Assembly: GCF_027111315.2 (NCBI RefSeq)
Contig: NZ_CP114289.2
Coordinates: 3,038,001-3,102,000 of the forward strand
Direction of reading: 5' to 3'
Length of the DNA stretch: 64,000 bases
From: Flavobacterium limnophilum
GTDB taxonomy: Bacteria; Bacteroidota; Bacteroidia; Flavobacteriales; Flavobacteriaceae
Part shown: positions 1 to 64,000 of the stretch, piece by piece
How the letters are laid out: each line of letters starts with the position of its first letter
How positions within the stretch are numbered: the stretch's first letter is position 1
The notes under the pieces: model-generated
Database searches by the model: none
Told to the model about the DNA's origin: nothing
What the model saw: the letters and a program-made list of their open reading frames with translations, nothing else
Program-made: the position numbers and the translations under genes

Positions 1-821
1 TGAATGAACTCCAAAAACTGAAAACTCCGACCTATTTAATTTCGGGAATTTTCAGGGAAAACCAAATGTTCTTCAAATGGTATGGCGGATTTTACAGAAA
101 AGCATTGGAAACTTTCACTTATTTTTTTGTACAAAATGAAAGTTCCAAAAATTTGTTATTGCAATTAGACAAAACCAATGTGGCCGTTTCTGGCGACACC
201 CGTTTTGACCGAGTGGCCGCTATTTTGGAAAAAGACAATTCCCTTGATTTTATTGAGACGTTCAAAAACGAAACCTTGACCATTGTCGTGGGAAGTTCTT
301 GGCCAAAAGACGAAAGTCTATTGGTTGATTACATCAATCAAACTTCCGAAAAAGTAAAGTTTATCATTGCTCCACACAACATCAAAGCCGAGCAAATTCA
401 AGAATTGAAAAATTCAATTTCTAAAAAAGTCGTCTTGTTTTCAGAAAAAGAAACCAAAAATCTGGCAGATTTTGACGTCTTCATCATAGACACCATCGGG
501 ATTCTGACCAAGATTTATAGTTATGCCGATATTGCTTATGTTGGTGGCGGTTTTGGAAACCCAGGCGTTCACAATATACTTGAACCCGCAACGTTCGGCG
601 TTCCGATTGTTATTGGCCCAAATTTCAGACATTTTGCAGAAGCTACGGCATTGGTAAACATGGATGGCTGTATTTCCATCTCGGACAAAAACAGTCTATT
701 TGATGCTTTTTCCAATTTAATCACCAATGACGACATCCGACATGAAAAAGGACATATTTGCAGTACTTTCGTGCAAATGAACAAGGGAGCAACGGCTATT
801 ATCATGAAGAATATTTCATAA
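1..821 (+). CDS. waaA: 3-deoxy-D-manno-octulosonic acid transferase, C-terminal part
   Basis: The reading frame is open from the first bases of the window (codons in phase with position 3), so the gene is cut by the left edge. The visible 272 or so residues cover the end of the N-terminal and all of the C-terminal GT-B half. Family-like stretches are the YLISGIFRENQMFFKWYG segment, VSGDTRFDR, VVGSSWPKDE, and the nucleotide-sugar region YVGGGFGNPGVHNILEPATFG. WaaA/KdtA transfers Kdo from CMP-Kdo to lipid A precursor at the cytoplasmic face of the inner membrane. Any ATG inside this fragment, such as that at 66, is internal and not the start. The identification is firm; the total length cannot be judged. 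Confidence 0.93.
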   Translation, partial: NELQKLKTPTYLISGIFRENQMFFKWYGGFYRKALETFTYFFVQNESSKNLLLQLDKTNVAVSGDTRFDRVAAILEKDNSLDFIETFKNETLTIVVGSSWPKDESLLVDYINQTSEKVKFIIAPHNIKAEQIQELKNSISKKVVLFSEKETKNLADFDVFIIDTIGILTKIYSYADIAYVGGGFGNPGVHNILEPATFGVPIVIGPNFRHFAEATALVNMDGCISISDKNSLFDAFSNLITNDDIRHEKGHICSTFVQMNKGATAIIMKNIS

Positions 822-874
822 CTTAAATTAAGTAATTTTTGTAGTCCTAATTTTCATTTAAAGACTAAAAAAAA

Positions 875-978
875 CACCCCTAATTAAATAATCACCCCCT
901 AAAACCAGCATTTTAATAGTAAATAAACCCTGACAGCTTTATCCCACTTCCAAATTAATAGCTATAATTACACCCCCT
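875..978. other. AT-rich gap with three CACCCC(C)T motifs
   Basis: The 356-bp gap between waaA and the small lipoprotein gene holds no plausible ORF. Three short C-runs stand out from the AT-rich background: CACCCCT at 875-881, CACCCCCT at 893-900 and CACCCCCT at 971-978, all in the same orientation. They may be protein-binding sites for the downstream promoter, but nothing here proves it. Confidence 0.3.
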
Positions 979-1132
979 GACAAAGCTTGACACGACTCTA
1001 TTTTTTGAAAAATTGCGAAATATTTCAGGAGATTACTTTTCTGACTCACAAGTTTGAACAAAGAGAATATTACAAATGAATATTATTTTTCAAAAAAAAT
1101 ATAAAAAAATATTTTACCTATTAAAAAATTTA

Positions 1133-1140
1133 TATCTTTG
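1133..1140 (+). promoter_or_regulatory. Putative -7 element of lipoprotein gene
   Basis: TATCTTTG fits the Bacteroidota -7 consensus TAnnTTTG and lies 38 bp before the ATG at 1178. No clear TTG is found 18-21 bp upstream, so only half of the promoter is recognisable. Confidence 0.5.
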
Positions 1141-1177
1141 CCCCGAATTAATAATTAACCTTTTATAATTAAGTAAG

Positions 1178-1369
1178 ATGAAAAAAGTATTTTTAAGTTT
1201 AGCTGTTGTTGCTGTTTTAACTGTTGTATCTTGTAAAAAAGAAACTCCAGCTACTGAAGAAGTTGCTGTAGACACTACTGCTGTAGCTGTTGACACTGCT
1301 GCTGTTGCTGTTGATACTGCTGCTGTTGTAGCTGATACTACTGCTGTTGCTGCTCCAGAAGCTAAGTAA
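1178..1369 (+). CDS. Small repetitive lipoprotein
   Basis: This 63-residue protein starts MKKVFLSLAVVAVLTVVSC, a signal peptide ending in a lipobox (VVSC), so Cys19 is the predicted lipidated residue. The mature part is almost entirely a degenerate repeat of the type AVDTxAVA (about five copies) preceded by KKETPATEE, giving an acidic, Ala/Val-rich tail without any catalytic feature. The gene stands alone, with a promoter-like TATCTTTG upstream and a terminator directly after it, so it is probably monocistronic. Similar short Ala/Val/Asp/Thr lipoproteins are common in flavobacterial genomes, but I know of no assigned function. The repetitive DNA (GCTGTTG/GATACT units) could vary in copy number between strains. 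Confidence 0.75.
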   Translation: MKKVFLSLAVVAVLTVVSCKKETPATEEVAVDTTAVAVDTAAVAVDTAAVVADTTAVAAPEAK

Positions 1370-1391
1370 TTCTAAATTACAGAAAAAAAAT

Positions 1392-1418
1392 AAGCTGCGC
1401 TATGCGTGGCTTTTTTTT
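1392..1418 (+). terminator. Terminator after the small lipoprotein gene
   Basis: AAGC-TG-CGC and GCG-TG-GCTT form an interrupted hairpin with a TAT loop, followed by eight T residues, starting about 20 bp after the stop codon. Confidence 0.7.
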
Positions 1419-1485
1419 ATGTCTATTTTAAATTAATTTTCAAACACACCACCCAAACAATCAAATAGACATTTGTAGGAAAAAC

Positions 1486-1523
1486 AAAAAGCCATACACC
1501 GAAAAGTGCCATGGCTTTTTTTT
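1486..1523. terminator. Second, bidirectional-looking hairpin
   Basis: AAAAAGCCAT (1486-1495) pairs perfectly with ATGGCTTTTT (1511-1520) around a 15-nt loop, and T-runs follow on both strands. It could back up the terminator at 1392 on the plus strand and stop transcription coming from the tRNA genes on the minus strand. The rest of 1420-1680 holds no gene that I can support. Confidence 0.6.
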
Positions 1524-1681
1524 ATGAAATAAAGTTATATCTTTTTATTTTTTTTTTAAAATGTAGTAATCCGCTTTCGACATAATTTTAGACTACCAAA
1601 TATTTATGATTAAATTTTGTAGTTCCACAGGTTTTAGGATTGATCCCATGATTTTCAAAAGAAGAAAACCATAAAACAAAC

Positions 1682-1728
1682 AAAAAAAAAAAAAAAACCG
1701 CAAAGAATTAAAAATTAATTCTTTACGG
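1682..1728 (-). terminator. Terminator of the tRNA pair
   Basis: CCGCAAAGAATTA (1698-1710) and TAATTCTTTACGG (1716-1728) form a near-perfect stem (one G-T type mismatch) with a short AT loop. Read on the minus strand it is followed by a run of more than ten T. It lies just downstream of tRNA-Leu. Confidence 0.85.
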
Positions 1729-1736
1729 CTTCCTAG

Positions 1737-1822
1737 TACTCAGAGCGGGACTTGAACCCGCACGAACATTGCTGTTCACTGGATTTTAAGTCCAGCGTGT
1801 CTACCAATTTCACCATCCGAGC
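1737..1822 (-). tRNA. tRNA-Leu (anticodon TAA)
   Basis: On the minus strand the sequence begins GCTCGGATGGTGAAATTGG and folds as a class II tRNA. The acceptor is GCTCGGA/TCTGAGT with discriminator A, the anticodon arm is CTGGA-CTTAAAA-TCCAG (anticodon TAA), there is an extended variable arm (GAACAGCAATGTTC), and the T arm is GCGGGTTCAAGTCCCGC. CCA is not encoded. It is probably cotranscribed with tRNA-Gly upstream. Confidence 0.96.
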
Positions 1823-1890
1823 ATTTTGCTTTTCGATGTTATATCTAATTTAAAAAAAAAATTAATTAAATACAGCACCATCCGAGCATT
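1811..1890. repeat. 15-bp direct repeat of the tRNA-Leu 5' end
   Basis: CACCATCCGAGCATT occurs at 1811-1825, where it is the first 12 nt of tRNA-Leu (complement) plus 3 nt upstream. It occurs again identically at 1876-1890 in the spacer between the two tRNA genes. The second copy has no tRNA body attached. It looks like the remnant of a deleted or recombined tRNA copy. Confidence 0.75.
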
Positions 1891-1901
1891 GCATGGTTTT
1901 G

Positions 1902-1974
1902 AGCGAAAAACGGGGCTCGAACCCGCGACCTCGACCTTGGCAAGGTCGCGCTCTACCAACTGAGCTATTTTCGC
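1902..1974 (-). tRNA. tRNA-Gly (anticodon GCC)
   Basis: The minus-strand sequence starts GCGAAAATAGCTCAGTTGG. The acceptor arms GCGAAAA/TTTTCGC pair fully with discriminator T, the D arm is GCTC..GAGC, the anticodon arm is CGACC-TTGCCAA-GGTCG (anticodon GCC), and the T arm carries GGGTTCGAGCCCC. It is the first gene of the tRNA unit, 46 bp after the predicted promoter. Confidence 0.96.
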
Positions 1975-2020
1975 ATTTCATTCTAAAAAGAACCGCAACA
2001 CTTGTTCTGTATTGCGGATG

Positions 2021-2050
2021 CAAATTTAATACATTAATTCAATTACACAA
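2021..2050 (-). promoter_or_regulatory. Promoter of the tRNA-Gly/tRNA-Leu unit
   Basis: On the minus strand TTG (complement of 2048-2050) is followed after exactly 19 nt by TAAATTTG (complement of 2021-2028). This is a complete match to the Bacteroidota -33/-7 pattern. It sits between the mutS stop and tRNA-Gly and implies that the tRNAs do not depend on mutS read-through. Confidence 0.75.
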
Positions 2051-2119
2051 GCCTTTTTTGCAAAAAATACACAGACAAAACATAACCTTCTGATAACCCT
2101 AACTTTAAATATAAAGAAA

Positions 2120-4726
2120 CTATTTTTTGGTCAACATTCTTTTGATTTCGTTGAGTTTCATCAAAGCTTCCATTGGGGTAATCGTGTTGATGTCGAGACT
2201 CAAAATCTCGTCTTTGATTTCTTCCAACAAAGGGTCGTCAAGATTGAAGAAACTCATCTGCATTTCGTCCTTCGCCGATTTGATTCCGCTTAACGCTTCG
2301 CTGGAATGGTCTTTCTCTAATTTTTTCAACAGCTTTTGCGCTTTCAGAATAACGATTTGCGGCATTCCCGCCATTTTTGCCACGTGAATTCCAAAACTGT
2401 GGGCACTTCCTCCTTTTACCAGCTTTCGAATAAAAAGCACCGTATCTTTTAATTCTTTGACCGAAACATTATAATTCTGGATTCTAGGCAAGGATTCACT
2501 CATTTCATTCAACTCGTGATAGTGCGTGGCGAAAAGTGTTTTAGGTTGAGACGGATGTTCGTGAAGAAACTCGGCAATTGCCCAGGCGATGGAAATCCCG
2601 TCATACGTACTGGTTCCTCTTCCAATTTCGTCCAACAACACCAAACTTCGATCTGAAATATTGTTCAAGATGGAAGCCGTTTCGTTCATTTCGACCATAA
2701 AAGTAGATTCTCCCATCGAAATATTATCAGAAGCTCCTACCCTAGTGAATATTTTATCAATAATCCCCATTCTTACGCTATCTGCCGGAACAAAACTTCC
2801 CATTTGAGCCAAGAGCACAATTAAAGCCGTTTGACGCAAAATAGCTGATTTTCCGGACATATTCGGTCCGGTAATCATAATGAGTTGTTGCGTTTCTCTA
2901 TCCAAGAAAACATCGTTGGCAATATAAGGTACACCTACCGGCAATTGTTTTTCGATAACCGGATGCCTTCCGTTTTTGATTTCCAGTTCGAATGTTTCGT
3001 CGAGTTCCGGACAAACGTATTTATTTTCTATGGCCAATTGCGTGAAAGAACACAAACAATCCAGTTGCGCTACCAAATTGGCATTCATTTGAACGGGTTT
3101 GATGTAAGTTGCAATCCAATTGACCAATTGCTCGAACAATTCAACTTCTATTTTATGGATTTTTTCTTCGGCACCCAGGATTTTGGTTTCGTATTCTTTT
3201 AGTTCCTCGGTGATATAACGCTCGGCACTGACCAAAGTTTGTTTCCGAATCCACTCGGTTGGCACTTTGTCTTTATGCGTGTTTCGAACTTCGATATAAT
3301 ACCCAAAAACATTATTGAAGGAAATTTTCAAAGAGGAAATTCCTGTTCTTTCTGATTCTCGTTTTTCAATTCCTTCCAAGAATTCTTTTCCAGAAGTGGA
3401 TATAGCACGCAATTCGTCTAATTCTGCATTGATTCCCTTGGCAATGGCATTCCCTTTGGCAACAGCCACGGGCGCATCTTGATTCAATACCGTTTTAATT
3501 TTTTCGCGCAATAAATCGCAACTGTGCAGGCTGTCGCCAATAACTTTAACGGCTTCTTGCGGACTTTCCAACGCCAAGTTTTTTATTGGAATAATAGCAT
3601 CCAAGGATTCTTTTAGATAAACCACTTCGCGTGGCGATACTTTTCCGGCTGCTATTTTCGAAATCAAACGCTCCAAATCGGAAATTTGCTTGATTTGCTT
3701 TTGAATGTTTTTTAACACTTCTTGATTCTCTTTCAAATAAGAAACCACTTGATGACGGCTTTGTATTTTACTGGCATCTTTTAAAGGTAAAGCCAACCAA
3801 CGTTTGAGCAAACGACCACCCATTGGCGAAAGCGTTTTATCAATCACATCAAGAAGCGTAACTGCATTGGGGTTGTAGCTGTGGTACAATTCGAGGTTGC
3901 GAATCGTAAATCGATCCATCCAAACGTAAGCATCTTCGGCAATGCGCTGAATCGCCGTGATATGTTGTACCTTATTGTGTTGCGTTTCGGATAGATAATA
4001 TAAAATCGCTCCCGAAGCAATGATTCCTTCTTTCAGTTCTTCTATTCCAAATCCTTTGAGAGAAATGGTTTGAAAATGTTTAGTCAGGATTTCAAAGGCA
4101 TAATCTTCTTTATAAATCCAATCTTCCAAATAAAAACTATGAAAATCATCCCCGAAAGTTTCCCTAAAATCATTTTTATTGTTTTTGGGAACCAAAACTT
4201 CACTTGGATTGAAATTCTGCAACAATTTGTCTATATACTCGGCATTCCCTTGGGCTGTTAAAAACTCGCCTGTGGAAACATCTAAAAACGAAATGCCAAT
4301 GGATTTATTGGCAAAATAAATAGCCGCCAAAAAATTATTGGTCTTCGATTGCAACACCTCATCGTTCATTGAAACACCTGGAGTCACTAATTCCGTAACA
4401 CCACGTTTCACGATGGTTTTGGTCATTTTTGGATCTTCGAGTTGGTCACAAATTGCCACACGAAGTCCCGCTTTTACCAGTTTTGGCAAATAGGTATTAA
4501 TGGAATGATGCGGAAAACCAGCCAATGCCGTTTCAGTCTCGGAACCTGCGCCACGTTTGGTCAATGTTATCCCCAAAATTTTGGAAGCGCGAACGGCATC
4601 TTCGCCAAATGTTTCATAAAAATCTCCCACTCTAAACAACAAACAAGCATCAGGATATTTCCTTTTGATTTCGTTGTATTGCTTCATTAAAGGCGTTTCC
4701 TTGACTACTTTTTCTTTTGACGACAA
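2120..4726 (-). CDS. mutS: DNA mismatch repair protein MutS
   Basis: At 868 residues this is full-length MutS, the mismatch-recognition ATPase. Domain I carries the mismatch-probing F-x-E motif (FYETF, Phe36/Glu38). The ATPase domain has Walker A GPNMSGKS near residue 619, then STFMVEMNE, the Walker B region [16 protein letters not shown] and the switch ATHYHEL. The predicted start is TTG at 4726, giving [13 protein letters not shown]; the first in-frame ATG would be at 4687. From memory the [13 protein letters not shown] stretch is conserved in flavobacterial MutS, which favours the TTG. The gene stands alone, divergent from the DUF1573 gene; a CGAATTTA at 4755-4762 (TAAATTCG on the coding strand) is an imperfect -7 candidate. 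Confidence 0.97.
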
Positions 4727-4846
4727 AATTTATTTGATTTAATTTAACAGAAAGCGAATTTATATATTTTATGGCGAATAAATAAGCACTATGAAATTTT
4801 AAAATATTTTTAAGCAAAATTTAAGATGGAATTTCGTTTTTTTATA

Positions 4847-4854
4847 TAAATTTG
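4847..4854 (+). promoter_or_regulatory. Putative -7 element of the DUF1573 gene
   Basis: TAAATTTG matches TAnnTTTG and lies 26 bp before the ATG at 4880. No good TTG is present at the expected distance. Confidence 0.45.
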
Positions 4855-4879
4855 TCTCTCAATAAAAAAATCAATTACG

Positions 4880-5341
4880 ATGAAAAAATTAATCACACTA
4901 TCGATAGCACTTTTGGCATTTTCTTTTTCTAATGCTCAAGAAACCACAAAAAAAACCACAAAAAAAACAACAAAAACAGCTACATCCGCCTTACCTAAAG
5001 TAGAAGGAGCTGGAATGGTTTTTGTATCCGAGACTATTGATTATGGCACAGTTGCTGCAAATTCAGACGGAAAACGCGAATTTGTTTTTACCAACAATGG
5101 CAACAAACCGTTAATCATAACTAACGCCTCTGGTTCTTGTGGATGTACGGTTCCAACTTATTCAAAAGAGCCAATTGCTCCGGGCGCAAAAGGGGTTATT
5201 GGAGTGAAATATGACACTTCAAGAGCTGGACAACCGTTTACAAAAACAGTAACAATCACCTCAAATGCAGCAGGAAGCCCTTCAAAAGTACTTACTATAA
5301 AAGGTACTGTATTAGCAGCTGCTCCAGCAACAAAAAGCTAA
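4880..5341 (+). CDS. DUF1573 domain exported protein
   Basis: The 153-residue product begins with a Sec signal peptide (MKKLITLSIALLAFSFSNAQ) followed by a Lys/Thr-rich linker (KKTTKKTTKTATS). Residues of about 45-145 form a DUF1573 domain, an Ig-like beta-sandwich related to ASH/MSP folds, with the typical DYGTV, REFVFTNNGNKPL, GSCGCTVP and YDTSRAGQPFTKTVTI segments. The GSCGCT cysteine pair is characteristic of the family. Role is unknown; such proteins are periplasmic or surface-exposed and abundant in Bacteroidota. It is a single gene with its own -7-like element and terminator. Confidence 0.85.
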   Translation: MKKLITLSIALLAFSFSNAQETTKKTTKKTTKTATSALPKVEGAGMVFVSETIDYGTVAANSDGKREFVFTNNGNKPLIITNASGSCGCTVPTYSKEPIAPGAKGVIGVKYDTSRAGQPFTKTVTITSNAAGSPSKVLTIKGTVLAAAPATKS

Positions 5342-5362
5342 ATTTAAAATTATACAATAAAC

Positions 5363-5397
5363 AAAAGCTTCCTTAATTTTGGAGGCTTTTTTTATTT
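5363..5397 (+). terminator. Terminator after the DUF1573 gene
   Basis: AAAAGCTTCC (5363-5372) pairs with GGAGGCTTTT (5381-5390), one wobble, 8-nt loop, followed by a T-run. Confidence 0.8.
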
Positions 5398-5417
5398 AAA
5401 CACACATCCAAAAACTT

Positions 5418-5954
5418 ATGAGAAAGTTAGAAAACAGCGAACTCGACCGAAAATCCATTGAGGATTTCAAACAATCCGAAAAAACTCCAATTATCATTGT
5501 TCTGGATGACATTCGCAGTTTGCACAATATCGGTTCAGTGTTTAGAACAGCCGATGCTTTTTTGGTTGAAAAAATAGTTTTGTGCGGTATCACGGCCACA
5601 CCTCCCAACAAGGAAATTCACAAAACAGCTCTGGGCGCAACAGAAACTGTAGCTTGGGAACACGCAAAAGACGTTCTCGAAGTTATCAAAGATTTAAAAC
5701 AACAGAATATTACTGTTCTTGCCATCGAGCAAGTGGAAAGTGCTACTTTTTTGCAAGATTTTACAATTGCAAAAGATGAAAAATACGCCTTGGTTTTCGG
5801 AAATGAAGTTTATGGCGTTTCGCAAGATGCTGTTGCATTGTGTGATGGCTGTATCGAAATTCCGCAATTGGGAACCAAACATTCGTTAAATATTTCGGTA
5901 AGTACTGGAATCGTGGTTTGGGATTTGTTCAAAAAAATGAAATGGAATTTGTAA
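5418..5954 (+). CDS. SpoU/TrmH-type RNA methyltransferase
   Basis: The 178-residue protein is a compact SPOUT-class, AdoMet-dependent RNA 2'-O-methyltransferase. The three SpoU motifs are visible: LDDIRSLHNIGSVFRTADAF (motif 1, with the catalytic Asn-Ile-Gly/Arg region), ALVFGNEVYGVS (motif 2) and IEIPQLGTKHSLNISVSTGI (motif 3, the knot). It lacks the N-terminal RNA-binding extension of longer TrmH/RlmB enzymes, so the substrate (tRNA or rRNA) cannot be told. It starts 20 bp after a terminator and no clear promoter motif is visible in that short gap. Confidence 0.88.
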   Translation: MRKLENSELDRKSIEDFKQSEKTPIIIVLDDIRSLHNIGSVFRTADAFLVEKIVLCGITATPPNKEIHKTALGATETVAWEHAKDVLEVIKDLKQQNITVLAIEQVESATFLQDFTIAKDEKYALVFGNEVYGVSQDAVALCDGCIEIPQLGTKHSLNISVSTGIVVWDLFKKMKWNL

Positions 5955-6033
5955 TTTTTTTTTCATAAAAAAATCATTATTATGGGTTTATTTCATATCT
6001 TGACTCACTTTTTTTCCACAAATGAATTCAACT

Positions 6034-9000
6034 ATGAAAAGACTTTTATTACTGTTTATACTATTAACTAGTTTTTTCGGACGAGCCCAATATACTGCAA
6101 TTCCTGACGTGAATTTTGAGAAGGCGTTGATTGATTTAGGAATAGATAGTGGAGCTATTGATGGCAAAGTTCTTATAGCAAATGTGAGTGGAATTACTAG
6201 TTTGGATGTTTCAAAGAAGGCCATTACTGATTTAACAGGCATACAGGATTTTACATCATTAAAAAAATTAGATTGTGCTGAAAATCAATTAACCAATCTA
6301 GATGTTACTAAAAATACGGCTTTGATTGATTTAAATTGTGATCAAAATCAATTAACCAGTCTGGATGTTACTAAAAACACGGCTTTGATTTATTTAGGTT
6401 TTAACTATAACCATATAATTAGTTTAGACCTTACTAAAAATACGGCTTTAACTCATTTACATTTTAATACAAATCAATTAAGTAGTTTGGATGTTACAAA
6501 AAATACGGCTTTAACACATTTAGAGTGTAGCAATAATCAAATAACAAGTTTGGATGTCACCAAAAACACAGCTTTAACTTTTTTAAGCTGTTTTAATATT
6601 AAAATAAGCAGTTTAGATGTTTCTAAAAATCTGGATTTGAATTATTTATGGTGTCACTATGATAAGATAAGTAATTTAGACATTACAAATAACACGGCTT
6701 TAACTAATTTAAGTTGTTTCTCGACTCAAATAAGCAGTTTGGATCTTACTAAAAACTCAGCTTTGACTTCTTTAGACTGTAGCTCTAATCAAATTAGTAA
6801 TTTGGACTTGACAAAAAATACAGCTTTGAATTATTTAAAGTGTGACTCTAATCAAATAAGTAGTTTGGATCTTGCTACACATAATTCTTTGACTTATTTA
6901 TATTGTTATGACAATAAAATAAGTAGTTTAGATGTTACTACAAATACGGCTTTGACTTATTTAAGTTGTAATAACAATTTACTAACATCACTTAACTTAA
7001 AAAACGGTAATAATAGTATTATTAAAAGTTTTAATTCAAAATCCAATCCTAACCTACAATGCATACAAGTTGACAACAAGGTATATTCCGACGCTAATTG
7101 GACATCCAAAAAAGACGCCACGGCCAGTTTTTCTGAAAATTGCAGCAAAACAACAGCAAACGTAGCTCCTATAATTACCGCCTCGGGCAATCAAATTTAT
7201 TGTCCACAAACCAATCAAAAAATTGTAACTGCCTTTGATATTATCGATCCAGACGATACAAGTTCAGAAGCCATTTACGTTCAAATTTCTTCCGGTTATG
7301 TAAACGGACAAGATGTATTGACACTTGCCAATCCAGCTTTGCATCCAACTATCAAAACCGTTTGGGATGCAACTGCAGGAAAACTTACATTATCAAGTCC
7401 CACAACCGGAACAGCTGTTTCCTATGTAGATTTAATAGCTGCCATTAAGGACATTGAATTTAGCAATATATCAGTTTCTCCATCAGGAATTAGAGATTTT
7501 TCCATTAGTTTAGGAACAGGACAACTTAGTTATTTGCCGAGAAACGGTCATTATTATGAATATGTTCCTGCATTAGGCATCAATTGGACAGCCGCAAAAG
7601 ATGCAGCAGCCTCAAGAACTTATTATGGCCTACAAGGTTATTTAGCTACATTAACAGCTGCTGACGAAGCACAATTAGCCGGAGCACAAGCACCAGGAAC
7701 TGGATGGATTGGTGGCAGTGACGCTGAAACTGAAGGAACGTGGAAATGGGTGACAGGACCAGAAACAGGAACTACTTTTTGGATTGGAAAAAACAACGGA
7801 ACTACCACAGCTCCACTTTACTATGCCAATTGGAACTCTCCTAACGAACCCAACAACACTACAAATACCACCAAGCCAAACGGTGAAGATTATGCTCATA
7901 TAACAGCACCAACTGTTGGAAATCCAGGAACTTGGAATGATCTTTCAGAAACAGGAGATCCTATTAACGTTTACAATTATTACCCTAAGGGATATATAGT
8001 AGAATATGGCGGAATGTCTGGAGACCCAACACTTCAATTTTCAGCAAGTACGACAATGAAAATGGCACAATTAACGGTTACTGCTCCAAATCCTGTTTGT
8101 GCTTCCCAAACTAGCACACTTCAGGCAAGCTCTACAACTACTAGTACGATCAATTGGTATGATGACCCAACTGGAGGAAATTTACTATTCACTGGAACTA
8201 ATTTTACCACTCCACCATTGAACAGCACAACAACATATTATATCGATTACGGCTGTATAACCAGAACTCCAGTTACCGTAACTGTAGAATCTTTACCAAT
8301 TGCAAATCCTGTAACAGTTACCAGGCAATGTGACGATAACCAAGACGGCCTTTTTACTTTTAATACCGCTTCTCTTGAAACCACTTTATTGAATGGGCAA
8401 ACGAATGTTAAAGTTACTTATTTAGACGCTGCGAACAATCCCCTGAAAGACGCCAATGGAACGCTGATAACTAGTCCTTTTCCAGCTACTTTTATGACAT
8501 CATCACAAACAATTCAAGCTGTTCTTACAAATAATTCTGCATTAAAATGTTCGAGCAAAACAACCATTGATTTTATCGTTGACGACTTACCCGAAGCTTT
8601 TTCAGTTCCAACAGCCTCAACAACCGCTTGTGATGACGAGCCAATTCCAGCAAGTCAAGATGGGAAATTCCCATTCAACACCTCTACTATCGAATCAATA
8701 ATTTTAAATGGACAAACGGGTATGAAAGTTTCCTATTTTGACAAAAACGGAAATCCATTATCTAGTCCGCTACCCAATCCCTTTTTGACCGATACTCAAA
8801 ACATTACTGCTAAAGTTGAAAACATTCTAAACCCAAACTGTTTTGCTACCACAACCCTAAATTTTGTTGTCAATCCATTGCCAATTGTCAAAGATGTTAT
8901 CATTGTTCAATGCGACACCGACCTTGTCGTAGATGGGAAGACGTTTTTTAACTTAACGGTAAACAATACTGAAATTTCAGCAAACTCTGCCAATGAAACC

Positions 9001-10869
9001 TTTACTTATTATACTTCGCCAAACGGAGCAAACAATACTGTTGCTGCTGATTTGATACTGAATGAATTGGCTTTTGAAAACACAACTCCAACTTTAATGG
9101 ATGTTTGGTCGAGAATCACAAACAAAGCAACAGGATGCCATAGCGTGGCCAAAATAACATTGAAAGTTCCCGCAACCAATATTAATCCAAACTACAAAAT
9201 TCCTTTTCCTCCTGTTTGCGATGATTTTTTAGATACAAATGGAAATAATAACGCCAACAACAACAAACGTGATGGAATTACCACTTTTGATTTGTCTTCT
9301 ACAAAGGCAATCATATTAGCCCAATTACCAACAAATCAAGTTTACAACATCAATTACTACAGAAATGAATCGGATGCTTTGGCGGAAACCAACGTCATTA
9401 CCGATATTTCAAAGTATAGAAACATTGGCTGCCCCAATTCACAAGATATCTGGATACGAATCGATAGCGATTTGGATAATGCTTGTTACGGTTTAGGCCC
9501 TTATTTGACTTTAAATGTCGAAGCTTTGCCTTTTGCGAATGCAGCTACAATTCCGAGACAATGTGATGATAATACTGACGGGATATTTACATTCAATACT
9601 ACGAATTTAGAATCGGATGTATTGAATGGACAATTGAACAAAACCGTTACTTATTTCGACCAAACCAATACTCCTCTGAAAGATGCCAACGGAGTTTTAA
9701 TTACAAGTCCATTTCCACCCGCTTTCACTTCCACTTCGCAAACCATTAAAGCCGTTGTGACCAATAATACGCCGCAAAACTGTTATGACGAAACACTAAT
9801 TACATTTATTGTAGATGATACACCAGAAGCATTTTCCGTTCCATCTACCCTTACAACAACTTGTGACGACGAAGCAAATCCAATTAATCAAGATGGAAAA
9901 TTTGCTTTTGACACCTCATCATTCGAAACTACTATTCTAGGTGGACAAACGGGAATGATTGTCCAATATTTCGACCCGAATAATGTGCTTTTACCAAGTC
10001 CACTACCCAATCCATTCCTGACAAATACACAAAATATAACTGTTAAAGTTCAAAACCCATTAAACACCATCTGCTCTGCATCGACAACATTACATTTTGT
10101 GGTCAACCCTGTTCCTAATATCGATTTGAATTTGGATGGCAGCGATGATAATTTAGTATGTCAAAACGATCCAGCTTTTTATATTCAACTCAATGCAGGT
10201 ATTCAAGATGGAACACCAACAAGCAATTACACATATATTTGGTCTAAAGATGGCTTAGTGATTCCCGACGAAACAGCTTATACATTAGATGTAAATACCG
10301 AAGGATTATTTACCGTAGAAGTAGCAAATAGTTTAGGCTGTAGCAGGATTAGAACTATAAAAGTTACCGCTTCCGATGTTGCAAAAATTGATTCAATCGA
10401 CATACAAGACATGGCCGACACTAACACTATTACCGTAAATGTTTCTACTTCCAGTTTAGGCGATTACGAATTTAGTTTAGACGACCGTTTTGGACCTTTT
10501 CAAGACTCCAATTTCTTTGACAATGTATCGGCAGGAATTCACGAAGTCTTTGTCAATGACAAAAATGGATGTGGCCCAATTACCCAAGCTACAATCGCAG
10601 TTGTGGGCGCACCAAAATTCTTTACACCAAACGGTGATGGCTATAATGATTATTGGAGTATAAAAGGAGTGAATGCGACTTTTAATTCAAAATCCATAAT
10701 CTACATTTTTAACCGATACGGAAAACTCCTAAAACAATGGGTTCCATCTTTAAATCAAGGTTGGGATGGCACTTTCAATGGAGTCCCTTTGCCTGCGGAT
10801 GATTATTGGTTCACCCTAAAACTGGAAGACGGGAGAGAAGCAAAAGGTCATTTTTCGCTTAAACGGTAA
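6034..10869 (+). CDS. Giant LRR/lectin surface protein with T9SS type B C-terminal domain
   Basis: The frame opens at 6022, but the ATG at 6034 gives a standard signal peptide (MKRLLLLFILLTSFFGRAQ), so I place the start there (1,611 residues). Numbered from 6022, the order is: an N-terminal cap; eleven 21-residue leucine-rich repeats (about 90-320) of the form LDxTKNTALxxLxCxxNQI; a linker; a C-type-lectin-like domain (about 505-670, with GYLATLTAADEAQL, GWIGGSDAETEGTWKW, NWNSPNEPNN and GTWNDL); an Ig-like segment (about 690-755); two copies of a roughly 195-residue module (about 757-953 and 1166-1363); and a C-terminal type B gliding/T9SS sorting domain (about 1533-1615, FFTPNGDGYNDYW start, KGHFSLKR end). 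Export through the T9SS and surface display are inferred. Ligand is unknown. Confidence 0.88.
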   Translation: MKRLLLLFILLTSFFGRAQYTAIPDVNFEKALIDLGIDSGAIDGKVLIANVSGITSLDVSKKAITDLTGIQDFTSLKKLDCAENQLTNLDVTKNTALIDLNCDQNQLTSLDVTKNTALIYLGFNYNHIISLDLTKNTALTHLHFNTNQLSSLDVTKNTALTHLECSNNQITSLDVTKNTALTFLSCFNIKISSLDVSKNLDLNYLWCHYDKISNLDITNNTALTNLSCFSTQISSLDLTKNSALTSLDCSSNQISNLDLTKNTALNYLKCDSNQISSLDLATHNSLTYLYCYDNKISSLDVTTNTALTYLSCNNNLLTSLNLKNGNNSIIKSFNSKSNPNLQCIQVDNKVYSDANWTSKKDATASFSENCSKTTANVAPIITASGNQIYCPQTNQKIVTAFDIIDPDDTSSEAIYVQISSGYVNGQDVLTLANPALHPTIKTVWDATAGKLTLSSPTTGTAVSYVDLIAAIKDIEFSNISVSPSGIRDFSISLGTGQLSYLPRNGHYYEYVPALGINWTAAKDAAASRTYYGLQGYLATLTAADEAQLAGAQAPGTGWIGGSDAETEGTWKWVTGPETGTTFWIGKNNGTTTAPLYYANWNSPNEPNNTTNTTKPNGEDYAHITAPTVGNPGTWNDLSETGDPINVYNYYPKGYIVEYGGMSGDPTLQFSASTTMKMAQLTVTAPNPVCASQTSTLQASSTTTSTINWYDDPTGGNLLFTGTNFTTPPLNSTTTYYIDYGCITRTPVTVTVESLPIANPVTVTRQCDDNQDGLFTFNTASLETTLLNGQTNVKVTYLDAANNPLKDANGTLITSPFPATFMTSSQTIQAVLTNNSALKCSSKTTIDFIVDDLPEAFSVPTASTTACDDEPIPASQDGKFPFNTSTIESIILNGQTGMKVSYFDKNGNPLSSPLPNPFLTDTQNITAKVENILNPNCFATTTLNFVVNPLPIVKDVIIVQCDTDLVVDGKTFFNLTVNNTEISANSANETFTYYTSPNGANNTVAADLILNELAFENTTPTLMDVWSRITNKATGCHSVAKITLKVPATNINPNYKIPFPPVCDDFLDTNGNNNANNNKRDGITTFDLSSTKAIILAQLPTNQVYNINYYRNESDALAETNVITDISKYRNIGCPNSQDIWIRIDSDLDNACYGLGPYLTLNVEALPFANAATIPRQCDDNTDGIFTFNTTNLESDVLNGQLNKTVTYFDQTNTPLKDANGVLITSPFPPAFTSTSQTIKAVVTNNTPQNCYDETLITFIVDDTPEAFSVPSTLTTTCDDEANPINQDGKFAFDTSSFETTILGGQTGMIVQYFDPNNVLLPSPLPNPFLTNTQNITVKVQNPLNTICSASTTLHFVVNPVPNIDLNLDGSDDNLVCQNDPAFYIQLNAGIQDGTPTSNYTYIWSKDGLVIPDETAYTLDVNTEGLFTVEVANSLGCSRIRTIKVTASDVAKIDSIDIQDMADTNTITVNVSTSSLGDYEFSLDDRFGPFQDSNFFDNVSAGIHEVFVNDKNGCGPITQATIAVVGAPKFFTPNGDGYNDYWSIKGVNATFNSKSIIYIFNRYGKLLKQWVPSLNQGWDGTFNGVPLPADDYWFTLKLEDGREAKGHFSLKR
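6289..6981 (+). repeat. Eleven 63-bp tandem repeats encoding LRRs
   Basis: The DNA repeats with a 63-bp period coding for 21-residue leucine-rich units. Copies are diverged, but the GAT-GTT-ACT-AAA-AAT-ACG-GCT core recurs in most units. The period preserves frame, so unequal recombination could change repeat number without truncating the protein. Confidence 0.85.
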
Positions 10870-10874
10870 TTTTT

Positions 10875-12008
10875 TTAAGTAATTTTCCGTTGGATTTCCT
10901 CCAAAATATAAAGGTAATCTTCCTGGTTTTTCACGAAATCCCTGTCTGAAACGTCAACAATCAAAATATTCAAATTCGTTTGCGATTTGATGTAATCCAA
11001 ATAACCACTGTTGATTTTATCCAGATATTCGGCAGGAATATTTTGCTCGTAACTTCGCCCTCTTTTCTTGATGTTTTCCAGCAATCGCTCCGTGTTTTGA
11101 TATAAATAAACATACAAATCCGGCTTGGGCATTTCCCTGTAAACTATGTCAAACATAGTTTTATACAACCTAAACTCATCTTCTTGAAGCGTGACTTTGG
11201 CAAAAATCAGCGATTTAAAAATATGATAATCGGCCACGATAAAATCCTTGAACAAGTCGAATTGGGCTAAATCGTCTGAAAGTTGTTTGTATCTGTCGGC
11301 AAGAAACGACATTTCTAAAGGAAAAGCATACCGGTTTTGGTCTTCATAAAATTTGGGCAAAAATGGATTGTCGGCAAAGCGTTCCAATACTGTTTTGGCA
11401 TTAAAATCTTCGGCAATTTTTGTGGTCAAAGTAGTTTTTCCCGCTCCAATATTCCCTTCGAAAGCAATATAATTAAACTGTTCCAAAGGAATGCTTCCCA
11501 ATGGATCTTCTAATTTCTGCACCATTGTACAACCACTTTTGTCTGGCGAAATTTCTACTAATTCGGCGATTTTTTTATGAAAAACGGGATGAATCCAGTT
11601 TAAATCCAAGTCCAGCATTGGTAACAAAACAAACTTTCTGTTTTGCATCAAAGGATGCGGAATTTGAAGTTCTTCGGTCTCAATTATTTCTTCGTCGAAA
11701 GTAATTAAATCAATATCAATTATTCGGGATTGATAGCTTAAGGTTTCGCCACGAACACGACCCAATTGCCTTTCAATACCCAAAACCTGATTCAATATTT
11801 TTTCTGCCGAAGCAAAAGTATGAATGAGCAAGGCACAATTATAAAAAGCATCGCTGTCAAAACCCCAAGACGGTGTTTCGTATAACTTTGAAACCCTGAT
11901 TATTGTTCCAATTTCCTGATGTATCAATTGCAGGCAAAGTTCGATATTCCGAAGACGATCGCCTTGATTGCTGCCTAAAGATAAAACGACCTGATGTTGT
12001 GATTTCAT
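10875..12008 (-). CDS. folK: Bifunctional FolK / deoxynucleoside kinase fusion
   Basis: The protein joins two enzymes. Residues 4 to about 160 are 6-hydroxymethyl-7,8-dihydropterin pyrophosphokinase (FolK): VVLSLGSNQGDR, YETPSWGF, the RIIDIDLI catalytic Asp pair and IPHPLMQNRKFVLLPM. It makes the diphosphate precursor for dihydropteroate synthesis. After a short linker, residues of about 180-377 form a deoxynucleoside kinase with P-loop FEGNIGAGKTT, the DRYKQ region and an ERxxxR-like lid (KKRGRSYEQNI). An upstream in-frame GTG at 12017 exists, but the ATG at 12008 gives the usual FolK N-terminus. The stop is only 5 bp from the end of the convergent surface-protein gene. From memory this fusion is common in Flavobacteriia. 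Confidence 0.92.
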   Translation of the reverse strand: MKSQHQVVLSLGSNQGDRLRNIELCLQLIHQEIGTIIRVSKLYETPSWGFDSDAFYNCALLIHTFASAEKILNQVLGIERQLGRVRGETLSYQSRIIDIDLITFDEEIIETEELQIPHPLMQNRKFVLLPMLDLDLNWIHPVFHKKIAELVEISPDKSGCTMVQKLEDPLGSIPLEQFNYIAFEGNIGAGKTTLTTKIAEDFNAKTVLERFADNPFLPKFYEDQNRYAFPLEMSFLADRYKQLSDDLAQFDLFKDFIVADYHIFKSLIFAKVTLQEDEFRLYKTMFDIVYREMPKPDLYVYLYQNTERLLENIKKRGRSYEQNIPAEYLDKINSGYLDYIKSQTNLNILIVDVSDRDFVKNQEDYLYILEEIQRKIT

Positions 12009-12047
12009 ATTAAGCACAAATTAACTAAAACAATTTTAGAATAGAAC

Positions 12048-12102
12048 TATATTTGCGCAGGTGTTGATAACTAAATTTATCCTTTTTTTAAACTTAAATT
12101 TG
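12048..12102 (+). promoter_or_regulatory. Candidate promoter region of sppA
   Basis: Two TAnnTTTG elements lie in the divergent folK-sppA gap: TATATTTG at 12048-12055 and TAAATTTG at 12095-12102. Neither has a TTG at the ideal distance, so which one is used cannot be decided. Confidence 0.4.
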
Positions 12103-12139
12103 TAACACATCGACCCTTTTTGCTACTTATAAAAAAAAT

Positions 12140-13906
12140 ATGATTATGAAATTTTTAGGAAATGTTTTGGCAACCATAGTAGGCCTATTTGTTTTTTCAA
12201 TGCTGTTCTTTTTCGGAATAATTCTAATTGCAACCGTTTTTGGCGGTGAGCCAGAGGTTGTTGAAGTCAAAAGCAATTCGGTTATCGAATTGGATTTGAG
12301 GCATATTGAAAACGACTATGCCGGAAAATACAAAGACCCGTGGATGTCCATTTTGTCCGACGGTGAAAAAGTGGGACTTTCGGATGTTATCAATGCCATC
12401 GAAAGCGCCAAAACAGACACTGACATCAAGGGAATTTCAATTTTGAACAATGAATCCGAATTGGGAATGGCGCAAAGAAAATCCCTTCGAGACGCATTGC
12501 AAGACTTCAAGAAATCAGGAAAATTCATTATGGCTTATGCCAATTCCTTTTCCCAAAAAGAATATTACTTGAACTCCGTAGCCAACACCATTTACCTGAA
12601 TCCGGAAGGGGATATGGATTTCAAGGGACTATCGGCCGAAATCATGTTTTTCAAAGATCTTCAAGATAAATCAGGCATTCAAATGGAAGTCATCCGCCAC
12701 GGAAAATACAAAAGTGCCGTGGAACCTTTCTTGGACAATAAAATGAGTGATGCCAACAGGGAACAAACTTTGGCATTATTGAATTCCGTTTGGAATTCCG
12801 TTACGGCAGACATTTCGAAAAGCAGAAACATTTCTGTAGCAAAATTAAACGAAATTGCCAATGGACTTCTGGCTCGAACTCCCCAAATGGCGAAAGCAGA
12901 AAAACTGATTGATGTCGTGGCTTATGAAGACATTTATCATGATGCCATCAGAAAAGCGTTGAAAGTTGACAAAGAGGAAGACTACAACAAAGTAAATCTT
13001 ATGGATTATACCCGAAAAACAGTAACAACTTCAATAGACATTGAAACCAAGGACAAAATTGCCATTATTTATGCTCAAGGAACCATTATGAGTGGAGAAG
13101 GCGACGTCAACACCATTGGCGAAGGTTCGATGCGTCGTTCGTTGATTGAAGCTCGAAAAGACAAAAATGTAAAAGCAATTGTACTTCGAATTAATAGCCC
13201 AGGTGGAAATGCTTTGACATCGGATTTAATCTGGAGAGAAATAGAATTGACAAAAAAAGTGAAGCCAATTGTAGTTTCGATGGGGAATTATGCCGCTTCG
13301 GGCGGTTATTATATTGCCTGTAATGCCAATACCATTTTTGCCGAGAACAACACCATTACGGGTTCCATAGGAGTTTTTGGAGTATTGCCTAATTTCACGC
13401 AATTGACAACAAAAATTGGCATTCACACCGAACAAGTAAAAACCAATGAAAATGCCGCTGAATATAGTCCTTTTTTACCGATGGACGAAAAATTTAAAAG
13501 TGTAACTCAAGAAAGTGTCGAACGTATCTACAAAACATTTGTTTCACACGTAGCCACAGGACGAAAAATGACTTTTGCGCAAGTAGATTCAATAGGTCAA
13601 GGAAGAGTTTGGTCAGGAGAACAAGCACTGAAAGTAGGGCTTGTGGATAAAATTGGAGGTTTGGATGATGCCTTGAAAGAAGCAGCAAAACTTGCCAAAA
13701 TAAAGGACTACAGCACTCAAAACTTCCCGGAATTCGAAAAAGACATCAATGATATTTTTGAACATTTGCCATTCGCAAAATCGAAAGAATCATTCATCAA
13801 AGAAGAATTAGGCGAGGAAACCTATCGAATGATGGAACAGATAAAAAGAATGCAATCTCAAAAAGGAGTTCAAGCAATGATGCCGTTCGAGATTAAAATC
13901 AATTAG
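12140..13906 (+). CDS. sppA: Signal peptide peptidase SppA, 67K type
   Basis: The 588-residue protein has the length of the long SppA (protease IV) form: an N-terminal membrane anchor (residues about 5-35) and two tandem S49 peptidase domains facing the periplasm. The Ser-Lys dyad is visible: general-base Lys191 in GKYKSAVEPF in the first half and nucleophile Ser387 in YAASGGYYIA in the second half. LRINSPGGNAL and TGSIGVFGV are further S49 motifs. It degrades signal peptides released after secretion. ATG at 12146 is an alternative start two codons in. It is flanked by a divergent gene and a hairpin, so it is probably monocistronic. Confidence 0.95.
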   Translation: MIMKFLGNVLATIVGLFVFSMLFFFGIILIATVFGGEPEVVEVKSNSVIELDLRHIENDYAGKYKDPWMSILSDGEKVGLSDVINAIESAKTDTDIKGISILNNESELGMAQRKSLRDALQDFKKSGKFIMAYANSFSQKEYYLNSVANTIYLNPEGDMDFKGLSAEIMFFKDLQDKSGIQMEVIRHGKYKSAVEPFLDNKMSDANREQTLALLNSVWNSVTADISKSRNISVAKLNEIANGLLARTPQMAKAEKLIDVVAYEDIYHDAIRKALKVDKEEDYNKVNLMDYTRKTVTTSIDIETKDKIAIIYAQGTIMSGEGDVNTIGEGSMRRSLIEARKDKNVKAIVLRINSPGGNALTSDLIWREIELTKKVKPIVVSMGNYAASGGYYIACNANTIFAENNTITGSIGVFGVLPNFTQLTTKIGIHTEQVKTNENAAEYSPFLPMDEKFKSVTQESVERIYKTFVSHVATGRKMTFAQVDSIGQGRVWSGEQALKVGLVDKIGGLDDALKEAAKLAKIKDYSTQNFPEFEKDINDIFEHLPFAKSKESFIKEELGEETYRMMEQIKRMQSQKGVQAMMPFEIKIN

Positions 13907-13923
13907 AAGACAATAATAGTTTA

Positions 13924-13963
13924 CTGAAAATCCGTTTGAGCAAGTGTTTAAACGGATTTTCGG
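13924..13963 (+). terminator. Hairpin after sppA
   Basis: GAAAATCCGTTT (13926-13937) pairs perfectly with AAACGGATTTTC (13950-13961). No T-run follows, so it may act as an mRNA 3' end stabiliser or a weak terminator. Confidence 0.55.
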
Positions 13964-14031
13964 CATTATAAAGTTAAAGTATTGCTTAAAAAAAACATTC
14001 CAAAAAACACTAGATTATAAAAACACTATTT

Positions 14032-14061
14032 TTGAAAAAAAATTTCGAGGCACTATTTTTG
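14032..14061 (+). promoter_or_regulatory. Promoter of the AsmA-like gene
   Basis: TTG at 14032-14034, a 19-nt spacer and TATTTTTG at 14054-14061 fit the Bacteroidota consensus exactly. The ATG follows 31 bp later. An 11-bp CACTATTTTTG is duplicated at 14024-14034 and 14051-14061, so the -33 TTG is itself the end of a -7-like copy. Confidence 0.75.
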
Positions 14062-14092
14062 CCCAGCTCATAGAATCTAAAGAAATTAAATT

Positions 14093-16723
14093 ATGACAAA
14101 GAAAATCCTAATAACAGTCGGAATTGTAATCACCCTAATTATTGGAACATTATTCGCGGCTCCTTACCTATTTAAAGATCAAATAAAAGCCAAAATAGCT
14201 CAAGCCATTAACGAGAAAGTGGATGCCAAAGTATCTTTTGCAGACGCTGATTTGAGTTTGTTCAAAAATTTTCCCAATGCGAATGTGACTATCGAAAAAT
14301 TAGTCATCATCAACAAGGCGCCTTTTGAAGGCGACACCTTGGTTTCCTTGGGCGAATTGAATTTGCAACTATCCATCAAGGAACTTTTCAAAGGAGAAAA
14401 AGAAACGATGAATATTGACGGAATTTCATCCAAAAACGGATTGATTAACATCATTTTCAACAAAGACGGATTGGCCAATTACGATATTGCCTTGAAAGAT
14501 GACAAACCTGCAGCCGATGGAAAAAGCAAGCCTTTATCGCTGAAAATCCAAGAATATAAAATCGAAAATTTCCAATTCAGATATTCTGACGAAAAATCGA
14601 AAATAAAAATGGTTATTGACAGTTTAAACCACGAAGGAACCGGAGATTTTGCCGCCCAAAAACTGGATTTAGACACCAAATCGACCGCCAAAATTGTGCT
14701 TTCGATGGATAAAGTCAATTACATGAAAAATGTTTCCATTAGTTTGGATGCCGTTTTGGGAATCGATCTAAAAAACAGCAAATACACTTTCAAGCAAAAC
14801 AAGGCTTTAATCAATCAATTGCCATTAGAATTTGACGGTTTTATCCAAATGGTTGATGGCGGACAGGAATATGATTTGAAATTCAAGACGCCAACTTCTT
14901 CCTTCAAAAACTTCTTGGGACTTATTCCCGCAGCCTATTCTTCGAGTTTGGACAATGTAAAAACGACTGGGGATTTTACAGTCGTGGGCTTTGCCAAAGG
15001 ATTGTATTCCGACAAAACCGTTCCGAAATTCAATATTAAAATTGCATCCAACAACGCTTCGTTCCAATATCCAAATCTTCCAAAATCAGTTCGAAACATT
15101 GTAATCGACACCAAAATCATCAATGAAACAGGGATTTTGAACGACACTTATGTTAATCTCGACAAATTGTCTTTCGCCATAGACCAAGACGTTTTCAATG
15201 CCAAAGCCAACATTAGAAACATTACCGAAAATGCCTTGGTAGATGCCGCCTTGAAAGGAACCATTAATTTGGGAAACTTGTCGAAAGCTTATCCGATAAA
15301 ATTAAGTAAACCTTTATCCGGAATCCTAAAAGCCGACGTAACCACAAAATTTGACATGCAATCCGTTGAAAAAAGTCAATACCAGAACATCAACAATGCA
15401 GGAACAATGAGCTTGTCGGGCTTTAAATATGCGGACGAAAACGGAAAGACAATGACCGTAAGCAATGCATTGGTACAGTTCAATCCAAGTCAAGTCCATT
15501 TGAAACAATTCAACGCAACAACCGGAAAAAGCGACTTGAGCGTGACGGGAGTTTTGGAAAACTTCTATGGTTTTATGTTCAAAAACCAAGAATTGAAAGG
15601 AAACTTTAACATGACTTCCAATCAATTGGCCGTGAGTGATTTTATGACGACTGAAGAAAAAACCAAAACCAATCCAAGCGACAGCGAACAGCCGAAGCAA
15701 GCTAAGAAAGCCGAAGCCATGAAGATTCCCGCTTTCTTGAATTGCACGCTTACCGCAAAAGCAAACACGGTTTTATATGACAATTTAACCTTGAAAGATG
15801 TTTCGGGAAAACTAATTGTCAAGGATGAAAAAGTCACTTTGCAAAACGTGAAATCTTCCATTTTTGGAGGAACAATTGGCGTAAACGGTGCCGTTTCCAC
15901 CAAAGGAAAAGTACCGGTTTTCAATATGGATTTGAATTTGAACCAGGTGGATATTGCACAATCGTTTACCCAACTCGACATGTTGAAAAAAATTGCGCCA
16001 ATCGCCGGAATCGTCAATGGAAAAATCAATTCGACTATGAAATTCAACGGAAATCTTGACGCAATGGAATTGACTCCCGACTTGAATTCGCTTACCGGGG
16101 ATTTGTTGGGACAATTACTTTCCACTACCGTAAGTGCCCAAAATTCGACTTTGTTAAACGCATTGGGTTCAAATTTAAAGTTCATCGATATGAGCAAAAT
16201 CAATCTGAATGATTTGAAAGCTGCCGTGACTTTCAAGGACGGAAAAGTGAACGTAAAACCATTTGACATCAAATACAAAGACATCAAGGCGACAATTGGC
16301 GGAAGCCACGGTTTTGATCAAAGCATGAATTACAATCTGAAATTTGATGTTCCCGCCAAATATCTTGGAACGGAAGCGAATGCTTTAATAGCAAAATTAT
16401 CTCCAGCCGATGCCGCAAAATTGGAGAATATCCCGATAAATGCCTTGATGACGGGAAGTTTTACCAGCCCGAAAATTTCGACCGATATGAAAGGCGCCGT
16501 TACCAATTTGACCAATCAATTGGTGAAACAGCAAAAAGAAAAAGCAATAAAACAAGGCACTTCGGCATTGACGGATTATCTTAACAAAAACACCAAAAAG
16601 TCAAGTGACACTACTAAAACTGCCGCTCCAACAACTAAAGAAGACGTAAAAACAAAAGCAACTGAATTGTTGAATGGCTTGTTTAACAAAAAGAAAAAAA
16701 CGGAAGAACCTAAAACGCCTTAA
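14093..16723 (+). CDS. AsmA family protein
   Basis: This 876-residue protein has one N-terminal membrane helix (ILITVGIVITLIIGTLFAAPYLF) followed by an AsmA-type domain. The AsmA opening appears in the NEKVDAKVSFADADLSLFKNFPNANVTIEKL stretch region (about 40-70), and the AsmA C-terminal region with repeated beta segments runs to about residue 790. A Lys/Thr/Ala-rich tail follows. AsmA proteins are inner-membrane anchored, periplasm-facing repeating beta-groove proteins implicated in lipid transport to the outer membrane; the specific cargo here is unknown. A full promoter precedes it and a long inverted repeat separates it from the convergent DUF2797 gene. Confidence 0.88.
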   Translation: MTKKILITVGIVITLIIGTLFAAPYLFKDQIKAKIAQAINEKVDAKVSFADADLSLFKNFPNANVTIEKLVIINKAPFEGDTLVSLGELNLQLSIKELFKGEKETMNIDGISSKNGLINIIFNKDGLANYDIALKDDKPAADGKSKPLSLKIQEYKIENFQFRYSDEKSKIKMVIDSLNHEGTGDFAAQKLDLDTKSTAKIVLSMDKVNYMKNVSISLDAVLGIDLKNSKYTFKQNKALINQLPLEFDGFIQMVDGGQEYDLKFKTPTSSFKNFLGLIPAAYSSSLDNVKTTGDFTVVGFAKGLYSDKTVPKFNIKIASNNASFQYPNLPKSVRNIVIDTKIINETGILNDTYVNLDKLSFAIDQDVFNAKANIRNITENALVDAALKGTINLGNLSKAYPIKLSKPLSGILKADVTTKFDMQSVEKSQYQNINNAGTMSLSGFKYADENGKTMTVSNALVQFNPSQVHLKQFNATTGKSDLSVTGVLENFYGFMFKNQELKGNFNMTSNQLAVSDFMTTEEKTKTNPSDSEQPKQAKKAEAMKIPAFLNCTLTAKANTVLYDNLTLKDVSGKLIVKDEKVTLQNVKSSIFGGTIGVNGAVSTKGKVPVFNMDLNLNQVDIAQSFTQLDMLKKIAPIAGIVNGKINSTMKFNGNLDAMELTPDLNSLTGDLLGQLLSTTVSAQNSTLLNALGSNLKFIDMSKINLNDLKAAVTFKDGKVNVKPFDIKYKDIKATIGGSHGFDQSMNYNLKFDVPAKYLGTEANALIAKLSPADAAKLENIPINALMTGSFTSPKISTDMKGAVTNLTNQLVKQQKEKAIKQGTSALTDYLNKNTKKSSDTTKTAAPTTKEDVKTKATELLNGLFNKKKKTEEPKTP

Positions 16724-16726
16724 TAT

Positions 16727-16808
16727 CATTGCTAGGAACGAAGCAATCACACTAAGTTGCTCAACTTATGTGGCTCTTGTTAGTGTGATTGCTTCGTTCC
16801 TCGCAATG
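16727..16808. repeat. Long REP-like inverted repeat
   Basis: Arms of 29 bp (16727-16755 and 16780-16808) are complementary except at one position and enclose a 24-nt loop. The element fills the gap between two convergent genes and could terminate both. The arm sequence contains AGGAACGAAGCAATC, which I recall as a dispersed extragenic element in Flavobacteriia. Confidence 0.85.
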
Positions 16809-16813
16809 ACGTT

Positions 16814-17608
16814 TTATATTTCTATTCGAACCACATACCCTTCCGAGCTGCGGACATTGAAAACAGTGCCGTCTTCAAAAATCAAATATTGTCCTTTTAT
16901 TCCGGTCAATTTCCCTTGAAAATTGGGCGTTTTATCCAAACTCAAACTGTTTATTTTTTTGGGATATTCCAAAACGGGGAAATGCATTTCGTATAAATCA
17001 TTTTTCTCCGAGTAGAAATATTCCTGAACTTCGGCGGGAATCAGGTTTTCTACCTTCAATCTTTCGGCGATTAAATCTACTTGCACGACATCATTTTGAA
17101 GCATTTTACGCCAATTGGTTTTATCGGCAAAATGATTTTTCAAGGCCACTTCGGTAATTCCTGCCAGATAGCGATTTGGCACTTCCACAATGGAAATCGC
17201 TTGTGTTGCACCTTGATCAATCCATCTTGTAGGCATTTGGGTTTTTCTGGTCACTCCTACTTTTACCTCGCTCGACAAAGCCAAATAAACGATATGGGGT
17301 TGCAATTGCACTTTTTCTTCATAGACCAAATCTCTGTCTTGAATACCAAGATGAGCTGTACTTAATTCGGGCTTCATAATCCAATCACCAACAGCCGGAC
17401 TGGAATAAAAACAGTCGTAACAAAATCCTTGACGGAAAATTTTCTTCTTTTTACCGCAATTCAAGCATTGGTAACCCTGAAATGAAATTTCAATATTCTT
17501 GTTAAGTAATTGATTCACATTTAAAAAACTATTCTCAAAAACCAGATAATATTGAATGGGGTTCACAAATTCGGTTTGCATTTTGGTAAGCGTTCCTTCG
17601 TAGGTCAT
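16814..17608 (-). CDS. DUF2797 domain protein
   Basis: The 264-residue product carries a zinc-ribbon-like pattern near residues 48-69 (CLNCGKKK ... GFCYDCFY) and then a region with HIVYLALSSEVKVGVTRKTQMPTRWIDQGATQA. That region matches the GIY-YIG-like core seen in DUF2797 proteins (Y-L, K-V-G-V-T, R-W-x-D-Q-G-A). Function is unknown; nucleic-acid binding or processing is a guess from the fold relation. It is a single gene whose upstream region is shared with the GH3 gene through a perfect inverted repeat. Confidence 0.78.
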   Translation of the reverse strand: MTYEGTLTKMQTEFVNPIQYYLVFENSFLNVNQLLNKNIEISFQGYQCLNCGKKKKIFRQGFCYDCFYSSPAVGDWIMKPELSTAHLGIQDRDLVYEEKVQLQPHIVYLALSSEVKVGVTRKTQMPTRWIDQGATQAISIVEVPNRYLAGITEVALKNHFADKTNWRKMLQNDVVQVDLIAERLKVENLIPAEVQEYFYSEKNDLYEMHFPVLEYPKKINSLSLDKTPNFQGKLTGIKGQYLIFEDGTVFNVRSSEGYVVRIEI

Positions 17609-17613
17609 TTTTT

Positions 17614-17821
17614 ATTTACGATATTAGATATACGATTTACGGTATATTATATTAGATATACGATATTTTATATTAGATTTAAAAGTAAGAAAGTTAAAAA
17701 AAAATACTATTTTTGATAACGTTGTAAAGTTAGTATTTGCAATTCAATATTCAATTCAAATATACAAAATCTGGTATCGAGTATAGAATATCAAAAACAT
17801 CGTATATCTAATATCGTAAAT
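17614..17821. repeat. Perfect 23-bp inverted repeat in a divergent intergenic region
   Basis: ATTTACGATATTAGATATAC plus GAT at 17614-17636 is the exact reverse complement of 17799-17821. The arms sit almost at the two start codons (17608 on minus, 17833 on plus) and enclose 162 bp that contains further degenerate TATTAGATATACGAT copies (17648-17678). It may be a dispersed non-autonomous element or a pair of operators. Confidence 0.85.
17708..17715 (+). promoter_or_regulatory. Putative -7 element of the GH3 gene
   Basis: TATTTTTG matches TAnnTTTG, between the two arms of the inverted repeat. No TTG is seen at the usual distance. Confidence 0.4.
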
Positions 17822-17832
17822 CGCATATAAAA

Positions 17833-19359
17833 ATGCCTATAACTGTAATCAATTCGTTTGCGTCTTGGGTTCTCAAACAACGAATTCATCAAATAGAACT
17901 TTTCTTGAAGTATCCGAACGAAGTTCAGGAAGAATTACTGATGAATTTGATTCGAGCTTCAGAAAACACAATTATTGGCAAGCAATACGACTACGAATCC
18001 ATCCATTCCTACGCTACTTTCTCAGAAAGAATTCCCGTTTCGACCTACGAAGAATTGCAACCTTTGATAGAACGCACGAGAAAAGGCGAACAAAATGTCC
18101 TGTGGGAAACGCCCATAAAATGGTTTGCCAAATCCAGCGGAACGACCAATGCCAAAAGTAAATTTATCCCAGTAAGTCCAGAAGCATTGGAAGATTGCCA
18201 TTACAAAGCGGGCAAGGATTTACTGTGCATGTATTTGAACAACAACGAAAATTCCGAAATGTTTTTGGGCAAAAGCCTTCGCCTTGGAGGAAGTGCACAA
18301 ATTTATGAAGACAACAATACTTTGTTTGGTGATTTGTCGGCCATCTTGATTGAAAACATGCCGCTTTGGGCTGATTTTAGCAGCACTCCAAACAAGGGAA
18401 TTTCGCTGATGAGTGACTGGGAAACCAAACTTCCTGCGATAATCAATGAAGTCAAAAACGAAAACGTAACCAGCTTTGCAGGAGTTCCTTCATGGATGCT
18501 GGTTTTAATGAATAAATTACTTACAGAAACAGGAAAAGGAAATTTGCTTGAATTATGGCCCAATCTCGAAGTGTATTTTCATGGCGGCGTGAATTTCGAG
18601 CCTTACAGGGACCAATACCAAAAAATATTGCCGAAAAAAGATTTCAAATATTACGAAATATACAATGCCTCCGAAGGATTTTTTGCCATCCAGGATTTGA
18701 ATTATTCCAGCGATTTACTGTTGATGCTGGATTACGGCATTTTCTACGAATTCATTCCAATGGATACTTTTGGAACACCCAACCAAAAAACCATCCGATT
18801 ATCAGATGTGGAACTTTTTAAAAATTATGCCATAATCATCACGACAAATTCTGGTTTGTGGCGATACATGATTGGTGACACGGTTCGTTTTACTTCCTTG
18901 AATCCGTATCGAATTCGGGTAACCGGAAGAACGAAGCACCACATCAATGTTTTTGGCGAAGAATTGATGGTCGAAAATACCGATCAAGCCATTGCCAAAG
19001 CGTGCCAGATTACCGGAACCGAAATGGTGGATTATACCGTTGCGCCCATTTTTATGAAAGACAAGGAAAAAGGCGCCCACGAATGGATTATCGAATTCAA
19101 GAAAAACCCGACGGATATTACCCTTTTCCAAAAAGTGTTGGACGAAACTTTGCAATCCTTGAATTCGGATTACGAAGCCAAGCGCTACAACAATATGACC
19201 CTAAATCCTTTAATCATCAACATTGCACGACCCCATTTATTTTACGATTGGCTAAAAGACAAACATAAATTAGGCGGTCAGCACAAAATTCCGAGATTGT
19301 CCAACGAAAGAGATTATTTGGAACAATTGAAAAGTATGCAGGTGATTGTGCATCAATGA
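17833..19359 (+). CDS. GH3 family acyl-adenylate-forming protein
   Basis: The 508-residue protein matches bacterial members of the GH3 family, relatives of plant auxin/jasmonate-amido synthetases in the ANL-like adenylating group. Visible features are the ATP-binding SSGTTNAKSKFIPVS near residue 103, YFHGGVNFEPY, the YNASEGFFAIQ motif and LWRYMIGDTVRF, followed by the GRTKHHINVFGEE hinge into the C-terminal domain. Bacterial GH3 substrates are mostly unknown, so amide bond formation between an acyl adenylate and an amine is only the family expectation. It stands alone with a terminator at its end. Confidence 0.88.
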   Translation: MPITVINSFASWVLKQRIHQIELFLKYPNEVQEELLMNLIRASENTIIGKQYDYESIHSYATFSERIPVSTYEELQPLIERTRKGEQNVLWETPIKWFAKSSGTTNAKSKFIPVSPEALEDCHYKAGKDLLCMYLNNNENSEMFLGKSLRLGGSAQIYEDNNTLFGDLSAILIENMPLWADFSSTPNKGISLMSDWETKLPAIINEVKNENVTSFAGVPSWMLVLMNKLLTETGKGNLLELWPNLEVYFHGGVNFEPYRDQYQKILPKKDFKYYEIYNASEGFFAIQDLNYSSDLLLMLDYGIFYEFIPMDTFGTPNQKTIRLSDVELFKNYAIIITTNSGLWRYMIGDTVRFTSLNPYRIRVTGRTKHHINVFGEELMVENTDQAIAKACQITGTEMVDYTVAPIFMKDKEKGAHEWIIEFKKNPTDITLFQKVLDETLQSLNSDYEAKRYNNMTLNPLIINIARPHLFYDWLKDKHKLGGQHKIPRLSNERDYLEQLKSMQVIVHQ

Positions 19360-19376
19360 AACAGAATCGATATCAT

Positions 19377-19416
19377 AAAAAAGCCTTAACTCCAACAAGA
19401 ATTAAGGCTTTTTCAA
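19377..19416. terminator. Bidirectional terminator between GH3 gene and serB
   Basis: AAAAAGCCTTAA (19378-19389) pairs with TTAAGGCTTTTT (19402-19413) with a 12-nt loop. It is symmetric in its A/T flanks and lies between convergent genes. Confidence 0.85.
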
Positions 19417-19433
19417 TTATAGCTTACAAGATT

Positions 19434-20669
19434 TTACTCCTGCATCATGTCAATATGTCGGTCGTGATAGCCCAACAAGTATAAAATACCGTCTAGACCT
19501 AGACTTGAAATGGAAGTAGCCGCATTTTCTTTTACTTTTGGTTTGGCGTGAAAAGCAATCCCCAAGCCTGCCAAGTTCAACATAGGCAAATCATTGGCAC
19601 CATCACCCACGGCAATGGTTTGGTTGATGTGTATCCCTTCTTTTTCGGCGATTGCTTTCAGGTATTCGGCTTTCTTTTGACCATCCACGATTTCGCCCAA
19701 ATATTTACCAGTTAGTTTACCGTCTTTAATTTCCAATTGGTTGGCATAAACGTAATCGATTCCTAATTCTTTTTGCAAATAATCACCAAAATAGGTAAAT
19801 CCTCCAGACAAAATAGCGGTCTTATAGCCGTAATATTTCAAGGCTTTCATCAAACGATGTGCTCCTTTGGTTATTGGTAAATTTACGGCAACATTATGCA
19901 AAACGTCTTCGCTCAAACCTTCCAACAAAGCCATGCGTTTCTTGAAGCTTTCGCTAAAATCAATTTCGCCTTGCATCGCTGATTCCGTGATGGCTCTAAC
20001 TTGTTCACCAACGCCTGCCAACTCGGCTAATTCATCGATTACTTCGGTTTGAATCAAGGTCGAATCCATGTCAAAACACACTAAACGACGGTTTCTTCTG
20101 TAAATATTATCTTCTTGAAAAGAAATATCGACATCAAACTCTCTTGAAATTTCCATAAAACTGGCGGTCATCAGGCTCTTGTCTTTAATTTCACCTGTTA
20201 CGGATAATTGCACGCAAGAACGAGGATATTCTTCTTTCTCCACCACCGAAGTTCTACCGGTTAATCTTATAATGGAATCGATATTCAGTTTTTGATCCGA
20301 CATTATTTTGGTCACGGCCGCCAATTGTACTGCCGTCAAGGTTTCTCCCAAAACATTGATAATATAACGTTGCTTGCGCTGTCCTTTTACCCAAATTTCA
20401 TAATCAGGAATGGTAATTGGAATAAACTTGACATTGATGCCCAACTCATATGCTTTGAACAATAAATCTTTCAAAACCGCTGCCGAACTAGAGCCTGCTT
20501 TTATTTCAAATAAAATCCCTAATGACAATGTATCGTGAATATCGGCTTGACCAATATCTAAAATAATCGCATCATAAGTGGCCAATATGGATGTCAACCC
20601 AGCGGTTACCCCCAATTTATCCTGACCAGAAACTTTTAACAAAATAATCTCTTTATCTACTGTTGCCAT
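19434..20669 (-). CDS. serB: Phosphoserine phosphatase with N-terminal ACT domains
   Basis: This 411-residue SerB has about 185 N-terminal residues containing two ACT-like domains (EIILLKVSGQDKLGVTAGLT and the YIINVLGETLTAVQLAAVT region), then a HAD phosphatase. Catalytic motif I is CFDMDSTL (around residue 198), motif II AILSGGF and motif III/IV GDGANDLPML. It hydrolyses phosphoserine to serine in the final step of serine synthesis; the ACT domains suggest amino-acid feedback, as in the similarly long mycobacterial SerB2. It is separated from clpX by a terminator, so it is probably transcribed alone. Confidence 0.94.
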   Translation of the reverse strand: MATVDKEIILLKVSGQDKLGVTAGLTSILATYDAIILDIGQADIHDTLSLGILFEIKAGSSSAAVLKDLLFKAYELGINVKFIPITIPDYEIWVKGQRKQRYIINVLGETLTAVQLAAVTKIMSDQKLNIDSIIRLTGRTSVVEKEEYPRSCVQLSVTGEIKDKSLMTASFMEISREFDVDISFQEDNIYRRNRRLVCFDMDSTLIQTEVIDELAELAGVGEQVRAITESAMQGEIDFSESFKKRMALLEGLSEDVLHNVAVNLPITKGAHRLMKALKYYGYKTAILSGGFTYFGDYLQKELGIDYVYANQLEIKDGKLTGKYLGEIVDGQKKAEYLKAIAEKEGIHINQTIAVGDGANDLPMLNLAGLGIAFHAKPKVKENAATSISSLGLDGILYLLGYHDRHIDMMQE

Positions 20670-20763
20670 TTTTAATATATTAATTTGCGATGGGCAAAAA
20701 TCGACAATCTATTGTAGATAAAAAAGGATATCCCATATTTTTTCACAAACAGGAATAAATAGA

Positions 20764-20797
20764 AAACCCGACAGGTTTTTTAAAACTTGTCGGGTTT
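20764..20797 (-). terminator. Terminator of clpX
   Basis: AAACCCGACA (20764-20773) is perfectly complementary to TGTCGGGTTT (20788-20797); read on the minus strand it is followed by a T-rich stretch. It lies 21 bp after the clpX stop. Confidence 0.8.
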
Positions 20798-20817
20798 GAA
20801 ATTCTACAAACCAAAAA

Positions 20818-22050
20818 TTAAGAAGCGATTTCCAATCGTTTCAATAAATTCCTGTTCAAGGTTTCTTTGGCGTAATCCACGTCGATTTCTAATGTTTTAT
20901 CATCAGAACTTGGTAATTCATACATAGCATCGGTCAAGATGGCTTCACATAAAGAACGTAATCCACGAGCTCCGAGTTTGTATTCCAAAGCTTTGTCCAC
21001 AATAAAATCCAAGGCTTCGTCCGTGATGCTGAATTCCACTTCATCCATCAAAAACAACTTTTGGTATTGTTTGATTAAGGCATTTTTAGGCTGTGTCAAA
21101 ATCGCTCTCAAAGTTTCCCTGTCCAATGGGTCCATGTGAGTCAACACCGGCAAACGACCAATAATTTCGGGAATCAATCCAAAATCTTTGATGTCTTTTG
21201 GAATAATGTATTGCAATAAATTGTCTTTGTCGATATTGTCCGCATTTTTAGACGTCGAATATCCAACAGCTTGACGATTCAATCGTTTGGAAATGATTCG
21301 TTCCACCCCGTCGAAGGCACCACCGGCAATAAACAAAATATTCTGGGTGTTTACCTCAACAAATTTCTGGTCTGGATGTTTTCTTCCTCCTTTTGGCGGA
21401 ACATTTACAACCGTTCCTTCCAATAATTTCAACAACGCTTGTTGCACTCCTTCTCCTGAAACATCACGGGTGATGGATGGATTGTCGCTTTTTCGGGCAA
21501 TTTTGTCAATTTCGTCAATGAAAACAATTCCTCTTTCGGCTTTGGTCACGTCATAATCGGCGGCTTGCAAAAGACGCGTCAAAATACTTTCGACATCTTC
21601 TCCCACATAACCCGCTTCGGTCAATACCGTCGCATCGACAATTGCCAATGGAACGTCGAGCATTTTGGCAATGGTTTTGGCCACCAAAGTTTTCCCGGTT
21701 CCGGTTTGACCGACCATAATGATGTTGCTTTTTTCAATCTCTACTTCATCGTTCAACTCATGTTGCATCAAACGTTTGTAGTGATTGTAAACCGCAACGG
21801 CCATTACTTTTTTAGTCTGGTCTTGACCAATAACATATTGATCCAAGAAAGCCCTGATTTCTTTGGGTTTTCTCAACACCAAGTCGGTTGGCAAATTTAC
21901 CTTTCCGCTTGATTTTAATTCTTCTAATACAATTCCGTGGGCTTGTTCGATACATTTATCACAAATATGCGCATCGATTCCGGCAATCAATAAATTGGTT
22001 TCCGGTTTTTTTCTTCCACAGAATGAACATTCTAATTTTGGTTTTGCCAT
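20818..22050 (-). CDS. clpX: ATP-dependent Clp protease ATPase subunit ClpX
   Basis: From the ATG at 22050 the protein is 410 residues, the normal ClpX size. The frame runs further up to 22131, but those 27 codons are translation of the heptad-repeat hairpin and are not expected to be protein. The N-terminal zinc-binding domain (CSFCGRKK ... HICDKC) recruits substrates. Then come Walker A GQTGTGKT, the pore loop GYVG, Walker [11 protein letters not shown], and the C-terminal AAA sensor region [11 protein letters not shown]. ClpX unfolds tagged proteins into ClpP. It follows clpP by 94 bp on the same strand. Confidence 0.96.
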
Positions 22051-22057
22051 CTTTTTG

Positions 22058-22141
22058 AGTTGGAAGATGGAAGTTGGAAGATGGAAGTTAGGAGTTGGGG
22101 ACTTTCCCCGCTTCCAGCTTCCAGCTTCCAACTTCCATCTT
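22058..22141. repeat. Heptad-repeat hairpin between clpP and clpX
   Basis: The spacer is built from degenerate 7-bp units (TGGAAGN and its complement) arranged head to head. Perfect 17-bp arms are AAGATGGAAGTTGGAAG at 22064-22080 and its complement at 22125-22141. The same TGGAAGN/ACTTCNN heptad occurs at 52348-52396 inside a coding region. Confidence 0.85.
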
Positions 22142-22144
22142 TAT

Positions 22145-22876
22145 TTATCTTCTTAACACTTCATCAATCATTCCGTATTCTTTGGCTTCATCGGCAATCA
22201 TCCAATAATCGCGCTCGCTGTCGTTATGCACTTTTTCAAAAGTTTGTCCCGAATGATGCGAAATGATTTTGTACAATTCATCTTTTAATTTCAACATTTC
22301 ACGCAAGTTGATTTCCATATCTGTTGCAACACCTTGTGCTCCGCCTGATGGTTGGTGAATCATTACTCTTGAATGTGGCAATGCCGAACGTTTTCCTGCT
22401 GCTCCAGCACACAAAAGAACGGCTCCCATAGAAGCGGCCATTCCGGTACAAATCGTTGCAACGTCTGGTTTGATGTATTGCATCGTATCATAAATTCCCA
22501 ATCCTGCATAAACACTTCCTCCTGGAGAATTCAAATAAATTTGAATGTCTTTTGAGGCATCGGCACTTTCAAGAAACAACAATTGTGCTTGAACGATGTT
22601 GGCGATTTGATCATCGATTCCTGTTCCCAAGAAAATAATTCGGTCCATCATTAATCTAGAAAAAACATCCAATTGGGAAATATTCAACTGACGTTCCTCA
22701 ATAATATAAGGCGTCATATTGGTTGGATTCATTGCTGCCACGATTTTGTCGTAGTACATTGCGTTTACACCTTGGTGTTTTGTAGCAAACTTTTTAAATT
22801 CTTTACCGTAGTTCATATCTATTTGTTCTAAGTTTTTACGTAATATACTTGTCTGTTTCATTTCATCAAAGGTCAT
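22145..22876 (-). CDS. clpP: ATP-dependent Clp protease proteolytic subunit ClpP
   Basis: The frame encodes 243 residues. The catalytic triad regions are GMAASMGAVLLC (Ser), RVMIHQPSGGAQG (His) and the later SERDYWM (Asp), and the tetradecamer-forming FLGTGIDDQIANIVQAQLLFLE segment is present. The usual ClpP body begins near residue 45; an extra N-terminal stretch is present, and a second ATG at 22816 (MNYGKEFKKFATKHQ) is a good alternative start giving 223 residues. It is the upstream gene of the clpP-clpX pair and is isolated from tig by a terminator. Confidence 0.95.
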   Translation of the reverse strand: MTFDEMKQTSILRKNLEQIDMNYGKEFKKFATKHQGVNAMYYDKIVAAMNPTNMTPYIIEERQLNISQLDVFSRLMMDRIIFLGTGIDDQIANIVQAQLLFLESADASKDIQIYLNSPGGSVYAGLGIYDTMQYIKPDVATICTGMAASMGAVLLCAGAAGKRSALPHSRVMIHQPSGGAQGVATDMEINLREMLKLKDELYKIISHHSGQTFEKVHNDSERDYWMIADEAKEYGMIDEVLRR

Positions 22877-22929
22877 ACCTCTTTACAAATGATGCCAATA
22901 TGTCTTAATTCAAAGTTTTACAAGAACTT

Positions 22930-22969
22930 CAAAAAAAAGAGCGTCAAAAAAAGATATTTTTTGACGCTC
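22930..22969 (-). terminator. Terminator of tig
   Basis: GAGCGTCAAAAAA (22939-22951) pairs with TTTTTTGACGCTC (22957-22969); read on the minus strand a run of eight T follows. Confidence 0.88.
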
Positions 22970-22995
22970 AAATATACTTATTTTTTTTCTAAAAC

Positions 22996-24321
22996 TTATT
23001 CCCCGTAAGACGCAGCAATAAATTCTTCGTAAGTCACTTCTTTAGTTGTTGGATTTGCTTTTTCTTTGAACAATTCCAATAATTTTTCGGCAACCACTTG
23101 GTCTGAAAGTCTTTTTACTTCTTCTTGGTTAGACAAAACTCTAGCCACAATTCCTTGAACTTCTTCGTCAGTAGGATTTGTTTGCCCGAATTGTGCCATT
23201 TGCTGACGGATATTTTTTGACGTAAATGATTTCAAATCTTCGAAAGTGATTTGGATATTGCTTTGCGCCAATGCTTTTCCTTCGATTAATTGAAAACGCA
23301 AACCTTTTTCAGAACGCGCATATTCTACTTCGGCTTCTTCTGGAGATAATTTTTTCTCGCCAACGGTTTGCAACCATTTTTTAAGGAATTCAGCTGGCAA
23401 ATCGAATTTTGTATTTTCGATTAAGAACTCAGTTACATCACCCAATAATTTTTGGTCTGCTTGTTGGGCAAATTGAGATTCGGCATCTTCCTTGATTTTT
23501 GCCTTCAAATCTTCCAATGAAGCTACATTTCCAGGTCCGAAAAGTTTGTCGAACAATTCTTGATTCAATTCAGCCAATTCGGCTACGTTGATTGCTTCGA
23601 TTGTGAAATCAACATCAATAGCTAAACCGTGAACATTATCGTGACCTACTTTCAAATAATCCATCAATTGGTGATCGTCTTCGAATAAACCGCTTGTGTT
23701 TACAGTAACTACATCACCTACTTTTTTACCAATGAATTTATCGGCAGTCGCTTTATCTTTGAAAATTGACAAAGCAATAGTCGTTGTATTGTTGATTCCT
23801 TCAGCTTCGTTAGTGAAAGTTCCAGTAATATCAGAATCAGCCGTTACAGCATCTTGAGGAACTGGAGTACCAAATTGTTTTTGGATACGAGCCACTTGAC
23901 CGTCAATTAATTTATCGTCGGCTGTTACGACATATTTTATGATTTCGTTTTTGGCATCTAAATCAATTTCGAAAGTTGGAACCAAACCAATTTCATATTC
24001 AAAAACCAATTCTTCGTCATCCCAGTTGAAGTTCTCGTTTACTTTAGCCAAAGGAGTTCCCAAAAGGTTCAATCTTTCTGATGCTAGGTAACGCTCCAAT
24101 GCCAAATCAACCACTTTTTTAACTTCTTCTTGTTTGATGGCTTTTCCGTATTGTTTTTCAACAAGGTCTTTTGGCACAGCCCCTTTTCTAAAACCTTTTA
24201 CGGTTGCCAAGGGCATTTTTTCGTTTATTCTTTTTGCTACTTGACCTTTGTAATCCATATGAACAACTGTCATTACAATTGTTTCGTTTACTGCGTCTAA
24301 TGCTACTCTTTTAATATCCAT
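22996..24321 (-). CDS. tig: Trigger factor
   Basis: The 441-residue chaperone starts at an ATG and contains the ribosome-docking signature GFRKGAVPKDLVEKQYG (around residues 44-60) in the N-terminal domain. The central part corresponds to the FKBP-like domain but is poorly conserved (KKVGDVVTVNTSG), as often in Bacteroidota. The C-terminal helical cradle runs from about 260. It binds nascent chains at the ribosome exit. A predicted promoter overlaps a hairpin directly upstream, and a strong terminator follows. Confidence 0.93.
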   Translation of the reverse strand: MDIKRVALDAVNETIVMTVVHMDYKGQVAKRINEKMPLATVKGFRKGAVPKDLVEKQYGKAIKQEEVKKVVDLALERYLASERLNLLGTPLAKVNENFNWDDEELVFEYEIGLVPTFEIDLDAKNEIIKYVVTADDKLIDGQVARIQKQFGTPVPQDAVTADSDITGTFTNEAEGINNTTTIALSIFKDKATADKFIGKKVGDVVTVNTSGLFEDDHQLMDYLKVGHDNVHGLAIDVDFTIEAINVAELAELNQELFDKLFGPGNVASLEDLKAKIKEDAESQFAQQADQKLLGDVTEFLIENTKFDLPAEFLKKWLQTVGEKKLSPEEAEVEYARSEKGLRFQLIEGKALAQSNIQITFEDLKSFTSKNIRQQMAQFGQTNPTDEEVQGIVARVLSNQEEVKRLSDQVVAEKLLELFKEKANPTTKEVTYEEFIAASYGE

Positions 24322-24347
24322 CTTCTTCGTTAATTTACATAATAAAA

Positions 24348-24386
24348 TTGGGTTGCAAAATTATAAAAATTTTGCAACCCAAACAA
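24348..24386 (-). promoter_or_regulatory. tig promoter embedded in a hairpin
   Basis: TTGGGTTGCAAAATT (24348-24362) is exactly complementary to 24368-24382. On the minus strand the stem-loop contains TAATTTTG (complement of 24356-24363) with TTG (complement of 24384-24386) 20 nt before it, i.e. a -33/-7 promoter for tig placing the start of RNA about 27 nt before the ATG. The same hairpin followed by TTTTATT could terminate the upstream holin-like gene, or act as an operator. Confidence 0.6.
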
Positions 24387-24444
24387 GTTTTTAATCTATT
24401 GAATTTTAGTTCATTATTTGCACTTCAATTCAGATGCTTTTTTA

Positions 24445-24786
24445 TTAGTCTTTGCCCACAATTGCAAACAAAATAGACTGGGAAAGAGACAATACAACGC
24501 TAAAAAGCAATGCCGTCCAAAAAGTATCTACACTAAATCCGCCGACAATATTGGTACACAACAAAATAATTATGGCATTGATAACCAGCAAAAACAACCC
24601 TAAAGTAACAATGGTAAACGGCAGAGTCAACAATACAAATATTGGTTTTATAAATATATTGAGCAATCCCAAAACAACCGCAACAAGCAATGCCGTAACA
24701 AAACCTGCAACGTGAACACCCTTCATAAAATGAGCTATAAGCAACACCAAAACTGAAGTAAGGAGAATTCTGGTAAGTAATTTCAT
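24445..24786 (-). CDS. Four-helix membrane protein, phage-holin 4 family
   Basis: The 113-residue protein is nearly all membrane-embedded, with four predicted helices (about 5-25, 28-50, 54-76 and 90-110). It matches the family named mycobacterial four-TMS phage holin, with the typical AVVLGLLNIFIKPIFVLLTL and LPFTIVTLGLFLLVINAI segments. Despite the name these are chromosomal housekeeping membrane proteins of unknown role and no phage genes are nearby. The IS inserted 34 bp upstream separates it from the hydrolase gene; a TACTTTTG (complement of 24802-24809) may be its -7 element, with any -33 element now replaced by IS sequence. Confidence 0.82.
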   Translation of the reverse strand: MKLLTRILLTSVLVLLIAHFMKGVHVAGFVTALLVAVVLGLLNIFIKPIFVLLTLPFTIVTLGLFLLVINAIIILLCTNIVGGFSVDTFWTALLFSVVLSLSQSILFAIVGKD

Positions 24787-24810
24787 ATTTGTTTTTTATT
24801 TCAAAAGTAT

Positions 24811-24820
24811 AAAAAATTAT
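24811..24820. repeat. Left copy of the IS target duplication
   Basis: AAAAAATTAT directly abuts the left IS end and is repeated identically at 25778-25787 abutting the right end. Confidence 0.75.
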
Positions 24821-25777
24821 TGAGGTCGGCATTTAAGCGCATATTATTTTTTCGTGAGTAATATTATCCGCTTTTACCATCCTCTTGATTAAATTATTGA
24901 ATATCGTGTCTTTACTTTGAGAACGGTTAATCCTGTAACAAAACTCATCAAAGTATCGATTAATATTCTTTTCACTTACCCACGAATAGGTTGTTCTTAT
25001 CCAAGATTTGACCTGATGGATCATTACGTGTAATGCTTTGAATTTAGAACCTTTGTCGCTTAATATTTGCGTTAAATCATAATCTTTTGCAATTGGATTG
25101 TAACCTTTCCATTTGTCGGTAGTAACTTTTGCGGTTATGTCTATATGTTTTACAAACATTTTTTTTAATGATTTTGCAGAATAGTCAGGGATTTGAAAAG
25201 TATAAAAACGTTTAACTTTCCCATCATCGGTAAGTTCTACAGCACATACCGCTTTTTTCTTATTGCTATCATAACTCCTGCCAGGCTTGCCTTCTTCATA
25301 ACTGCCCACTACATATTCATCAACATTAACAACGCCCTTCATTGGAAAATCTTCACTCGATTTCATGGCTTCACGAACTTTTTGCATAAACATTCTAGCG
25401 GTTCTTTCATGAACTCCAAAGCGAACAGCTGTTTGAGAGGCAGAAAGACTTTTTGTACTGGTTGACATTTCAAAACAGATGAAAAATGCTTTTCTTAATC
25501 CGAATTTTACTTTATGGAACAATGTATTAGCCATAGCAGATTCGGTGTCGCTACATATATTGCAAGTTCGAGCATAATCTTTACGAATTTGACTCTTACT
25601 ATGCTTGCATTTTCTGCAAATATAGCCCTCTGACCATTTGATATTTGAGAGGTATTCTCTACAATCTTGATCACTTTTGAATCGTTCAGCAAACTCTATG
25701 AGGTTTTGACCTTTGAAAATTTCCATTTTACACTGTTTTTATTGACCTTAAAGATATGAAATTAAATGCCGACCTCA
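24821..25777 (-). mobile_element. IS1595-family insertion sequence (ISXO2-like)
   Basis: A 957-bp element bounded by 16-bp terminal inverted repeats, TGAGGTCGGCATTTAA at 24821-24836 and its complement at 25762-25777. It contains one transposase gene on the minus strand and is flanked by a perfect 10-bp direct repeat. Members of this family usually make 8-bp duplications, so the A-rich flank may extend the match by chance. The element looks intact and therefore possibly active. It inserted at the 3' end of the hydrolase gene without destroying its stop codon. Confidence 0.9.
24833..25726 (-). CDS. IS1595-family transposase
   Basis: The 297-residue protein has an N-terminal zinc ribbon (CRKC at about 37-40 and CNIC near 55) followed by a helix-turn-helix-like region (LSASQTAVRFGVHERTARMF) and an ISXO2-type DDE nuclease domain. 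The first Asp lies in VVNVDEYVVG, the second in TTDKWKGY, and the C-terminal part has the HQVKSWIRTTYSWVSEKNINRY segment typical of the family. No frameshift or stop interrupts it. The gene fills nearly the whole element, its stop lying inside the left terminal repeat region. Confidence 0.93.
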   Translation of the reverse strand: MEIFKGQNLIEFAERFKSDQDCREYLSNIKWSEGYICRKCKHSKSQIRKDYARTCNICSDTESAMANTLFHKVKFGLRKAFFICFEMSTSTKSLSASQTAVRFGVHERTARMFMQKVREAMKSSEDFPMKGVVNVDEYVVGSYEEGKPGRSYDSNKKKAVCAVELTDDGKVKRFYTFQIPDYSAKSLKKMFVKHIDITAKVTTDKWKGYNPIAKDYDLTQILSDKGSKFKALHVMIHQVKSWIRTTYSWVSEKNINRYFDEFCYRINRSQSKDTIFNNLIKRMVKADNITHEKIICA

Positions 25778-25787
25778 AAAAAATTAT
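25778..25787. repeat. Right copy of the IS target duplication
   Basis: AAAAAATTAT, identical to 24811-24820. It overlaps the stop codon (25784-25786) of the hydrolase gene, which is thereby preserved. Confidence 0.75.
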
Positions 25788-26545
25788 TTTAAAAACGAAC
25801 TCGTTATTTCATGAAAGAGTTTCGGGTTTTCGGCGTGAAGCCAATGACCTGCATTTGGAATGGTTTCTATTCTGTAATCCGGGAAATGTTTTTTTATTGT
25901 CTCAAAATCTTCGTCGAGAATATAATTCGAATTTCCGCCGCGGATGAAAAGTGTTGGTTTGTTAAAAACAGCATTTTCGGGAAGCGGTTTCCCAATTTCG
26001 TCCATATTGACATTGAAAACAGCCAAGTTGAATCGAAATGCCAATTGTCCCGGCTCTTGCCAATACAAACTTTTCAGCAGGAATTGACGAGTTCCAAAAT
26101 CAGGAATGTATTTGGACAAAATTTCTTCCACCTCGTTTCGGCTTGGTTTCAATGAAAAATCAACGGCATTCAAAGCTTCAAAAATAATTTGATGATGCTG
26201 TGGGTAAAATTTTGGACCAATGTCAGCAACTATCAATTTTTCAACCATTTCTGGATGTTTTGTTGCAAAAAGCATCGCCGTTTTTCCACCCATCGAATGA
26301 CCAATGATGCTGACTTTTTCTAAATTATTGGCTTGACAATAATCGAAAACATCACGAGCCATTATTTCATAATTGAATTCTTCAGAATGGAAGCTTTTGC
26401 CGTGATTGCGCAAATCAAGTAAATGCACCTGAAATCCATCGGCAGCAAATTGCGTTCCAATTGTTTTCCAGTTGTCGGACATTCCTAGAAATCCGTGGAT
26501 AATTAGCAGTGGTTTGCCTTCGCCTTCTATTTTTGAATAAATCAT
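25784..26545 (-). CDS. Alpha/beta fold hydrolase
   Basis: The 253-residue protein has the alpha/beta hydrolase layout: the oxyanion region LLIIHGFLGMSDNW, nucleophile elbow GHSMGGK (Ser84) and the catalytic His in NAGHWLHAENP near the C-terminus. Length and the HGFLG...LDLRNHGKS pattern resemble the YbfF-type esterases. Substrate is unknown. Its 3' end abuts the IS, and the transcript may once have continued toward the holin-like gene. An imperfect palindromic AT element lies directly upstream. Confidence 0.9.
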   Translation of the reverse strand: MIYSKIEGEGKPLLIIHGFLGMSDNWKTIGTQFAADGFQVHLLDLRNHGKSFHSEEFNYEIMARDVFDYCQANNLEKVSIIGHSMGGKTAMLFATKHPEMVEKLIVADIGPKFYPQHHQIIFEALNAVDFSLKPSRNEVEEILSKYIPDFGTRQFLLKSLYWQEPGQLAFRFNLAVFNVNMDEIGKPLPENAVFNKPTLFIRGGNSNYILDEDFETIKKHFPDYRIETIPNAGHWLHAENPKLFHEITSSFLK

Positions 26546-26562
26546 ATCACTACTTTTTTAAC

Positions 26563-26618
26563 CACAAATTCCACAAATTATCACAAATTTCAATTCGTGC
26601 AAATTAGTGGAATTCGTG
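26563..26618. repeat. Imperfect palindromic intergenic element
   Basis: CACAAATTCCACAAATTA (26563-26580) is nearly complementary to AATTAGTGGAATTCGTG (26602-26618), with internal CACAAATT/AATTCGTG repeats. It fills the short gap between pdxJ and the hydrolase gene. Confidence 0.6.
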
Positions 26619-26626
26619 TGTAACTT

Positions 26627-27340
26627 TTATTTTAATTTTTGCAAATACATATTGACCACATTGTCCAATCCGAGATAAATGGCTTCGGAAATGAGTGCGT
26701 GACCGATAGAAACTTCTAATAATCCGGGGATGTTTTGATGAAAAAACTGGATGTTGTCCAAACTCAAATCGTGACCGGCATTGATTCCCAATCCCAATTC
26801 ATTGGCCAAAATTGCCGATTTCACATAAGGATCAATTCCGTTTTTATTTCCCAACCCGTATTGATGCGCAAAAGCTTCTGTGTATAATTCGATTCTTTCT
26901 GTTCCAATAATCTTGGCACCTTCGATCATTTCGAGAACGGGATCGACAAAAATGGAAGTCCTGATTCCGTTTCGTTGAAATTCTTGCACCATTTCAGTTA
27001 GAAAATCCTTGTTTTTGATCGTGTCCCAACCCGCATTTGAGGTTATCGCATCGACAGCATCGGGCACTAAAGTGACTTGCTCGGGTTTGATTTCGAGAAC
27101 CAAATCGATGAAACTTTTTTCGGGATTTCCTTCGATATTATATTCGGTGTGAACTATCGATTTCAAATCGCGGGCGTCTTGATAACGAATGTGTCTTTCA
27201 TCCGGCCTTGGATGAATGGTGATTCCTTGGGCTCCAAATTTCTGGATATCGGCAGCCACTTTTAACAAATCTGGAACATTTCCTCCACGAGCATTTCGCA
27301 AAGTAGCTATTTTGTTAATATTTACACTTAACTTTGTCAT
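26627..27340 (-). CDS. pdxJ: Pyridoxine 5'-phosphate synthase
   Basis: From the ATG at 27340 the protein has 237 residues, the usual PdxJ length, beginning [19 protein letters not shown]. The upstream in-frame ATG at 27391 would add 17 non-conserved residues and overlap the promoter. Motifs of the TIM-barrel enzyme are [27 protein letters not shown] and the phosphate-binding [12 protein letters not shown]. It condenses 1-deoxyxylulose 5-phosphate with 3-amino-2-oxopropyl phosphate in the DXP-dependent vitamin B6 route. Confidence 0.95.
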
Positions 27341-27380
27341 TGGAAAACTTTTTTGCGAGTATTTATTAAAAATTAGAATG

Positions 27381-27388
27381 CAAAAATA
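27381..27388 (-). promoter_or_regulatory. Putative -7 element of pdxJ
   Basis: TATTTTTG on the minus strand (complement of CAAAAATA), about 40 bp before the pdxJ ATG at 27340. On the plus strand TAATTTTG at 27413-27420 is the matching candidate for the divergent CBS gene. Confidence 0.5.
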
Positions 27389-27452
27389 CAAAGTAAAAGT
27401 AGCTGTTTTGTATAATTTTGATTATTTTGCAAGAAATATTTTGGATTGATTT

Positions 27453-28112
27453 ATGACGGAAATAACAAACTATATAACCAATGATTTCAAAGCGATTGAC
27501 AGCCACGACACTATAGCGGTTGTTCAAGAGTTTTTTGACGAATTAACTTTTTCCCATTTTCCTGTGGTTGAAGAAGAAATCTACATTGGCAGCATCTCGT
27601 CCAATGACATTGAAACCTTTGAAAACAACAAAAAAGTATTAGATTACAGGTATTCACTCGAAGGTTTTTTTGCAAGAAGCACCATGGTTTGGCTGGAGGT
27701 TTTGGAGGTTTTTGCAAAAAACAACACCAATTTAGTTCCCGTTTTGGACGAAAAAAACAAGTATATCGGCTATTATGAAATTGGTGACATTATGAGGTTT
27801 TTTAACGAAACACCCTTTTTAACCGAACAAGGAAAAATCATTGTCGTCAAAAAAAGAGAAGTTGATTATTCGTTAAGCCAAACTACCCAAATTGTCGAAA
27901 GCAACAATGGCAAATTACTTGGATTATTCATATCTGGAACCGACGCAGAAAACATAGAAGTCACCCTCAAAATAAGCATTGGCCCCATAAATGAAATCAT
28001 CCAAACCTTCAGAAGATATGATTACGAAATTATTTCTGAACACAACGAAGACAATTACATCAACACATTAAAGGAGCGCTCCGATTATTTGGACAAATAT
28101 CTTAATATCTAA
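27453..28112 (+). CDS. CBS domain protein
   Basis: The 219-residue protein starts with a CBS pair (about 1-130): ITNDFKAIDSHDTIAVVQEFF, FPVVEEEIYIGSISSNDIE and LVPVLDEKNKYIGYYEIGDI are the two beta-alpha-beta units. The C-terminal half (about 135-219) looks like a small ACT-like domain (EIISEHNEDNY). CBS pairs bind adenine nucleotides. It lies 12 bp upstream of nadK, so a role linked to NAD(P) or energy-charge sensing is conceivable but not shown. It is probably the first gene of a two-gene unit with nadK. Confidence 0.82.
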   Translation: MTEITNYITNDFKAIDSHDTIAVVQEFFDELTFSHFPVVEEEIYIGSISSNDIETFENNKKVLDYRYSLEGFFARSTMVWLEVLEVFAKNNTNLVPVLDEKNKYIGYYEIGDIMRFFNETPFLTEQGKIIVVKKREVDYSLSQTTQIVESNNGKLLGLFISGTDAENIEVTLKISIGPINEIIQTFRRYDYEIISEHNEDNYINTLKERSDYLDKYLNI

Positions 28113-28124
28113 CAAACAAACTTG

Positions 28125-29009
28125 ATGAAAGTAGCCATTTACGGGAAATACTATCTTAATAGCACCGAGCCCATAATAAAAGACATTTTTGTTTTTTTCC
28201 TCAACAACAATGTTGAAATGATTATTGAGGCTGAATTTTTAAAGATATTACACGAAAAAAAAATCATCCAAAAAGATTACAAGACTTTTTCTTCACATAC
28301 CGAATTAAACAGCAGTTTTGATATGCTCATCAGCATTGGTGGTGACGGCACCATTTTAAGAGCCGCAGCATTAGTCCGAAATTCCGGCGTTCCCATTTTA
28401 GGAATAAATGCAGGAAGATTGGGTTTTTTGGCAACGGTGCAAAAAGAGAATATCGACGAGTTCATGCAATTTATCATTGACAAAAAATACACCATTTCCA
28501 AAAGGACTTTACTGAGTCTTACCTGCACTCCAACAAATGAAGCGATTGAAGAAATCAATTTTGCGATGAATGAAATTTCCGTTAGCCGAAAAGACACCAC
28601 TTCGATGATAACGATAGAAACCTACTTGAACAACGAATTCTTGAATTCCTATTGGGCCGACGGTTTAATTATTGCCACTCCCACAGGATCTACAGGATAT
28701 TCCATGAGTTGCGGCGGACCAATATTGACTCCCGATGTCAGAAGCTTTGTCATCACTCCAATTGCACCACATAATCTCAACGCAAGACCATTAGTGGTTC
28801 CAGACGAAACAGAAATTAGATTAAAAGTTTCCGGAAGGGAAGAAAACTATTTGGTTTCGCTGGATTCCAGGATTACATCCGTGAAAAACGAAACCAGATT
28901 GATCATCAAGAAAACCCCTTTTCAAATCAATATGGTAGAAATTCCAAAAGAGACTTTCTTGAAAACCCTGCGAACTAAATTATTCTGGGGTGAAGACCGA
29001 AGAAATTAA
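28125..29009 (+). CDS. nadK: NAD kinase
   Basis: The 294-residue enzyme starts at the ATG at 28125; a TTG one codon earlier is in frame but less likely. Diagnostic motifs are ISIGGDGTILRAA (the GGDGT phosphate-binding loop), GINAGRLGFLA, the ADGLIIATPTGSTGYSMSCGG block and PIAPHNLNARPLV. It phosphorylates NAD to NADP. It follows the CBS gene by 12 bp. Confidence 0.96.
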   Translation: MKVAIYGKYYLNSTEPIIKDIFVFFLNNNVEMIIEAEFLKILHEKKIIQKDYKTFSSHTELNSSFDMLISIGGDGTILRAAALVRNSGVPILGINAGRLGFLATVQKENIDEFMQFIIDKKYTISKRTLLSLTCTPTNEAIEEINFAMNEISVSRKDTTSMITIETYLNNEFLNSYWADGLIIATPTGSTGYSMSCGGPILTPDVRSFVITPIAPHNLNARPLVVPDETEIRLKVSGREENYLVSLDSRITSVKNETRLIIKKTPFQINMVEIPKETFLKTLRTKLFWGEDRRN

Positions 29010-29132
29010 ATCATTTTTTATCGTTCACTATACGATTAGCCTTATTTTACCCGTTTAAGTATTTCTGGATCAATAATTCACTTCTTTTTAGTGTCATTTT
29101 TTTAATAAAAAGCACATTTAATCCAAGGCGTA

Positions 29133-29161
29133 TTGATTCGAGTCTATAATTATTATATTTG
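29133..29161 (+). promoter_or_regulatory. Promoter of the DUF6089-like/uppS/bamA unit
   Basis: TTG at 29133-29135, an 18-nt spacer and TATATTTG at 29154-29161 fit the Bacteroidota pattern. The ATG is 18 bp further on. Confidence 0.65.
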
Positions 29162-29179
29162 CACGCAATTTTTGATTAA

Positions 29180-29854
29180 ATGTATAAACTATTTCAACTC
29201 CTGTCCTTATTGTTTTTTTTCACGATGAATGCCCAAATCCACGAGCTGGGTGTTTTTGCAGGCGGAAGCAACTATGTGGGCGATGTTGGACTTACCACCT
29301 ATATTGCGCCAAACGAACCTGCCCTTGGAATTCTATACAAATGGAATAAAAGCCCGAGACATTCCTATCGATTTTCGTACACGCAATCCAAAATTTCCGG
29401 CGATGACCTTGATTCAAAAGAGCCAGGCAGAAATCAAAGAGGTTATCGTTTTGAAAATAGCATAAAAGAAGTATCTTTAGGCCTTGAATTTAATTTTTTC
29501 GACTTTAATTTACACGAAGTCAAAAGAAAAATCACCCCTTATGTATATTCTGGAATAAGTTATTTCAGGTATGACGAACTGTATGTTTCATCAGGAGAAA
29601 CGCTAAAAGATTCAGGCACTGGCTCTTTCGCAATTCCGATGATTTTAGGAATAAAATCAAATGTTTCGCCTCGAATTGTAATAGGGTTGGAGGTTGGAGC
29701 CAGATATACATTTACGGATAATTTGGACGGAAGCAATCCCAAGGACGAAAATTTGTTAAAATTTGGAAATATTAATAATAATGACTGGTACGTTTTTTCA
29801 GGGCTAACACTAACCTATACCTTTGGAAACAAACCCTGTTATTGTGCAGAATAA
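29180..29854 (+). CDS. Outer-membrane beta-barrel protein (DUF6089-like)
   Basis: The 224-residue protein has a signal peptide (MYKLFQLLSLLFFFTMNAQ) and alternating beta-strand patterns through the rest, ending in TYTFGNKPCYCAE. The opening IHELGVFAGGSNYVGDVG and the YRFSYTQSKISGDD segment are what I recall of the small-barrel family annotated DUF6089. It is followed after 3 bp by uppS, so it is the first gene of the uppS-bamA-ompH unit and likely an envelope component, but no function is assigned. Confidence 0.75.
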   Translation: MYKLFQLLSLLFFFTMNAQIHELGVFAGGSNYVGDVGLTTYIAPNEPALGILYKWNKSPRHSYRFSYTQSKISGDDLDSKEPGRNQRGYRFENSIKEVSLGLEFNFFDFNLHEVKRKITPYVYSGISYFRYDELYVSSGETLKDSGTGSFAIPMILGIKSNVSPRIVIGLEVGARYTFTDNLDGSNPKDENLLKFGNINNNDWYVFSGLTLTYTFGNKPCYCAE

Positions 29855-29857
29855 AAA

Positions 29858-30598
29858 ATGAATTTACTAGATAAAATAGACACCACCAATTTACCCAAAC
29901 ATCTAGCCATCATCATGGACGGCAATGGTCGTTGGGCAAAAAAACAAGGACTTTTACGCACTTTAGGCCACGAAAGCGGAACAAAATCCGTAAAGGAAAA
30001 CATAAAAACTTGCGCTAAATTAGGCATAGAATTTCTTACCCTATATGCATTCTCCACCGAAAACTGGAACAGACCGAAAATAGAGGTTGAAACTTTGATG
30101 AAAATCTTGATTAGGGCACTAAAAAAAGAGCTCAAAACCCTTCAAGACAACAACATCAAATTAAACGCTATTGGCAATTTGGACAAATTACCAAAATCAG
30201 CCCAAAAAGAGCTTCTGGATGTTATTGACAAGACCAAAAACAACACTAGAATGACCTTGACATTGGCGTTGAGTTATGGTTCGAGAGAAGAAATCGTAAA
30301 TGCTGTAAGAAACATTGCCGATAAAGTTAAAAATAATATAATTTCAATAGACTCTATTGACGATTCAATTATAAATGAGCATCTTTACACGCAAAATTTA
30401 CCGGAGGTAGATTTATTAATACGAACAAGTGGAGAGCATAGAATAAGTAATTTTTTGCTATGGCAAATTGCCTATGCAGAATTATATTTTACTGATATAT
30501 TATGGCCAGACTTTAAAGAACAAGATTTGTATGAGGCTATCATTAGTTATCAAAAAAGAGAGCGTAGATTTGGAAAAACAAGTGAACAAATTAAATAA
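29858..30598 (+). CDS. uppS: Undecaprenyl diphosphate synthase
   Basis: The 246-residue cis-prenyltransferase contains the catalytic IIMDGNGRWAKKQGL motif, the GHESGTKS loop, FLTLYAFSTENW and the C-terminal RTSGEHRISNFLLWQ with the Arg pair that binds isopentenyl diphosphate. It makes the C55 carrier lipid for peptidoglycan and O-antigen. The last 17 bp overlap the predicted GTG start of bamA, indicating coupled translation. Confidence 0.96.
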   Translation: MNLLDKIDTTNLPKHLAIIMDGNGRWAKKQGLLRTLGHESGTKSVKENIKTCAKLGIEFLTLYAFSTENWNRPKIEVETLMKILIRALKKELKTLQDNNIKLNAIGNLDKLPKSAQKELLDVIDKTKNNTRMTLTLALSYGSREEIVNAVRNIADKVKNNIISIDSIDDSIINEHLYTQNLPEVDLLIRTSGEHRISNFLLWQIAYAELYFTDILWPDFKEQDLYEAIISYQKRERRFGKTSEQIK

Positions 30599-33281
30599 TT
30601 TTTTAGTGTTACAAAAAAGCATAAAGATAGTCCTTAGCCTTTTGATTTTTGGAAGTTTTTCTCAAATTAAAGCCCAAGAAAGAATCCCTTTTGATCAAGG
30701 AAAAACATACATTCTTGCCAAAGTTGACGTAGTTGGCAAAATAAGTTTCAACGCCAATACAGTGGTAACTTTTGCCGGACTTGAAAAAGGACAAGAAATT
30801 ATCGTTCCCGGAGAACAAATAAGCAATGCGATAAAAAAATTAGGAAAATTAGGTCTCTTTGACGAGATCTCTTTTTATGTAAATAGAATTGAAAATGATA
30901 GTATTTTCCTTGATTTACACGTGGAAGAACTACCCAAATTAAATGAAGTCAAGATTGTTGGTGTTTCAAAAAGCAAGATTGAAGGTTTGATAAAAGACAA
31001 TGGCCTTACCAAAACCAAAGTGGTCAATGAAAACTTGATTACGACCACCAAAAACTACATCGAAAACAAATACAAAAAAGACGGTTTCTTCAATACCAAG
31101 GTAACCATTAATACCGTTATAGACACAGCAGAAGTTAACATGGTTAACATGGTTGTAAAAATCGACAAAGGAGCAAAAGTAAAAATCAAGGACATTGATT
31201 TTGTTGGCAACAAGGAGTTGAAAGACGAAACCTTGCGTGCCGCTATGAAGGATACCAAGCGAAAAACATTGGTTAGCTTAAAAGCATCAAAATTCATCAA
31301 GGAAAAATACGAAGACGATTTAGAAAAAGTGATTGCTGCCTATAAAGAAAAAGGTTATCGAGACGCCAGAATCATCTCGGATTCCGTTGCTTACAACACC
31401 GATTTGAAAGCTTTGATGATCAAGATAAAAGTCGAAGAAGGCAACAAATACCGTTTTGGAAACATCAAATTCCTTGGAAATACAGTCTATTCAGATGAGG
31501 GACTTACTGGAATGCTCGGTATCAAAAAAGGAGACACTTATAATGGCGTACTTCTTGAGAAAAGAATTGCGGACAAATCAAAACCGGACGGCGAAGACAT
31601 TACCAATTTATATCAAAACAACGGTTATTTGTTCTCTACCATCAATGCGGTGGAAACAAAAACAGCCAACGACTCCATCGACTTTGAAATTAGAATTACG
31701 GAAGGCCCTATTGCTTATTTCAACAAAATTACGGTTACCGGAAACGACAAGACCAATGACCACGTAATCTACAGGGAATTAAGAACCAAACCGGGAGAAA
31801 AATACAACAAAGAATTATTGATAAGAACCATTCGTGAAATTGGACAATTAGGATTTTTTGACCCAGAAACCATTGAGCCAAAATTCAAAAACGTGGATGC
31901 AGCCGCAGGAACAGTTGACATCGAATATCCGTTGACCGAAAAAGGAGCCAGCCAAATCGAGCTTCAAGGAGGTTATGGCGGTGGCGGTTTTATCGGAACC
32001 CTAGGATTGTCGTTCAACAATTTCTCGGCCAGAAATCTATTCAAGAAAGAAGCCTACAAACCACTTCCAATGGGAGACGGACAAAAAGTATCCTTGAGAT
32101 TGCAAGCCAGTTCTTATTATAGAACTTATAGTGCTTCGTTTTCAGAACCTTGGTTTGGTAGACAAAAACCCGTGAATCTTACTACTTCTGTTTCTTACAC
32201 AAGCCAGTTTTACAATAATTATCAAACCCAAAAAGTGGACAAAAGCAAGAGTTTCAACATCTTGACGTTGTCAGCCGGTATATACAAAAGACTTAGCGTT
32301 CCGGATGATTATTTTGGATTGTCACAAACCATCAGTTACCAACATTATGATTTGCACAATTACAATACTGGTTTGTTTACATTTGGTGATGGTGCCTCAA
32401 GAAACCTAGCTTACACTGTAGGATTCTCCAGAAGCAATAAAGGGGTCAACCCGATATTCCCGACTTATGGTGCAGAATTCAGTTTAACTGGTAAATTCAC
32501 ACTTCCTTACTCTTGGTTTAACGGAGTGGATTATGCAACACTTAGCGATCAGGCAGAATACAAATACCGCAACAATGGAGCGGCATATTCTGGTGTCGAT
32601 GGCTACGAAATATCAACTGGTGAATACATCCAAAAAACAGCGACCGGTGGAGACATCGGAGTTGGATCGGATTATTCTACTGCAACCACGGATATTGGAA
32701 AAGTGGATCAAAAGAAATACAATTGGCTAGAATATTACAAAATAAAATTCAAAGCGGATTGGTACACCAAAGTTTATGGTAAATTAGTACTCCGATCTTT
32801 AGTGGAATACGGATTCCTGGGTGCCTACAATAAAGACAGAGGAATCATTCCTTTCGAAAGATACTTTTTGGGTGGAGACGGTATGGCCAATTATTCTATG
32901 GATGGCAGGGAAACAATTGCATTGAGAGGATATCCAAACAGTTCATTGACTCCTATAAATGATAAAGGAGAGCCTATTGGAGCCACTATTTACAACAAAT
33001 ATTCATTGGAATTGCGATATCCAATCACGTTGAAAGCAGCAGCATCTATTTATGCTCTTACATTCTTGGAGGCAGGTTCGTCATTTGACACGTTCAAAAA
33101 TTACAATCCATTTGCATTAAGCCGTTCGGCAGGTGTTGGATTAAGGGTATTTATGCCGGCATTTGGATTATTGGGAATTGATTTTGGTTATGGTTTCGAC
33201 GGATTGCCACAAGCAAACGGCACACTGGGATCAACACCAAATGGTTGGGAAACACATTTTATCATTGGGCAACAATTTTAA
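30582..33281 (+). CDS. bamA: Outer membrane protein assembly factor BamA
   Basis: The frame is open from 30468, but its first part only re-reads uppS. The best start is GTG at 30582 (or GTG at 30606), which puts a signal peptide (QKSIKIVLSLLIFGSFSQIKAQ) at the N-terminus of a protein of about 899 residues. No in-frame ATG lies near that position. Five POTRA-type repeats follow (for example ILAKVDVVGKISFN, VKIKDIDFVGNKELKDE, YRFGNIKFLGNTVYSDE, AYFNKITVTGNDKTND), then the 16-strand barrel ending GWETHFIIGQQF. It inserts barrel proteins into the outer membrane. The first in-operon partners downstream are two OmpH/Skp chaperones. Confidence 0.93.
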   Translation: MNKLNNFLVLQKSIKIVLSLLIFGSFSQIKAQERIPFDQGKTYILAKVDVVGKISFNANTVVTFAGLEKGQEIIVPGEQISNAIKKLGKLGLFDEISFYVNRIENDSIFLDLHVEELPKLNEVKIVGVSKSKIEGLIKDNGLTKTKVVNENLITTTKNYIENKYKKDGFFNTKVTINTVIDTAEVNMVNMVVKIDKGAKVKIKDIDFVGNKELKDETLRAAMKDTKRKTLVSLKASKFIKEKYEDDLEKVIAAYKEKGYRDARIISDSVAYNTDLKALMIKIKVEEGNKYRFGNIKFLGNTVYSDEGLTGMLGIKKGDTYNGVLLEKRIADKSKPDGEDITNLYQNNGYLFSTINAVETKTANDSIDFEIRITEGPIAYFNKITVTGNDKTNDHVIYRELRTKPGEKYNKELLIRTIREIGQLGFFDPETIEPKFKNVDAAAGTVDIEYPLTEKGASQIELQGGYGGGGFIGTLGLSFNNFSARNLFKKEAYKPLPMGDGQKVSLRLQASSYYRTYSASFSEPWFGRQKPVNLTTSVSYTSQFYNNYQTQKVDKSKSFNILTLSAGIYKRLSVPDDYFGLSQTISYQHYDLHNYNTGLFTFGDGASRNLAYTVGFSRSNKGVNPIFPTYGAEFSLTGKFTLPYSWFNGVDYATLSDQAEYKYRNNGAAYSGVDGYEISTGEYIQKTATGGDIGVGSDYSTATTDIGKVDQKKYNWLEYYKIKFKADWYTKVYGKLVLRSLVEYGFLGAYNKDRGIIPFERYFLGGDGMANYSMDGRETIALRGYPNSSLTPINDKGEPIGATIYNKYSLELRYPITLKAAASIYALTFLEAGSSFDTFKNYNPFALSRSAGVGLRVFMPAFGLLGIDFGYGFDGLPQANGTLGSTPNGWETHFIIGQQF

Positions 33282-33318
33282 GAATTTGGTCTAATTTTTT
33301 TCTAATATTGTAAAAGTT

Positions 33319-34749
33319 ATGAAAAAACAATTTTTAATTCTATTTTTAGTCCTGATTGTATCCAGTACATTCCAGGCACAAACCAGGGGAACAAAAGTGG
33401 GCTATATCGATATGGAATACATTTTGCAAAATGTACCCGATTACACTGAAGCCCAAAATCAATTAGAACAAAAAGCCCAAAAATGGAAGCAAGAAATTGA
33501 AGCCAAGAAAATTGAAATCAATAAACTGAAAGAAGCCTTAAAAGCCGAGAAAGCCTTGTTGACCAAAGGGCTAATTGAAGAAAGAATTTCAGAAATCACG
33601 TTTCTTGAAAATGAAACTTTGGATTATCAACAAAAAAGATTTGGACCTGACGGTGATTTGATGAGGCAAAAAGCAGGTTTGACAAAACCAATACAAGACC
33701 AAGTTTTCACTGCGGTACAAGACATTGCCGAAACAAAAAAATATGATTTCATATTTGACAAAACTTCCGATTTAACCATGCTTTTTGCAGCAAAAAGATT
33801 TGACATCAGCGACCAGATTATTCGCGTTTTGAATCGAACCGAAAAAAGAGAGCAGTTGACCAAAAAACAACTCAAAGAGGAAGAAGCAAAAGAAGCCAAA
33901 GAAGAGGCAATGGATGAAAATCCTGCGATTGCAGACAGACAAAAAGCATTGGATGCAAAAAAAGCAGCCCGAGACAAAGTTATTGCTGATCGAAAAGTAC
34001 AACAAGAAGAACGAAAAGCACAAATTCTAGCCGACAGAGAAGCTAAGAAGACTGGAACATCACCAGCATCAAAATCAGCTACAGTGAGTCCCAATACTGG
34101 CAACACGGTAGACAAAGAAGCTTCAAAAACAGCTGCGGCAGAAGCAAAACAAAAAATAATGGACGAGAGAGCCGCTACTCTTGAAGCACGTAAAAAAGCG
34201 GTTGAGGACAACAAAAAGGCGCAAGAAGAAAAAAGAAAACAAATCTTGGCCGAAAGAGAAACCAAGAAAACAGGAGCAGTTACTCCAGAACCTTCAAGTA
34301 CTGCTACTACAACTAATACTGACGCAGAAAAAGAAGCCGCAAAAACAGCAGCTGCCGAAGCAAAACAAAAACAAATAGATGCCAGGGCAAAAACTTTGGA
34401 AGACCGCAAAAAAGTAGCAGAAGAAAATAAAAAAGCACAAGAAGAAAAAAGAAAACAAGCACTGGAAGAAAAAGAAACCAAAAAAACTGGCACGGTTTCT
34501 GAAAGCACAACAAAAGAAGAGGTAAAAACAAAAGAAACTACTGCTGTTGAACCTACTAAAGAAACAACAAAATCCCCTACAGAAGAAGCCAAACAAAAGC
34601 AAATAGACGCAAGAGCAAAAGCATTGGAAGATCGCAAAAAGGTGATTGAAGACCGCAAAAAAGAATTGGAAGAAAAAAGAAAAAAAATACTCGAAGATAG
34701 AGAAGCGGCCAAAAAAGCGAATGAAGAAAAATTAAATACAACAAAATAA
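33319..34749 (+). CDS. OmpH/Skp-family protein with long repetitive charged tail
   Basis: Residues 1-20 are a signal peptide (MKKQFLILFLVLIVSSTFQA). Residues of about 25-185 form an OmpH/Skp chaperone domain (VGYIDMEYILQNVPDYTEAQNQL, a long coiled coil, then KYDFIFDKTSD). The remaining 290 residues are unusual: Lys/Glu/Ala-rich predicted helix with four imperfect copies of a 72-76 residue unit of the type ARAKxLEDRKK...EEKRKQ..ERETKKTG, separated by Ser/Thr/Pro stretches. Ordinary Skp is about 170 residues, like the neighbour at 34782. The tail may span the periplasm or bind peptidoglycan; that is inference. It lies 37 bp after bamA. Confidence 0.85.
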   Translation: MKKQFLILFLVLIVSSTFQAQTRGTKVGYIDMEYILQNVPDYTEAQNQLEQKAQKWKQEIEAKKIEINKLKEALKAEKALLTKGLIEERISEITFLENETLDYQQKRFGPDGDLMRQKAGLTKPIQDQVFTAVQDIAETKKYDFIFDKTSDLTMLFAAKRFDISDQIIRVLNRTEKREQLTKKQLKEEEAKEAKEEAMDENPAIADRQKALDAKKAARDKVIADRKVQQEERKAQILADREAKKTGTSPASKSATVSPNTGNTVDKEASKTAAAEAKQKIMDERAATLEARKKAVEDNKKAQEEKRKQILAERETKKTGAVTPEPSSTATTTNTDAEKEAAKTAAAEAKQKQIDARAKTLEDRKKVAEENKKAQEEKRKQALEEKETKKTGTVSESTTKEEVKTKETTAVEPTKETTKSPTEEAKQKQIDARAKALEDRKKVIEDRKKELEEKRKKILEDREAAKKANEEKLNTTK

Positions 34750-34781
34750 ATACAAACAATAATTAATTAATATTTAAAACG

Positions 34782-35291
34782 ATGAAACAAATCAAAACTT
34801 TACTAATTGCTGCAATACTAGTTTTAGGAGCCAGCCAGACTATTAATGCACAAGCAAAAACAGCCCATGTTGATGTAAGTGAAATTATGACAAAAATGCC
34901 TGCCATGCTTGACGCTCAAAAGCAACTTGAAACATTAAGCAAAACTTATGATGCTGAATACAAAAAAATGGTTGAAGAATTTCAAGCAAAATTGAAAAAA
35001 TACGATGAAGAAGCTAATACTCCAGGAAAAGTAACTGATGCTGTAAATGCTGAACGTCAAAAAGAAGTTCAAGACATGCAAAAAAGAATCCAAGATTACG
35101 GACAAAACGCACAAAAAGAATTGCAAACCAAACAAGAAGAAATAACAAAACCAATCTACGAAAAAGTTAGACTTTCTATCCAAAAAGTAGGAAAAACAAA
35201 AGGTTTCCAATATGTTCTTGACGGAGCTACTCTTTTACTTGCTGACGGCCCAAACTTGACTGCTGACGTAAAAAAAGATTTAGGTTTCTAA
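34782..35291 (+). CDS. OmpH/Skp-family periplasmic chaperone
   Basis: At 169 residues this is the standard OmpH/Skp form: signal peptide (KQIKTLLIAAILVLGASQTINAQ), the short beta segment TAHVDVSEIMTKMPA, a long helical hairpin (about 40-120) and the closing FQYVLDGATLLLADG. Skp trimers hold unfolded outer-membrane proteins for BamA. It is the last gene of the uppS-bamA-ompH-ompH unit and a strong terminator follows. Confidence 0.93.
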   Translation: MKQIKTLLIAAILVLGASQTINAQAKTAHVDVSEIMTKMPAMLDAQKQLETLSKTYDAEYKKMVEEFQAKLKKYDEEANTPGKVTDAVNAERQKEVQDMQKRIQDYGQNAQKELQTKQEEITKPIYEKVRLSIQKVGKTKGFQYVLDGATLLLADGPNLTADVKKDLGF

Positions 35292-35308
35292 TAAACCGCA
35301 TACAAATT

Positions 35309-35352
35309 AAAAAACCGCTCATCCAAAAATTGGAATTGAGCGGTTTTTTTTA
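35309..35352 (+). terminator. Terminator of the bamA operon
   Basis: AAAACCGCTCA (35311-35321) pairs perfectly with TGAGCGGTTTT (35337-35347), followed by more T residues. Confidence 0.92.
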
Positions 35353-35388
35353 TATCTTCAATTTTTAGGATATTTAAAATCGAGCACT

Positions 35389-35396
35389 TAACTTTG
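35389..35396 (+). promoter_or_regulatory. Putative -7 element immediately before murI
   Basis: TAACTTTG matches TAnnTTTG and ends only 5 bp before the murI ATG at 35402. If used, RNA would start at or next to the start codon, giving a leaderless mRNA. No TTG is found at the ideal distance. Confidence 0.4.
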
Positions 35397-35401
35397 TTTT
35401 T

Positions 35402-36178
35402 ATGGAGAACAATAAACCTATTGGAATTTTTGACTCGGGAATTGGTGGAACTTCCATTTGGGCAGCCATTCATCAATTACTCCCCAACGAGAAAACCATT
35501 TATTTAGCCGACAGTAAAAATGCTCCTTATGGCCAGAAATCAAAAGCAGAGATTGTGGCTTTGAGCATAAAAAACACGGAGTTCTTGCTCAAAATGGATT
35601 GTAAATTGATCGTGGTTGCCTGCAATACCGCAACGACGAATGCCATCCAGGAATTGAGGGAAAAATACAGCATTCCATTTATTGGCATAGAACCCGCCAT
35701 AAAACCGGCAGCCACCAATTCAAAAACACAAACCATAGGAATTCTGGCCACCCAAGGCACTTTAAACAGCGAGCTTTTCAATAAAACCACCGAAATGTAT
35801 CGCGACACAAAAATAATCGAACAGGTAGGACACGGATTAGTGCAACTCATCGAAAGCGGAAATATCGATTCCCCCGAAATGACGCAATTGCTCCACTCCT
35901 ATCTTGAACCAATGATTGAAGCGAACATTGATTATCTCGTTCTGGGTTGTAGTCATTATCCGTATTTGATTCCTCAAATTAAAAAAATACTTCCTGAACA
36001 CATCCAGATTATCGATTCAGGTGAAGCTGTCGCCAAACAAACCCAAAACGTGCTAAAAGATAAAGTGGGATTTTCAACCAATGAAAAAAATGAACCAGTA
36101 TTTTATACCAATTCCAACCCGAAAGTGCTTTCTGAAATTCTGGGAAACAAATATGAAATAATAGAAAAAAATTTCTAA
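35402..36178 (+). CDS. murI: Glutamate racemase
   Basis: The 258-residue enzyme shows IGIFDSGIGGTSIW, the first catalytic Cys in VVACNTATTNA and the second in LGCSHYPYLIP, plus SKNAPYGQK. It makes D-glutamate for peptidoglycan. It is a single gene; its stop is only 10 bp from the end of the convergent hexapeptide protein gene with no terminator between them. Confidence 0.96.
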   Translation: MENNKPIGIFDSGIGGTSIWAAIHQLLPNEKTIYLADSKNAPYGQKSKAEIVALSIKNTEFLLKMDCKLIVVACNTATTNAIQELREKYSIPFIGIEPAIKPAATNSKTQTIGILATQGTLNSELFNKTTEMYRDTKIIEQVGHGLVQLIESGNIDSPEMTQLLHSYLEPMIEANIDYLVLGCSHYPYLIPQIKKILPEHIQIIDSGEAVAKQTQNVLKDKVGFSTNEKNEPVFYTNSNPKVLSEILGNKYEIIEKNF

Positions 36179-36188
36179 AGAACTGTAG

Positions 36189-36707
36189 TTATTCTTCTTT
36201 TTTATACCAACTGGAATACATCACATAATTGTTTGCAATGCGTTCAATTTCACCAGCAAAATCCGATTGATTGATTTCCTTTACCTTCTTTGCGGGGACT
36301 CCTGCATAAATACTTCCAGACTCAACCACCGTGTTTTGGGTAACTACGGCTCCTGCTGCAATGATGGAATTGCTTTCGACAATACAATTATCCATGACAA
36401 TGGCTCCCATTCCTATCAACACATTATCGTGAATCACGCAACCATGCACCATGGCATTGTGACCAATAGAAACATTGTTGCCAATTATTGTGGGATGTTT
36501 TTGATAAGTACAGTGAATAATGGCCCCGTCTTGAATATTTACTTTATTTCCAATGGTAATAAAATTGACATCTCCCCTGATTACCGTATTAAACCAAACG
36601 CTGCAAGAATGACCAAAAGTCACTTCGCCAACAATGGTTGCATTCTCGGCCACATAACAATCTTCGGGTATGTTGGGAGTTTTTCCGTTTACAGATTTTA
36701 TCAGCAT
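36189..36707 (-). CDS. Gamma-carbonic-anhydrase-like hexapeptide protein
   Basis: The 172-residue protein is a left-handed beta-helix of hexapeptide repeats (ATIVGEVTFG, SVWFNTVIRGDVNFITIG, VSIGHNAMVHGCVI, VLIGMGAIVMDNCIV). It belongs to the YrdA/PaaY group related to gamma carbonic anhydrases. The metal-ligand histidines HCTYQKH and GHNAMVHG are present, so zinc binding is plausible; enzymatic activity in this subgroup is uncertain. It precedes no other gene on its strand closely; PorP/SprF gene lies 24 bp upstream on the same strand and may be cotranscribed. Confidence 0.87.
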   Translation of the reverse strand: MLIKSVNGKTPNIPEDCYVAENATIVGEVTFGHSCSVWFNTVIRGDVNFITIGNKVNIQDGAIIHCTYQKHPTIIGNNVSIGHNAMVHGCVIHDNVLIGMGAIVMDNCIVESNSIIAAGAVVTQNTVVESGSIYAGVPAKKVKEINQSDFAGEIERIANNYVMYSSWYKKEE

Positions 36708-36731
36708 TTAAGAAATGTTTTATAAGTATTT

Positions 36732-37730
36732 CTAATTAATGGCAGGACATTTACATTCGTATTTTTCACGCTTGCAAAACAAATCGATTCCCAAAGTAAT
36801 TTGATGGAAACCAGCCGAATCAAATTTCACGTCTCCGGTAAGATGCGAATACGTATAAGCAAACATAAATTTATTGTAATTTATTCCTATAATTGGTGTT
36901 ATGTATTGCAACTTTTGAGAAGAAACTCCACTTCCGCTAAGGTATTCGGCACCGTCAAAACTTCTGCGATAAGACAAAGCGCCCCAAAGCCTTCCAAAAT
37001 CAAAACTCTTGTAGGCTTTCATGTTAATGTCTATTGCTTTTTCCTTGGTTTTATCCACCAATTGGAATAGAATGGAAGGTTCCCATAATATCCTGTCCTT
37101 ATCCCCAAAAACATAACCAGCACTAAATAAAAGTTTTCTCAAATTGTCACTTTCATATTCCGTATAAATATCCCTCCTTGTTTCAATGGCGTTTTTCACT
37201 GTTAAATGGGCGTAAAAATCCAAATAATTATAGGAAGCACCAATATCAAGATTAAAATAAGCGTCTTTTTGGACAATGGTTCCGTTAATAATCGGATCCC
37301 AATCTCCTGATTGCAAAAATTCGGTTTCATCGAGTTCGCTTTTGAAAAAATCGGCACTTACACCAAAAGACAATTGGTTCAAATCAATCTCGTCCCTTGA
37401 AAACATAAGATGATGCGCATAAGTCAACTTCATCCCTTTTTGCGAATGATATCCATTTTTATCATTAAAGAGAATAACACCCACACCAGATCTCTCGCCC
37501 ACCCTGCCGTTGTAACTTACCGTTTGGAGCGCAGGAGCATCAGTTTGATCAAACCACTGTTTTCGAGCAGTGAGCCTAATTTTGTCACAGTTTGCCGCAC
37601 CAGCCATCGAAGGATGAATTAAATAATAATTATCCGATAAATAATCCGAATAAACCGCAATTCCTTCTTGCGAAAAAGAATATAGGCTAACCAGAAAAAG
37701 TACTATGAAAAACTTGATTTTATGATACAT
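36732..37730 (-). CDS. PorP/SprF family T9SS membrane protein
   Basis: The 332-residue protein has a signal peptide (KIKFFIVLFLVSLYSFSQ) and the PorP/SprF opening NYYLIHPSMAGAANCDKIRLTARKQW region, followed by the NGRVGERSGVGVILFNDKNG segment and barrel strands to the end. PorP/SprF proteins are outer-membrane partners of the type IX system; SprF-type members are needed for export of proteins with type B C-terminal domains such as the one at 6034-10869. Genes of this family are often placed beside their substrate; here no T9SS substrate is adjacent. Confidence 0.9.
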   Translation of the reverse strand: MYHKIKFFIVLFLVSLYSFSQEGIAVYSDYLSDNYYLIHPSMAGAANCDKIRLTARKQWFDQTDAPALQTVSYNGRVGERSGVGVILFNDKNGYHSQKGMKLTYAHHLMFSRDEIDLNQLSFGVSADFFKSELDETEFLQSGDWDPIINGTIVQKDAYFNLDIGASYNYLDFYAHLTVKNAIETRRDIYTEYESDNLRKLLFSAGYVFGDKDRILWEPSILFQLVDKTKEKAIDINMKAYKSFDFGRLWGALSYRRSFDGAEYLSGSGVSSQKLQYITPIIGINYNKFMFAYTYSHLTGDVKFDSAGFHQITLGIDLFCKREKYECKCPAIN

Positions 37731-37868
37731 TCAAAAAGTGTTATATTATGGTACTTGGACATCAATTTAACGACGTAAAGAAGGAATAAATATCCGATTT
37801 AAAACGCCATTAAAGTTAATTTATTCTTTAAAAAATCAAATATAGTTATTAGTAGAAAATAACTTCGT

Positions 37869-37876
37869 TAAATTTG
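37869..37876 (+). promoter_or_regulatory. Putative -7 element of the NFU gene
   Basis: TAAATTTG matches TAnnTTTG, 18 bp before the ATG at 37895; no clear -33 TTG. Confidence 0.4.
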
Positions 37877-37894
37877 TAAAAAATTAAAAGCATC

Positions 37895-38794
37895 ATGTCA
37901 AAATTAACAATAAAAGAAACACAAAACCCAAGTATTTTAAAATTTGAATTCGAAGATTTTATTACCCAAAACGAAAGTTTCGAGTTCAAAAATATTGACG
38001 AAACCAAGAATTCTCCTTTGGCACAACAATTATTCTACTTGCCATTCGTGAAAACCGTTTATATTTCGGGGAATTTCATCGCAATCGAAAGATTCAGCAT
38101 CGTGGATTGGGACGATGTAAAAGATGCCGTGGCAGAACAAATAGAATTGTTTGTGGCCAATGGCGGAACAATTATTACGCCATCAGAAAATAAAACACAA
38201 AAACAACCGATTACCGTTTATGGAGAAACCACTCCGAATCCGGCAGCCCTAAAATTTGTGGTAAGCAGAATGCTGACCAAAACCCCGGTTGAATTCAAAA
38301 ATATAGACGAAACAGCTTCTTCTCCATTGGCACAAGAACTATTCAAATTTCCTTACGTAAAAGAAATTTTTATGGATGAAAATTACATTTCAGTGACCAA
38401 ATACGAAATCAATGATTGGCAAGAAATCACCTTGGAACTGAGAACGTTCATCAAACAATATATCGAAAACGGAGGAACTGTCCTCGACGAAAGTTTGATT
38501 GTTGCCCACAAAGAGCTAGAAAACACCAAAACCGAAAACTTCGACAATCTGGATGTTACTTCACAGCAAATCATCAACATACTGGAAGAATATGTAAAAC
38601 CTGCCGTTCAAGCCGATGGTGGAAATATTGCCTTCGAATCGTATGACGAAACAACCAAAACGGCAAAAGTGATCCTTCAAGGAGCTTGCAGCGGTTGTCC
38701 ATCCTCGACATTCACGCTAAAAAGTGGTATCGAAAATATGTTGAAAAGCATGCTCAACGACGATGCCATAACAGTGGAAGCAGTAAATGCCTAA
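37895..38794 (+). CDS. NFU-type iron-sulfur scaffold with duplicated N-domain
   Basis: The 299-residue protein has two tandem Nfu_N domains (about 1-95 and 106-200). They share TxNPxxLKF, FKNIDET..SPLAQxLF and FVKxVY/YVKEIF, with YENGG or ANGGT at the ends. A NifU C-terminal domain (about 222-299) follows, with VKPAVQADGGNI and the Fe-S-binding CSGC in GACSGCPSSTF. NFU proteins carry and transfer [4Fe-4S] clusters to client enzymes. Most NFU proteins have one N-domain, so the duplication is notable. Confidence 0.9.
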   Translation: MSKLTIKETQNPSILKFEFEDFITQNESFEFKNIDETKNSPLAQQLFYLPFVKTVYISGNFIAIERFSIVDWDDVKDAVAEQIELFVANGGTIITPSENKTQKQPITVYGETTPNPAALKFVVSRMLTKTPVEFKNIDETASSPLAQELFKFPYVKEIFMDENYISVTKYEINDWQEITLELRTFIKQYIENGGTVLDESLIVAHKELENTKTENFDNLDVTSQQIINILEEYVKPAVQADGGNIAFESYDETTKTAKVILQGACSGCPSSTFTLKSGIENMLKSMLNDDAITVEAVNA

Positions 38795-38808
38795 TCATAG
38801 TATATTTA

Positions 38809-38855
38809 GTGTTCAGTAATCAGTTGCTGCAAACTGAACACCGATTACTGAACAC
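38809..38855. repeat. 13-bp inverted repeat after the NFU gene
   Basis: GTGTTCAGTAATC (38809-38821) is the exact complement of GATTACTGAACAC (38843-38855); the loop holds a weaker CAGTT/AACTG pairing. It lies between the NFU stop and the next ATG and has no T-run. Confidence 0.75.
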
Positions 38856-38863
38856 AAAAATAT

Positions 38864-40879
38864 ATGAACCAACTTTCACAAGAAACCAGCCCGTATTTAT
38901 TGCAACACGCCAATAATCCAGTGCATTGGAAAGCTTGGAACGAAAATTCATTGGCCGAAGCCAAAGAAAACAACAAGCTGATTATCATAAGCATCGGTTA
39001 TTCGGCTTGTCATTGGTGTCACGTCATGGAACACGAAAGTTTCGAAGACCAAGAAGTCGCCGATGTTATGAATGCGCATTTTGTCAACATCAAAGTCGAT
39101 CGTGAAGAACGACCGGATGTGGATGCGGTTTATATGAAAGCCATCCAAATCATGATTCGTCGCGGTGGTTGGCCGTTGAATGTGGTCACGCTTCCCGACG
39201 GAAGACCGGTTTGGGGCGGAACCTATTTCAGGAAAGAAGAATGGATGCAAACACTTGGTCAATTGCAGGAAATTTATCAATCCGCTCCCGAAAAAATGTT
39301 GGACTACGCCGAAAAACTGCATCAAGGCATTCAATCTGTCGGGATTACTCCAAACGAGAACAAGGAAACGTCCATTAATCAAGACCAAATTACTGCTTTG
39401 GTCGAAAAATGGGGAGAATATTTCGATTGGGATTTTGGCGGAATGGCGAGTGCTCCCAAATTCATGATGCCCAACAACTATCATTTTTTGATGCGTTTTG
39501 CCTACCAAAAAAAAGACAACCAACTACTTGAATTCGTAAACCTCACTTTGACCAGAATGGCTTTCGGAGGGATTTTCGACATTGTTGACGGAGCATTCTC
39601 CCGTTATTCGGTGGACAACAAATGGCACGTTCCCCATTTCGAAAAAATGCTGTACGACAACGGACAATTGGTTTCACTATACAGTGATGCCTACAAATTG
39701 ACCGGAAATCCTTTGTACAAAGAAGTTATCGAAAAAACACTTTCTTTCGTCGAAAGAGAATTAATGAATACCGAAGGCGGTTTTTATTGCGCCCTCGATG
39801 CCGATAGTTTAAATGAGGAAAACCATCTGGAGGAAGGCGCTTTTTATGTTTGGAAAATTCCCGAATTAAAGACGATTATCGGCGACGATTTCGAGTTGTT
39901 CAGCCAAGTATTCAATATCAACACATTTGGATTGTGGGAAGACGGAAATTATGTCCTGATTCAAAATCAAAGCTTGGATGAAATTGCAAAACAGAATGCC
40001 ATTGCAGTTTCCATATTGAAAAACAAGAAAAAAAATTGGGAGCAAAAATTATATATCGAAAGAGAGAAACGTTCCAAACCAAGATTGGACGACAAATGCC
40101 TGACTTCCTGGAACGCTATAATGCTCAAAGGATTTGTTGATGCCTACAAGGCTTTGGAAGAACCCAAATATTTAGAATTGGCTTTGCAAAATGCCAACTT
40201 CATCATCAAAAATCTTTGGTCGGGTGACGGGAATTTATTCCACAATTACAAAAACCAAAAAAGCACCATCAACGGCTATTTAGAAGATTACAGTTGGGTA
40301 ATTTCCGCCTTTATCAGTCTGTATGAAGTGACTTTCGACGAAAAATGGCTGCGTGATGCCAAAAAATTGACGGATTATAGTCTGGAGCATTTTTATGACC
40401 CGAAAACGGGATTTTTCGCCTTTACTTCCAATCTGGATGAAGCCCTGATCACCTCACATTACGAAACCGAAGACAACGTGATTCCGGCCTCCAATTCGGT
40501 GATGGGGAAAAACTTGTTCCAGCTGGGACTTTATTTTGAAAATTCGTATTACGAAAAAGTGGCACAACGAATGTTGCAAAATATTTTTCCAACCATTAGC
40601 TATCCATCAGCTTATTCCAATTGGCTGGATTTGGCATTGAATTATTCCGAGCAAAACAAGGAATTGGCGATTTGTGGCGAAACGGCATTGGAATACTGCA
40701 GCAAGATAAACGGCCTGTATCTTCCAAATGTAATTCTTGCGGGCACGGAAAAAGTTTCGAATCTACCTTTCTTCAAAGATCGATTTGTTGCTGGTCAAAC
40801 CCTTTTTTACGTTTGCCAAAACAAGACTTGTCAAGCACCAAGCCATGATTTCCAGAAAATAGTTTCTGATTTAATTTAA
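38864..40879 (+). CDS. Thioredoxin-domain protein, YyaL/SPATA20 family
   Basis: The 671-residue protein begins [21 protein letters not shown] and has the thioredoxin-like domain (about 1-160) with a CHWC-H active site in [26 protein letters not shown] and [22 protein letters not shown]. The rest is an (alpha/alpha)6 glycosidase-like region ([35 protein letters not shown]). No function has been established for the family as far as I know. It follows the NFU gene by 69 bp including a hairpin and precedes the MscS gene by 28 bp. Confidence 0.92.
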
Positions 40880-40907
40880 AACAACATTTATTTTTTATTC
40901 CATTAAA

Positions 40908-41732
40908 ATGACACTCAATACCGAAAACGTTACCAATTACGCCGAAACTTTCCTCAAAGTTTTAATCGATTATTCACCAAAACTAATTTCCGCCTTCCTG
41001 ATTCTGTTTGTGGGAATTTATGCAATCCGAATCATCAGCAGGCTCATCCGAAAAATAATGGTAAAAAGGGAATTAGACCCCACTTTGACCAACTTTCTTT
41101 CCGACTTTTTCCTTTGGGCTTTGAGAGTGTTGTTGTTCGTGACTTTCATTTCAAAATTGGGAATCGAAACCTCTTCATTTGTAGCTATTCTGGGTGCAAT
41201 GGGACTTGCCGTGGGTTTGTCGCTTCAAGGTTCGCTGTCTAATTTTGCGGGAGGAATGTTAATCATTTTGTTCAAACCGTTCAAAGTGGGTGACACCATC
41301 GAGGCAATGGGAGTTTCAGGAACCGTAAGCGAAATCCAAATATTCGTGACCAAATTAATCAATGGCAACAACCAAACTATTTTTGTCCCAAACGGTTCGT
41401 TGTCGAACGGAACGATTATCAATTATTCCTTGCAAGGATTTCGAAGAGCCGATTTGACACTTTCAATTTCTTACGACACCGACATAAAAAAAGCCAAAGA
41501 CCTCATTACCGAAGTTTTGAACAAAAACCCAAAAGTATTGAAAACGCCCGAAGCCGAAGTTTCCGTAAAGCTTTTGACTGACAGCTCGATTCAACTGGCC
41601 GTAAGACCTTGGGCAAACAATGCCGATTTTGGAGCTGTTAGTTCGGATACTTTGGAAAGTTGTAAAATAGCTTTTGATGCAGCTGGAATCGTGATTCAAC
41701 CTTTTTTGAAAGAGGTTTCGAGGAATAGCTAA
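40908..41732 (+). CDS. Small-conductance mechanosensitive channel (MscS family)
   Basis: The 274-residue protein is MscS-sized: three membrane helices in the first 110 residues, the pore-lining helix with the Gly/Ala pattern LGAMGLAVGLSLQGSLSNFAGG and the following ILFKPFKVGDTIEAMGVSGTV, then the cytoplasmic vestibule domain. It opens on hypo-osmotic shock. It is probably cotranscribed with the YyaL-like gene. Confidence 0.95.
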   Translation: MTLNTENVTNYAETFLKVLIDYSPKLISAFLILFVGIYAIRIISRLIRKIMVKRELDPTLTNFLSDFFLWALRVLLFVTFISKLGIETSSFVAILGAMGLAVGLSLQGSLSNFAGGMLIILFKPFKVGDTIEAMGVSGTVSEIQIFVTKLINGNNQTIFVPNGSLSNGTIINYSLQGFRRADLTLSISYDTDIKKAKDLITEVLNKNPKVLKTPEAEVSVKLLTDSSIQLAVRPWANNADFGAVSSDTLESCKIAFDAAGIVIQPFLKEVSRNS

Positions 41733-41771
41733 ACAATTTCCTTTAAGTACTTTCAATTTGAACTACTCCAT

Positions 41772-41835
41772 TTGTCACGTTGGAAGCGTCCCAGAGCACG
41801 AGAGCAAGAAAATCTAGACGCTTCCAGCGTGACAA
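41772..41835. repeat. 19-bp inverted repeat downstream of mscS
   Basis: TTGTCACGTTGGAAGCGTC (41772-41790) and GACGCTTCCAGCGTGACAA (41817-41835) are complementary with one mismatch and enclose 26 nt. No T-run. This is an extragenic palindromic element or a weak terminator. Confidence 0.8.
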
Positions 41836-41878
41836 TAGCAAGAATAAATCAACTTTAACTACAACTCTTTTTGACAAC

Positions 41879-41912
41879 AAAACCATCGACATCCGCGTAT
41901 GTCGATAGTTTT
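41879..41912. repeat. Second hairpin downstream of mscS
   Basis: AAAACCATCGACAT (41879-41892) pairs with ATGTCGATAGTTTT (41899-41912), one mismatch, loop CCGCGT, followed by a T-containing stretch. The whole 41733-42000 gap has no ORF I can support. Confidence 0.7.
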
Positions 41913-41967
41913 GCTATGTCTTTTAAAACCCAGAACACCTCTTCTTCAAACAAACGAAACAATGCAT

Positions 41968-41990
41968 AAAAAAACCGAGCATTGCTCGGC
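41968..41990 (-). terminator. Terminator of the toxin-antitoxin unit
   Basis: CCGAGC (41975-41980) and GCTCGG (41984-41989) with loop ATT; read on the minus strand a run of seven T follows, 11 bp after the toxin stop. Confidence 0.8.
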
Positions 41991-42000
41991 TATTGGCGAA

Positions 42001-42303
42001 TTATAATCGTTTTGTCCATTTGTCAGGATTTATCGAGGTGTGAAATACTCCTAAAATCCATAACGTGTTTTCTTCTTTTAGAAAACGGAAATGAACTGTG
42101 TATGGAAATGTTTTAACAACTGCTATTTGAACATCTTGATACCTTACTTGAATCTTTTCAGGATTTTCAGCGATGTAATTTATTTTTTCTTTTACCTCTT
42201 TTAAAAACCTAAGCCCTAACCCTTTTTGAGCTTGATTGTACCAATTTACGGATTCTAAAATATCTTCTTTGACAAAAATAGCGTACTTAATTTTAGCTCG
42301 CAT
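42001..42303 (-). CDS. RelE/ParE-family toxin
   Basis: The 100-residue protein has the RelE/ParE layout: an N-terminal beta strand, a helical hairpin (ESVNWYNQAQKGLGLRFLKEVKEKINYI) and C-terminal strands (IRY-like VRYQDVQIAVVKTFPYTVHF, LWILGVFHTSINPDKW). ParE members poison gyrase and RelE members cut mRNA; which applies is unclear. It overlaps the upstream antitoxin gene by 11 bp, the usual order antitoxin-toxin. Confidence 0.88.
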   Translation of the reverse strand: MRAKIKYAIFVKEDILESVNWYNQAQKGLGLRFLKEVKEKINYIAENPEKIQVRYQDVQIAVVKTFPYTVHFRFLKEENTLWILGVFHTSINPDKWTKRL

Positions 42304-42526
42304 CTTCTATGTCTTTCCAAAATTGCTCTTCATCAATTAACAACTCGGGATTTTGTTTAATAGCTGCTACTCGCTCCAAAACAATATCTTTTTGCCATTG
42401 CGGAATATCATCTTCTATCTCCGAAGGCAAAATAATTACTTCAACACGACTGGCGGTAAAACCCTCGGGAAGCACAACTTGAAATGAGTTGTTTTTTACT
42501 TCTATAAATTGTCGGATAGCGTTCAT
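42293..42526 (-). CDS. Antitoxin of the RelE/ParE pair
   Basis: The 77-residue protein lies directly upstream of the toxin and overlaps it by 11 bp. The first half, FIEVKNNSFQVVLPEGFTASRVEVIILP, is a beta-rich segment that could serve for dimerisation or DNA binding. The second half is acidic (IPQWQKDIVLERVAAIKQNPELLIDEEQFW) and resembles the toxin-covering helix of addiction-module antitoxins. I do not recognise a named antitoxin family for the N-terminus; the assignment rests mainly on gene order. Confidence 0.75.
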   Translation of the reverse strand: MNAIRQFIEVKNNSFQVVLPEGFTASRVEVIILPSEIEDDIPQWQKDIVLERVAAIKQNPELLIDEEQFWKDIEDAS

Positions 42527-42566
42527 AATAAAGGATTTAAAAATTATTTAAAACAAAGATAAACAA

Positions 42567-43235
42567 TTATTTCTTCGAACTGGTAATCATAAAATCCTTC
42601 AAATAATAAGGTTCAAAATAAGCGACATCCACGGTGTGGTTTTTTTTGTATTTTTCGAAACTCAGCAAGCTCATTTCTTTTGCAGATGGGTATTTAATTT
42701 CTTCCAAGAAAATGAAGTTTTCCTTAGTTAAAACCGGTTTGCATTTCTCGGCACAATCACCCACAAAGTAAAGAGTTTCCTTTAAATCTTCAAAAGAGTT
42801 TTCGGTGATGATTTCGGCTTGAACAGTTCTTTTGTTTTCGAAATTTGGAGTAAAAATGGCACTGTACACTTCCATTCTTCGGGCATCGAGCATCGGAATT
42901 ATCAATCCATTGGAAACCTTGGCTTGCGACGCCAAAACTTGCAATGTATCCACGGCAATCAAGGGAACACCCAAGGCGTAACACAATCCTTTGGCGGCAG
43001 AAACACCGATGCGCAATCCTGTGTAAGAACCCGGCCCTTGACTCACGGCAATCGCCGATATATCTTGAAAAGTGAGACCTGCTTCCTTGATGATTTCTTC
43101 CATAAAAACGTGCAAACGTTCAGCGTGGGAATAACCTTCTTCAGCAATTTCTTTGCATAAAATTGTTTTTCCTTCCTTTGCCAAGGCAACGGAACAATTC
43201 TTGGTAGCGGTTTCGATGTTTAAAATATAAGACAA
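42567..43235 (-). CDS. tsaB: tRNA threonylcarbamoyladenosine biosynthesis protein TsaB
   Basis: The 222-residue protein has the TsaB signature ILNIETATKNCSVAL at the N-terminus and AVSQGPGSYTGLRIGVSAAKGL. TsaB is the non-catalytic ASKHA partner of TsaD in t6A37 tRNA modification. The predicted start is TTG at 43235; there is no in-frame ATG before the conserved N-terminus. It is separated from the efflux operon by a REP-like hairpin, and the antitoxin gene lies 40 bp downstream on the same strand. Confidence 0.93.
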   Translation of the reverse strand: MSYILNIETATKNCSVALAKEGKTILCKEIAEEGYSHAERLHVFMEEIIKEAGLTFQDISAIAVSQGPGSYTGLRIGVSAAKGLCYALGVPLIAVDTLQVLASQAKVSNGLIIPMLDARRMEVYSAIFTPNFENKRTVQAEIITENSFEDLKETLYFVGDCAEKCKPVLTKENFIFLEEIKYPSAKEMSLLSFEKYKKNHTVDVAYFEPYYLKDFMITSSKK

Positions 43236-43286
43236 AATGAATCTTGGATTAGGATTTGAATTCTACGATTTTTACTCTCCAAATTA

Positions 43287-43335
43287 TCATTCCGAAAAAG
43301 GAGGAATCCCGCAATGAGATTCCTCCTTCGTCAAA
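43287..43335. repeat. REP-like hairpin between tsaB and the efflux operon
   Basis: AAGGAGGAATC (43298-43308) pairs perfectly with GATTCCTCCTT (43318-43328), and the flanks TCATTCCG and CGTCAAATGA extend the symmetry loosely. It resembles a dispersed flavobacterial extragenic element; no T-run follows on either strand. Confidence 0.75.
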
Positions 43336-43384
43336 TGACAAGCTCGTTCATAATTTCTGCAAAGTTATAAATTACAAATAACTA

Positions 43385-44671
43385 TTACTTCTTATCTTCC
43401 GTTTTTTCCAACGTTACTTTATCGCCGGAATTCAAATCCTTTGAAACCGTTGAATAAGGTCCGGTGATGACTACGTCTCCTTTTTTGAGCCCGGAAAGCA
43501 CTTCGATATTGGTATCGTCTTGAATTCCTGTTTTGATGACGCGAATTTTGGCTTTATCGCCCACTTTCACAAAAACACATTCCAGTTTCTTTTCGCTTTT
43601 GGGCGCTACTTTTTTCTCGTTCTCATCTTCCACTTTAAATCCTTTTACGGCTGTCGTGTCTGATTTTACGACTACAGAACTAATTGGCACGGCCAAAACA
43701 TTCGCTCTAGTTTTGGTAATGATGTCAACAGTCGCCGTCATTCCCGGTCTGAAAGGAGAATAAGTTGCTGGTTTTCCCTCCAATAAATCTTGGTAGGATT
43801 CTTTCAAGATTCTAACTTTTACCTTGAAATTAGTCACTTGATCGGCCGATAAAGTCGAACTCGCCGAATTGGAAATACTGGTGACAATTCCTTTGAATTG
43901 CTTTTTCAAATAAGCATCCACTTCGACTTTGGCTTCGTTACCCACTTTTATTTTTACGATGTCGTTTTCATTCACGTCGACTTCCACTTCCATATTATTG
44001 AGGTTGGCCACACGAAGAATTTCGGTTCCCGCCATTTGTTGGGTTCCCAAAACTCTTTCTCCCAATTCCACGTTAAGTACCGAAATGGTTCCATCGGCAG
44101 GCGCATAAATGGTGGTTCTCCCCAGATTGTCCTTGGCCTCATTTACGGTCGCCGAAGCGCTTTGGACATTGAAATAAGCGGATTGTTTGTTGGCTTTGGC
44201 CACTTCAAAAGAAGCTACCGATTTGTCCCAATCCGACTTGGAAATAATTCCTTTTTCGAACAAGGTTTTGTTTCTGTCGTAATTAGCCTTGGCTTCCTTG
44301 AAAGAAGCATCGGCTTGGCTCAAATTTGCCTTGGTTCCCGATAAATTGGAAAGCGTACGATTGTATCCCGAAGTGTATAAATCAGGATTTATCTTTACCA
44401 ATAAATCGCCTTTTTTGACGACTTGCCCTTCTATCACGTTCAAAGCGATAATTTCTCCTGAAACTTCAGAGGAAATTTTCACTTCAATTTCGGGTTGGAT
44501 TTTTCCGGTTGCCGAAACCGTTTCCACGATTGTTGTATTGGCAACATTGGCAATTTCCACCGATTTTCCTTTGTCTTTGTTTCCAATGACACCCGTTTTG
44601 GAAAGGACAATTAATAATCCAATGATTGCAACGGCGACTCCAATTAAAATATAAATAGTTTTTTTAGACAT
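43385..44671 (-). CDS. Efflux periplasmic adaptor, second copy (HlyD/MacA type)
   Basis: The 428-residue membrane fusion protein has one N-terminal helix (TIYILIGVAVAIIGLLIVLS), a lipoyl/barrel-sandwich half (VSATGKIQPEIEVKISSEVSGEI, KKGDLLVKINPDLY), a coiled-coil hairpin (about 95-200), the second lipoyl half (TIYAPADGTISVLNV) and the beta-barrel part. It bridges the inner-membrane ABC transporter and a TolC channel. It is the last gene of the operon, 6 bp after the TolC-like gene. It is one of two adaptors in this unit, longer and Lys/Glu-rich near residues 345-360. Confidence 0.92.
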   Translation of the reverse strand: MSKKTIYILIGVAVAIIGLLIVLSKTGVIGNKDKGKSVEIANVANTTIVETVSATGKIQPEIEVKISSEVSGEIIALNVIEGQVVKKGDLLVKINPDLYTSGYNRTLSNLSGTKANLSQADASFKEAKANYDRNKTLFEKGIISKSDWDKSVASFEVAKANKQSAYFNVQSASATVNEAKDNLGRTTIYAPADGTISVLNVELGERVLGTQQMAGTEILRVANLNNMEVEVDVNENDIVKIKVGNEAKVEVDAYLKKQFKGIVTSISNSASSTLSADQVTNFKVKVRILKESYQDLLEGKPATYSPFRPGMTATVDIITKTRANVLAVPISSVVVKSDTTAVKGFKVEDENEKKVAPKSEKKLECVFVKVGDKAKIRVIKTGIQDDTNIEVLSGLKKGDVVITGPYSTVSKDLNSGDKVTLEKTEDKK

Positions 44672-44677
44672 GATGAA

Positions 44678-46042
44678 TTAGATTTTTATGATTGGAATTC
44701 CAAAATAGAATTCCAGTATTTTTATTTTGAAAATGTAGTCGTATTTGGTTCTCAACACTTCAGATTGGGCAACGGAAAGCAAGGTTTGCGACTGGTTGAA
44801 ATCGAAAGAGTTCATCATTCCCACGGCGTATTTTTCTTTGGCGTAATTGTAGGCTTCTTGTCTGGCGTCCAAAGCAGACAGGGCAGATTCATAAGCATTC
44901 AAACCGCCTTTGGCATCTGTAAAAGCCGTATAAACATTTCTTTGCAAGGCTAATTCTTCTTGTTCGACCGCAATTTTCGATTTTTCCAAATTCACTTTGG
45001 AACGCTCCACATTGTTCCTCGCAGAAAATCCATTGAAGATTGGAATCGACAATTGTGCACCAAAAGCCTGTCCTTTGTTGTCGGTAAATTGATCTCCAAA
45101 AGACGCTGCGGGATGAGCTACAGCTACTCCATTTACAAAAGTATAAGTGTCCGCATATGAAATTCTGGTGTTGAAATTGTAAAAGCCCTGCAATGTTGGT
45201 TGATAACCTCCTTTGGCAATGGCCACGTTTTTTTCGGCAATTTCCAGATTGGTTTTAGCAATTTTCAATTCGGTTCTTTCCTCTTTTGCTTTGTCGTAAA
45301 TAGCAATTGGAGTTTGAGCCAAAATGTTGTTCTCGTCTTTGACCGAAGTATCATCTGTCACGTCAAAATCATAAAACTCTTTTAATTGTAGCAATTGGGC
45401 CAAAGATAATTTTGAAATCAACAAGGCATTTTCGGCTGCGATGACTCTTTGATTGTCTGAAGCAACGGTTGCTTTTATATCCAACAAATCACCTCTTGGA
45501 ACGGAACCTGCTTTCACCAATTCTTCGGAACGAGCCAATTGTTTTTCGTTGATGGCTTTTTGCTCCTGTTGCACTTTCAAATTTTCTTTGTTAAAAAGCA
45601 CTTGCAAGAAGGCATTGGCAACGTTTAAAGCCACATCTTCCTGCATTTTGGTCAATTGATACTTTGCGGCAAGAATGGAAAGATTCGCTTTTCGAAGGGT
45701 ATTTTGATTCTGCATCCCTTTGTAAATATCAACGCCAAGCCCAGCTCCAATTGAGGAATATTGGGTAGTTTGATTTCGCAAAAGTCCAGTGGTTGGATCT
45801 TGGTTTAAACCCACGTTCCAGGAGTGGGAAGCATTGGAATTCAAGGAAGGGATAAAATTTCCGATGGCTCCTTTTTTGTCAATGTCAGCCGTTTTGGTGT
45901 CCAGTTCGGTCTGCTTGATGGAAATATTGTTGTCAATGGCATATTTTACGCATTCTTCTAAAGTCCATTTTTTAGTTTGTGCCTGAATCGACAAACCAAA
46001 CAGCAGGATAAATAGGAGTGGGAAACAATTAATTTTTTTCAT
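44678..46042 (-). CDS. TolC-family outer-membrane efflux protein
   Basis: The ATG at 46042 gives a 454-residue protein with signal peptide (MKKINCFPLLFILLFGLSIQAQ); the frame extends 8 codons upstream but that start is unlikely. Two OEP repeats are present: KWTLEECVKYAIDNNISIKQTELD near the N-terminus and the LEIAEKNVAIAKGGYQPTLQG segment opening the second half, with long coiled-coil helices. It forms the outer-membrane exit duct for the ABC system encoded upstream. Confidence 0.94.
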   Translation of the reverse strand: MKKINCFPLLFILLFGLSIQAQTKKWTLEECVKYAIDNNISIKQTELDTKTADIDKKGAIGNFIPSLNSNASHSWNVGLNQDPTTGLLRNQTTQYSSIGAGLGVDIYKGMQNQNTLRKANLSILAAKYQLTKMQEDVALNVANAFLQVLFNKENLKVQQEQKAINEKQLARSEELVKAGSVPRGDLLDIKATVASDNQRVIAAENALLISKLSLAQLLQLKEFYDFDVTDDTSVKDENNILAQTPIAIYDKAKEERTELKIAKTNLEIAEKNVAIAKGGYQPTLQGFYNFNTRISYADTYTFVNGVAVAHPAASFGDQFTDNKGQAFGAQLSIPIFNGFSARNNVERSKVNLEKSKIAVEQEELALQRNVYTAFTDAKGGLNAYESALSALDARQEAYNYAKEKYAVGMMNSFDFNQSQTLLSVAQSEVLRTKYDYIFKIKILEFYFGIPIIKI

Positions 46043-46122
46043 ATATTTTGAATGAAAGCGTAGCAAAGATACTACACATATTTAACATTTATTTTAAAAC
46101 TGAAATTCTTTTCGGGATAAAC

Positions 46123-47238
46123 TTATGGTTTTGGCTCTTCTGTTTTCAAGCCTTGATTCCACACTTTTATTTTGTCTGAAGCCTTGATTCCGCTTTTGAT
46201 TTCCACATAAATTCCGTCGCTTACGCCAAGAACAAGATCTTTCCTGACGAATTTTTGACTTGTGGTTTCCACTTCCACGTAAGGCTTTTGGGTCTTTCCG
46301 TCAAATTGTATCAACGATTCTTTTATGGCCATCACTTTATCGGCTTTTTCCAAAATAATCGAGGCATTGGCACTCAATCCTGCACGGATAAAAGTATCGT
46401 CCCTATTGGTTAGCGAAGCTTTTATTTCAAATTGAATGGCGCCGTTTTCAGTTTTTCCTTTTGGAGCTATATAGGTTAAAACGGCATCAAATTTTTTGTT
46501 TTCAATGGCTCCAACCGTGATTTCGATTGGCAAGTTTTCTTTAATTTTCCCCACTTCGGATTCGTCAATTTTTCCAACGAAAATCATTCGACCCACGTCG
46601 GCAACACTGGCAATGGTGGTTCCTTCGTTGAAATTATTACTTTCAATAACCTGGTTACCGACTTTTACCGGAACGTCAAGCACCATTCCATTTACCGTCG
46701 AACGAATTAAAGTGTTGGCATAACTTCCAAGACCGGAAGTGGTACCTGTTTTCACGATATCGTAGCCTTGTTTGGAAGCCGCATAATTTTGTTTGGCTTG
46801 TTTGTAGGCCAATTGTGCCGCATCAAAATCATTGGCAGAAATCACGCCTTTGTCGAACAAGGTTTTTTGTCTTTGGAACAATTTCTCTTGGTTGTCCAAG
46901 TTAATCTTGGCCGTTTGCACCTGATTTTGAGTATTGCTCAAATTCGAAACATTGGCCACTACTTTTATTTTGGCAATCAAATCTCCCGCCTTGATGGTTT
47001 CGCCGGCCTTGATGTACACAGCTTCGATAATTCCGGAAATATTGGGCTTGATCAATACTTCTTCGTCCGGAACAATATTACCGGTAGCTATGGTATTTTT
47101 GACAATTGTTTTAATTTCCGTTTTTTCCGTTACAAAAACAACTGGCGGTTCCTGATTTTTGGCATACAAATAATACAAGGCTCCGAAAAAAATCAGTGCT
47201 ATAAAAACTAAAATTGTTATGGTTACTCCTTTTTTCAT
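46123..47238 (-). CDS. Efflux periplasmic adaptor, first copy (HlyD/MacA type)
   Basis: The 371-residue adaptor starts with a membrane helix (VTITILVFIALIFFGALYYLY), then NTIATGNIVPDEEVLIKPNISG and IKAGDLIAKIKV (first lipoyl half), a coiled coil (about 95-165), the second half STVNGMVLDVPVKVG and a beta-barrel domain. It lies between the second permease and TolC genes, where MacA-like adaptors normally sit. Together with the adaptor at 43385 the operon encodes two different adaptors. Confidence 0.92.
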   Translation of the reverse strand: MKKGVTITILVFIALIFFGALYYLYAKNQEPPVVFVTEKTEIKTIVKNTIATGNIVPDEEVLIKPNISGIIEAVYIKAGETIKAGDLIAKIKVVANVSNLSNTQNQVQTAKINLDNQEKLFQRQKTLFDKGVISANDFDAAQLAYKQAKQNYAASKQGYDIVKTGTTSGLGSYANTLIRSTVNGMVLDVPVKVGNQVIESNNFNEGTTIASVADVGRMIFVGKIDESEVGKIKENLPIEITVGAIENKKFDAVLTYIAPKGKTENGAIQFEIKASLTNRDDTFIRAGLSANASIILEKADKVMAIKESLIQFDGKTQKPYVEVETTSQKFVRKDLVLGVSDGIYVEIKSGIKASDKIKVWNQGLKTEEPKP

Positions 47239-47278
47239 TTTGATCTTTGTTTAATTCGATTATAATTGATTGATATTT

Positions 47279-48544
47279 TTATTCTGTTCGTAATGCGTCA
47301 ACTGGTTTCACTTTTATGGCCGTTTGGGCAGGAATAAATCCTGCCAATAATCCCGAGCCAACTAATATGATTAAGGCAAAAAACACCACCGACAAATCAA
47401 CGCTTGGATTGGCAAACATCATGTCTTCACTGGGCATGGAATCTAAAACCTTGTTGAGTAGAGCCAAAATTCCCGTTGCCGTTGCAATGCCCAACATTCC
47501 TGCAGTGATGGTCAAAAAGATGGATTCCAACAATATTTGCGATCGAATGGCTCCGGGAGTTGCTCCCAAAGCTCTTCGGATTCCGATTTCCTTGGTTCTT
47601 TCCTTTACAACTATCAACATAATGTTTGAAATTCCTATTACTCCAGAAATCAAGACCAATGTTCCTACAAAATAAGCGATGAATTTAAGGATGGAAAACA
47701 AGTCTTGCACTTTGCTGAATTCTTCAAACAAGTCAAACTTTCCAATCGCTCTTTCATCTTGGGGATGAATGGAATGTCTGGCTTTCATAAAATCCAAGAT
47801 CTTTGGTTTTAGCTTCGTGATAGACGCATCGTCATTTGCCGTAAGAGCCATCCAACCTACGGTGTCGCCATAATTGAAAGCCTGCTGAAAAGTGGTAAAC
47901 GGGACAAAAATATTTTTCTGGGCCGACTCTGCATTGCCGTTATTTCTGGATTTTGAATTGTAAACCCCAACCACCATAAAATTTACCCCGTTGACTTTGA
48001 CATACGTTCCAAGTACCTCTTCATTCACGGCATACAACTCCTTGATTACACCTTGACCAATAACGGCAACCTTTCGCTTCAACAGAATGTCTTGTTGATT
48101 TACAAATCGCCCTTTTGTAATATCCATTGATTCCTGTTTTATCAATTCTGGATAATCGCCATAAATGGTGTATGCAGCGGTTTTAGTGCCTCGAATAACA
48201 TTATTTGCTCCTTCATAACCGCCCAATTGATTGCGGGGAGAAACATACAATAAGTCTGGGAAATTTTGCTTCAAAGCATCGACATCACTGTTTTTGAAGT
48301 CAAATTGTCGGGTTTGCGGTAGTCCTTTATACGGTTTTGAAGTGGTTTGGGTCCACATAAACATGGTGTTGGTCGCTATGCCGGAAAAGCCTTTTTTAAC
48401 TCCATTTTCCAACCCGTTTCCTGCGGCAAGAAGGATAACCAATATAAAAATTCCCCAAAACACTCCAAAAGCGGTCAATATCGTCCTGAAGGTATTGGCG
48501 GTAAGCGCCTCTAAGATTTCGTTCCAATTGTCTCTATCAAACAT
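47279..48544 (-). CDS. MacB-like ABC transporter permease (second)
   Basis: The 421-residue protein has the MacB topology: one N-terminal helix (FRTILTAFGVFWGIFILVILLAAGNGLE), a large periplasmic MacB_PCD domain (about 45-270) and three C-terminal helices of the FtsX domain with ISNIMLIVVKERTKEIGIRRALGATPG. It lacks a fused ATPase domain, using the separate ATPase at 49784. It starts 2 bp after the first permease gene. Confidence 0.94.
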   Translation of the reverse strand: MFDRDNWNEILEALTANTFRTILTAFGVFWGIFILVILLAAGNGLENGVKKGFSGIATNTMFMWTQTTSKPYKGLPQTRQFDFKNSDVDALKQNFPDLLYVSPRNQLGGYEGANNVIRGTKTAAYTIYGDYPELIKQESMDITKGRFVNQQDILLKRKVAVIGQGVIKELYAVNEEVLGTYVKVNGVNFMVVGVYNSKSRNNGNAESAQKNIFVPFTTFQQAFNYGDTVGWMALTANDDASITKLKPKILDFMKARHSIHPQDERAIGKFDLFEEFSKVQDLFSILKFIAYFVGTLVLISGVIGISNIMLIVVKERTKEIGIRRALGATPGAIRSQILLESIFLTITAGMLGIATATGILALLNKVLDSMPSEDMMFANPSVDLSVVFFALIILVGSGLLAGFIPAQTAIKVKPVDALRTE

Positions 48545-48546
48545 AA

Positions 48547-49791
48547 TTATTCGTCTCTAAGTGCTACAATGGGTTTTATTTTGGCAGCGTGATAAGCCGG
48601 GAAAAAACCTGCCAAAGCGCCTGCAAACACTAATAATGCAAGCGTTGTCAAGGCAATGCTAAAATCGACTTCCGGATTCAAAAAATATTCACTTTGAACG
48701 TAAGGTCCAACGAATTCCAAAAGCAATAAACTAGACAAAAGCCCCACAAAACCTGCGATGGTCGTTATGAAAATGGACTCGTGCAATATCATTCCGATAA
48801 TGGAAATCGGTGAAGCTCCCAAGGCTTTTCGAATGCCAATTTCCTTGGTTCGTTCTTTGACAATAATCAACATAATATTGCTTACGCCAACCACACCGGC
48901 AATGATGGTACAAATTCCCACCCACCAAAAAAACAATCGGATGTAAAGGTTCAAATCATAAAATTTCTTGGCATCCTCAACCGAATTATGAACACCAACT
49001 CCGCCAGTATCATCTGGCGCAATGACATTCTTGCTTTTCAACAACTGTTCTAATTCTTTCGAAAACTTGTTTGATTGTGCCAATGCTTCGTCATAAGTGG
49101 CTTTTTTATGCAAGGTGTAAAACAAATTACTGATCTTGTCTCCCGCACCATAGGTTTTTTGAGTAGTTGTCAGTGGCAGATAAATTCTGGTTTCTTCTCT
49201 TTCGCCGGAAGGATCCGTAAAAACACCGACTACCTTAAAATTTATTCCGTTGATGGAAATTAGCTCACCCAATGGGCTTTTGCCTTTAAATATATCCATC
49301 TTAATTTTTTGACCAATTACACCTACTTTTTCATTGTTTTTCAAATCGTTCTCGTTGATGAATCTTCCTTCCACCATGGTCGCATTCTCTATGGCTTGAT
49401 AATCTGGATTGACACCGCGATATTGATAATTTCCAGTCTCTTTTCCGTAAACCACCGCTCCATTCCATTGATTATAGGTAGAAGCTTTTTTTTCTAATTG
49501 ATCCCCGAATTTCTGTAATGAAAGCTTGTAATCGCTATCTCTAAACTGGATTTGTCTGCCGGGATTCAATCCTTTGTATTCTTTGGTTGTCGTTCCTGAC
49601 CAAACCTCGATGATTCCCTCGGCATCTCTTTCGAACTGTTTGGCAATTCCGTTTTCGAGCCCTTTTCCGGCCCCCAAGAGAATGACCAAAATAAAAATCC
49701 CCGAAGCCACGGAAATTCCCGTGAGAAAGGTTCTCATTTTGTTTTTGGCGATAGCCTCGAATATTTCCTGCCAGCGTTCTACATTAAACAT
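48547..49791 (-). CDS. MacB-like ABC transporter permease (first)
   Basis: The 414-residue paralogue of the next gene has the same four-helix MacB/FtsX topology, the MacB_PCD periplasmic domain and the VSNIMLIIVKERTKEIGIRKALGASP motif. The two permeases probably form a heterodimer. It overlaps the ATPase gene by 8 bp. Confidence 0.94.
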   Translation of the reverse strand: MFNVERWQEIFEAIAKNKMRTFLTGISVASGIFILVILLGAGKGLENGIAKQFERDAEGIIEVWSGTTTKEYKGLNPGRQIQFRDSDYKLSLQKFGDQLEKKASTYNQWNGAVVYGKETGNYQYRGVNPDYQAIENATMVEGRFINENDLKNNEKVGVIGQKIKMDIFKGKSPLGELISINGINFKVVGVFTDPSGEREETRIYLPLTTTQKTYGAGDKISNLFYTLHKKATYDEALAQSNKFSKELEQLLKSKNVIAPDDTGGVGVHNSVEDAKKFYDLNLYIRLFFWWVGICTIIAGVVGVSNIMLIIVKERTKEIGIRKALGASPISIIGMILHESIFITTIAGFVGLLSSLLLLEFVGPYVQSEYFLNPEVDFSIALTTLALLVFAGALAGFFPAYHAAKIKPIVALRDE

Positions 49792-50485
49792 AAGATGAAG
49801 CCCTTACTTGTTCCACTAATTTATCATCGATGATTACTCCATCTTTCAGGACCACGTTTCTTTTGCACATGGCGGCAATATCGGGCTCGTGGGTTACGAT
49901 CAAAATCGTTTTTCCTTCGTCGTTTATTCCTTGAATGAGTTCCATCACTTCATAAGAAGTCACGGTGTCCAAAGCTCCCGTTGGCTCATCGGCCAGCAAC
50001 ACTTTTGGGTTCGAAGCCAATGCCCTGGCGATGGCCACACGTTGTTTTTGTCCGCCGGAAAGTTCGTTGGGCAAATGGTGCGAATGCGATGCCAAGCCCA
50101 CCTTTTCAAGATAACGCATCGCGATTTCGGTACGTTCTTTCCGTTTAATTCCTTGGTAATACAAAGGCATTGCCACATTATCCAAGGCCGTTTTATAATT
50201 GATCAAATTGAAGGATTGGAAGACAAAACCCAGAAATTGGTTTCGGTATCTGGAAGCGATGGTTTCATTGAGTTTTTTAATGGGAACACTGTCCAAAACA
50301 TAATCGCCCGAATCGGCTTCGTCAAGAATTCCGAGAATATTTAATAAGGTAGATTTTCCGGAACCTGACGACCCCATAATGGCCACCAATTCGCCTTCCT
50401 TGATATTGAAATTGATTCCTTTCAGCACGTGCAATTCGGAATTACCCATTTTATAGGATTTGTGTAAATCTTTAATTTCAATCAT
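49784..50485 (-). CDS. ABC transporter ATPase (MacB/LolD type)
   Basis: The 233-residue ATPase shows Walker A GSSGSGKST, the Q-loop region FVFQSFNLI, the signature LSGGQKQRVAIARAL, Walker B VLLADEPTGALD and the switch His in LIVTHEPD. It is the first gene of a six-gene unit (ATPase, permease, permease, adaptor, TolC, adaptor). Substrate is unknown: antibiotic, peptide, siderophore or lipoprotein export are all possible for this family. Confidence 0.95.
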   Translation of the reverse strand: MIEIKDLHKSYKMGNSELHVLKGINFNIKEGELVAIMGSSGSGKSTLLNILGILDEADSGDYVLDSVPIKKLNETIASRYRNQFLGFVFQSFNLINYKTALDNVAMPLYYQGIKRKERTEIAMRYLEKVGLASHSHHLPNELSGGQKQRVAIARALASNPKVLLADEPTGALDTVTSYEVMELIQGINDEGKTILIVTHEPDIAAMCKRNVVLKDGVIIDDKLVEQVRASSYV

Positions 50486-50629
50486 ATCTACCTGAATTAG
50501 AAAACAATATTAATTATTCTGCGAAAGAAATTGTAATAACGAAATGTTAATACCGTTTCATGTATAAGTGAATAAGACTTATTTCGATTGAAAATGTTAC
50601 AGCTTTATCCTAAAATATATTTCTTTTGT

Positions 50630-50637
50630 TAATTTTG
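50630..50637 (+). promoter_or_regulatory. Putative -7 element of the DUF4403 gene
   Basis: TAATTTTG matches TAnnTTTG, 20 bp before the ATG at 50658; no clear -33 TTG. Confidence 0.4.
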
Positions 50638-50657
50638 TTGTGTCAACCTAAAATAAA

Positions 50658-52067
50658 ATGATGAAATACCTTTCCGTCCTAGTTGTTTTTCTAATGATTT
50701 TCTTGATTTCAAGCTGTTCCACATCCAATAAAATAGCGGCATTAAAACCAGAACCAGACAATGCCGACCCCTTGGTTTATGAAAACACGGCTTCTTTCAT
50801 CAATTTACCCATTAGCATAAAAATCAAGGACATTGAAAATCAAACCAATGCACTCTTGAATGGTTTGATTTATGAAGACAACAACATCGAAGACGACAAT
50901 ATCGAGATGAAAATTTGGAAATTGGCTCCAATAACCATCGAAAGTGACAAAGAAAGTACGACCGGAAAAATAAAAACGGTATTGCCGTTAAAAGCGTTGG
51001 TCAAATATAGAATTGGCACAAAAACCATGGGCGTTGAATTGTACAACACCAAAGAGTTTAACCTAAACGGATTGGTAACACTCGTCAGCGACGTGGGCTT
51101 GACCAATTGGAAACTCGTAACCAAAACTGAACTAAAATCCTTGGACTGGAACGAAAGCCCAACAATGGTTGTTTTTGGAAAAAATGCTCCCGTTACCTAT
51201 CTCATCAATCCTGCCGTGAAGCTTTTTAGGTCTAAAATCGAAAAGAAAATTGATGCAGCGATAGAAAAATCGATGGATTTCAAGCCCAATGTTTTGGCGG
51301 CTTTGGATAAAATATGCACACCGTTTCAAATGAGTGAAGCTTATGAAAGTTGGCTTCGAATTATTCCTGTTGAAATTTATTCGACCAATGCCAAACTCAA
51401 AAACGACACTTTTTTGATGGAAATGGGAATGAAATGCATGATGGAAACTTTGATAGGAAACAAACCGGAATCAAAATTTGATGCGTCAAAAATTGTCCTG
51501 AAACCGGTAACTAAAATCCCAAACCAAATTACTGCAAATATTGCCGCGGTTTCTACTTATGCAGACGCTTCCAAAATAATGACCAAGAATTTTGCCGGAC
51601 AGGAATTTGGTTCCGGCAGCAAAAAAGTAACCGTGCAAAATGTCGGAATTTGGCATAAAAACAACAAGATGGTCATCGCTTTAGACCTTCTGGGAACGGT
51701 AAATGGAACGATATATTTAACTGGATTTCCTCAATACAACCAACAAACAAAAGAAGTCTATTTCGACAAATTAGATTATGCCTTGGACACCAAGAATAAA
51801 TTGATGCGAACTGCCAACTGGCTGGCACAAGGACTAGTTTTAAGAAAAATTCAGGAGAGTTGCCGCTATTCCATAGTTCCTAATTTGGAGGAAGGAAAAC
51901 AGAACATGGCTGCTTATTTAAAAAATTATTCACCAATGCCCGGAGTCTTTGTCAACGGCAAAATGGAAGATATTCAATTCGACAAAATTCAATTGACAAA
52001 CAAAGCCATCATTGCTTTTATAAAAATAACCGGAACAGTCAATGTTTCGGTGGATGGGATAAAGTAG
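50658..52067 (+). CDS. DUF4403 family lipoprotein
   Basis: The 469-residue protein begins with a lipoprotein signal peptide (MKYLSVLVVFLMIFLISSC, lipobox ISSC). The next part, ENTASFINLPISIKIKDIENQTN and LLNGLIYEDNNIEDDN, is what I recall of the DUF4403 family. Two similar halves of alternating strands suggest a lipid-binding TULIP-like or barrel fold, but this is not certain. An ATG one codon later (50661) is an equal start candidate. It is a monocistronic gene between two minus-strand operons. Confidence 0.82.
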   Translation: MMKYLSVLVVFLMIFLISSCSTSNKIAALKPEPDNADPLVYENTASFINLPISIKIKDIENQTNALLNGLIYEDNNIEDDNIEMKIWKLAPITIESDKESTTGKIKTVLPLKALVKYRIGTKTMGVELYNTKEFNLNGLVTLVSDVGLTNWKLVTKTELKSLDWNESPTMVVFGKNAPVTYLINPAVKLFRSKIEKKIDAAIEKSMDFKPNVLAALDKICTPFQMSEAYESWLRIIPVEIYSTNAKLKNDTFLMEMGMKCMMETLIGNKPESKFDASKIVLKPVTKIPNQITANIAAVSTYADASKIMTKNFAGQEFGSGSKKVTVQNVGIWHKNNKMVIALDLLGTVNGTIYLTGFPQYNQQTKEVYFDKLDYALDTKNKLMRTANWLAQGLVLRKIQESCRYSIVPNLEEGKQNMAAYLKNYSPMPGVFVNGKMEDIQFDKIQLTNKAIIAFIKITGTVNVSVDGIK

Positions 52068-52110
52068 AATTCAGATGGCAGGTTACAGACTGCAGATTAA
52101 AATCGAATTG

Positions 52111-52410
52111 CTATTCCTGCTTTTTCTTTTTTCTCATTCGATAAATATAATAACCAATTCCAGCAACTAACAAATAAGGAATGACCATCAAATAAACGAT
52201 ACCGTCATTTACGGCTTGTGACTTCACGGCATTTCCTTCGGTTTCCAAAGCGGCACGACACATGGCACATTGGGCGTTTGCCGACAGCGAAAAGAACAAA
52301 GAACAAAGAACAAAGAGCAAAGAAGAAAGACTCTTTACTTTCCTTTTACTTCCCACTTCCAACTTCCCACTTCTAACTTCTGACTTCTGACTTCTAACTT
52401 TAGTAAACAT
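52111..52410 (-). CDS. Small CxxC membrane protein with repeat-encoded signal peptide
   Basis: The ATG at 52410 overlaps the end of the DUF420 gene by 11 bp, giving 99 residues. The mature part is QCAMCRAALETEGNAVKS, one transmembrane helix (IVYLMVIPYLLVAGIGYYIY) and a basic tail RMRKKKKQE. The signal peptide is strange: residues about 5-28 (RSQKSEV RSGKLEV GSK type heptapeptides) are encoded by seven 7-bp units ACTTCNN at 52348-52396, and its hydrophobic core (LLFVLCSLFFSLS) by six units AAAGAAC-like at 52291-52332. The CxxC and the location after SCO and DUF420 suggest a role in copper/redox maturation of cytochrome oxidase, as inference. The upstream ATG at 52422 is a less likely start. 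Confidence 0.7.
   Translation of the reverse strand: MFTKVRSQKSEVRSGKLEVGSKRKVKSLSSLLFVLCSLFFSLSANAQCAMCRAALETEGNAVKSQAVNDGIVYLMVIPYLLVAGIGYYIYRMRKKKKQE
52291..52332. repeat. Array of six 7-bp units AAAGAAC
   Basis: Three exact AAAGAAC units (52291-52311) are followed by AAAGAGC, AAAGAAG and AAAGACT. The array encodes the hydrophobic core of the signal peptide of the 52111-52410 gene on the minus strand. Confidence 0.85.
52348..52396. repeat. Array of seven 7-bp units ACTTCNN
   Basis: Consecutive units are ACTTCCC, ACTTCCA, ACTTCCC, ACTTCTA, ACTTCTG, ACTTCTG, ACTTCTA. Three units (21 bp) equal seven codons, so the DNA heptad becomes a peptide heptad in the coded n-region. The same unit type builds the hairpin between clpP and clpX. 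Confidence 0.88.
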
Positions 52411-52945
52411 AATAAGGCGCAATCATTAAATAAACCACTACACCGGTAATGGCAACATACAACCAAATTGGGAAGGTAATTTTGGCTATTTTTTTGTGTT
52501 TATCAAATCTTTCTGCCAAGGCGCGAACATAAGTAATCAAAACCAGCGGAATAACGGCGATGGACAAAAGGATGTGCGATATTAAAATAAAGAAATATAC
52601 ATTTCTAATCATTCCTTCGCCACCAAATTTCGTGGATTCAGAAGTCATGTGATAAGCAACATACATTACCAAAAAAGCTACCGAAAGAGCAATTGCAGTT
52701 GTCATTAATTGTTTATGCAATTTCCTTTTACCGTTTTTAATGGCTAATACTCCAGCAATCAAAACAACGGCAGTAATCCCGTTTATGGTTGCATAAATAG
52801 GTGGAAGAAAGGAAAGCGGTTCAACGTGGAATCCAAAATCTTTTAGTTTGACACTAAAAAGAAGTGCCACCACAACTGGAATTACAATTGATACTACAAT
52901 TATAAACTTGTTGAATTTTTGCTCTAACGAATTATCTTCCATCAT
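52400..52945 (-). CDS. DUF420 membrane protein (cytochrome oxidase-linked)
   Basis: The 181-residue protein has five predicted membrane helices, with the FGFHVEPLSFLPPIYATINGITAV start and paired histidines (HKQLMTTAIALS, VAYHMTSES, ILISHILLSIAVIPLVLITY) typical of DUF420 (YozB/CtaM-like). CtaM in Gram-positives is needed for heme-copper oxidase maturation. It overlaps the SCO gene by 1 bp (TAATG) and the next small gene by 11 bp, so translation is coupled across all three. Confidence 0.9.
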   Translation of the reverse strand: MMEDNSLEQKFNKFIIVVSIVIPVVVALLFSVKLKDFGFHVEPLSFLPPIYATINGITAVVLIAGVLAIKNGKRKLHKQLMTTAIALSVAFLVMYVAYHMTSESTKFGGEGMIRNVYFFILISHILLSIAVIPLVLITYVRALAERFDKHKKIAKITFPIWLYVAITGVVVYLMIAPYYVY

Positions 52946-53631
52946 TATTCTTTTAATAAAATTGCTATATCTTGTTGAATGTCTCTCACTCCTTTTTTCT
53001 CTAAACCGTCATAATACAAAATCGGGTTTCCAAATTCATCTTTTCTGCATCGTATGTTGCCGTTTTTGTCAATCAGGGCAAACAATCCCGAATGTTCAAA
53101 ACCACCTTTAACTTTGCTGTTTTGTCCCGCATAAAGATTAAATCCTTTGTTGGACAAATCGAAAATATACGTTTTATCGCCTGTCAAGAAATTCCAATTA
53201 GAGGATTTTACACCCAATAATTCTCTGTGGGCTTTCAAGACTGCCGACGTATCGTGTTCAGGATCTATGGAAATGGAAACAATTCCAAAATTAGGATTGC
53301 CGAAGAACTTTTTTTCAATAACCAACATACTTTGGTTCATTTTTGGGCAAATAGTTGGACAAGTCGAAAAGAAAAATTCCAGGACATATACTTTCCCTTT
53401 GTAGGTCTCATTGGTAATCTTGACATTGTCTTGGTTCGTCAATTCGAATTTTGGAGCAGGACCAATTGTTTGCAAATTCGCATCCACTTTTGATGAATTG
53501 GACAATTTGTTTAACCGATCTCCTTTTACAATTCCGTTGTTTTCAATTCTGTTAACTATTTCTGGAACCACCAAGATTCCAAAAATCAGGACAACAAAAG
53601 AAATCCAGATGTATGATTTGTTTTTAAGCAT
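52945..53631 (-). CDS. SCO1/SenC family copper chaperone
   Basis: The 228-residue protein has one N-terminal membrane helix (SYIWISFVVLIFGILVVPEIV) and a thioredoxin-fold domain with the copper-binding FFSTCPTICPKMN (CxxxC) and the distal His in GGFEHSGLFALID. SCO proteins deliver copper to the CuA site of cytochrome c oxidase or reduce its cysteines. It follows the thioredoxin-like gene by 12 bp. Confidence 0.95.
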   Translation of the reverse strand: MLKNKSYIWISFVVLIFGILVVPEIVNRIENNGIVKGDRLNKLSNSSKVDANLQTIGPAPKFELTNQDNVKITNETYKGKVYVLEFFFSTCPTICPKMNQSMLVIEKKFFGNPNFGIVSISIDPEHDTSAVLKAHRELLGVKSSNWNFLTGDKTYIFDLSNKGFNLYAGQNSKVKGGFEHSGLFALIDKNGNIRCRKDEFGNPILYYDGLEKKGVRDIQQDIAILLKE

Positions 53632-53643
53632 AATTTCTAAAGA

Positions 53644-54285
53644 TTAAAGCTGTTTGGTGGCATTGTGGTTCTTTTTGAGTGCTGCACGGTATTCGTATAG
53701 AATAACTTTAAAATCATCCAGCATTTCATTGCTCAATTCGGCGGGATGGAACGTGTTATAACCCTCTTTATATCCTTTTTTCTCTTTTCTCCCTCTCAGA
53801 TTTCTTTCTTTGTCAAGAATATAAACGTTTGGTGTTCCCAAATTGGCATCCAATTTTTCGACAAGCTTTAATTGATTGTAATAGGCCGCAATTTCTTCGG
53901 GCGCAGCGAAAACGAAATGCCATTGTCTAACATCAGTGAATGCCGCCAAAGCATCAACAATACTTTTGGCCTCCTTCTCGGTTCCCAAAGGACAAATAAC
54001 CACAAATTGCAAATCCTTGAAAGTATGGTAGCGTTGGTAGATTTTTTGGTTGAGATTAAAAAAATTCCCCCTGTTCTCCAAAATATTCGAACCTGAAAAG
54101 CCTAGAATCGTTATTTTGTTATTCAAACTTATTTTTTGGTTGTCCAAGGATTTCCAATTACCAAAATCAGCAGTTTTTGGAGTAATGACAGGCAATGTGG
54201 TAAAGCCATTTACGCCCGATGCAAAAAAAAGATAGGCAACAATAGGCAAAACAAAAAGAACGAAGAGAACAATATTTTTTTTCAT
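53644..54285 (-). CDS. Membrane-anchored thioredoxin-like protein, unknown
   Basis: The 213-residue protein has an N-terminal membrane anchor (NIVLFVLFVLPIVAYLFFA) and a periplasmic part whose strand order (KITILGFSGSN, LQFVVICPLG, TPNVYILDKERNLRGRKEKK) looks like a thioredoxin/SCO fold. The place of the CxxC or CxxxC motif is taken by FSGSNILENRGN, so it lacks redox or copper-binding cysteines. It precedes the SCO gene in the oxidase assembly unit and is probably a degenerate SCO relative. Confidence 0.72.
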   Translation of the reverse strand: MKKNIVLFVLFVLPIVAYLFFASGVNGFTTLPVITPKTADFGNWKSLDNQKISLNNKITILGFSGSNILENRGNFFNLNQKIYQRYHTFKDLQFVVICPLGTEKEAKSIVDALAAFTDVRQWHFVFAAPEEIAAYYNQLKLVEKLDANLGTPNVYILDKERNLRGRKEKKGYKEGYNTFHPAELSNEMLDDFKVILYEYRAALKKNHNATKQL

Positions 54286-54401
54286 ATGTTTATATTTATT
54301 GCTTTTTATCGGTCATATGTAATTCGCATATTCCCTTTCGTTTTTAAAGCAAATTTCGGCTATGCTCATTTCATGATTGTGCCAAAGTATAATATGCAAA
54401 A

Positions 54402-54434
54402 ATAAAAAAAGGCACGCAATGCGCACCCTTTTTA
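54402..54434 (-). terminator. Terminator of the cytochrome oxidase structural unit
   Basis: On the minus strand GGTGCGC and GCGTGCC pair (two wobbles) around ATT, with A-run before and T-run after. It splits cyoE-to-subunit IV from the thioredoxin-like/SCO/DUF420 unit. TATTTTTG (complement of 54397-54404) just behind it may start the second unit. Confidence 0.75.
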
Positions 54435-54450
54435 TTGAATTAATATTTTG

Positions 54451-54801
54451 TTAAAAATTCCACTTAATCGTGCTATCTTTAAAAACCCCAAATATATAAT
54501 GTGCTTCCGTCAAAAGAATAAAAAGCAGATAAACCACCAAAAAGATTAACGGCCATATTACCGAATTTCTCAATACTGCTTTCTCGCCTTCCATATGCAT
54601 AAAGGCATACACAATATAATAAGCTTTTACCAATGTTAAAATGATGAATAACCAGTTTAGCAAATTCAAGCCCAAGAAATTAGTCATGTGTAAAGACTCC
54701 GGTTTTATAATCCCGAAAATTACCTCAACAATTGTTATAACGGATAAAATTCCAAAAACCGTCCAAATTCTTTTTGTATTAGATACGTGTTCGTGTGACA
54801 T
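54451..54801 (-). CDS. Cytochrome c oxidase subunit IV family protein
   Basis: The 116-residue protein has three predicted membrane helices (about 12-30, 45-65 and 80-100), with the VKAYYIVYAFMHMEGE segment typical of the prokaryotic COX4 family. It stabilises or helps assemble the heme-copper oxidase. It follows the subunit III gene by 19 bp and ends 16 bp before a terminator. Confidence 0.9.
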   Translation of the reverse strand: MSHEHVSNTKRIWTVFGILSVITIVEVIFGIIKPESLHMTNFLGLNLLNWLFIILTLVKAYYIVYAFMHMEGEKAVLRNSVIWPLIFLVVYLLFILLTEAHYIFGVFKDSTIKWNF

Positions 54802-54820
54802 AATAATTACTTTTTGTAAA

Positions 54821-55798
54821 TTAAACTAAATAGAAAACCGTGAATACAAATACCCAAACCAAATCAACAAAGTGCCAATATAGTCCCACTTTTTCTACCA
54901 TTTCATAGCTTTTTCTTTTCTCGTATGTTCCAAGCAAAACATTAAAGAAGACAATAATATTGATCACAACTCCAGAGAATACGTGAAAACCGTGGAAACC
55001 AGTAATAAAGAAAAAGAAATCAGCAAACAATTTGCTACCGTATTCGTTTCTTGTCAAGTTAGCACCTTCAACTACTAGAGAAGCTTGAGCCAATCTTAAT
55101 TCAGATTCTTCTCTGCTAAGAATTGTTTTTTGTTTTTTGTCATTGATAACCTCAGTTCTAATCAACACTTCAGGATGCGCTTTGAAACCTGCTTGAACTT
55201 CAGCCACAGAATAGCTTGGCAAAGCAGCTTCGTCCATAAACCATCTTCCTTTGTTTCTGGTCAATTGCTCTCTTTCATCTGGTAAAGTAGCAGCGAAATC
55301 AGCAAGAGCCAAACGTTTACCATCTTTATCCACAAACTGGAGCAAACTTCCTCCTTTTGTTTCGATTGCACCATATTCCCCTTTGATGAAGTTTTTCCAT
55401 TCCCAAGCTTGTGAACCCACGAATATTAAACCTCCAACGATAGTCAAGAACAGATAAAGGGCTACTTTATCTTTTTTCAATTGATGTCCAGCATCTACAG
55501 CAAGAACCATCGTTACAGATGAAAAAATCAAGACAAAAGTCATAAAAGCGACATAATACATTGGTGCCGAAACGCCATGCATAAAAGGAAAGTGTGTAAA
55601 CACCTCATCGGCCAAAGGCCAAGTTTCAATAAATTTAAATCTAGAAAAGCCATAAGCAGCTAAAAATCCCGAGAAAGTCAAAGCATCTGACAGGATAAAA
55701 AACCACATCATTAATTTGCCATAACTAGCTCCCATTGGCTGGTTGTCTCCGCCTCCCCAAATTTTTTCTCCACTATTCGCAGTAGTAACTGTATCCAT
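54821..55798 (-). CDS. Cytochrome c oxidase subunit III with hydrophilic insertion
   Basis: The 325-residue protein shows the subunit III pattern KLMMWFFILSDALTFSGFLAAY, FFFFITGFHGFHVFSGVVIN and the C-terminal YWHFVDLVWVFVFTVFYLV. Five helices are predicted. Between helices 3 and 4 (about residues 138-252) lies a hydrophilic stretch of some 115 residues rich in Lys/Glu (QFVDKDGKRLALADF, REESELRLAQASLVVEG) not found in the canonical subunit. It probably extends from the membrane on one side. Confidence 0.9.
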   Translation of the reverse strand: MDTVTTANSGEKIWGGGDNQPMGASYGKLMMWFFILSDALTFSGFLAAYGFSRFKFIETWPLADEVFTHFPFMHGVSAPMYYVAFMTFVLIFSSVTMVLAVDAGHQLKKDKVALYLFLTIVGGLIFVGSQAWEWKNFIKGEYGAIETKGGSLLQFVDKDGKRLALADFAATLPDEREQLTRNKGRWFMDEAALPSYSVAEVQAGFKAHPEVLIRTEVINDKKQKTILSREESELRLAQASLVVEGANLTRNEYGSKLFADFFFFITGFHGFHVFSGVVINIIVFFNVLLGTYEKRKSYEMVEKVGLYWHFVDLVWVFVFTVFYLV

Positions 55799-55840
55799 AA
55801 AAGTTATTCGTTAAAAAGTTCCCAAATCTACAATTTTTTC

Positions 55841-56428
55841 TTATTTAAAGAAAAATAAAAATAAAAATAAATATACCCACAATAAATCAAGAAAGTGCCA
55901 ATACATCGCACCCAGCTCAATACCAAGGGTTTGAGTCGAATTGTATTTTTGTTTTAATTGATTGTAAATAATAATCAAAAGAGAAATTAGTCCTCCTGCA
56001 AGGTGCAATAAGTGCACAACAGTCACTATATACAGGAATGTTGTCGTGATTGAACTCTCCGATCCGGTGAAATAATATCCGCTTTCCACTATTTGTCCAA
56101 AACCCACAAATTGTAAAACAACAAATAAAATTCCCAACGCCAAAGTAGCTAAAAGAAATGCTGTAGTCGCTTTTTGATTGTCTTTTTGAATGGCTTTTTT
56201 GGCCAAATGAAAAGTAACACTACATCCTATAATCACTGCGGTACTGAAATAAAAAGCAGAAGGCAATTGAAAATCCTTCAACCAATCCACTCTGGATTTA
56301 CTCACTACAAAAGCACTGGTAAGCCCTGCAAACATCATTATCATACTTATCATTGCGAACAATAACAGTAATTTATAAGATCTATCCGATCTTGATTTAT
56401 GCTCTTCGGCGGTCATTGTTGTTGCCAT
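55841..56428 (-). CDS. Cytochrome c oxidase subunit III family protein, short
   Basis: The 195-residue protein has five helices and the subunit III hallmark segments LLFAMISMIMMFAGLTSAF, FLYIVTVVHLLHLAGGLISL and GAMYWHFLDLLWVYLFLFLFF. Two adjacent subunit III-type genes of different length are a known arrangement in Bacteroidota. It starts 2 bp after cyoE and precedes the longer subunit III by 42 bp. Confidence 0.91.
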   Translation of the reverse strand: MATTMTAEEHKSRSDRSYKLLLLFAMISMIMMFAGLTSAFVVSKSRVDWLKDFQLPSAFYFSTAVIIGCSVTFHLAKKAIQKDNQKATTAFLLATLALGILFVVLQFVGFGQIVESGYYFTGSESSITTTFLYIVTVVHLLHLAGGLISLLIIIYNQLKQKYNSTQTLGIELGAMYWHFLDLLWVYLFLFLFFFK

Positions 56429-56430
56429 AA

Positions 56431-57333
56431 CTATCTTAAGATTTTATCAAATATATAAATTAATTGCAATAAAGTAATATAAGAAACACTAACCAACATC
56501 AAGGTTCTTGCAGCTTTTGCCGTCCTCAATTTAAACAATTGAACGGCATAATAAAGCATCCAAAGTCCAAGCAAAAACACCAAGACCGCCGCTATTGGCG
56601 AAATAAATAATTGTCCCGTATAACCCAAACAAGGCAAAAGCGACGCAATTATTAGCCAAACTGTGTACAATATGATTTGCAAAGCCGTCCCTCTGTCTTT
56701 CTTGCCTGTTGGCAACATAAAGAAACCTGCTTTTTCATAATCTTCATATAAAAACCAACCGATTGCCCAAAAATGGGGAAACTGCCAGAAAAATTGAATT
56801 AGAAACAAAGTTCCGGCTTCGATGCCAAAATCTCCCGTTGCGGCAACCCAACCCAACATAAACGGAATCGCTCCCGGAAAAGCACCCACAAAAACCGACA
56901 ACGAAGTCACGGTTTTCAGAGGCGTGTAAATACTGGTGTATAAAAATATGGAAATCGCACCAAACATAGCCGATTTTGGATTGATGCTGTAAAGCAATAC
57001 AATCCCGATAATGGTAAGAATACTGGCTACGACCAAGGCCACGTTCGGCTTCATTCGTCCCGAGGCAACAGGACGGTTTTTGGTTCTGTCCATCAAGGCG
57101 TCAAGGTCTTTTTCGATGACTTGGTTGTAGGCATTCGACGCGCCCACCATGCAATAACCACCAAAAGCCAACTTCAACAAAACAACCCAATGCAAGGTTT
57201 GAAAATCGGCAACACCAAGCAAGAATCCCGCAATGGAAGAAAACACGACACTAATAGCCAATCCAGCTTTAGTAATTGCTTTGAAATCAGTGTAAATTGA
57301 TTTTACGGAAAGAGTATTGGGCGTGCTGTTCAA
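56431..57333 (-). CDS. cyoE: Protoheme IX farnesyltransferase
   Basis: The 300-residue UbiA-fold enzyme has nine predicted helices and the prenyl-diphosphate/Mg motif NAYNQVIEKDLDALMDRTKN in loop 2-3, plus the second conserved region YEDYEKAGFFMLP. It converts heme B to heme O for the oxidase encoded downstream. The predicted start is TTG at 57333, since no in-frame ATG lies near the conserved N-terminus (LSVKSIYTDFKAITKAGLA). It is the first gene of the oxidase unit. Confidence 0.93.
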   Translation of the reverse strand: MNSTPNTLSVKSIYTDFKAITKAGLAISVVFSSIAGFLLGVADFQTLHWVVLLKLAFGGYCMVGASNAYNQVIEKDLDALMDRTKNRPVASGRMKPNVALVVASILTIIGIVLLYSINPKSAMFGAISIFLYTSIYTPLKTVTSLSVFVGAFPGAIPFMLGWVAATGDFGIEAGTLFLIQFFWQFPHFWAIGWFLYEDYEKAGFFMLPTGKKDRGTALQIILYTVWLIIASLLPCLGYTGQLFISPIAAVLVFLLGLWMLYYAVQLFKLRTAKAARTLMLVSVSYITLLQLIYIFDKILR

Positions 57334-57365
57334 GGTTTGGTTTATTTGTTTTTTTAAAACTTTTG

Positions 57366-57396
57366 CAAAAGTAGTTTATCGAAAACGATTTGGCAA
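57366..57396 (-). promoter_or_regulatory. Promoter of the cyoE-oxidase operon
   Basis: On the minus strand TTG (complement of 57394-57396), a 20-nt spacer and TACTTTTG (complement of 57366-57373) match the Bacteroidota consensus, giving a leader of about 26 nt before the TTG start codon. Confidence 0.65.
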
Positions 57397-57454
57397 ATAA
57401 AAAATACGGCATAAAAAAACCACAGATTTTGGGCTGTAACTATATTTTTATTTT

Positions 57455-57524
57455 TTCCGAAGTCGGAAGATTTTGAAGAGCCGAGATTACCTGCTCTCGT
57501 TTATGGGCACAGAAAGAATTTCTG
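57455..57524. other. Gene-free region with three small hairpins
   Basis: The 464-bp gap between cyoE and the histidine kinase has no supported gene. In its less AT-rich part three short palindromes follow one another: TTCCGA-AG-TCGGAA (57455-57468), CGAGA...TCTCG (57482-57499) and CAGAAA-GAA-TTTCTG (57510-57524). It may be an extragenic element or the trace of a structured RNA. Confidence 0.35.
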
Positions 57525-57797
57525 CTCTATCCTTGCGACTGAATGAACAAAACCTCCCAAAAGCATATTGAGCCTCAACCAATTTTATTACTGGGAAGTT
57601 CTCTTTTTAAAATATTTGATTTAAACAAAATCAATAAATTTGTTTACGTTGAAAACATTTTAAGACAAAATTGATTTATTTATAAATATTTGTTCCCTAT
57701 AACTTTTTATCTAAACTGATTGTTTATATTTATAAATAATTGTTTGTTTTTTTATAACAAACCACATAAAAAAATTCAAAATTTCTAAAAGCACATA

Positions 57798-60497
57798 ATG
57801 GAAAATAAAAAGGAGGAGATTTTTTCTGATGATAATTTAACAAAAAGTGAGTTATTAAATCTCGTGAAAAAGCAAAGAGAAATTATAAAATCTCTGCAGA
57901 ATGAAGAAAAAAACTATCAAAAATTATTTGAAAACTCTATAGATGGAGTCTACAAAAGTACACTTGAAGGAAAATTTATTGATGTTAGTCCTTCTTTAGT
58001 GAATATGCTGGGATATGATTCAAAAGAAGAACTGTTGGGAATTGACATTAAGACAGAACTCTATTTTGATATTGAAGACAGAAAGAATATTATTCAACAA
58101 AATAATGGTAAAATAGAAGAGTTCCGTGTTCGCAAGAAAGACGGATCACCAATATGGATTGAAAATCACGGAAAAAATATTACAGACAGCAAGGGTACTG
58201 TTTTATATTATGAAGGTATTCTACGCAATGTTTCAGAAAGGGCAAAAGCAAGTTTGACACAAAAAGTATTATTAAATATTTCTGAAGAGGGTTATAAAAT
58301 CCAAGACTTAAAAGAGTTTAATGTATTCATAAAAAATGAATTAGGACTATTAATTGATACAACTAATTTTTACATTGCCTTATATAATGAAGATATGCAA
58401 ACAATAAGCATTCCTTTTATATCAGGTGAAGATGTAGATGAAGAATTCCCAATAGGAAAATCCATGACAGGCTATTTGATAAAGAGCAATAAACCTCTTT
58501 TAGTAAAATCAAAGGAGTACAACAAGCTAATTGAATCGGGTGAAGTTGAGCTGACAGGAACTTTTCCAAAGGCATGGTTAGGAGTTCCATTGAGGGTAAA
58601 TAAAAAAGTAATAGGTGTTATTGTAGTTCAAAGTTATAATGATAAAAATGCCTATCAACAAAGTGATATTGAATTGTTGGAATTTGTAGCGTCTCATATC
58701 AGTTTAAGTATACAAAGAAAGAAGGTTGAACAAGAAATGGCTGTATCCAAACAAATATTAAGAAAAATTCTCGATAATATCCCCATAAGAGTTTATTGGA
58801 AAAATAGAGAGTCACAATTTTTAGGATGCAACGCCTCTTTTATTAATGAACTGTCTTTGAAAAGTGAAGATGAAATATTGGGAAAAACAGATTTTGATAT
58901 TCATGAAAGAGAAGATGCGGAAAAGAAGAGGGAAGATGAAGTGAAAGTAATGTTAAGTGGCAAGCCAAAATTAAAATATCAGGAATTAAACACTCAAAAG
59001 GGACAAGAACGATGGGTTCTAACAAGTAAATTGCCTTTTTTTGATGAAAACAACAAGGTCATAGGTATTATAGGTACTTCAGACGACATTACCGAACGCA
59101 TAGAAATTGAAAGTAAGCTAAAACAAGCAACAGAAGAGGCCATTGCAGCCAATCTTTCAAAATCTACTTTTTTGTCAAATATGAGCCATGAAATTAGAAC
59201 ACCCATGAATGCCATTTTAGGATATTCACAGCTGTTGCAAGATGATGACAATTTGACTAAAGCACAACAAGAGAGCCTGAGAACAATAAATAAAAGCGGT
59301 GAACATTTATTGGAATTAATCAATGATATTTTAGATATGTCTAAAATTGAGGCAGGAAGAGTTACATTAAATCCATCCGATTTTAATTTGATTGTGCTAT
59401 TAAAAGAAGTCGAGGAATTATTTAAAATAAAAGCAAATCAAAAAAATATTGATCTATCTTTCAATATTGACAAAAGCGTACCTACAGTCATTTATGCCGA
59501 TGAGTCAAAAATAAAACAAGTAATTATCAATTTGATAGGTAACTCTTTGAAATTTACTTCCGAAGGATTTGTGAAAGTTTCAGTTGAAAAGCTCAAAAAC
59601 AATGAACTGCAAATTAAAATAAAAGATAGCGGCAAGGGAATTTTAAAAGAAGAACAGGAAGCAATATTTAAACCATTTGAACAGGCCCAAAATGGTCGTC
59701 AAACTGAAGGAGGAACAGGTTTGGGATTAGCAATAAGCAGAAAATTTTCTAACTTAATGGAAGGCGATATTACCATTGAAAGCGAATATGGCAAAGGGGC
59801 CGAGTTCACTTTTAGTTGTAGGTATTTTGAAGGAAATGAAAGTATGTTAAAAAGTGATAAAGAAGAATTACAAGTAGCAGCTCTTAGTCCTGAGATGAAA
59901 GGGTTGAAAGTGGCGATTGTTGATGATAGATTCGAGAACAGAGATATATTGTATAAAAAATTAAACCCTTTAGGATTTGATACTCGAATGGCGGAGAACG
60001 GAAAAGAAGCTGTTGAGTTATACAAAGAATGGAAGCCAGATATTATTTTAATGGACGTAGTAATGCCGGTAATGGATGGAGTTGAAGCTACAAGGCAAAT
60101 TTTAAAGATAGCAGGAAATCACCAGGTTAAAATTTTCGTGGTCAGTGCAAGTGCATTGGAGTCTGAACAAAAAGAAATTATGGAAATAGGAGCTACCGTT
60201 TTTATTAAAAAACCAGTGATATTTAACTTGCTATTAGCCGAAATGCACAATAAAGCAGGCGTCAAATTTATTTACAAAGAAGAGAAAAAGAAAGAAACAA
60301 ACAAAAATTCTATTCCTTCAGATGTGCCTGAGCATTTAAAAGCACGTTTTTTAGAAGCCTCCGAAGAAGGAAATTTTACATTGTTGCAAGATTTATTAGA
60401 AACATTGGAAAAGGAAACTGGAAAATCATTTGAATTTATTGAAGACTGTATTAATGAAATGGAATTTGAAGCGATTATAAATTGGTTAGAATCATAA
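57798..60497 (+). CDS. Hybrid sensor histidine kinase (PAS-GAF-PAS-HK-REC)
   Basis: The 899-residue protein has no membrane segment and is predicted cytoplasmic. Domains in order: coiled N-terminus, PAS with PAC (about 40-150, NSIDGVYKSTLEGKFIDVS), GAF (about 165-310), PAS (about 320-435), HisKA with phospho-acceptor His464 in MSHEIRTPMNAILG, HATPase (about 510-680, GTGLGLAISRKF), REC (about 695-815) with phospho-acceptor Asp753 in LMDVVMPVMDG, and an acidic 60-residue C-terminal helix region that lacks an obvious Hpt histidine. The ligand is unknown. Its stop is 9 bp before the next kinase gene, so the two form an operon. Confidence 0.93.
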   Translation: MENKKEEIFSDDNLTKSELLNLVKKQREIIKSLQNEEKNYQKLFENSIDGVYKSTLEGKFIDVSPSLVNMLGYDSKEELLGIDIKTELYFDIEDRKNIIQQNNGKIEEFRVRKKDGSPIWIENHGKNITDSKGTVLYYEGILRNVSERAKASLTQKVLLNISEEGYKIQDLKEFNVFIKNELGLLIDTTNFYIALYNEDMQTISIPFISGEDVDEEFPIGKSMTGYLIKSNKPLLVKSKEYNKLIESGEVELTGTFPKAWLGVPLRVNKKVIGVIVVQSYNDKNAYQQSDIELLEFVASHISLSIQRKKVEQEMAVSKQILRKILDNIPIRVYWKNRESQFLGCNASFINELSLKSEDEILGKTDFDIHEREDAEKKREDEVKVMLSGKPKLKYQELNTQKGQERWVLTSKLPFFDENNKVIGIIGTSDDITERIEIESKLKQATEEAIAANLSKSTFLSNMSHEIRTPMNAILGYSQLLQDDDNLTKAQQESLRTINKSGEHLLELINDILDMSKIEAGRVTLNPSDFNLIVLLKEVEELFKIKANQKNIDLSFNIDKSVPTVIYADESKIKQVIINLIGNSLKFTSEGFVKVSVEKLKNNELQIKIKDSGKGILKEEQEAIFKPFEQAQNGRQTEGGTGLGLAISRKFSNLMEGDITIESEYGKGAEFTFSCRYFEGNESMLKSDKEELQVAALSPEMKGLKVAIVDDRFENRDILYKKLNPLGFDTRMAENGKEAVELYKEWKPDIILMDVVMPVMDGVEATRQILKIAGNHQVKIFVVSASALESEQKEIMEIGATVFIKKPVIFNLLLAEMHNKAGVKFIYKEEKKKETNKNSIPSDVPEHLKARFLEASEEGNFTLLQDLLETLEKETGKSFEFIEDCINEMEFEAIINWLES

Positions 60498-60506
60498 GAG
60501 AAAAAG

Positions 60507-61619
60507 ATGGAAAATTCGAAAGGAACAATTTTAATTGTTGACGACAATATAAATAATTTAAAGGTTTTAGCGGGAGTCTTAAAGGAAAACTCATACGATT
60601 TTAGAATGGCTAAAAGCGGTCAATTGGCTTTGAACATTCTAGAAAAAACCACTCCCGATTTAATCCTTCTTGACATACAAATGCCAGAAATGGATGGATT
60701 TGAAACCTGCAGAAGAATTAAAGCAAACGAAAAGACTAAAAAAATCCCAATAATTTTTCTAACTGCGAATATAGATTCTGAAAGTATCGCTAAAGCCTTT
60801 GAATCAGGAGGCGTAGATTATGTAACAAAACCATTTAATTCAAATGAACTTTTAGCTCGTATTGATACCCATATCAAATTAAAAAACCAAGCAGAAGAAC
60901 TGGAACGCCAAAACGCGACAAAAGACAAATTTTTTTCAATAATATCGCATGATTTAACAAACCCAATAGCCGGCATTATTGGATTTTCCGATTTGATACT
61001 GGAAGATTTCAATGAATTGGAATCAACCAATATTGAAACTTTTGTTGGATACATAAACCAATCGGCAAAATTCTCTTTAGAGTTACTTCAAAACTTATTA
61101 GAGTGGTCCAGAATTCAAATTGGCAGTTTAGAATCTGTCAAAGTCGATTTTGACTTGAGAAATTTAATCGATATAAATATTGAGGGGAGCAGACCTCAGG
61201 CATTAACAAAAAACATTCAGATAAAATCTAATATTCAAGAAAACTTATTGATCTGTGCAGATGAAAAAATGATTTCAACTGTAGTTCGAAATTTAATTTC
61301 AAATGCAATCAAATTCACTCCAAATGGAGGCACAATAACCATATCATCCGAAAAAAAGATTGTTTCAGACAAAAAAATTATCGAAACAGAAATTAGGGAT
61401 ACAGGCATAGGCATGGAAGAGGAAGATATTCAGAAACTTTTCAAAATTGAACAAAACTATATGTCAAAAGGAACCAATAACGAAACGGGAACAGGCTTGG
61501 GATTGATACTTTGCAAAGAGTTTTTAAATCAAAATAACGGAACAATTAGGGTCGAAAGTCAACCAACTATTGGAAGCAATTTCATTTTCACCCTGGATTC
61601 GACACCGACACTATCCTAA
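60507..61619 (+). CDS. Receiver-histidine kinase hybrid (REC-HK)
   Basis: The 370-residue protein has an N-terminal receiver (about 5-120, ILIVDDNINNLKVL, phospho-acceptor Asp56 in LLDIQMPEMDG, Lys in YVTKPFN) joined by a short coil to a histidine kinase core (HisKA with His148 in ISHDLTNPIAG, HATPase with GTGLGLILCKEF). There is no sensor input domain or DNA-binding output. As a response-regulator-kinase it probably receives phosphate from, or is switched by, the kinase encoded 9 bp upstream. Confidence 0.93.
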   Translation: MENSKGTILIVDDNINNLKVLAGVLKENSYDFRMAKSGQLALNILEKTTPDLILLDIQMPEMDGFETCRRIKANEKTKKIPIIFLTANIDSESIAKAFESGGVDYVTKPFNSNELLARIDTHIKLKNQAEELERQNATKDKFFSIISHDLTNPIAGIIGFSDLILEDFNELESTNIETFVGYINQSAKFSLELLQNLLEWSRIQIGSLESVKVDFDLRNLIDINIEGSRPQALTKNIQIKSNIQENLLICADEKMISTVVRNLISNAIKFTPNGGTITISSEKKIVSDKKIIETEIRDTGIGMEEEDIQKLFKIEQNYMSKGTNNETGTGLGLILCKEFLNQNNGTIRVESQPTIGSNFIFTLDSTPTLS

Positions 61620-61706
61620 AAAGTGTCTTTATACGACAACCTAATCTTAGTTTCTTGCCTCGAAATCTCATAATTTCATTACAACAAAACTTAAAAATCC
61701 ATTTCT

Positions 61707-63839
61707 CTAATAATCAAAATACCAATTGAACACGTCCGAGCGAATTCCCAAAGAAAACCAAGTAGTGCTTTCCTTGAAGGTTGTGGCCGTGTCTTTTGAA
61801 GGGTCAAAATTCCTGTAAATAAAACTACCAAAAAGTTTCAAGTTCGTCATTGGGTTTATCAAATATCCCGCTTGCAAGTCCGTGATAAAAACATTGGTTT
61901 TATTTCCTTGACCCACTTTTACGCCCGTGTCAGCATATCTCTCAACATCATAATCCCTGTAAATATTCCCGCCATAATTGGAATTGGCTCCTGAACTGGC
62001 AAAATCAAAACCGCGAATTCCATAGGTCATTTTGGCATCGGCAAAAAGTCGCCCTTTGTGGTAACGACCAATGGCAACGATTTCTTCGAAATTTCCACCC
62101 CATTGATGCCCCATACTTTGATTGGCGTGAGCATAATTGGTAAGTGGATCACTGTGCGAATACACATAAGGACGAACGTGATTGTATTCCAACTGCAACA
62201 ATAAATTGTCTACTTTAAAAGCATTGAAATATTTCACGCCCAACTGATAGGCAAATTTATTTTTCCAACTATTGCCCCCCCCCTTTATGGCATCGGTCGA
62301 AAATTCGTCAATCAGCAATTGTCCATAAAGATTCACCTGATTGCTCCATTTGTATTTGTAAGTCAAGCCCAAAAGTGCATTTCCTGTTCTTCCGGAAGCG
62401 GCAAACTCGACGGCGCGATAAAAAATAATGGGATTCACGAAATACATGTCAAATCCCCTATTATTGGTATCCGACCAAACTACCGATTCAAAAAGCCCCA
62501 AATTCAATCGATTCGAAATATTCCAGCTCAAATAATGGTTGGCCATAAACTTCGTGGCATAGGTTTTTTCGACAGAGACTTCCGGACGCACGTCTTTGAG
62601 CCACATATAAGTGTTGGTGTATTTTATTTTCCAAAAATTGGTATTTATTTTAAAATACGGATACGGACTTGTACCGTCACCTTCCAATATAGATCGGTAT
62701 CCGTCACCAATGAAATTTCTGCCATAACCCAATTGAAAATCGATAAATTTTGCCGGAGCAAATGTGATATTGGCTTCCGCCAACGGAAAATCGTAGGCAT
62801 CCGTCTTGAAATCTTTGGCAATTCCAATTCCGGGAATAATGGCAGGATTTCCGCCGGCTGGTTTTATCAATTCGGCATAACGATTATAATAATCGGCAAA
62901 ACGTCCTTGACTTTCAAAAATGGTTGTCGTGAAATTTACTTGCGAACCCAATCCACCACTAAAATTTATCCCTCGTGTATTTACAAATGTACTGACCTGA
63001 TTTTTCCCTGAAGCTGTCCCCACTTGTAAATCAACAATGGGATTGATGACAAACCAATAGTCCTCACCCTGAATTTCGACCAAGTTTTCATTCCATAATT
63101 TTCGTCCCCACCAGCCTGATTTGTCTTTTTTTATTTTTTCGTTTTCGGCCGTGAAATCGTAATATTTGGCAACTTCTGCATAAGTATACGGCTTCGAGCC
63201 TGTGTGGTTGTTACTTCCAACCTGATTCATCGAAGCATCGAAATGGGCGTAATAACTGTGCGAAAACGGAATATTCAAATGACTTTTGAACTGGGGATTG
63301 TTAAATTTCTTATACGGAATACTGTCCAATTCCGTCAATTTCTTGGTTGACGCATTTTTAGCCTCCACTGCAGCAGCTGCAGCTAGCGCTTCGGCGGCTT
63401 GTTGTTCGGCACTTTTTAAGGGTATTGAAATAGTGATATTGTATTGGGAAAAAGCGGGATTCCCATTGTAGGTTGACGGCTTGATTTTTGGAAACTTGGC
63501 AAAAACTCTTTTTGCTTCCTTAATTAAGGCATCGTCAACCGCATTGGCATAAACCACTTTGAAAACACCTTTTTCGTCGACTTCAAAAAGCACTTTTACT
63601 TTTCCCTGAAAATTATTTTGAACTAGATTCTCGGGAACCACAAAATTTTCGAAAACGAAATCCTGCACTTCATTGTAAAAACATTTCTCCAAGGTTGAAG
63701 CTTCTAAATTTTCACATTTGGGAAAAACAGGAAATCGTGATGGAGAACTCACTGCTTTTTTGGGAGTAGTATTTACATTTTGCGACAAAGCGACAAAACT
63801 GCAAAGAGATAAAAACAATGAAAGCAATCCTTTTTTCAT
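61707..63839 (-). CDS. RemB-like gliding motility outer-membrane protein
   Basis: The 710-residue protein has a signal peptide (KKGLLSLFLSLCSFVALSQ) and an N-terminal TonB-C-like energy-transducer fold (about 60-150, FQGKVKVLFEVDEKGVFKVVYA). An Ala/Glu-rich coiled linker (about 152-172) follows. The large region from about 180 is rich in aromatic, alternating strands (FVNPIIFYRAVEFA, GVKYFNAFKVDNLLLQLEYNHV), a barrel pattern like that of Wzi/capsule-assembly proteins. The overall architecture agrees with what I remember of proteins annotated RemB in Flavobacterium. It follows deoC by 15 bp and is probably cotranscribed with it. Confidence 0.68.
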   Translation of the reverse strand: MKKGLLSLFLSLCSFVALSQNVNTTPKKAVSSPSRFPVFPKCENLEASTLEKCFYNEVQDFVFENFVVPENLVQNNFQGKVKVLFEVDEKGVFKVVYANAVDDALIKEAKRVFAKFPKIKPSTYNGNPAFSQYNITISIPLKSAEQQAAEALAAAAAVEAKNASTKKLTELDSIPYKKFNNPQFKSHLNIPFSHSYYAHFDASMNQVGSNNHTGSKPYTYAEVAKYYDFTAENEKIKKDKSGWWGRKLWNENLVEIQGEDYWFVINPIVDLQVGTASGKNQVSTFVNTRGINFSGGLGSQVNFTTTIFESQGRFADYYNRYAELIKPAGGNPAIIPGIGIAKDFKTDAYDFPLAEANITFAPAKFIDFQLGYGRNFIGDGYRSILEGDGTSPYPYFKINTNFWKIKYTNTYMWLKDVRPEVSVEKTYATKFMANHYLSWNISNRLNLGLFESVVWSDTNNRGFDMYFVNPIIFYRAVEFAASGRTGNALLGLTYKYKWSNQVNLYGQLLIDEFSTDAIKGGGNSWKNKFAYQLGVKYFNAFKVDNLLLQLEYNHVRPYVYSHSDPLTNYAHANQSMGHQWGGNFEEIVAIGRYHKGRLFADAKMTYGIRGFDFASSGANSNYGGNIYRDYDVERYADTGVKVGQGNKTNVFITDLQAGYLINPMTNLKLFGSFIYRNFDPSKDTATTFKESTTWFSLGIRSDVFNWYFDY

Positions 63840-63854
63840 ATTGGTTTTTTGTGT

Positions 63855-64000
63855 TTAGTACTCGCCTTGGGCTTTTTGTCCGTTGGCAATGGCTTTAGCT
63901 CCCGAAGTACCAATTCGTTTTACGCCAAGTCGAATCATTTCGACTGCTTCTTCATAAGTTCTCACTCCACCAGCGGCTTTTACCGGAAGAGGCGATGCGT
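63855..64000 (-). CDS. deoC: Deoxyribose-phosphate aldolase, C-terminal end
   Basis: The right edge of the window cuts this gene; only the last 48 codons are visible. The translation contains LPVKAAGGVRTYEEAVEMI and GVKRIGTSGAKAI before a short tail GQKAQGEY. These are the Schiff-base lysine strand (VKAAGG) and the phosphate-binding GTSG of DeoC. It cleaves deoxyribose 5-phosphate to acetaldehyde and glyceraldehyde 3-phosphate. Stop codon at 63855-63857. Confidence 0.92.
   Translation of the reverse strand, partial: ASPLPVKAAGGVRTYEEAVEMIRLGVKRIGTSGAKAIANGQKAQGEY

Follow-up and report, generated by a model that had tools for sequence, protein, structure and literature searches.

Arrays of 7-bp tandem repeats encode the putative signal peptide of a small conserved Flavobacterium protein and change family between species

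Contingency loci, such as the tetranucleotide-repeat genes of Haemophilus, carry long, perfect repeats within the reading frame and exhibit off-states. The 99-codon gene described here, which lies immediately downstream of a DUF420 gene in Flavobacterium limnophilum, resembles them in carrying within the gene, near its start, repeat units whose length is not divisible by 3. However, its arrays are short and imperfect and no off-state was seen. Rickettsia palindromic elements, which are inserted in genes, are a second comparable system, as they too are dispersed repeats turned into protein sequence. These elements are longer and occur in many different genes, whereas here tandem heptamers belonging to several families occupy one locus.

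In the available part of MacGregor 2015 (PMC4679880), direct repeats of the heptamer TAACTGA are described from organisms including five Bacteroidetes. They are mostly intergenic and adjoin start codons, while a few are located at reading-frame ends and one is close to where an ABC permease gene begins. The arrays considered here are likewise 7-bp direct repeats of mostly intergenic location. However, the earlier repeats have one fixed unit and scattered genes, whereas here several units occur, all at the signal peptide (SP) of a single conserved gene; those of F. limnophilum are GAAGTNN and TCTTTGT rather than TAACTGA. Neither recurrent use as SP in one conserved gene nor a unit that differs between species at the same locus was found in that part of PMC4679880. 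As described in the same part, Mrazek 2007 found that, among long repeats, heptanucleotides form the commonest class in most repeat-rich genomes, and slippage was proposed; the shared feature is the heptanucleotide repeat, but as described there that work provides a genome-wide statistic and not a conserved coding locus. Finally, coding inverted repeats are treated in PMC6649704 and PMC8604942, the accessible portions of which present template switching as a mechanism making the two arms match. A subset of our loci similarly carries inverted repeats with coding arms, although those described in these portions are apparently not signal peptides and the inverted arms here occur in a subset of species only. 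A search of openly licensed PMC papers retrieved none on heptamer repeats forming a signal peptide. Heptamer repeats are thus already known, but their recurrent, family-switching use as the SP of one conserved gene was not found in this literature.

The window is the 64,000-nucleotide stretch of F. limnophilum DNA that was analysed. It contains the following features.

52111..52410, minus strand: 99-codon gene; array-encoded putative signal peptide, then the QCAMC mature part with a single membrane helix predicted by eye
52273..52410, minus strand: putative SP coding region, 46 codons, ending ...ANA before QCAMC; cleavage site predicted from the A-x-A pattern
52348..52400, minus strand: n-region array, seven GAAGTNN heptamers (ACTTCNN on the plus strand) and a degenerate unit, from the DUF420 stop codon onward; dispersed family
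52291..52330, minus strand: hydrophobic-core array, about six TCTTTGT-type heptamers (AAAGAAC on the plus strand), some variant
52400..52945, minus strand: DUF420 gene (PF04238), its final 11 bases overlapping the start of the 99-codon gene
52400..52410, minus strand: overlap of the DUF420 end with the downstream ATG, no untranslated spacer; arrangement common to 133 of 138 loci
22052..22153, no strand assigned: related clpP-clpX heptamer array, inverted-repeat layout

Translation of 52410-52111 gives MFTKVRSQKSEVRSGKLEVGSKRKVKSLSSLLFVLCSLFFSLSANA-QCAMC... over 99 codons. The ATG (52410-52408) is located within the DUF420 gene, whose stop codon occupies 52402-52400, and the frame contains no stop from there through to QCAMC. 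As the downstream frame already begins within the DUF420 gene, the whole interval between the DUF420 stop and the mature protein is coding. Two heptamer arrays make up nearly all of the SP coding sequence: GAAGTNN for the charged n-region and the TCTTTGT type for the core, the latter with 5.7 copies and 90% matches according to TRF. A preliminary description of this DNA had reported seven ACTTCNN and six AAAGAAC-type heptamers, a 7-residue peptide period resulting from the 7-bp unit (RSQKSEV, RSGKLEV), an ATG overlapping the DUF420 gene with the arrays inside the frame, and the same heptad outside genes between clpP and clpX. Our reading agrees on each of these points, with about six units in the core array and a mixture of GAAGTTG and TGGAAGA-type units in the spacer between clpP (22145-22876) and clpX. 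The same description proposed a cytochrome oxidase factor. The upstream genes, which carry DUF420, SCO1/SenC and COX4_pro domains, are consistent with this proposal, but the 99-codon protein matched no Pfam or NCBIfam family at E 0.001, so that the suggested link comes solely from the neighbourhood. Heptamers of the form CTGNNNN are visible by eye on the 3' side of the gene, as a degenerate series on the minus strand (52068-52110).

Orthologous loci were collected from Flavobacterium and its close relatives, metagenome bins included. One of them, L032, comes from a genome belonging to the same genus group as the window and does not differ from L090 of F. flevense over 300 bases, in agreement with the genus Flavobacterium. 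The main series (L026-L160, n=135) was reduced to 124 distinct loci by removal of 10 duplicates and of L155, whose mature part is unreadable. Three of these (L048, L079, L151) have no recognised DUF420 end, leaving 121, and L152 has no in-frame start near the DUF420 end, leaving 120 SPs. A further 20 loci were picked for marked stops or long matches, not at random, and 19 were readable.

The lag-7 match in the 99-codon gene amounts to 0.65 for the n-region and 0.72 for the core, and both values have p = 0.001, the floor for 1000 codon shuffles within the part. A peptide that is lysine-rich and then leucine-rich might look repetitive merely by chance or through its amino-acid composition, and lags 5 and 6 are indeed also somewhat elevated when codons are shuffled over the whole SP. 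However, lag 7 does not correspond to a whole number of codons, and when codons are shuffled inside the n-region and the core separately, 69 of the 120 orthologue SPs still have p<0.01 at this lag, a nominal level that overstates independence since the loci are related by descent. By part, this level is reached by the n-region alone in 52/107, by the core alone in 29/120 and by both in 19; the remaining 51 of the 120 SPs fall short of it. Two sets of control N-termini were used, 121 signal-peptide-like or membrane-helix N-termini from a sample of this genome and 329 from the flanks of named loci, and the periodicity is absent from them: 33/120 orthologue SPs reach a lag-7 match of 0.5 or more, compared to 0/121 and 0/329 controls. 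Controls with p<0.01 number 0/121 and 8/329, and among those listed seven of the eight represent one inherited upstream gene. Both the shuffles and the controls contradict an origin in chance or composition, to which we attach next to no probability.

The 7-bp period also stands well above other periods in the genome, as expected of heptanucleotide tandem repeats. A scan of 464 kb of the F. limnophilum genome (about 10%; 42-bp windows, match at least 0.70) detected 11 regions with lag 7. Lags 4, 5, 8, 10 and 13 gave none, and lags 6, 9, 11 and 12 gave 1, 1, 3 and 5 respectively. Nine of the 11 lag-7 regions are intergenic according to a simple gene picker, one is the clpP-clpX spacer, which was called coding, and one is the 99-codon gene. 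Of the 197 gaps of 60-600 bp that flank 80 named loci, 21 are rich in heptads, and their coordinates place every one of these across the DUF420-QCAMC junction; heptad-rich gaps represent 10 of the other 188 in the sample of this genome. When SP residues 1-46 were used as a query for other gene families, 22 proteins were found and all belong to the QCAMC-protein family when read. In these comparisons the use of heptamers as SP is specific to this locus.

An in-frame ATG within the DUF420 gene, from which the frame runs to QCAMC without a stop, is present in 115 of the 121 loci and in 133 of the 138 loci of the enlarged set. The six exceptions among the 121 (L049, L053, L054, L121, L152, L159) start elsewhere and have short SPs devoid of arrays. 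Orthologues starting on the 3' side of their arrays, which would have spoken against the preliminary description, were not seen. The n-region array might nevertheless remain untranslated if the true start were an internal TTG or GTG, both of which occur in frame inside the array of the 99-codon gene (codons 17 and 19), or an internal ATG in other species; some alternative start codon exists in 28 of the 52 orthologues with an n-region array. The other 24 of these 52 (84 of 133 loci overall) have no further in-frame ATG, GTG or TTG before the core, and the conserved frame from the DUF420-internal ATG also argues against an internal start. The core array, moreover, would be translated whichever start is used.

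Stop codons provide a further argument. With the NN of GAAGTNN on codon positions 1-2, TA at these positions creates a TAG stop. TA is avoided solely at this phase: it is found in 0/23 units there, in 19/45 at the other phases and in 23/57 units of the intergenic arrays of this genome (Fisher p 1e-4, a nominal value since the units are from 23 related loci). For comparison, when 46-codon windows are placed on 12 arrays elsewhere in the genome, just 1 of 36 frames is free of stops in the GAAGT sense, and 3 of 36 are in the other sense. From these sequence patterns the arrays look translated, and we consider an untranslated n-region array unlikely.

The two arrays of the 99-codon gene differ in their distribution. 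Four consecutive ACTTCNN units occur at 13 places in the 4.5-Mb genome, including the 99-codon gene, whereas the reversed control pattern occurs at none. The core family is found at 3 places, namely the 99-codon gene, one poly-T-like run and one other. The repeats occur at dispersed places in the genome, as expected of heptanucleotide tandem repeats. The idea that a dispersed repeat had been captured as export signal, put forward in the preliminary description, fits the n-region family, which is dispersed and mostly intergenic; it fits the core family less well, this being rare here. The presence of GAAGT at the locus is associated with a larger number of GAAGT arrays elsewhere in the same genome: such arrays are present in 8 of 10 genomes with GAAGT at the locus and in 17 of 44 without it (54 of 61 searched genomes used; Fisher p 0.03, Mann-Whitney p 0.002). 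The association is moderate, and 2 of these 10 genomes have no four-unit array elsewhere.

Several other repeats were observed in this genome. In the clpP-clpX spacer (22052-22153), GGAAGTT/TGGAAGA units face GCTTCCA units and form a strong fold (mfe -78, z -6.6). An intergenic stretch of about 420 bp (L161:6324-6742) is composed of heptamers in which GAAGTTR drifts to ATTAAGT-type units. Within the window, an AT-rich gap (17609-17832) exhibits periodicity at 7, 14 and 21-28 bp, and about 11 copies of a 63-bp tandem repeat (6283-6973) resemble leucine-rich-repeat coding sequence, a type assigned by eye.

A relative of the 99-codon gene is present in 245 of the 249 genomes of the genus. The heptamer families of the SP vary with the species, while the rest of the protein stays much alike. 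According to our own simple patterns, the 138 loci are distributed between GAAGTNN (17), AAAATAG-type (30), CCAAATT-type (13), AAAGTC-type (12), GCCAAGA-type (4) and other or none (62). A tree was built on DUF420 and the mature protein, with 138 of 143 rows entered. For the 76 tips with a named family, at least 27 family changes are needed on it compared to a mean of 40 after shuffling, on a quick tree in which many forks are weak (27 of 134 inner branches starred). The heptamer family at the locus therefore carries phylogenetic signal, yet shows much turnover, and arrays recur across the set. In an F. johnsoniae-like clade, the SP forms ENRIKNKENR.../ILFSIFFSL and KNKIQKSNSKFQ/FGICFFLIGIS are found in alternation in closely related members, a pattern suggesting that the segment is exchanged as a cassette. 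In addition, the orthologue SPs of P0121, P0095 and L034 include stretches such as CLPAGRD, SRAQSRD and NCFANSLTLGS, which we take to resemble other dispersed repeats, as if the junction took up several repeat kinds.

The arrays are part of the reading frame and their unit length of 7 bp is not divisible by 3, so that gain or loss of a single heptamer would shift the frame and could switch the factor off and on, as in a phase-variable contingency locus; this had been proposed in the preliminary description, which also called for a comparison of repeat number in relatives. Array lengths do vary between close relatives. However, none of the arrays is out of frame, neither at the 121 loci with a DUF420 end nor at the 19 further readable loci, a comparison made between species with one genome each. 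Among the matches listed, eight were marked with an internal stop; seven of them (L036, L039, L080 and L182-L185) proved open on reading and L181 lies at a contig end. The units are imperfect, so that slippage should be rare, and length differences between predicted proteins keep the frame, although such databases cannot display off-variants. Phase variation is therefore unsupported between species as the main role of the arrays, and we regard it as very improbable. A strict 7-residue ladder in protein lengths carries little weight. Among 856 pairs with nearly identical mature parts (119 predicted proteins), the length difference is 0 in 310, 7 in 122 and 4 in 73, and multiples of 7 account for 145 of the 546 non-zero differences; when nearest partners of unequal length are compared, 4 residues (29) is a commoner difference than 7 (16).

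A possible role of the arrays as nucleic acid must also be considered. They might mainly constitute an RNA or DNA element (hairpin, translational coupling or binding site) with the peptide as a by-product, and the available part of MacGregor 2015 (PMC4679880) suggests translational roles for intergenic heptamers. In some species the n-region and core arrays are reverse complements of each other: L118 (F. quisquiliarum) has a perfect inverted repeat of 17 bp (17/17), L085 (F. franklandianum) one of 16 bp (16/16), and L037 matches at 25 of 28 bases. The coding-strand fold has z below -2 in 19/120 loci, and the strongly folding clpP-clpX array points in the same direction. However, the mean fold z is only -0.8, and inverted complementarity reaches p<0.05 in just 22/120 (within-part shuffles). 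The two arrays of the 99-codon gene share no reverse-complement 6-mer, where 5.5 are expected from shuffles, and its coding-strand fold has z 0.0. Strong folding was observed in 2 of 13 other arrays (plus strand folded), one of which (L013) looks like a terminator. A hairpin is therefore unsupported as a general architecture, and a primary role as RNA or DNA element appears quite unlikely.

Complementarity between the two parts of the SP is nevertheless detectable over the whole set. The mean score for reverse complementarity of n-region and core is 9.63 within the same species and 8.39 (sd 0.21) in shuffled pairings, and the own core ranks in the top 10% for 21 of the 120 n-regions, where 12 are expected. 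A GGAATTT core accompanies 6 of 7 CCAAATT n-regions. A TTCTNT core accompanies 33 of 35 AGAANAn n-regions but also 14 of 15 GAAGTNN n-regions, so that CCAAATT/GGAATTT is the sole telling pairing. Shared ancestry of n-region and core may lie behind part of this reverse complementarity. Because K, R and E codons are A+G-rich and their reverse complements are F, L and S codons, one palindromic heptamer element could give both an n-region and a core. Whether such elements, with a purine-rich left arm, supplied both parts and repeatedly replaced the native SP at this locus is a speculative suggestion that we consider rather doubtful; it is clearest for L118, L085 and L037 and does not apply to the 99-codon gene. 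If true, inverted repeats would be a general route from non-coding DNA to an export signal.

The encoded peptides have the character of Sec signals. The n-region has a net charge of at least +2 in all 138 loci (median +4). The SP ends in [AST]-x-A in 114/138, with A at -1 in 131/138, and ANA in the 99-codon gene provides the small residues expected at -3 and -1. The order of the arrays is constant in composition: the significant n arrays contain 52-87% purines and the significant core arrays 19-40%, ranges that do not overlap. Purine-rich sense arrays (GAAGTNN, AAAATAG, AAAGTCA) encode K, R, E, S and N, while pyrimidine-rich arrays (TCTTTGT, TTCTATT) encode F, L, S, I and C. The array-encoded peptide would presumably work as a Sec signal.

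Our preferred reading is that dispersed intergenic heptamers have repeatedly written or replaced a loosely constrained SP, with filtering for frame, absence of stops and purine-then-pyrimidine order. On the sequence patterns described above, we hold this to be likely. Flavobacterium genomes contain families of 7-bp tandem repeats, mostly intergenic, and repeat DNA entering or growing at the DUF420-QCAMC junction would be translated and become the SP. Such a peptide requires only positive charge in its n-region, hydrophobicity in its core and a terminal A-x-A, so that a purine-rich array followed by a pyrimidine-rich one would make a plausible SP. Selection would retain versions that are in frame, lack an in-frame TAG and have the purine-then-pyrimidine order, while sequence and length would otherwise turn over. 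The arrays may have arrived by slippage, template switching or recombination. Intergenic arrays could supply or overwrite this SP because the junction leaves no untranslated room and the SP probably tolerates nearly any sequence of the right character, and the same two properties, the missing spacer and the tolerance of the SP, may be the reason why only this locus is affected.

The locus thus offers a natural series of more than 100 related genes whose signal peptide appears to be supplied by repeat DNA of a mostly non-coding kind, and the origin and replacement of export signals would thereby be open to direct test. It would also represent a case in which a non-triplet repeat is held in a gene by selection on frame and stop codons rather than used as a switch.
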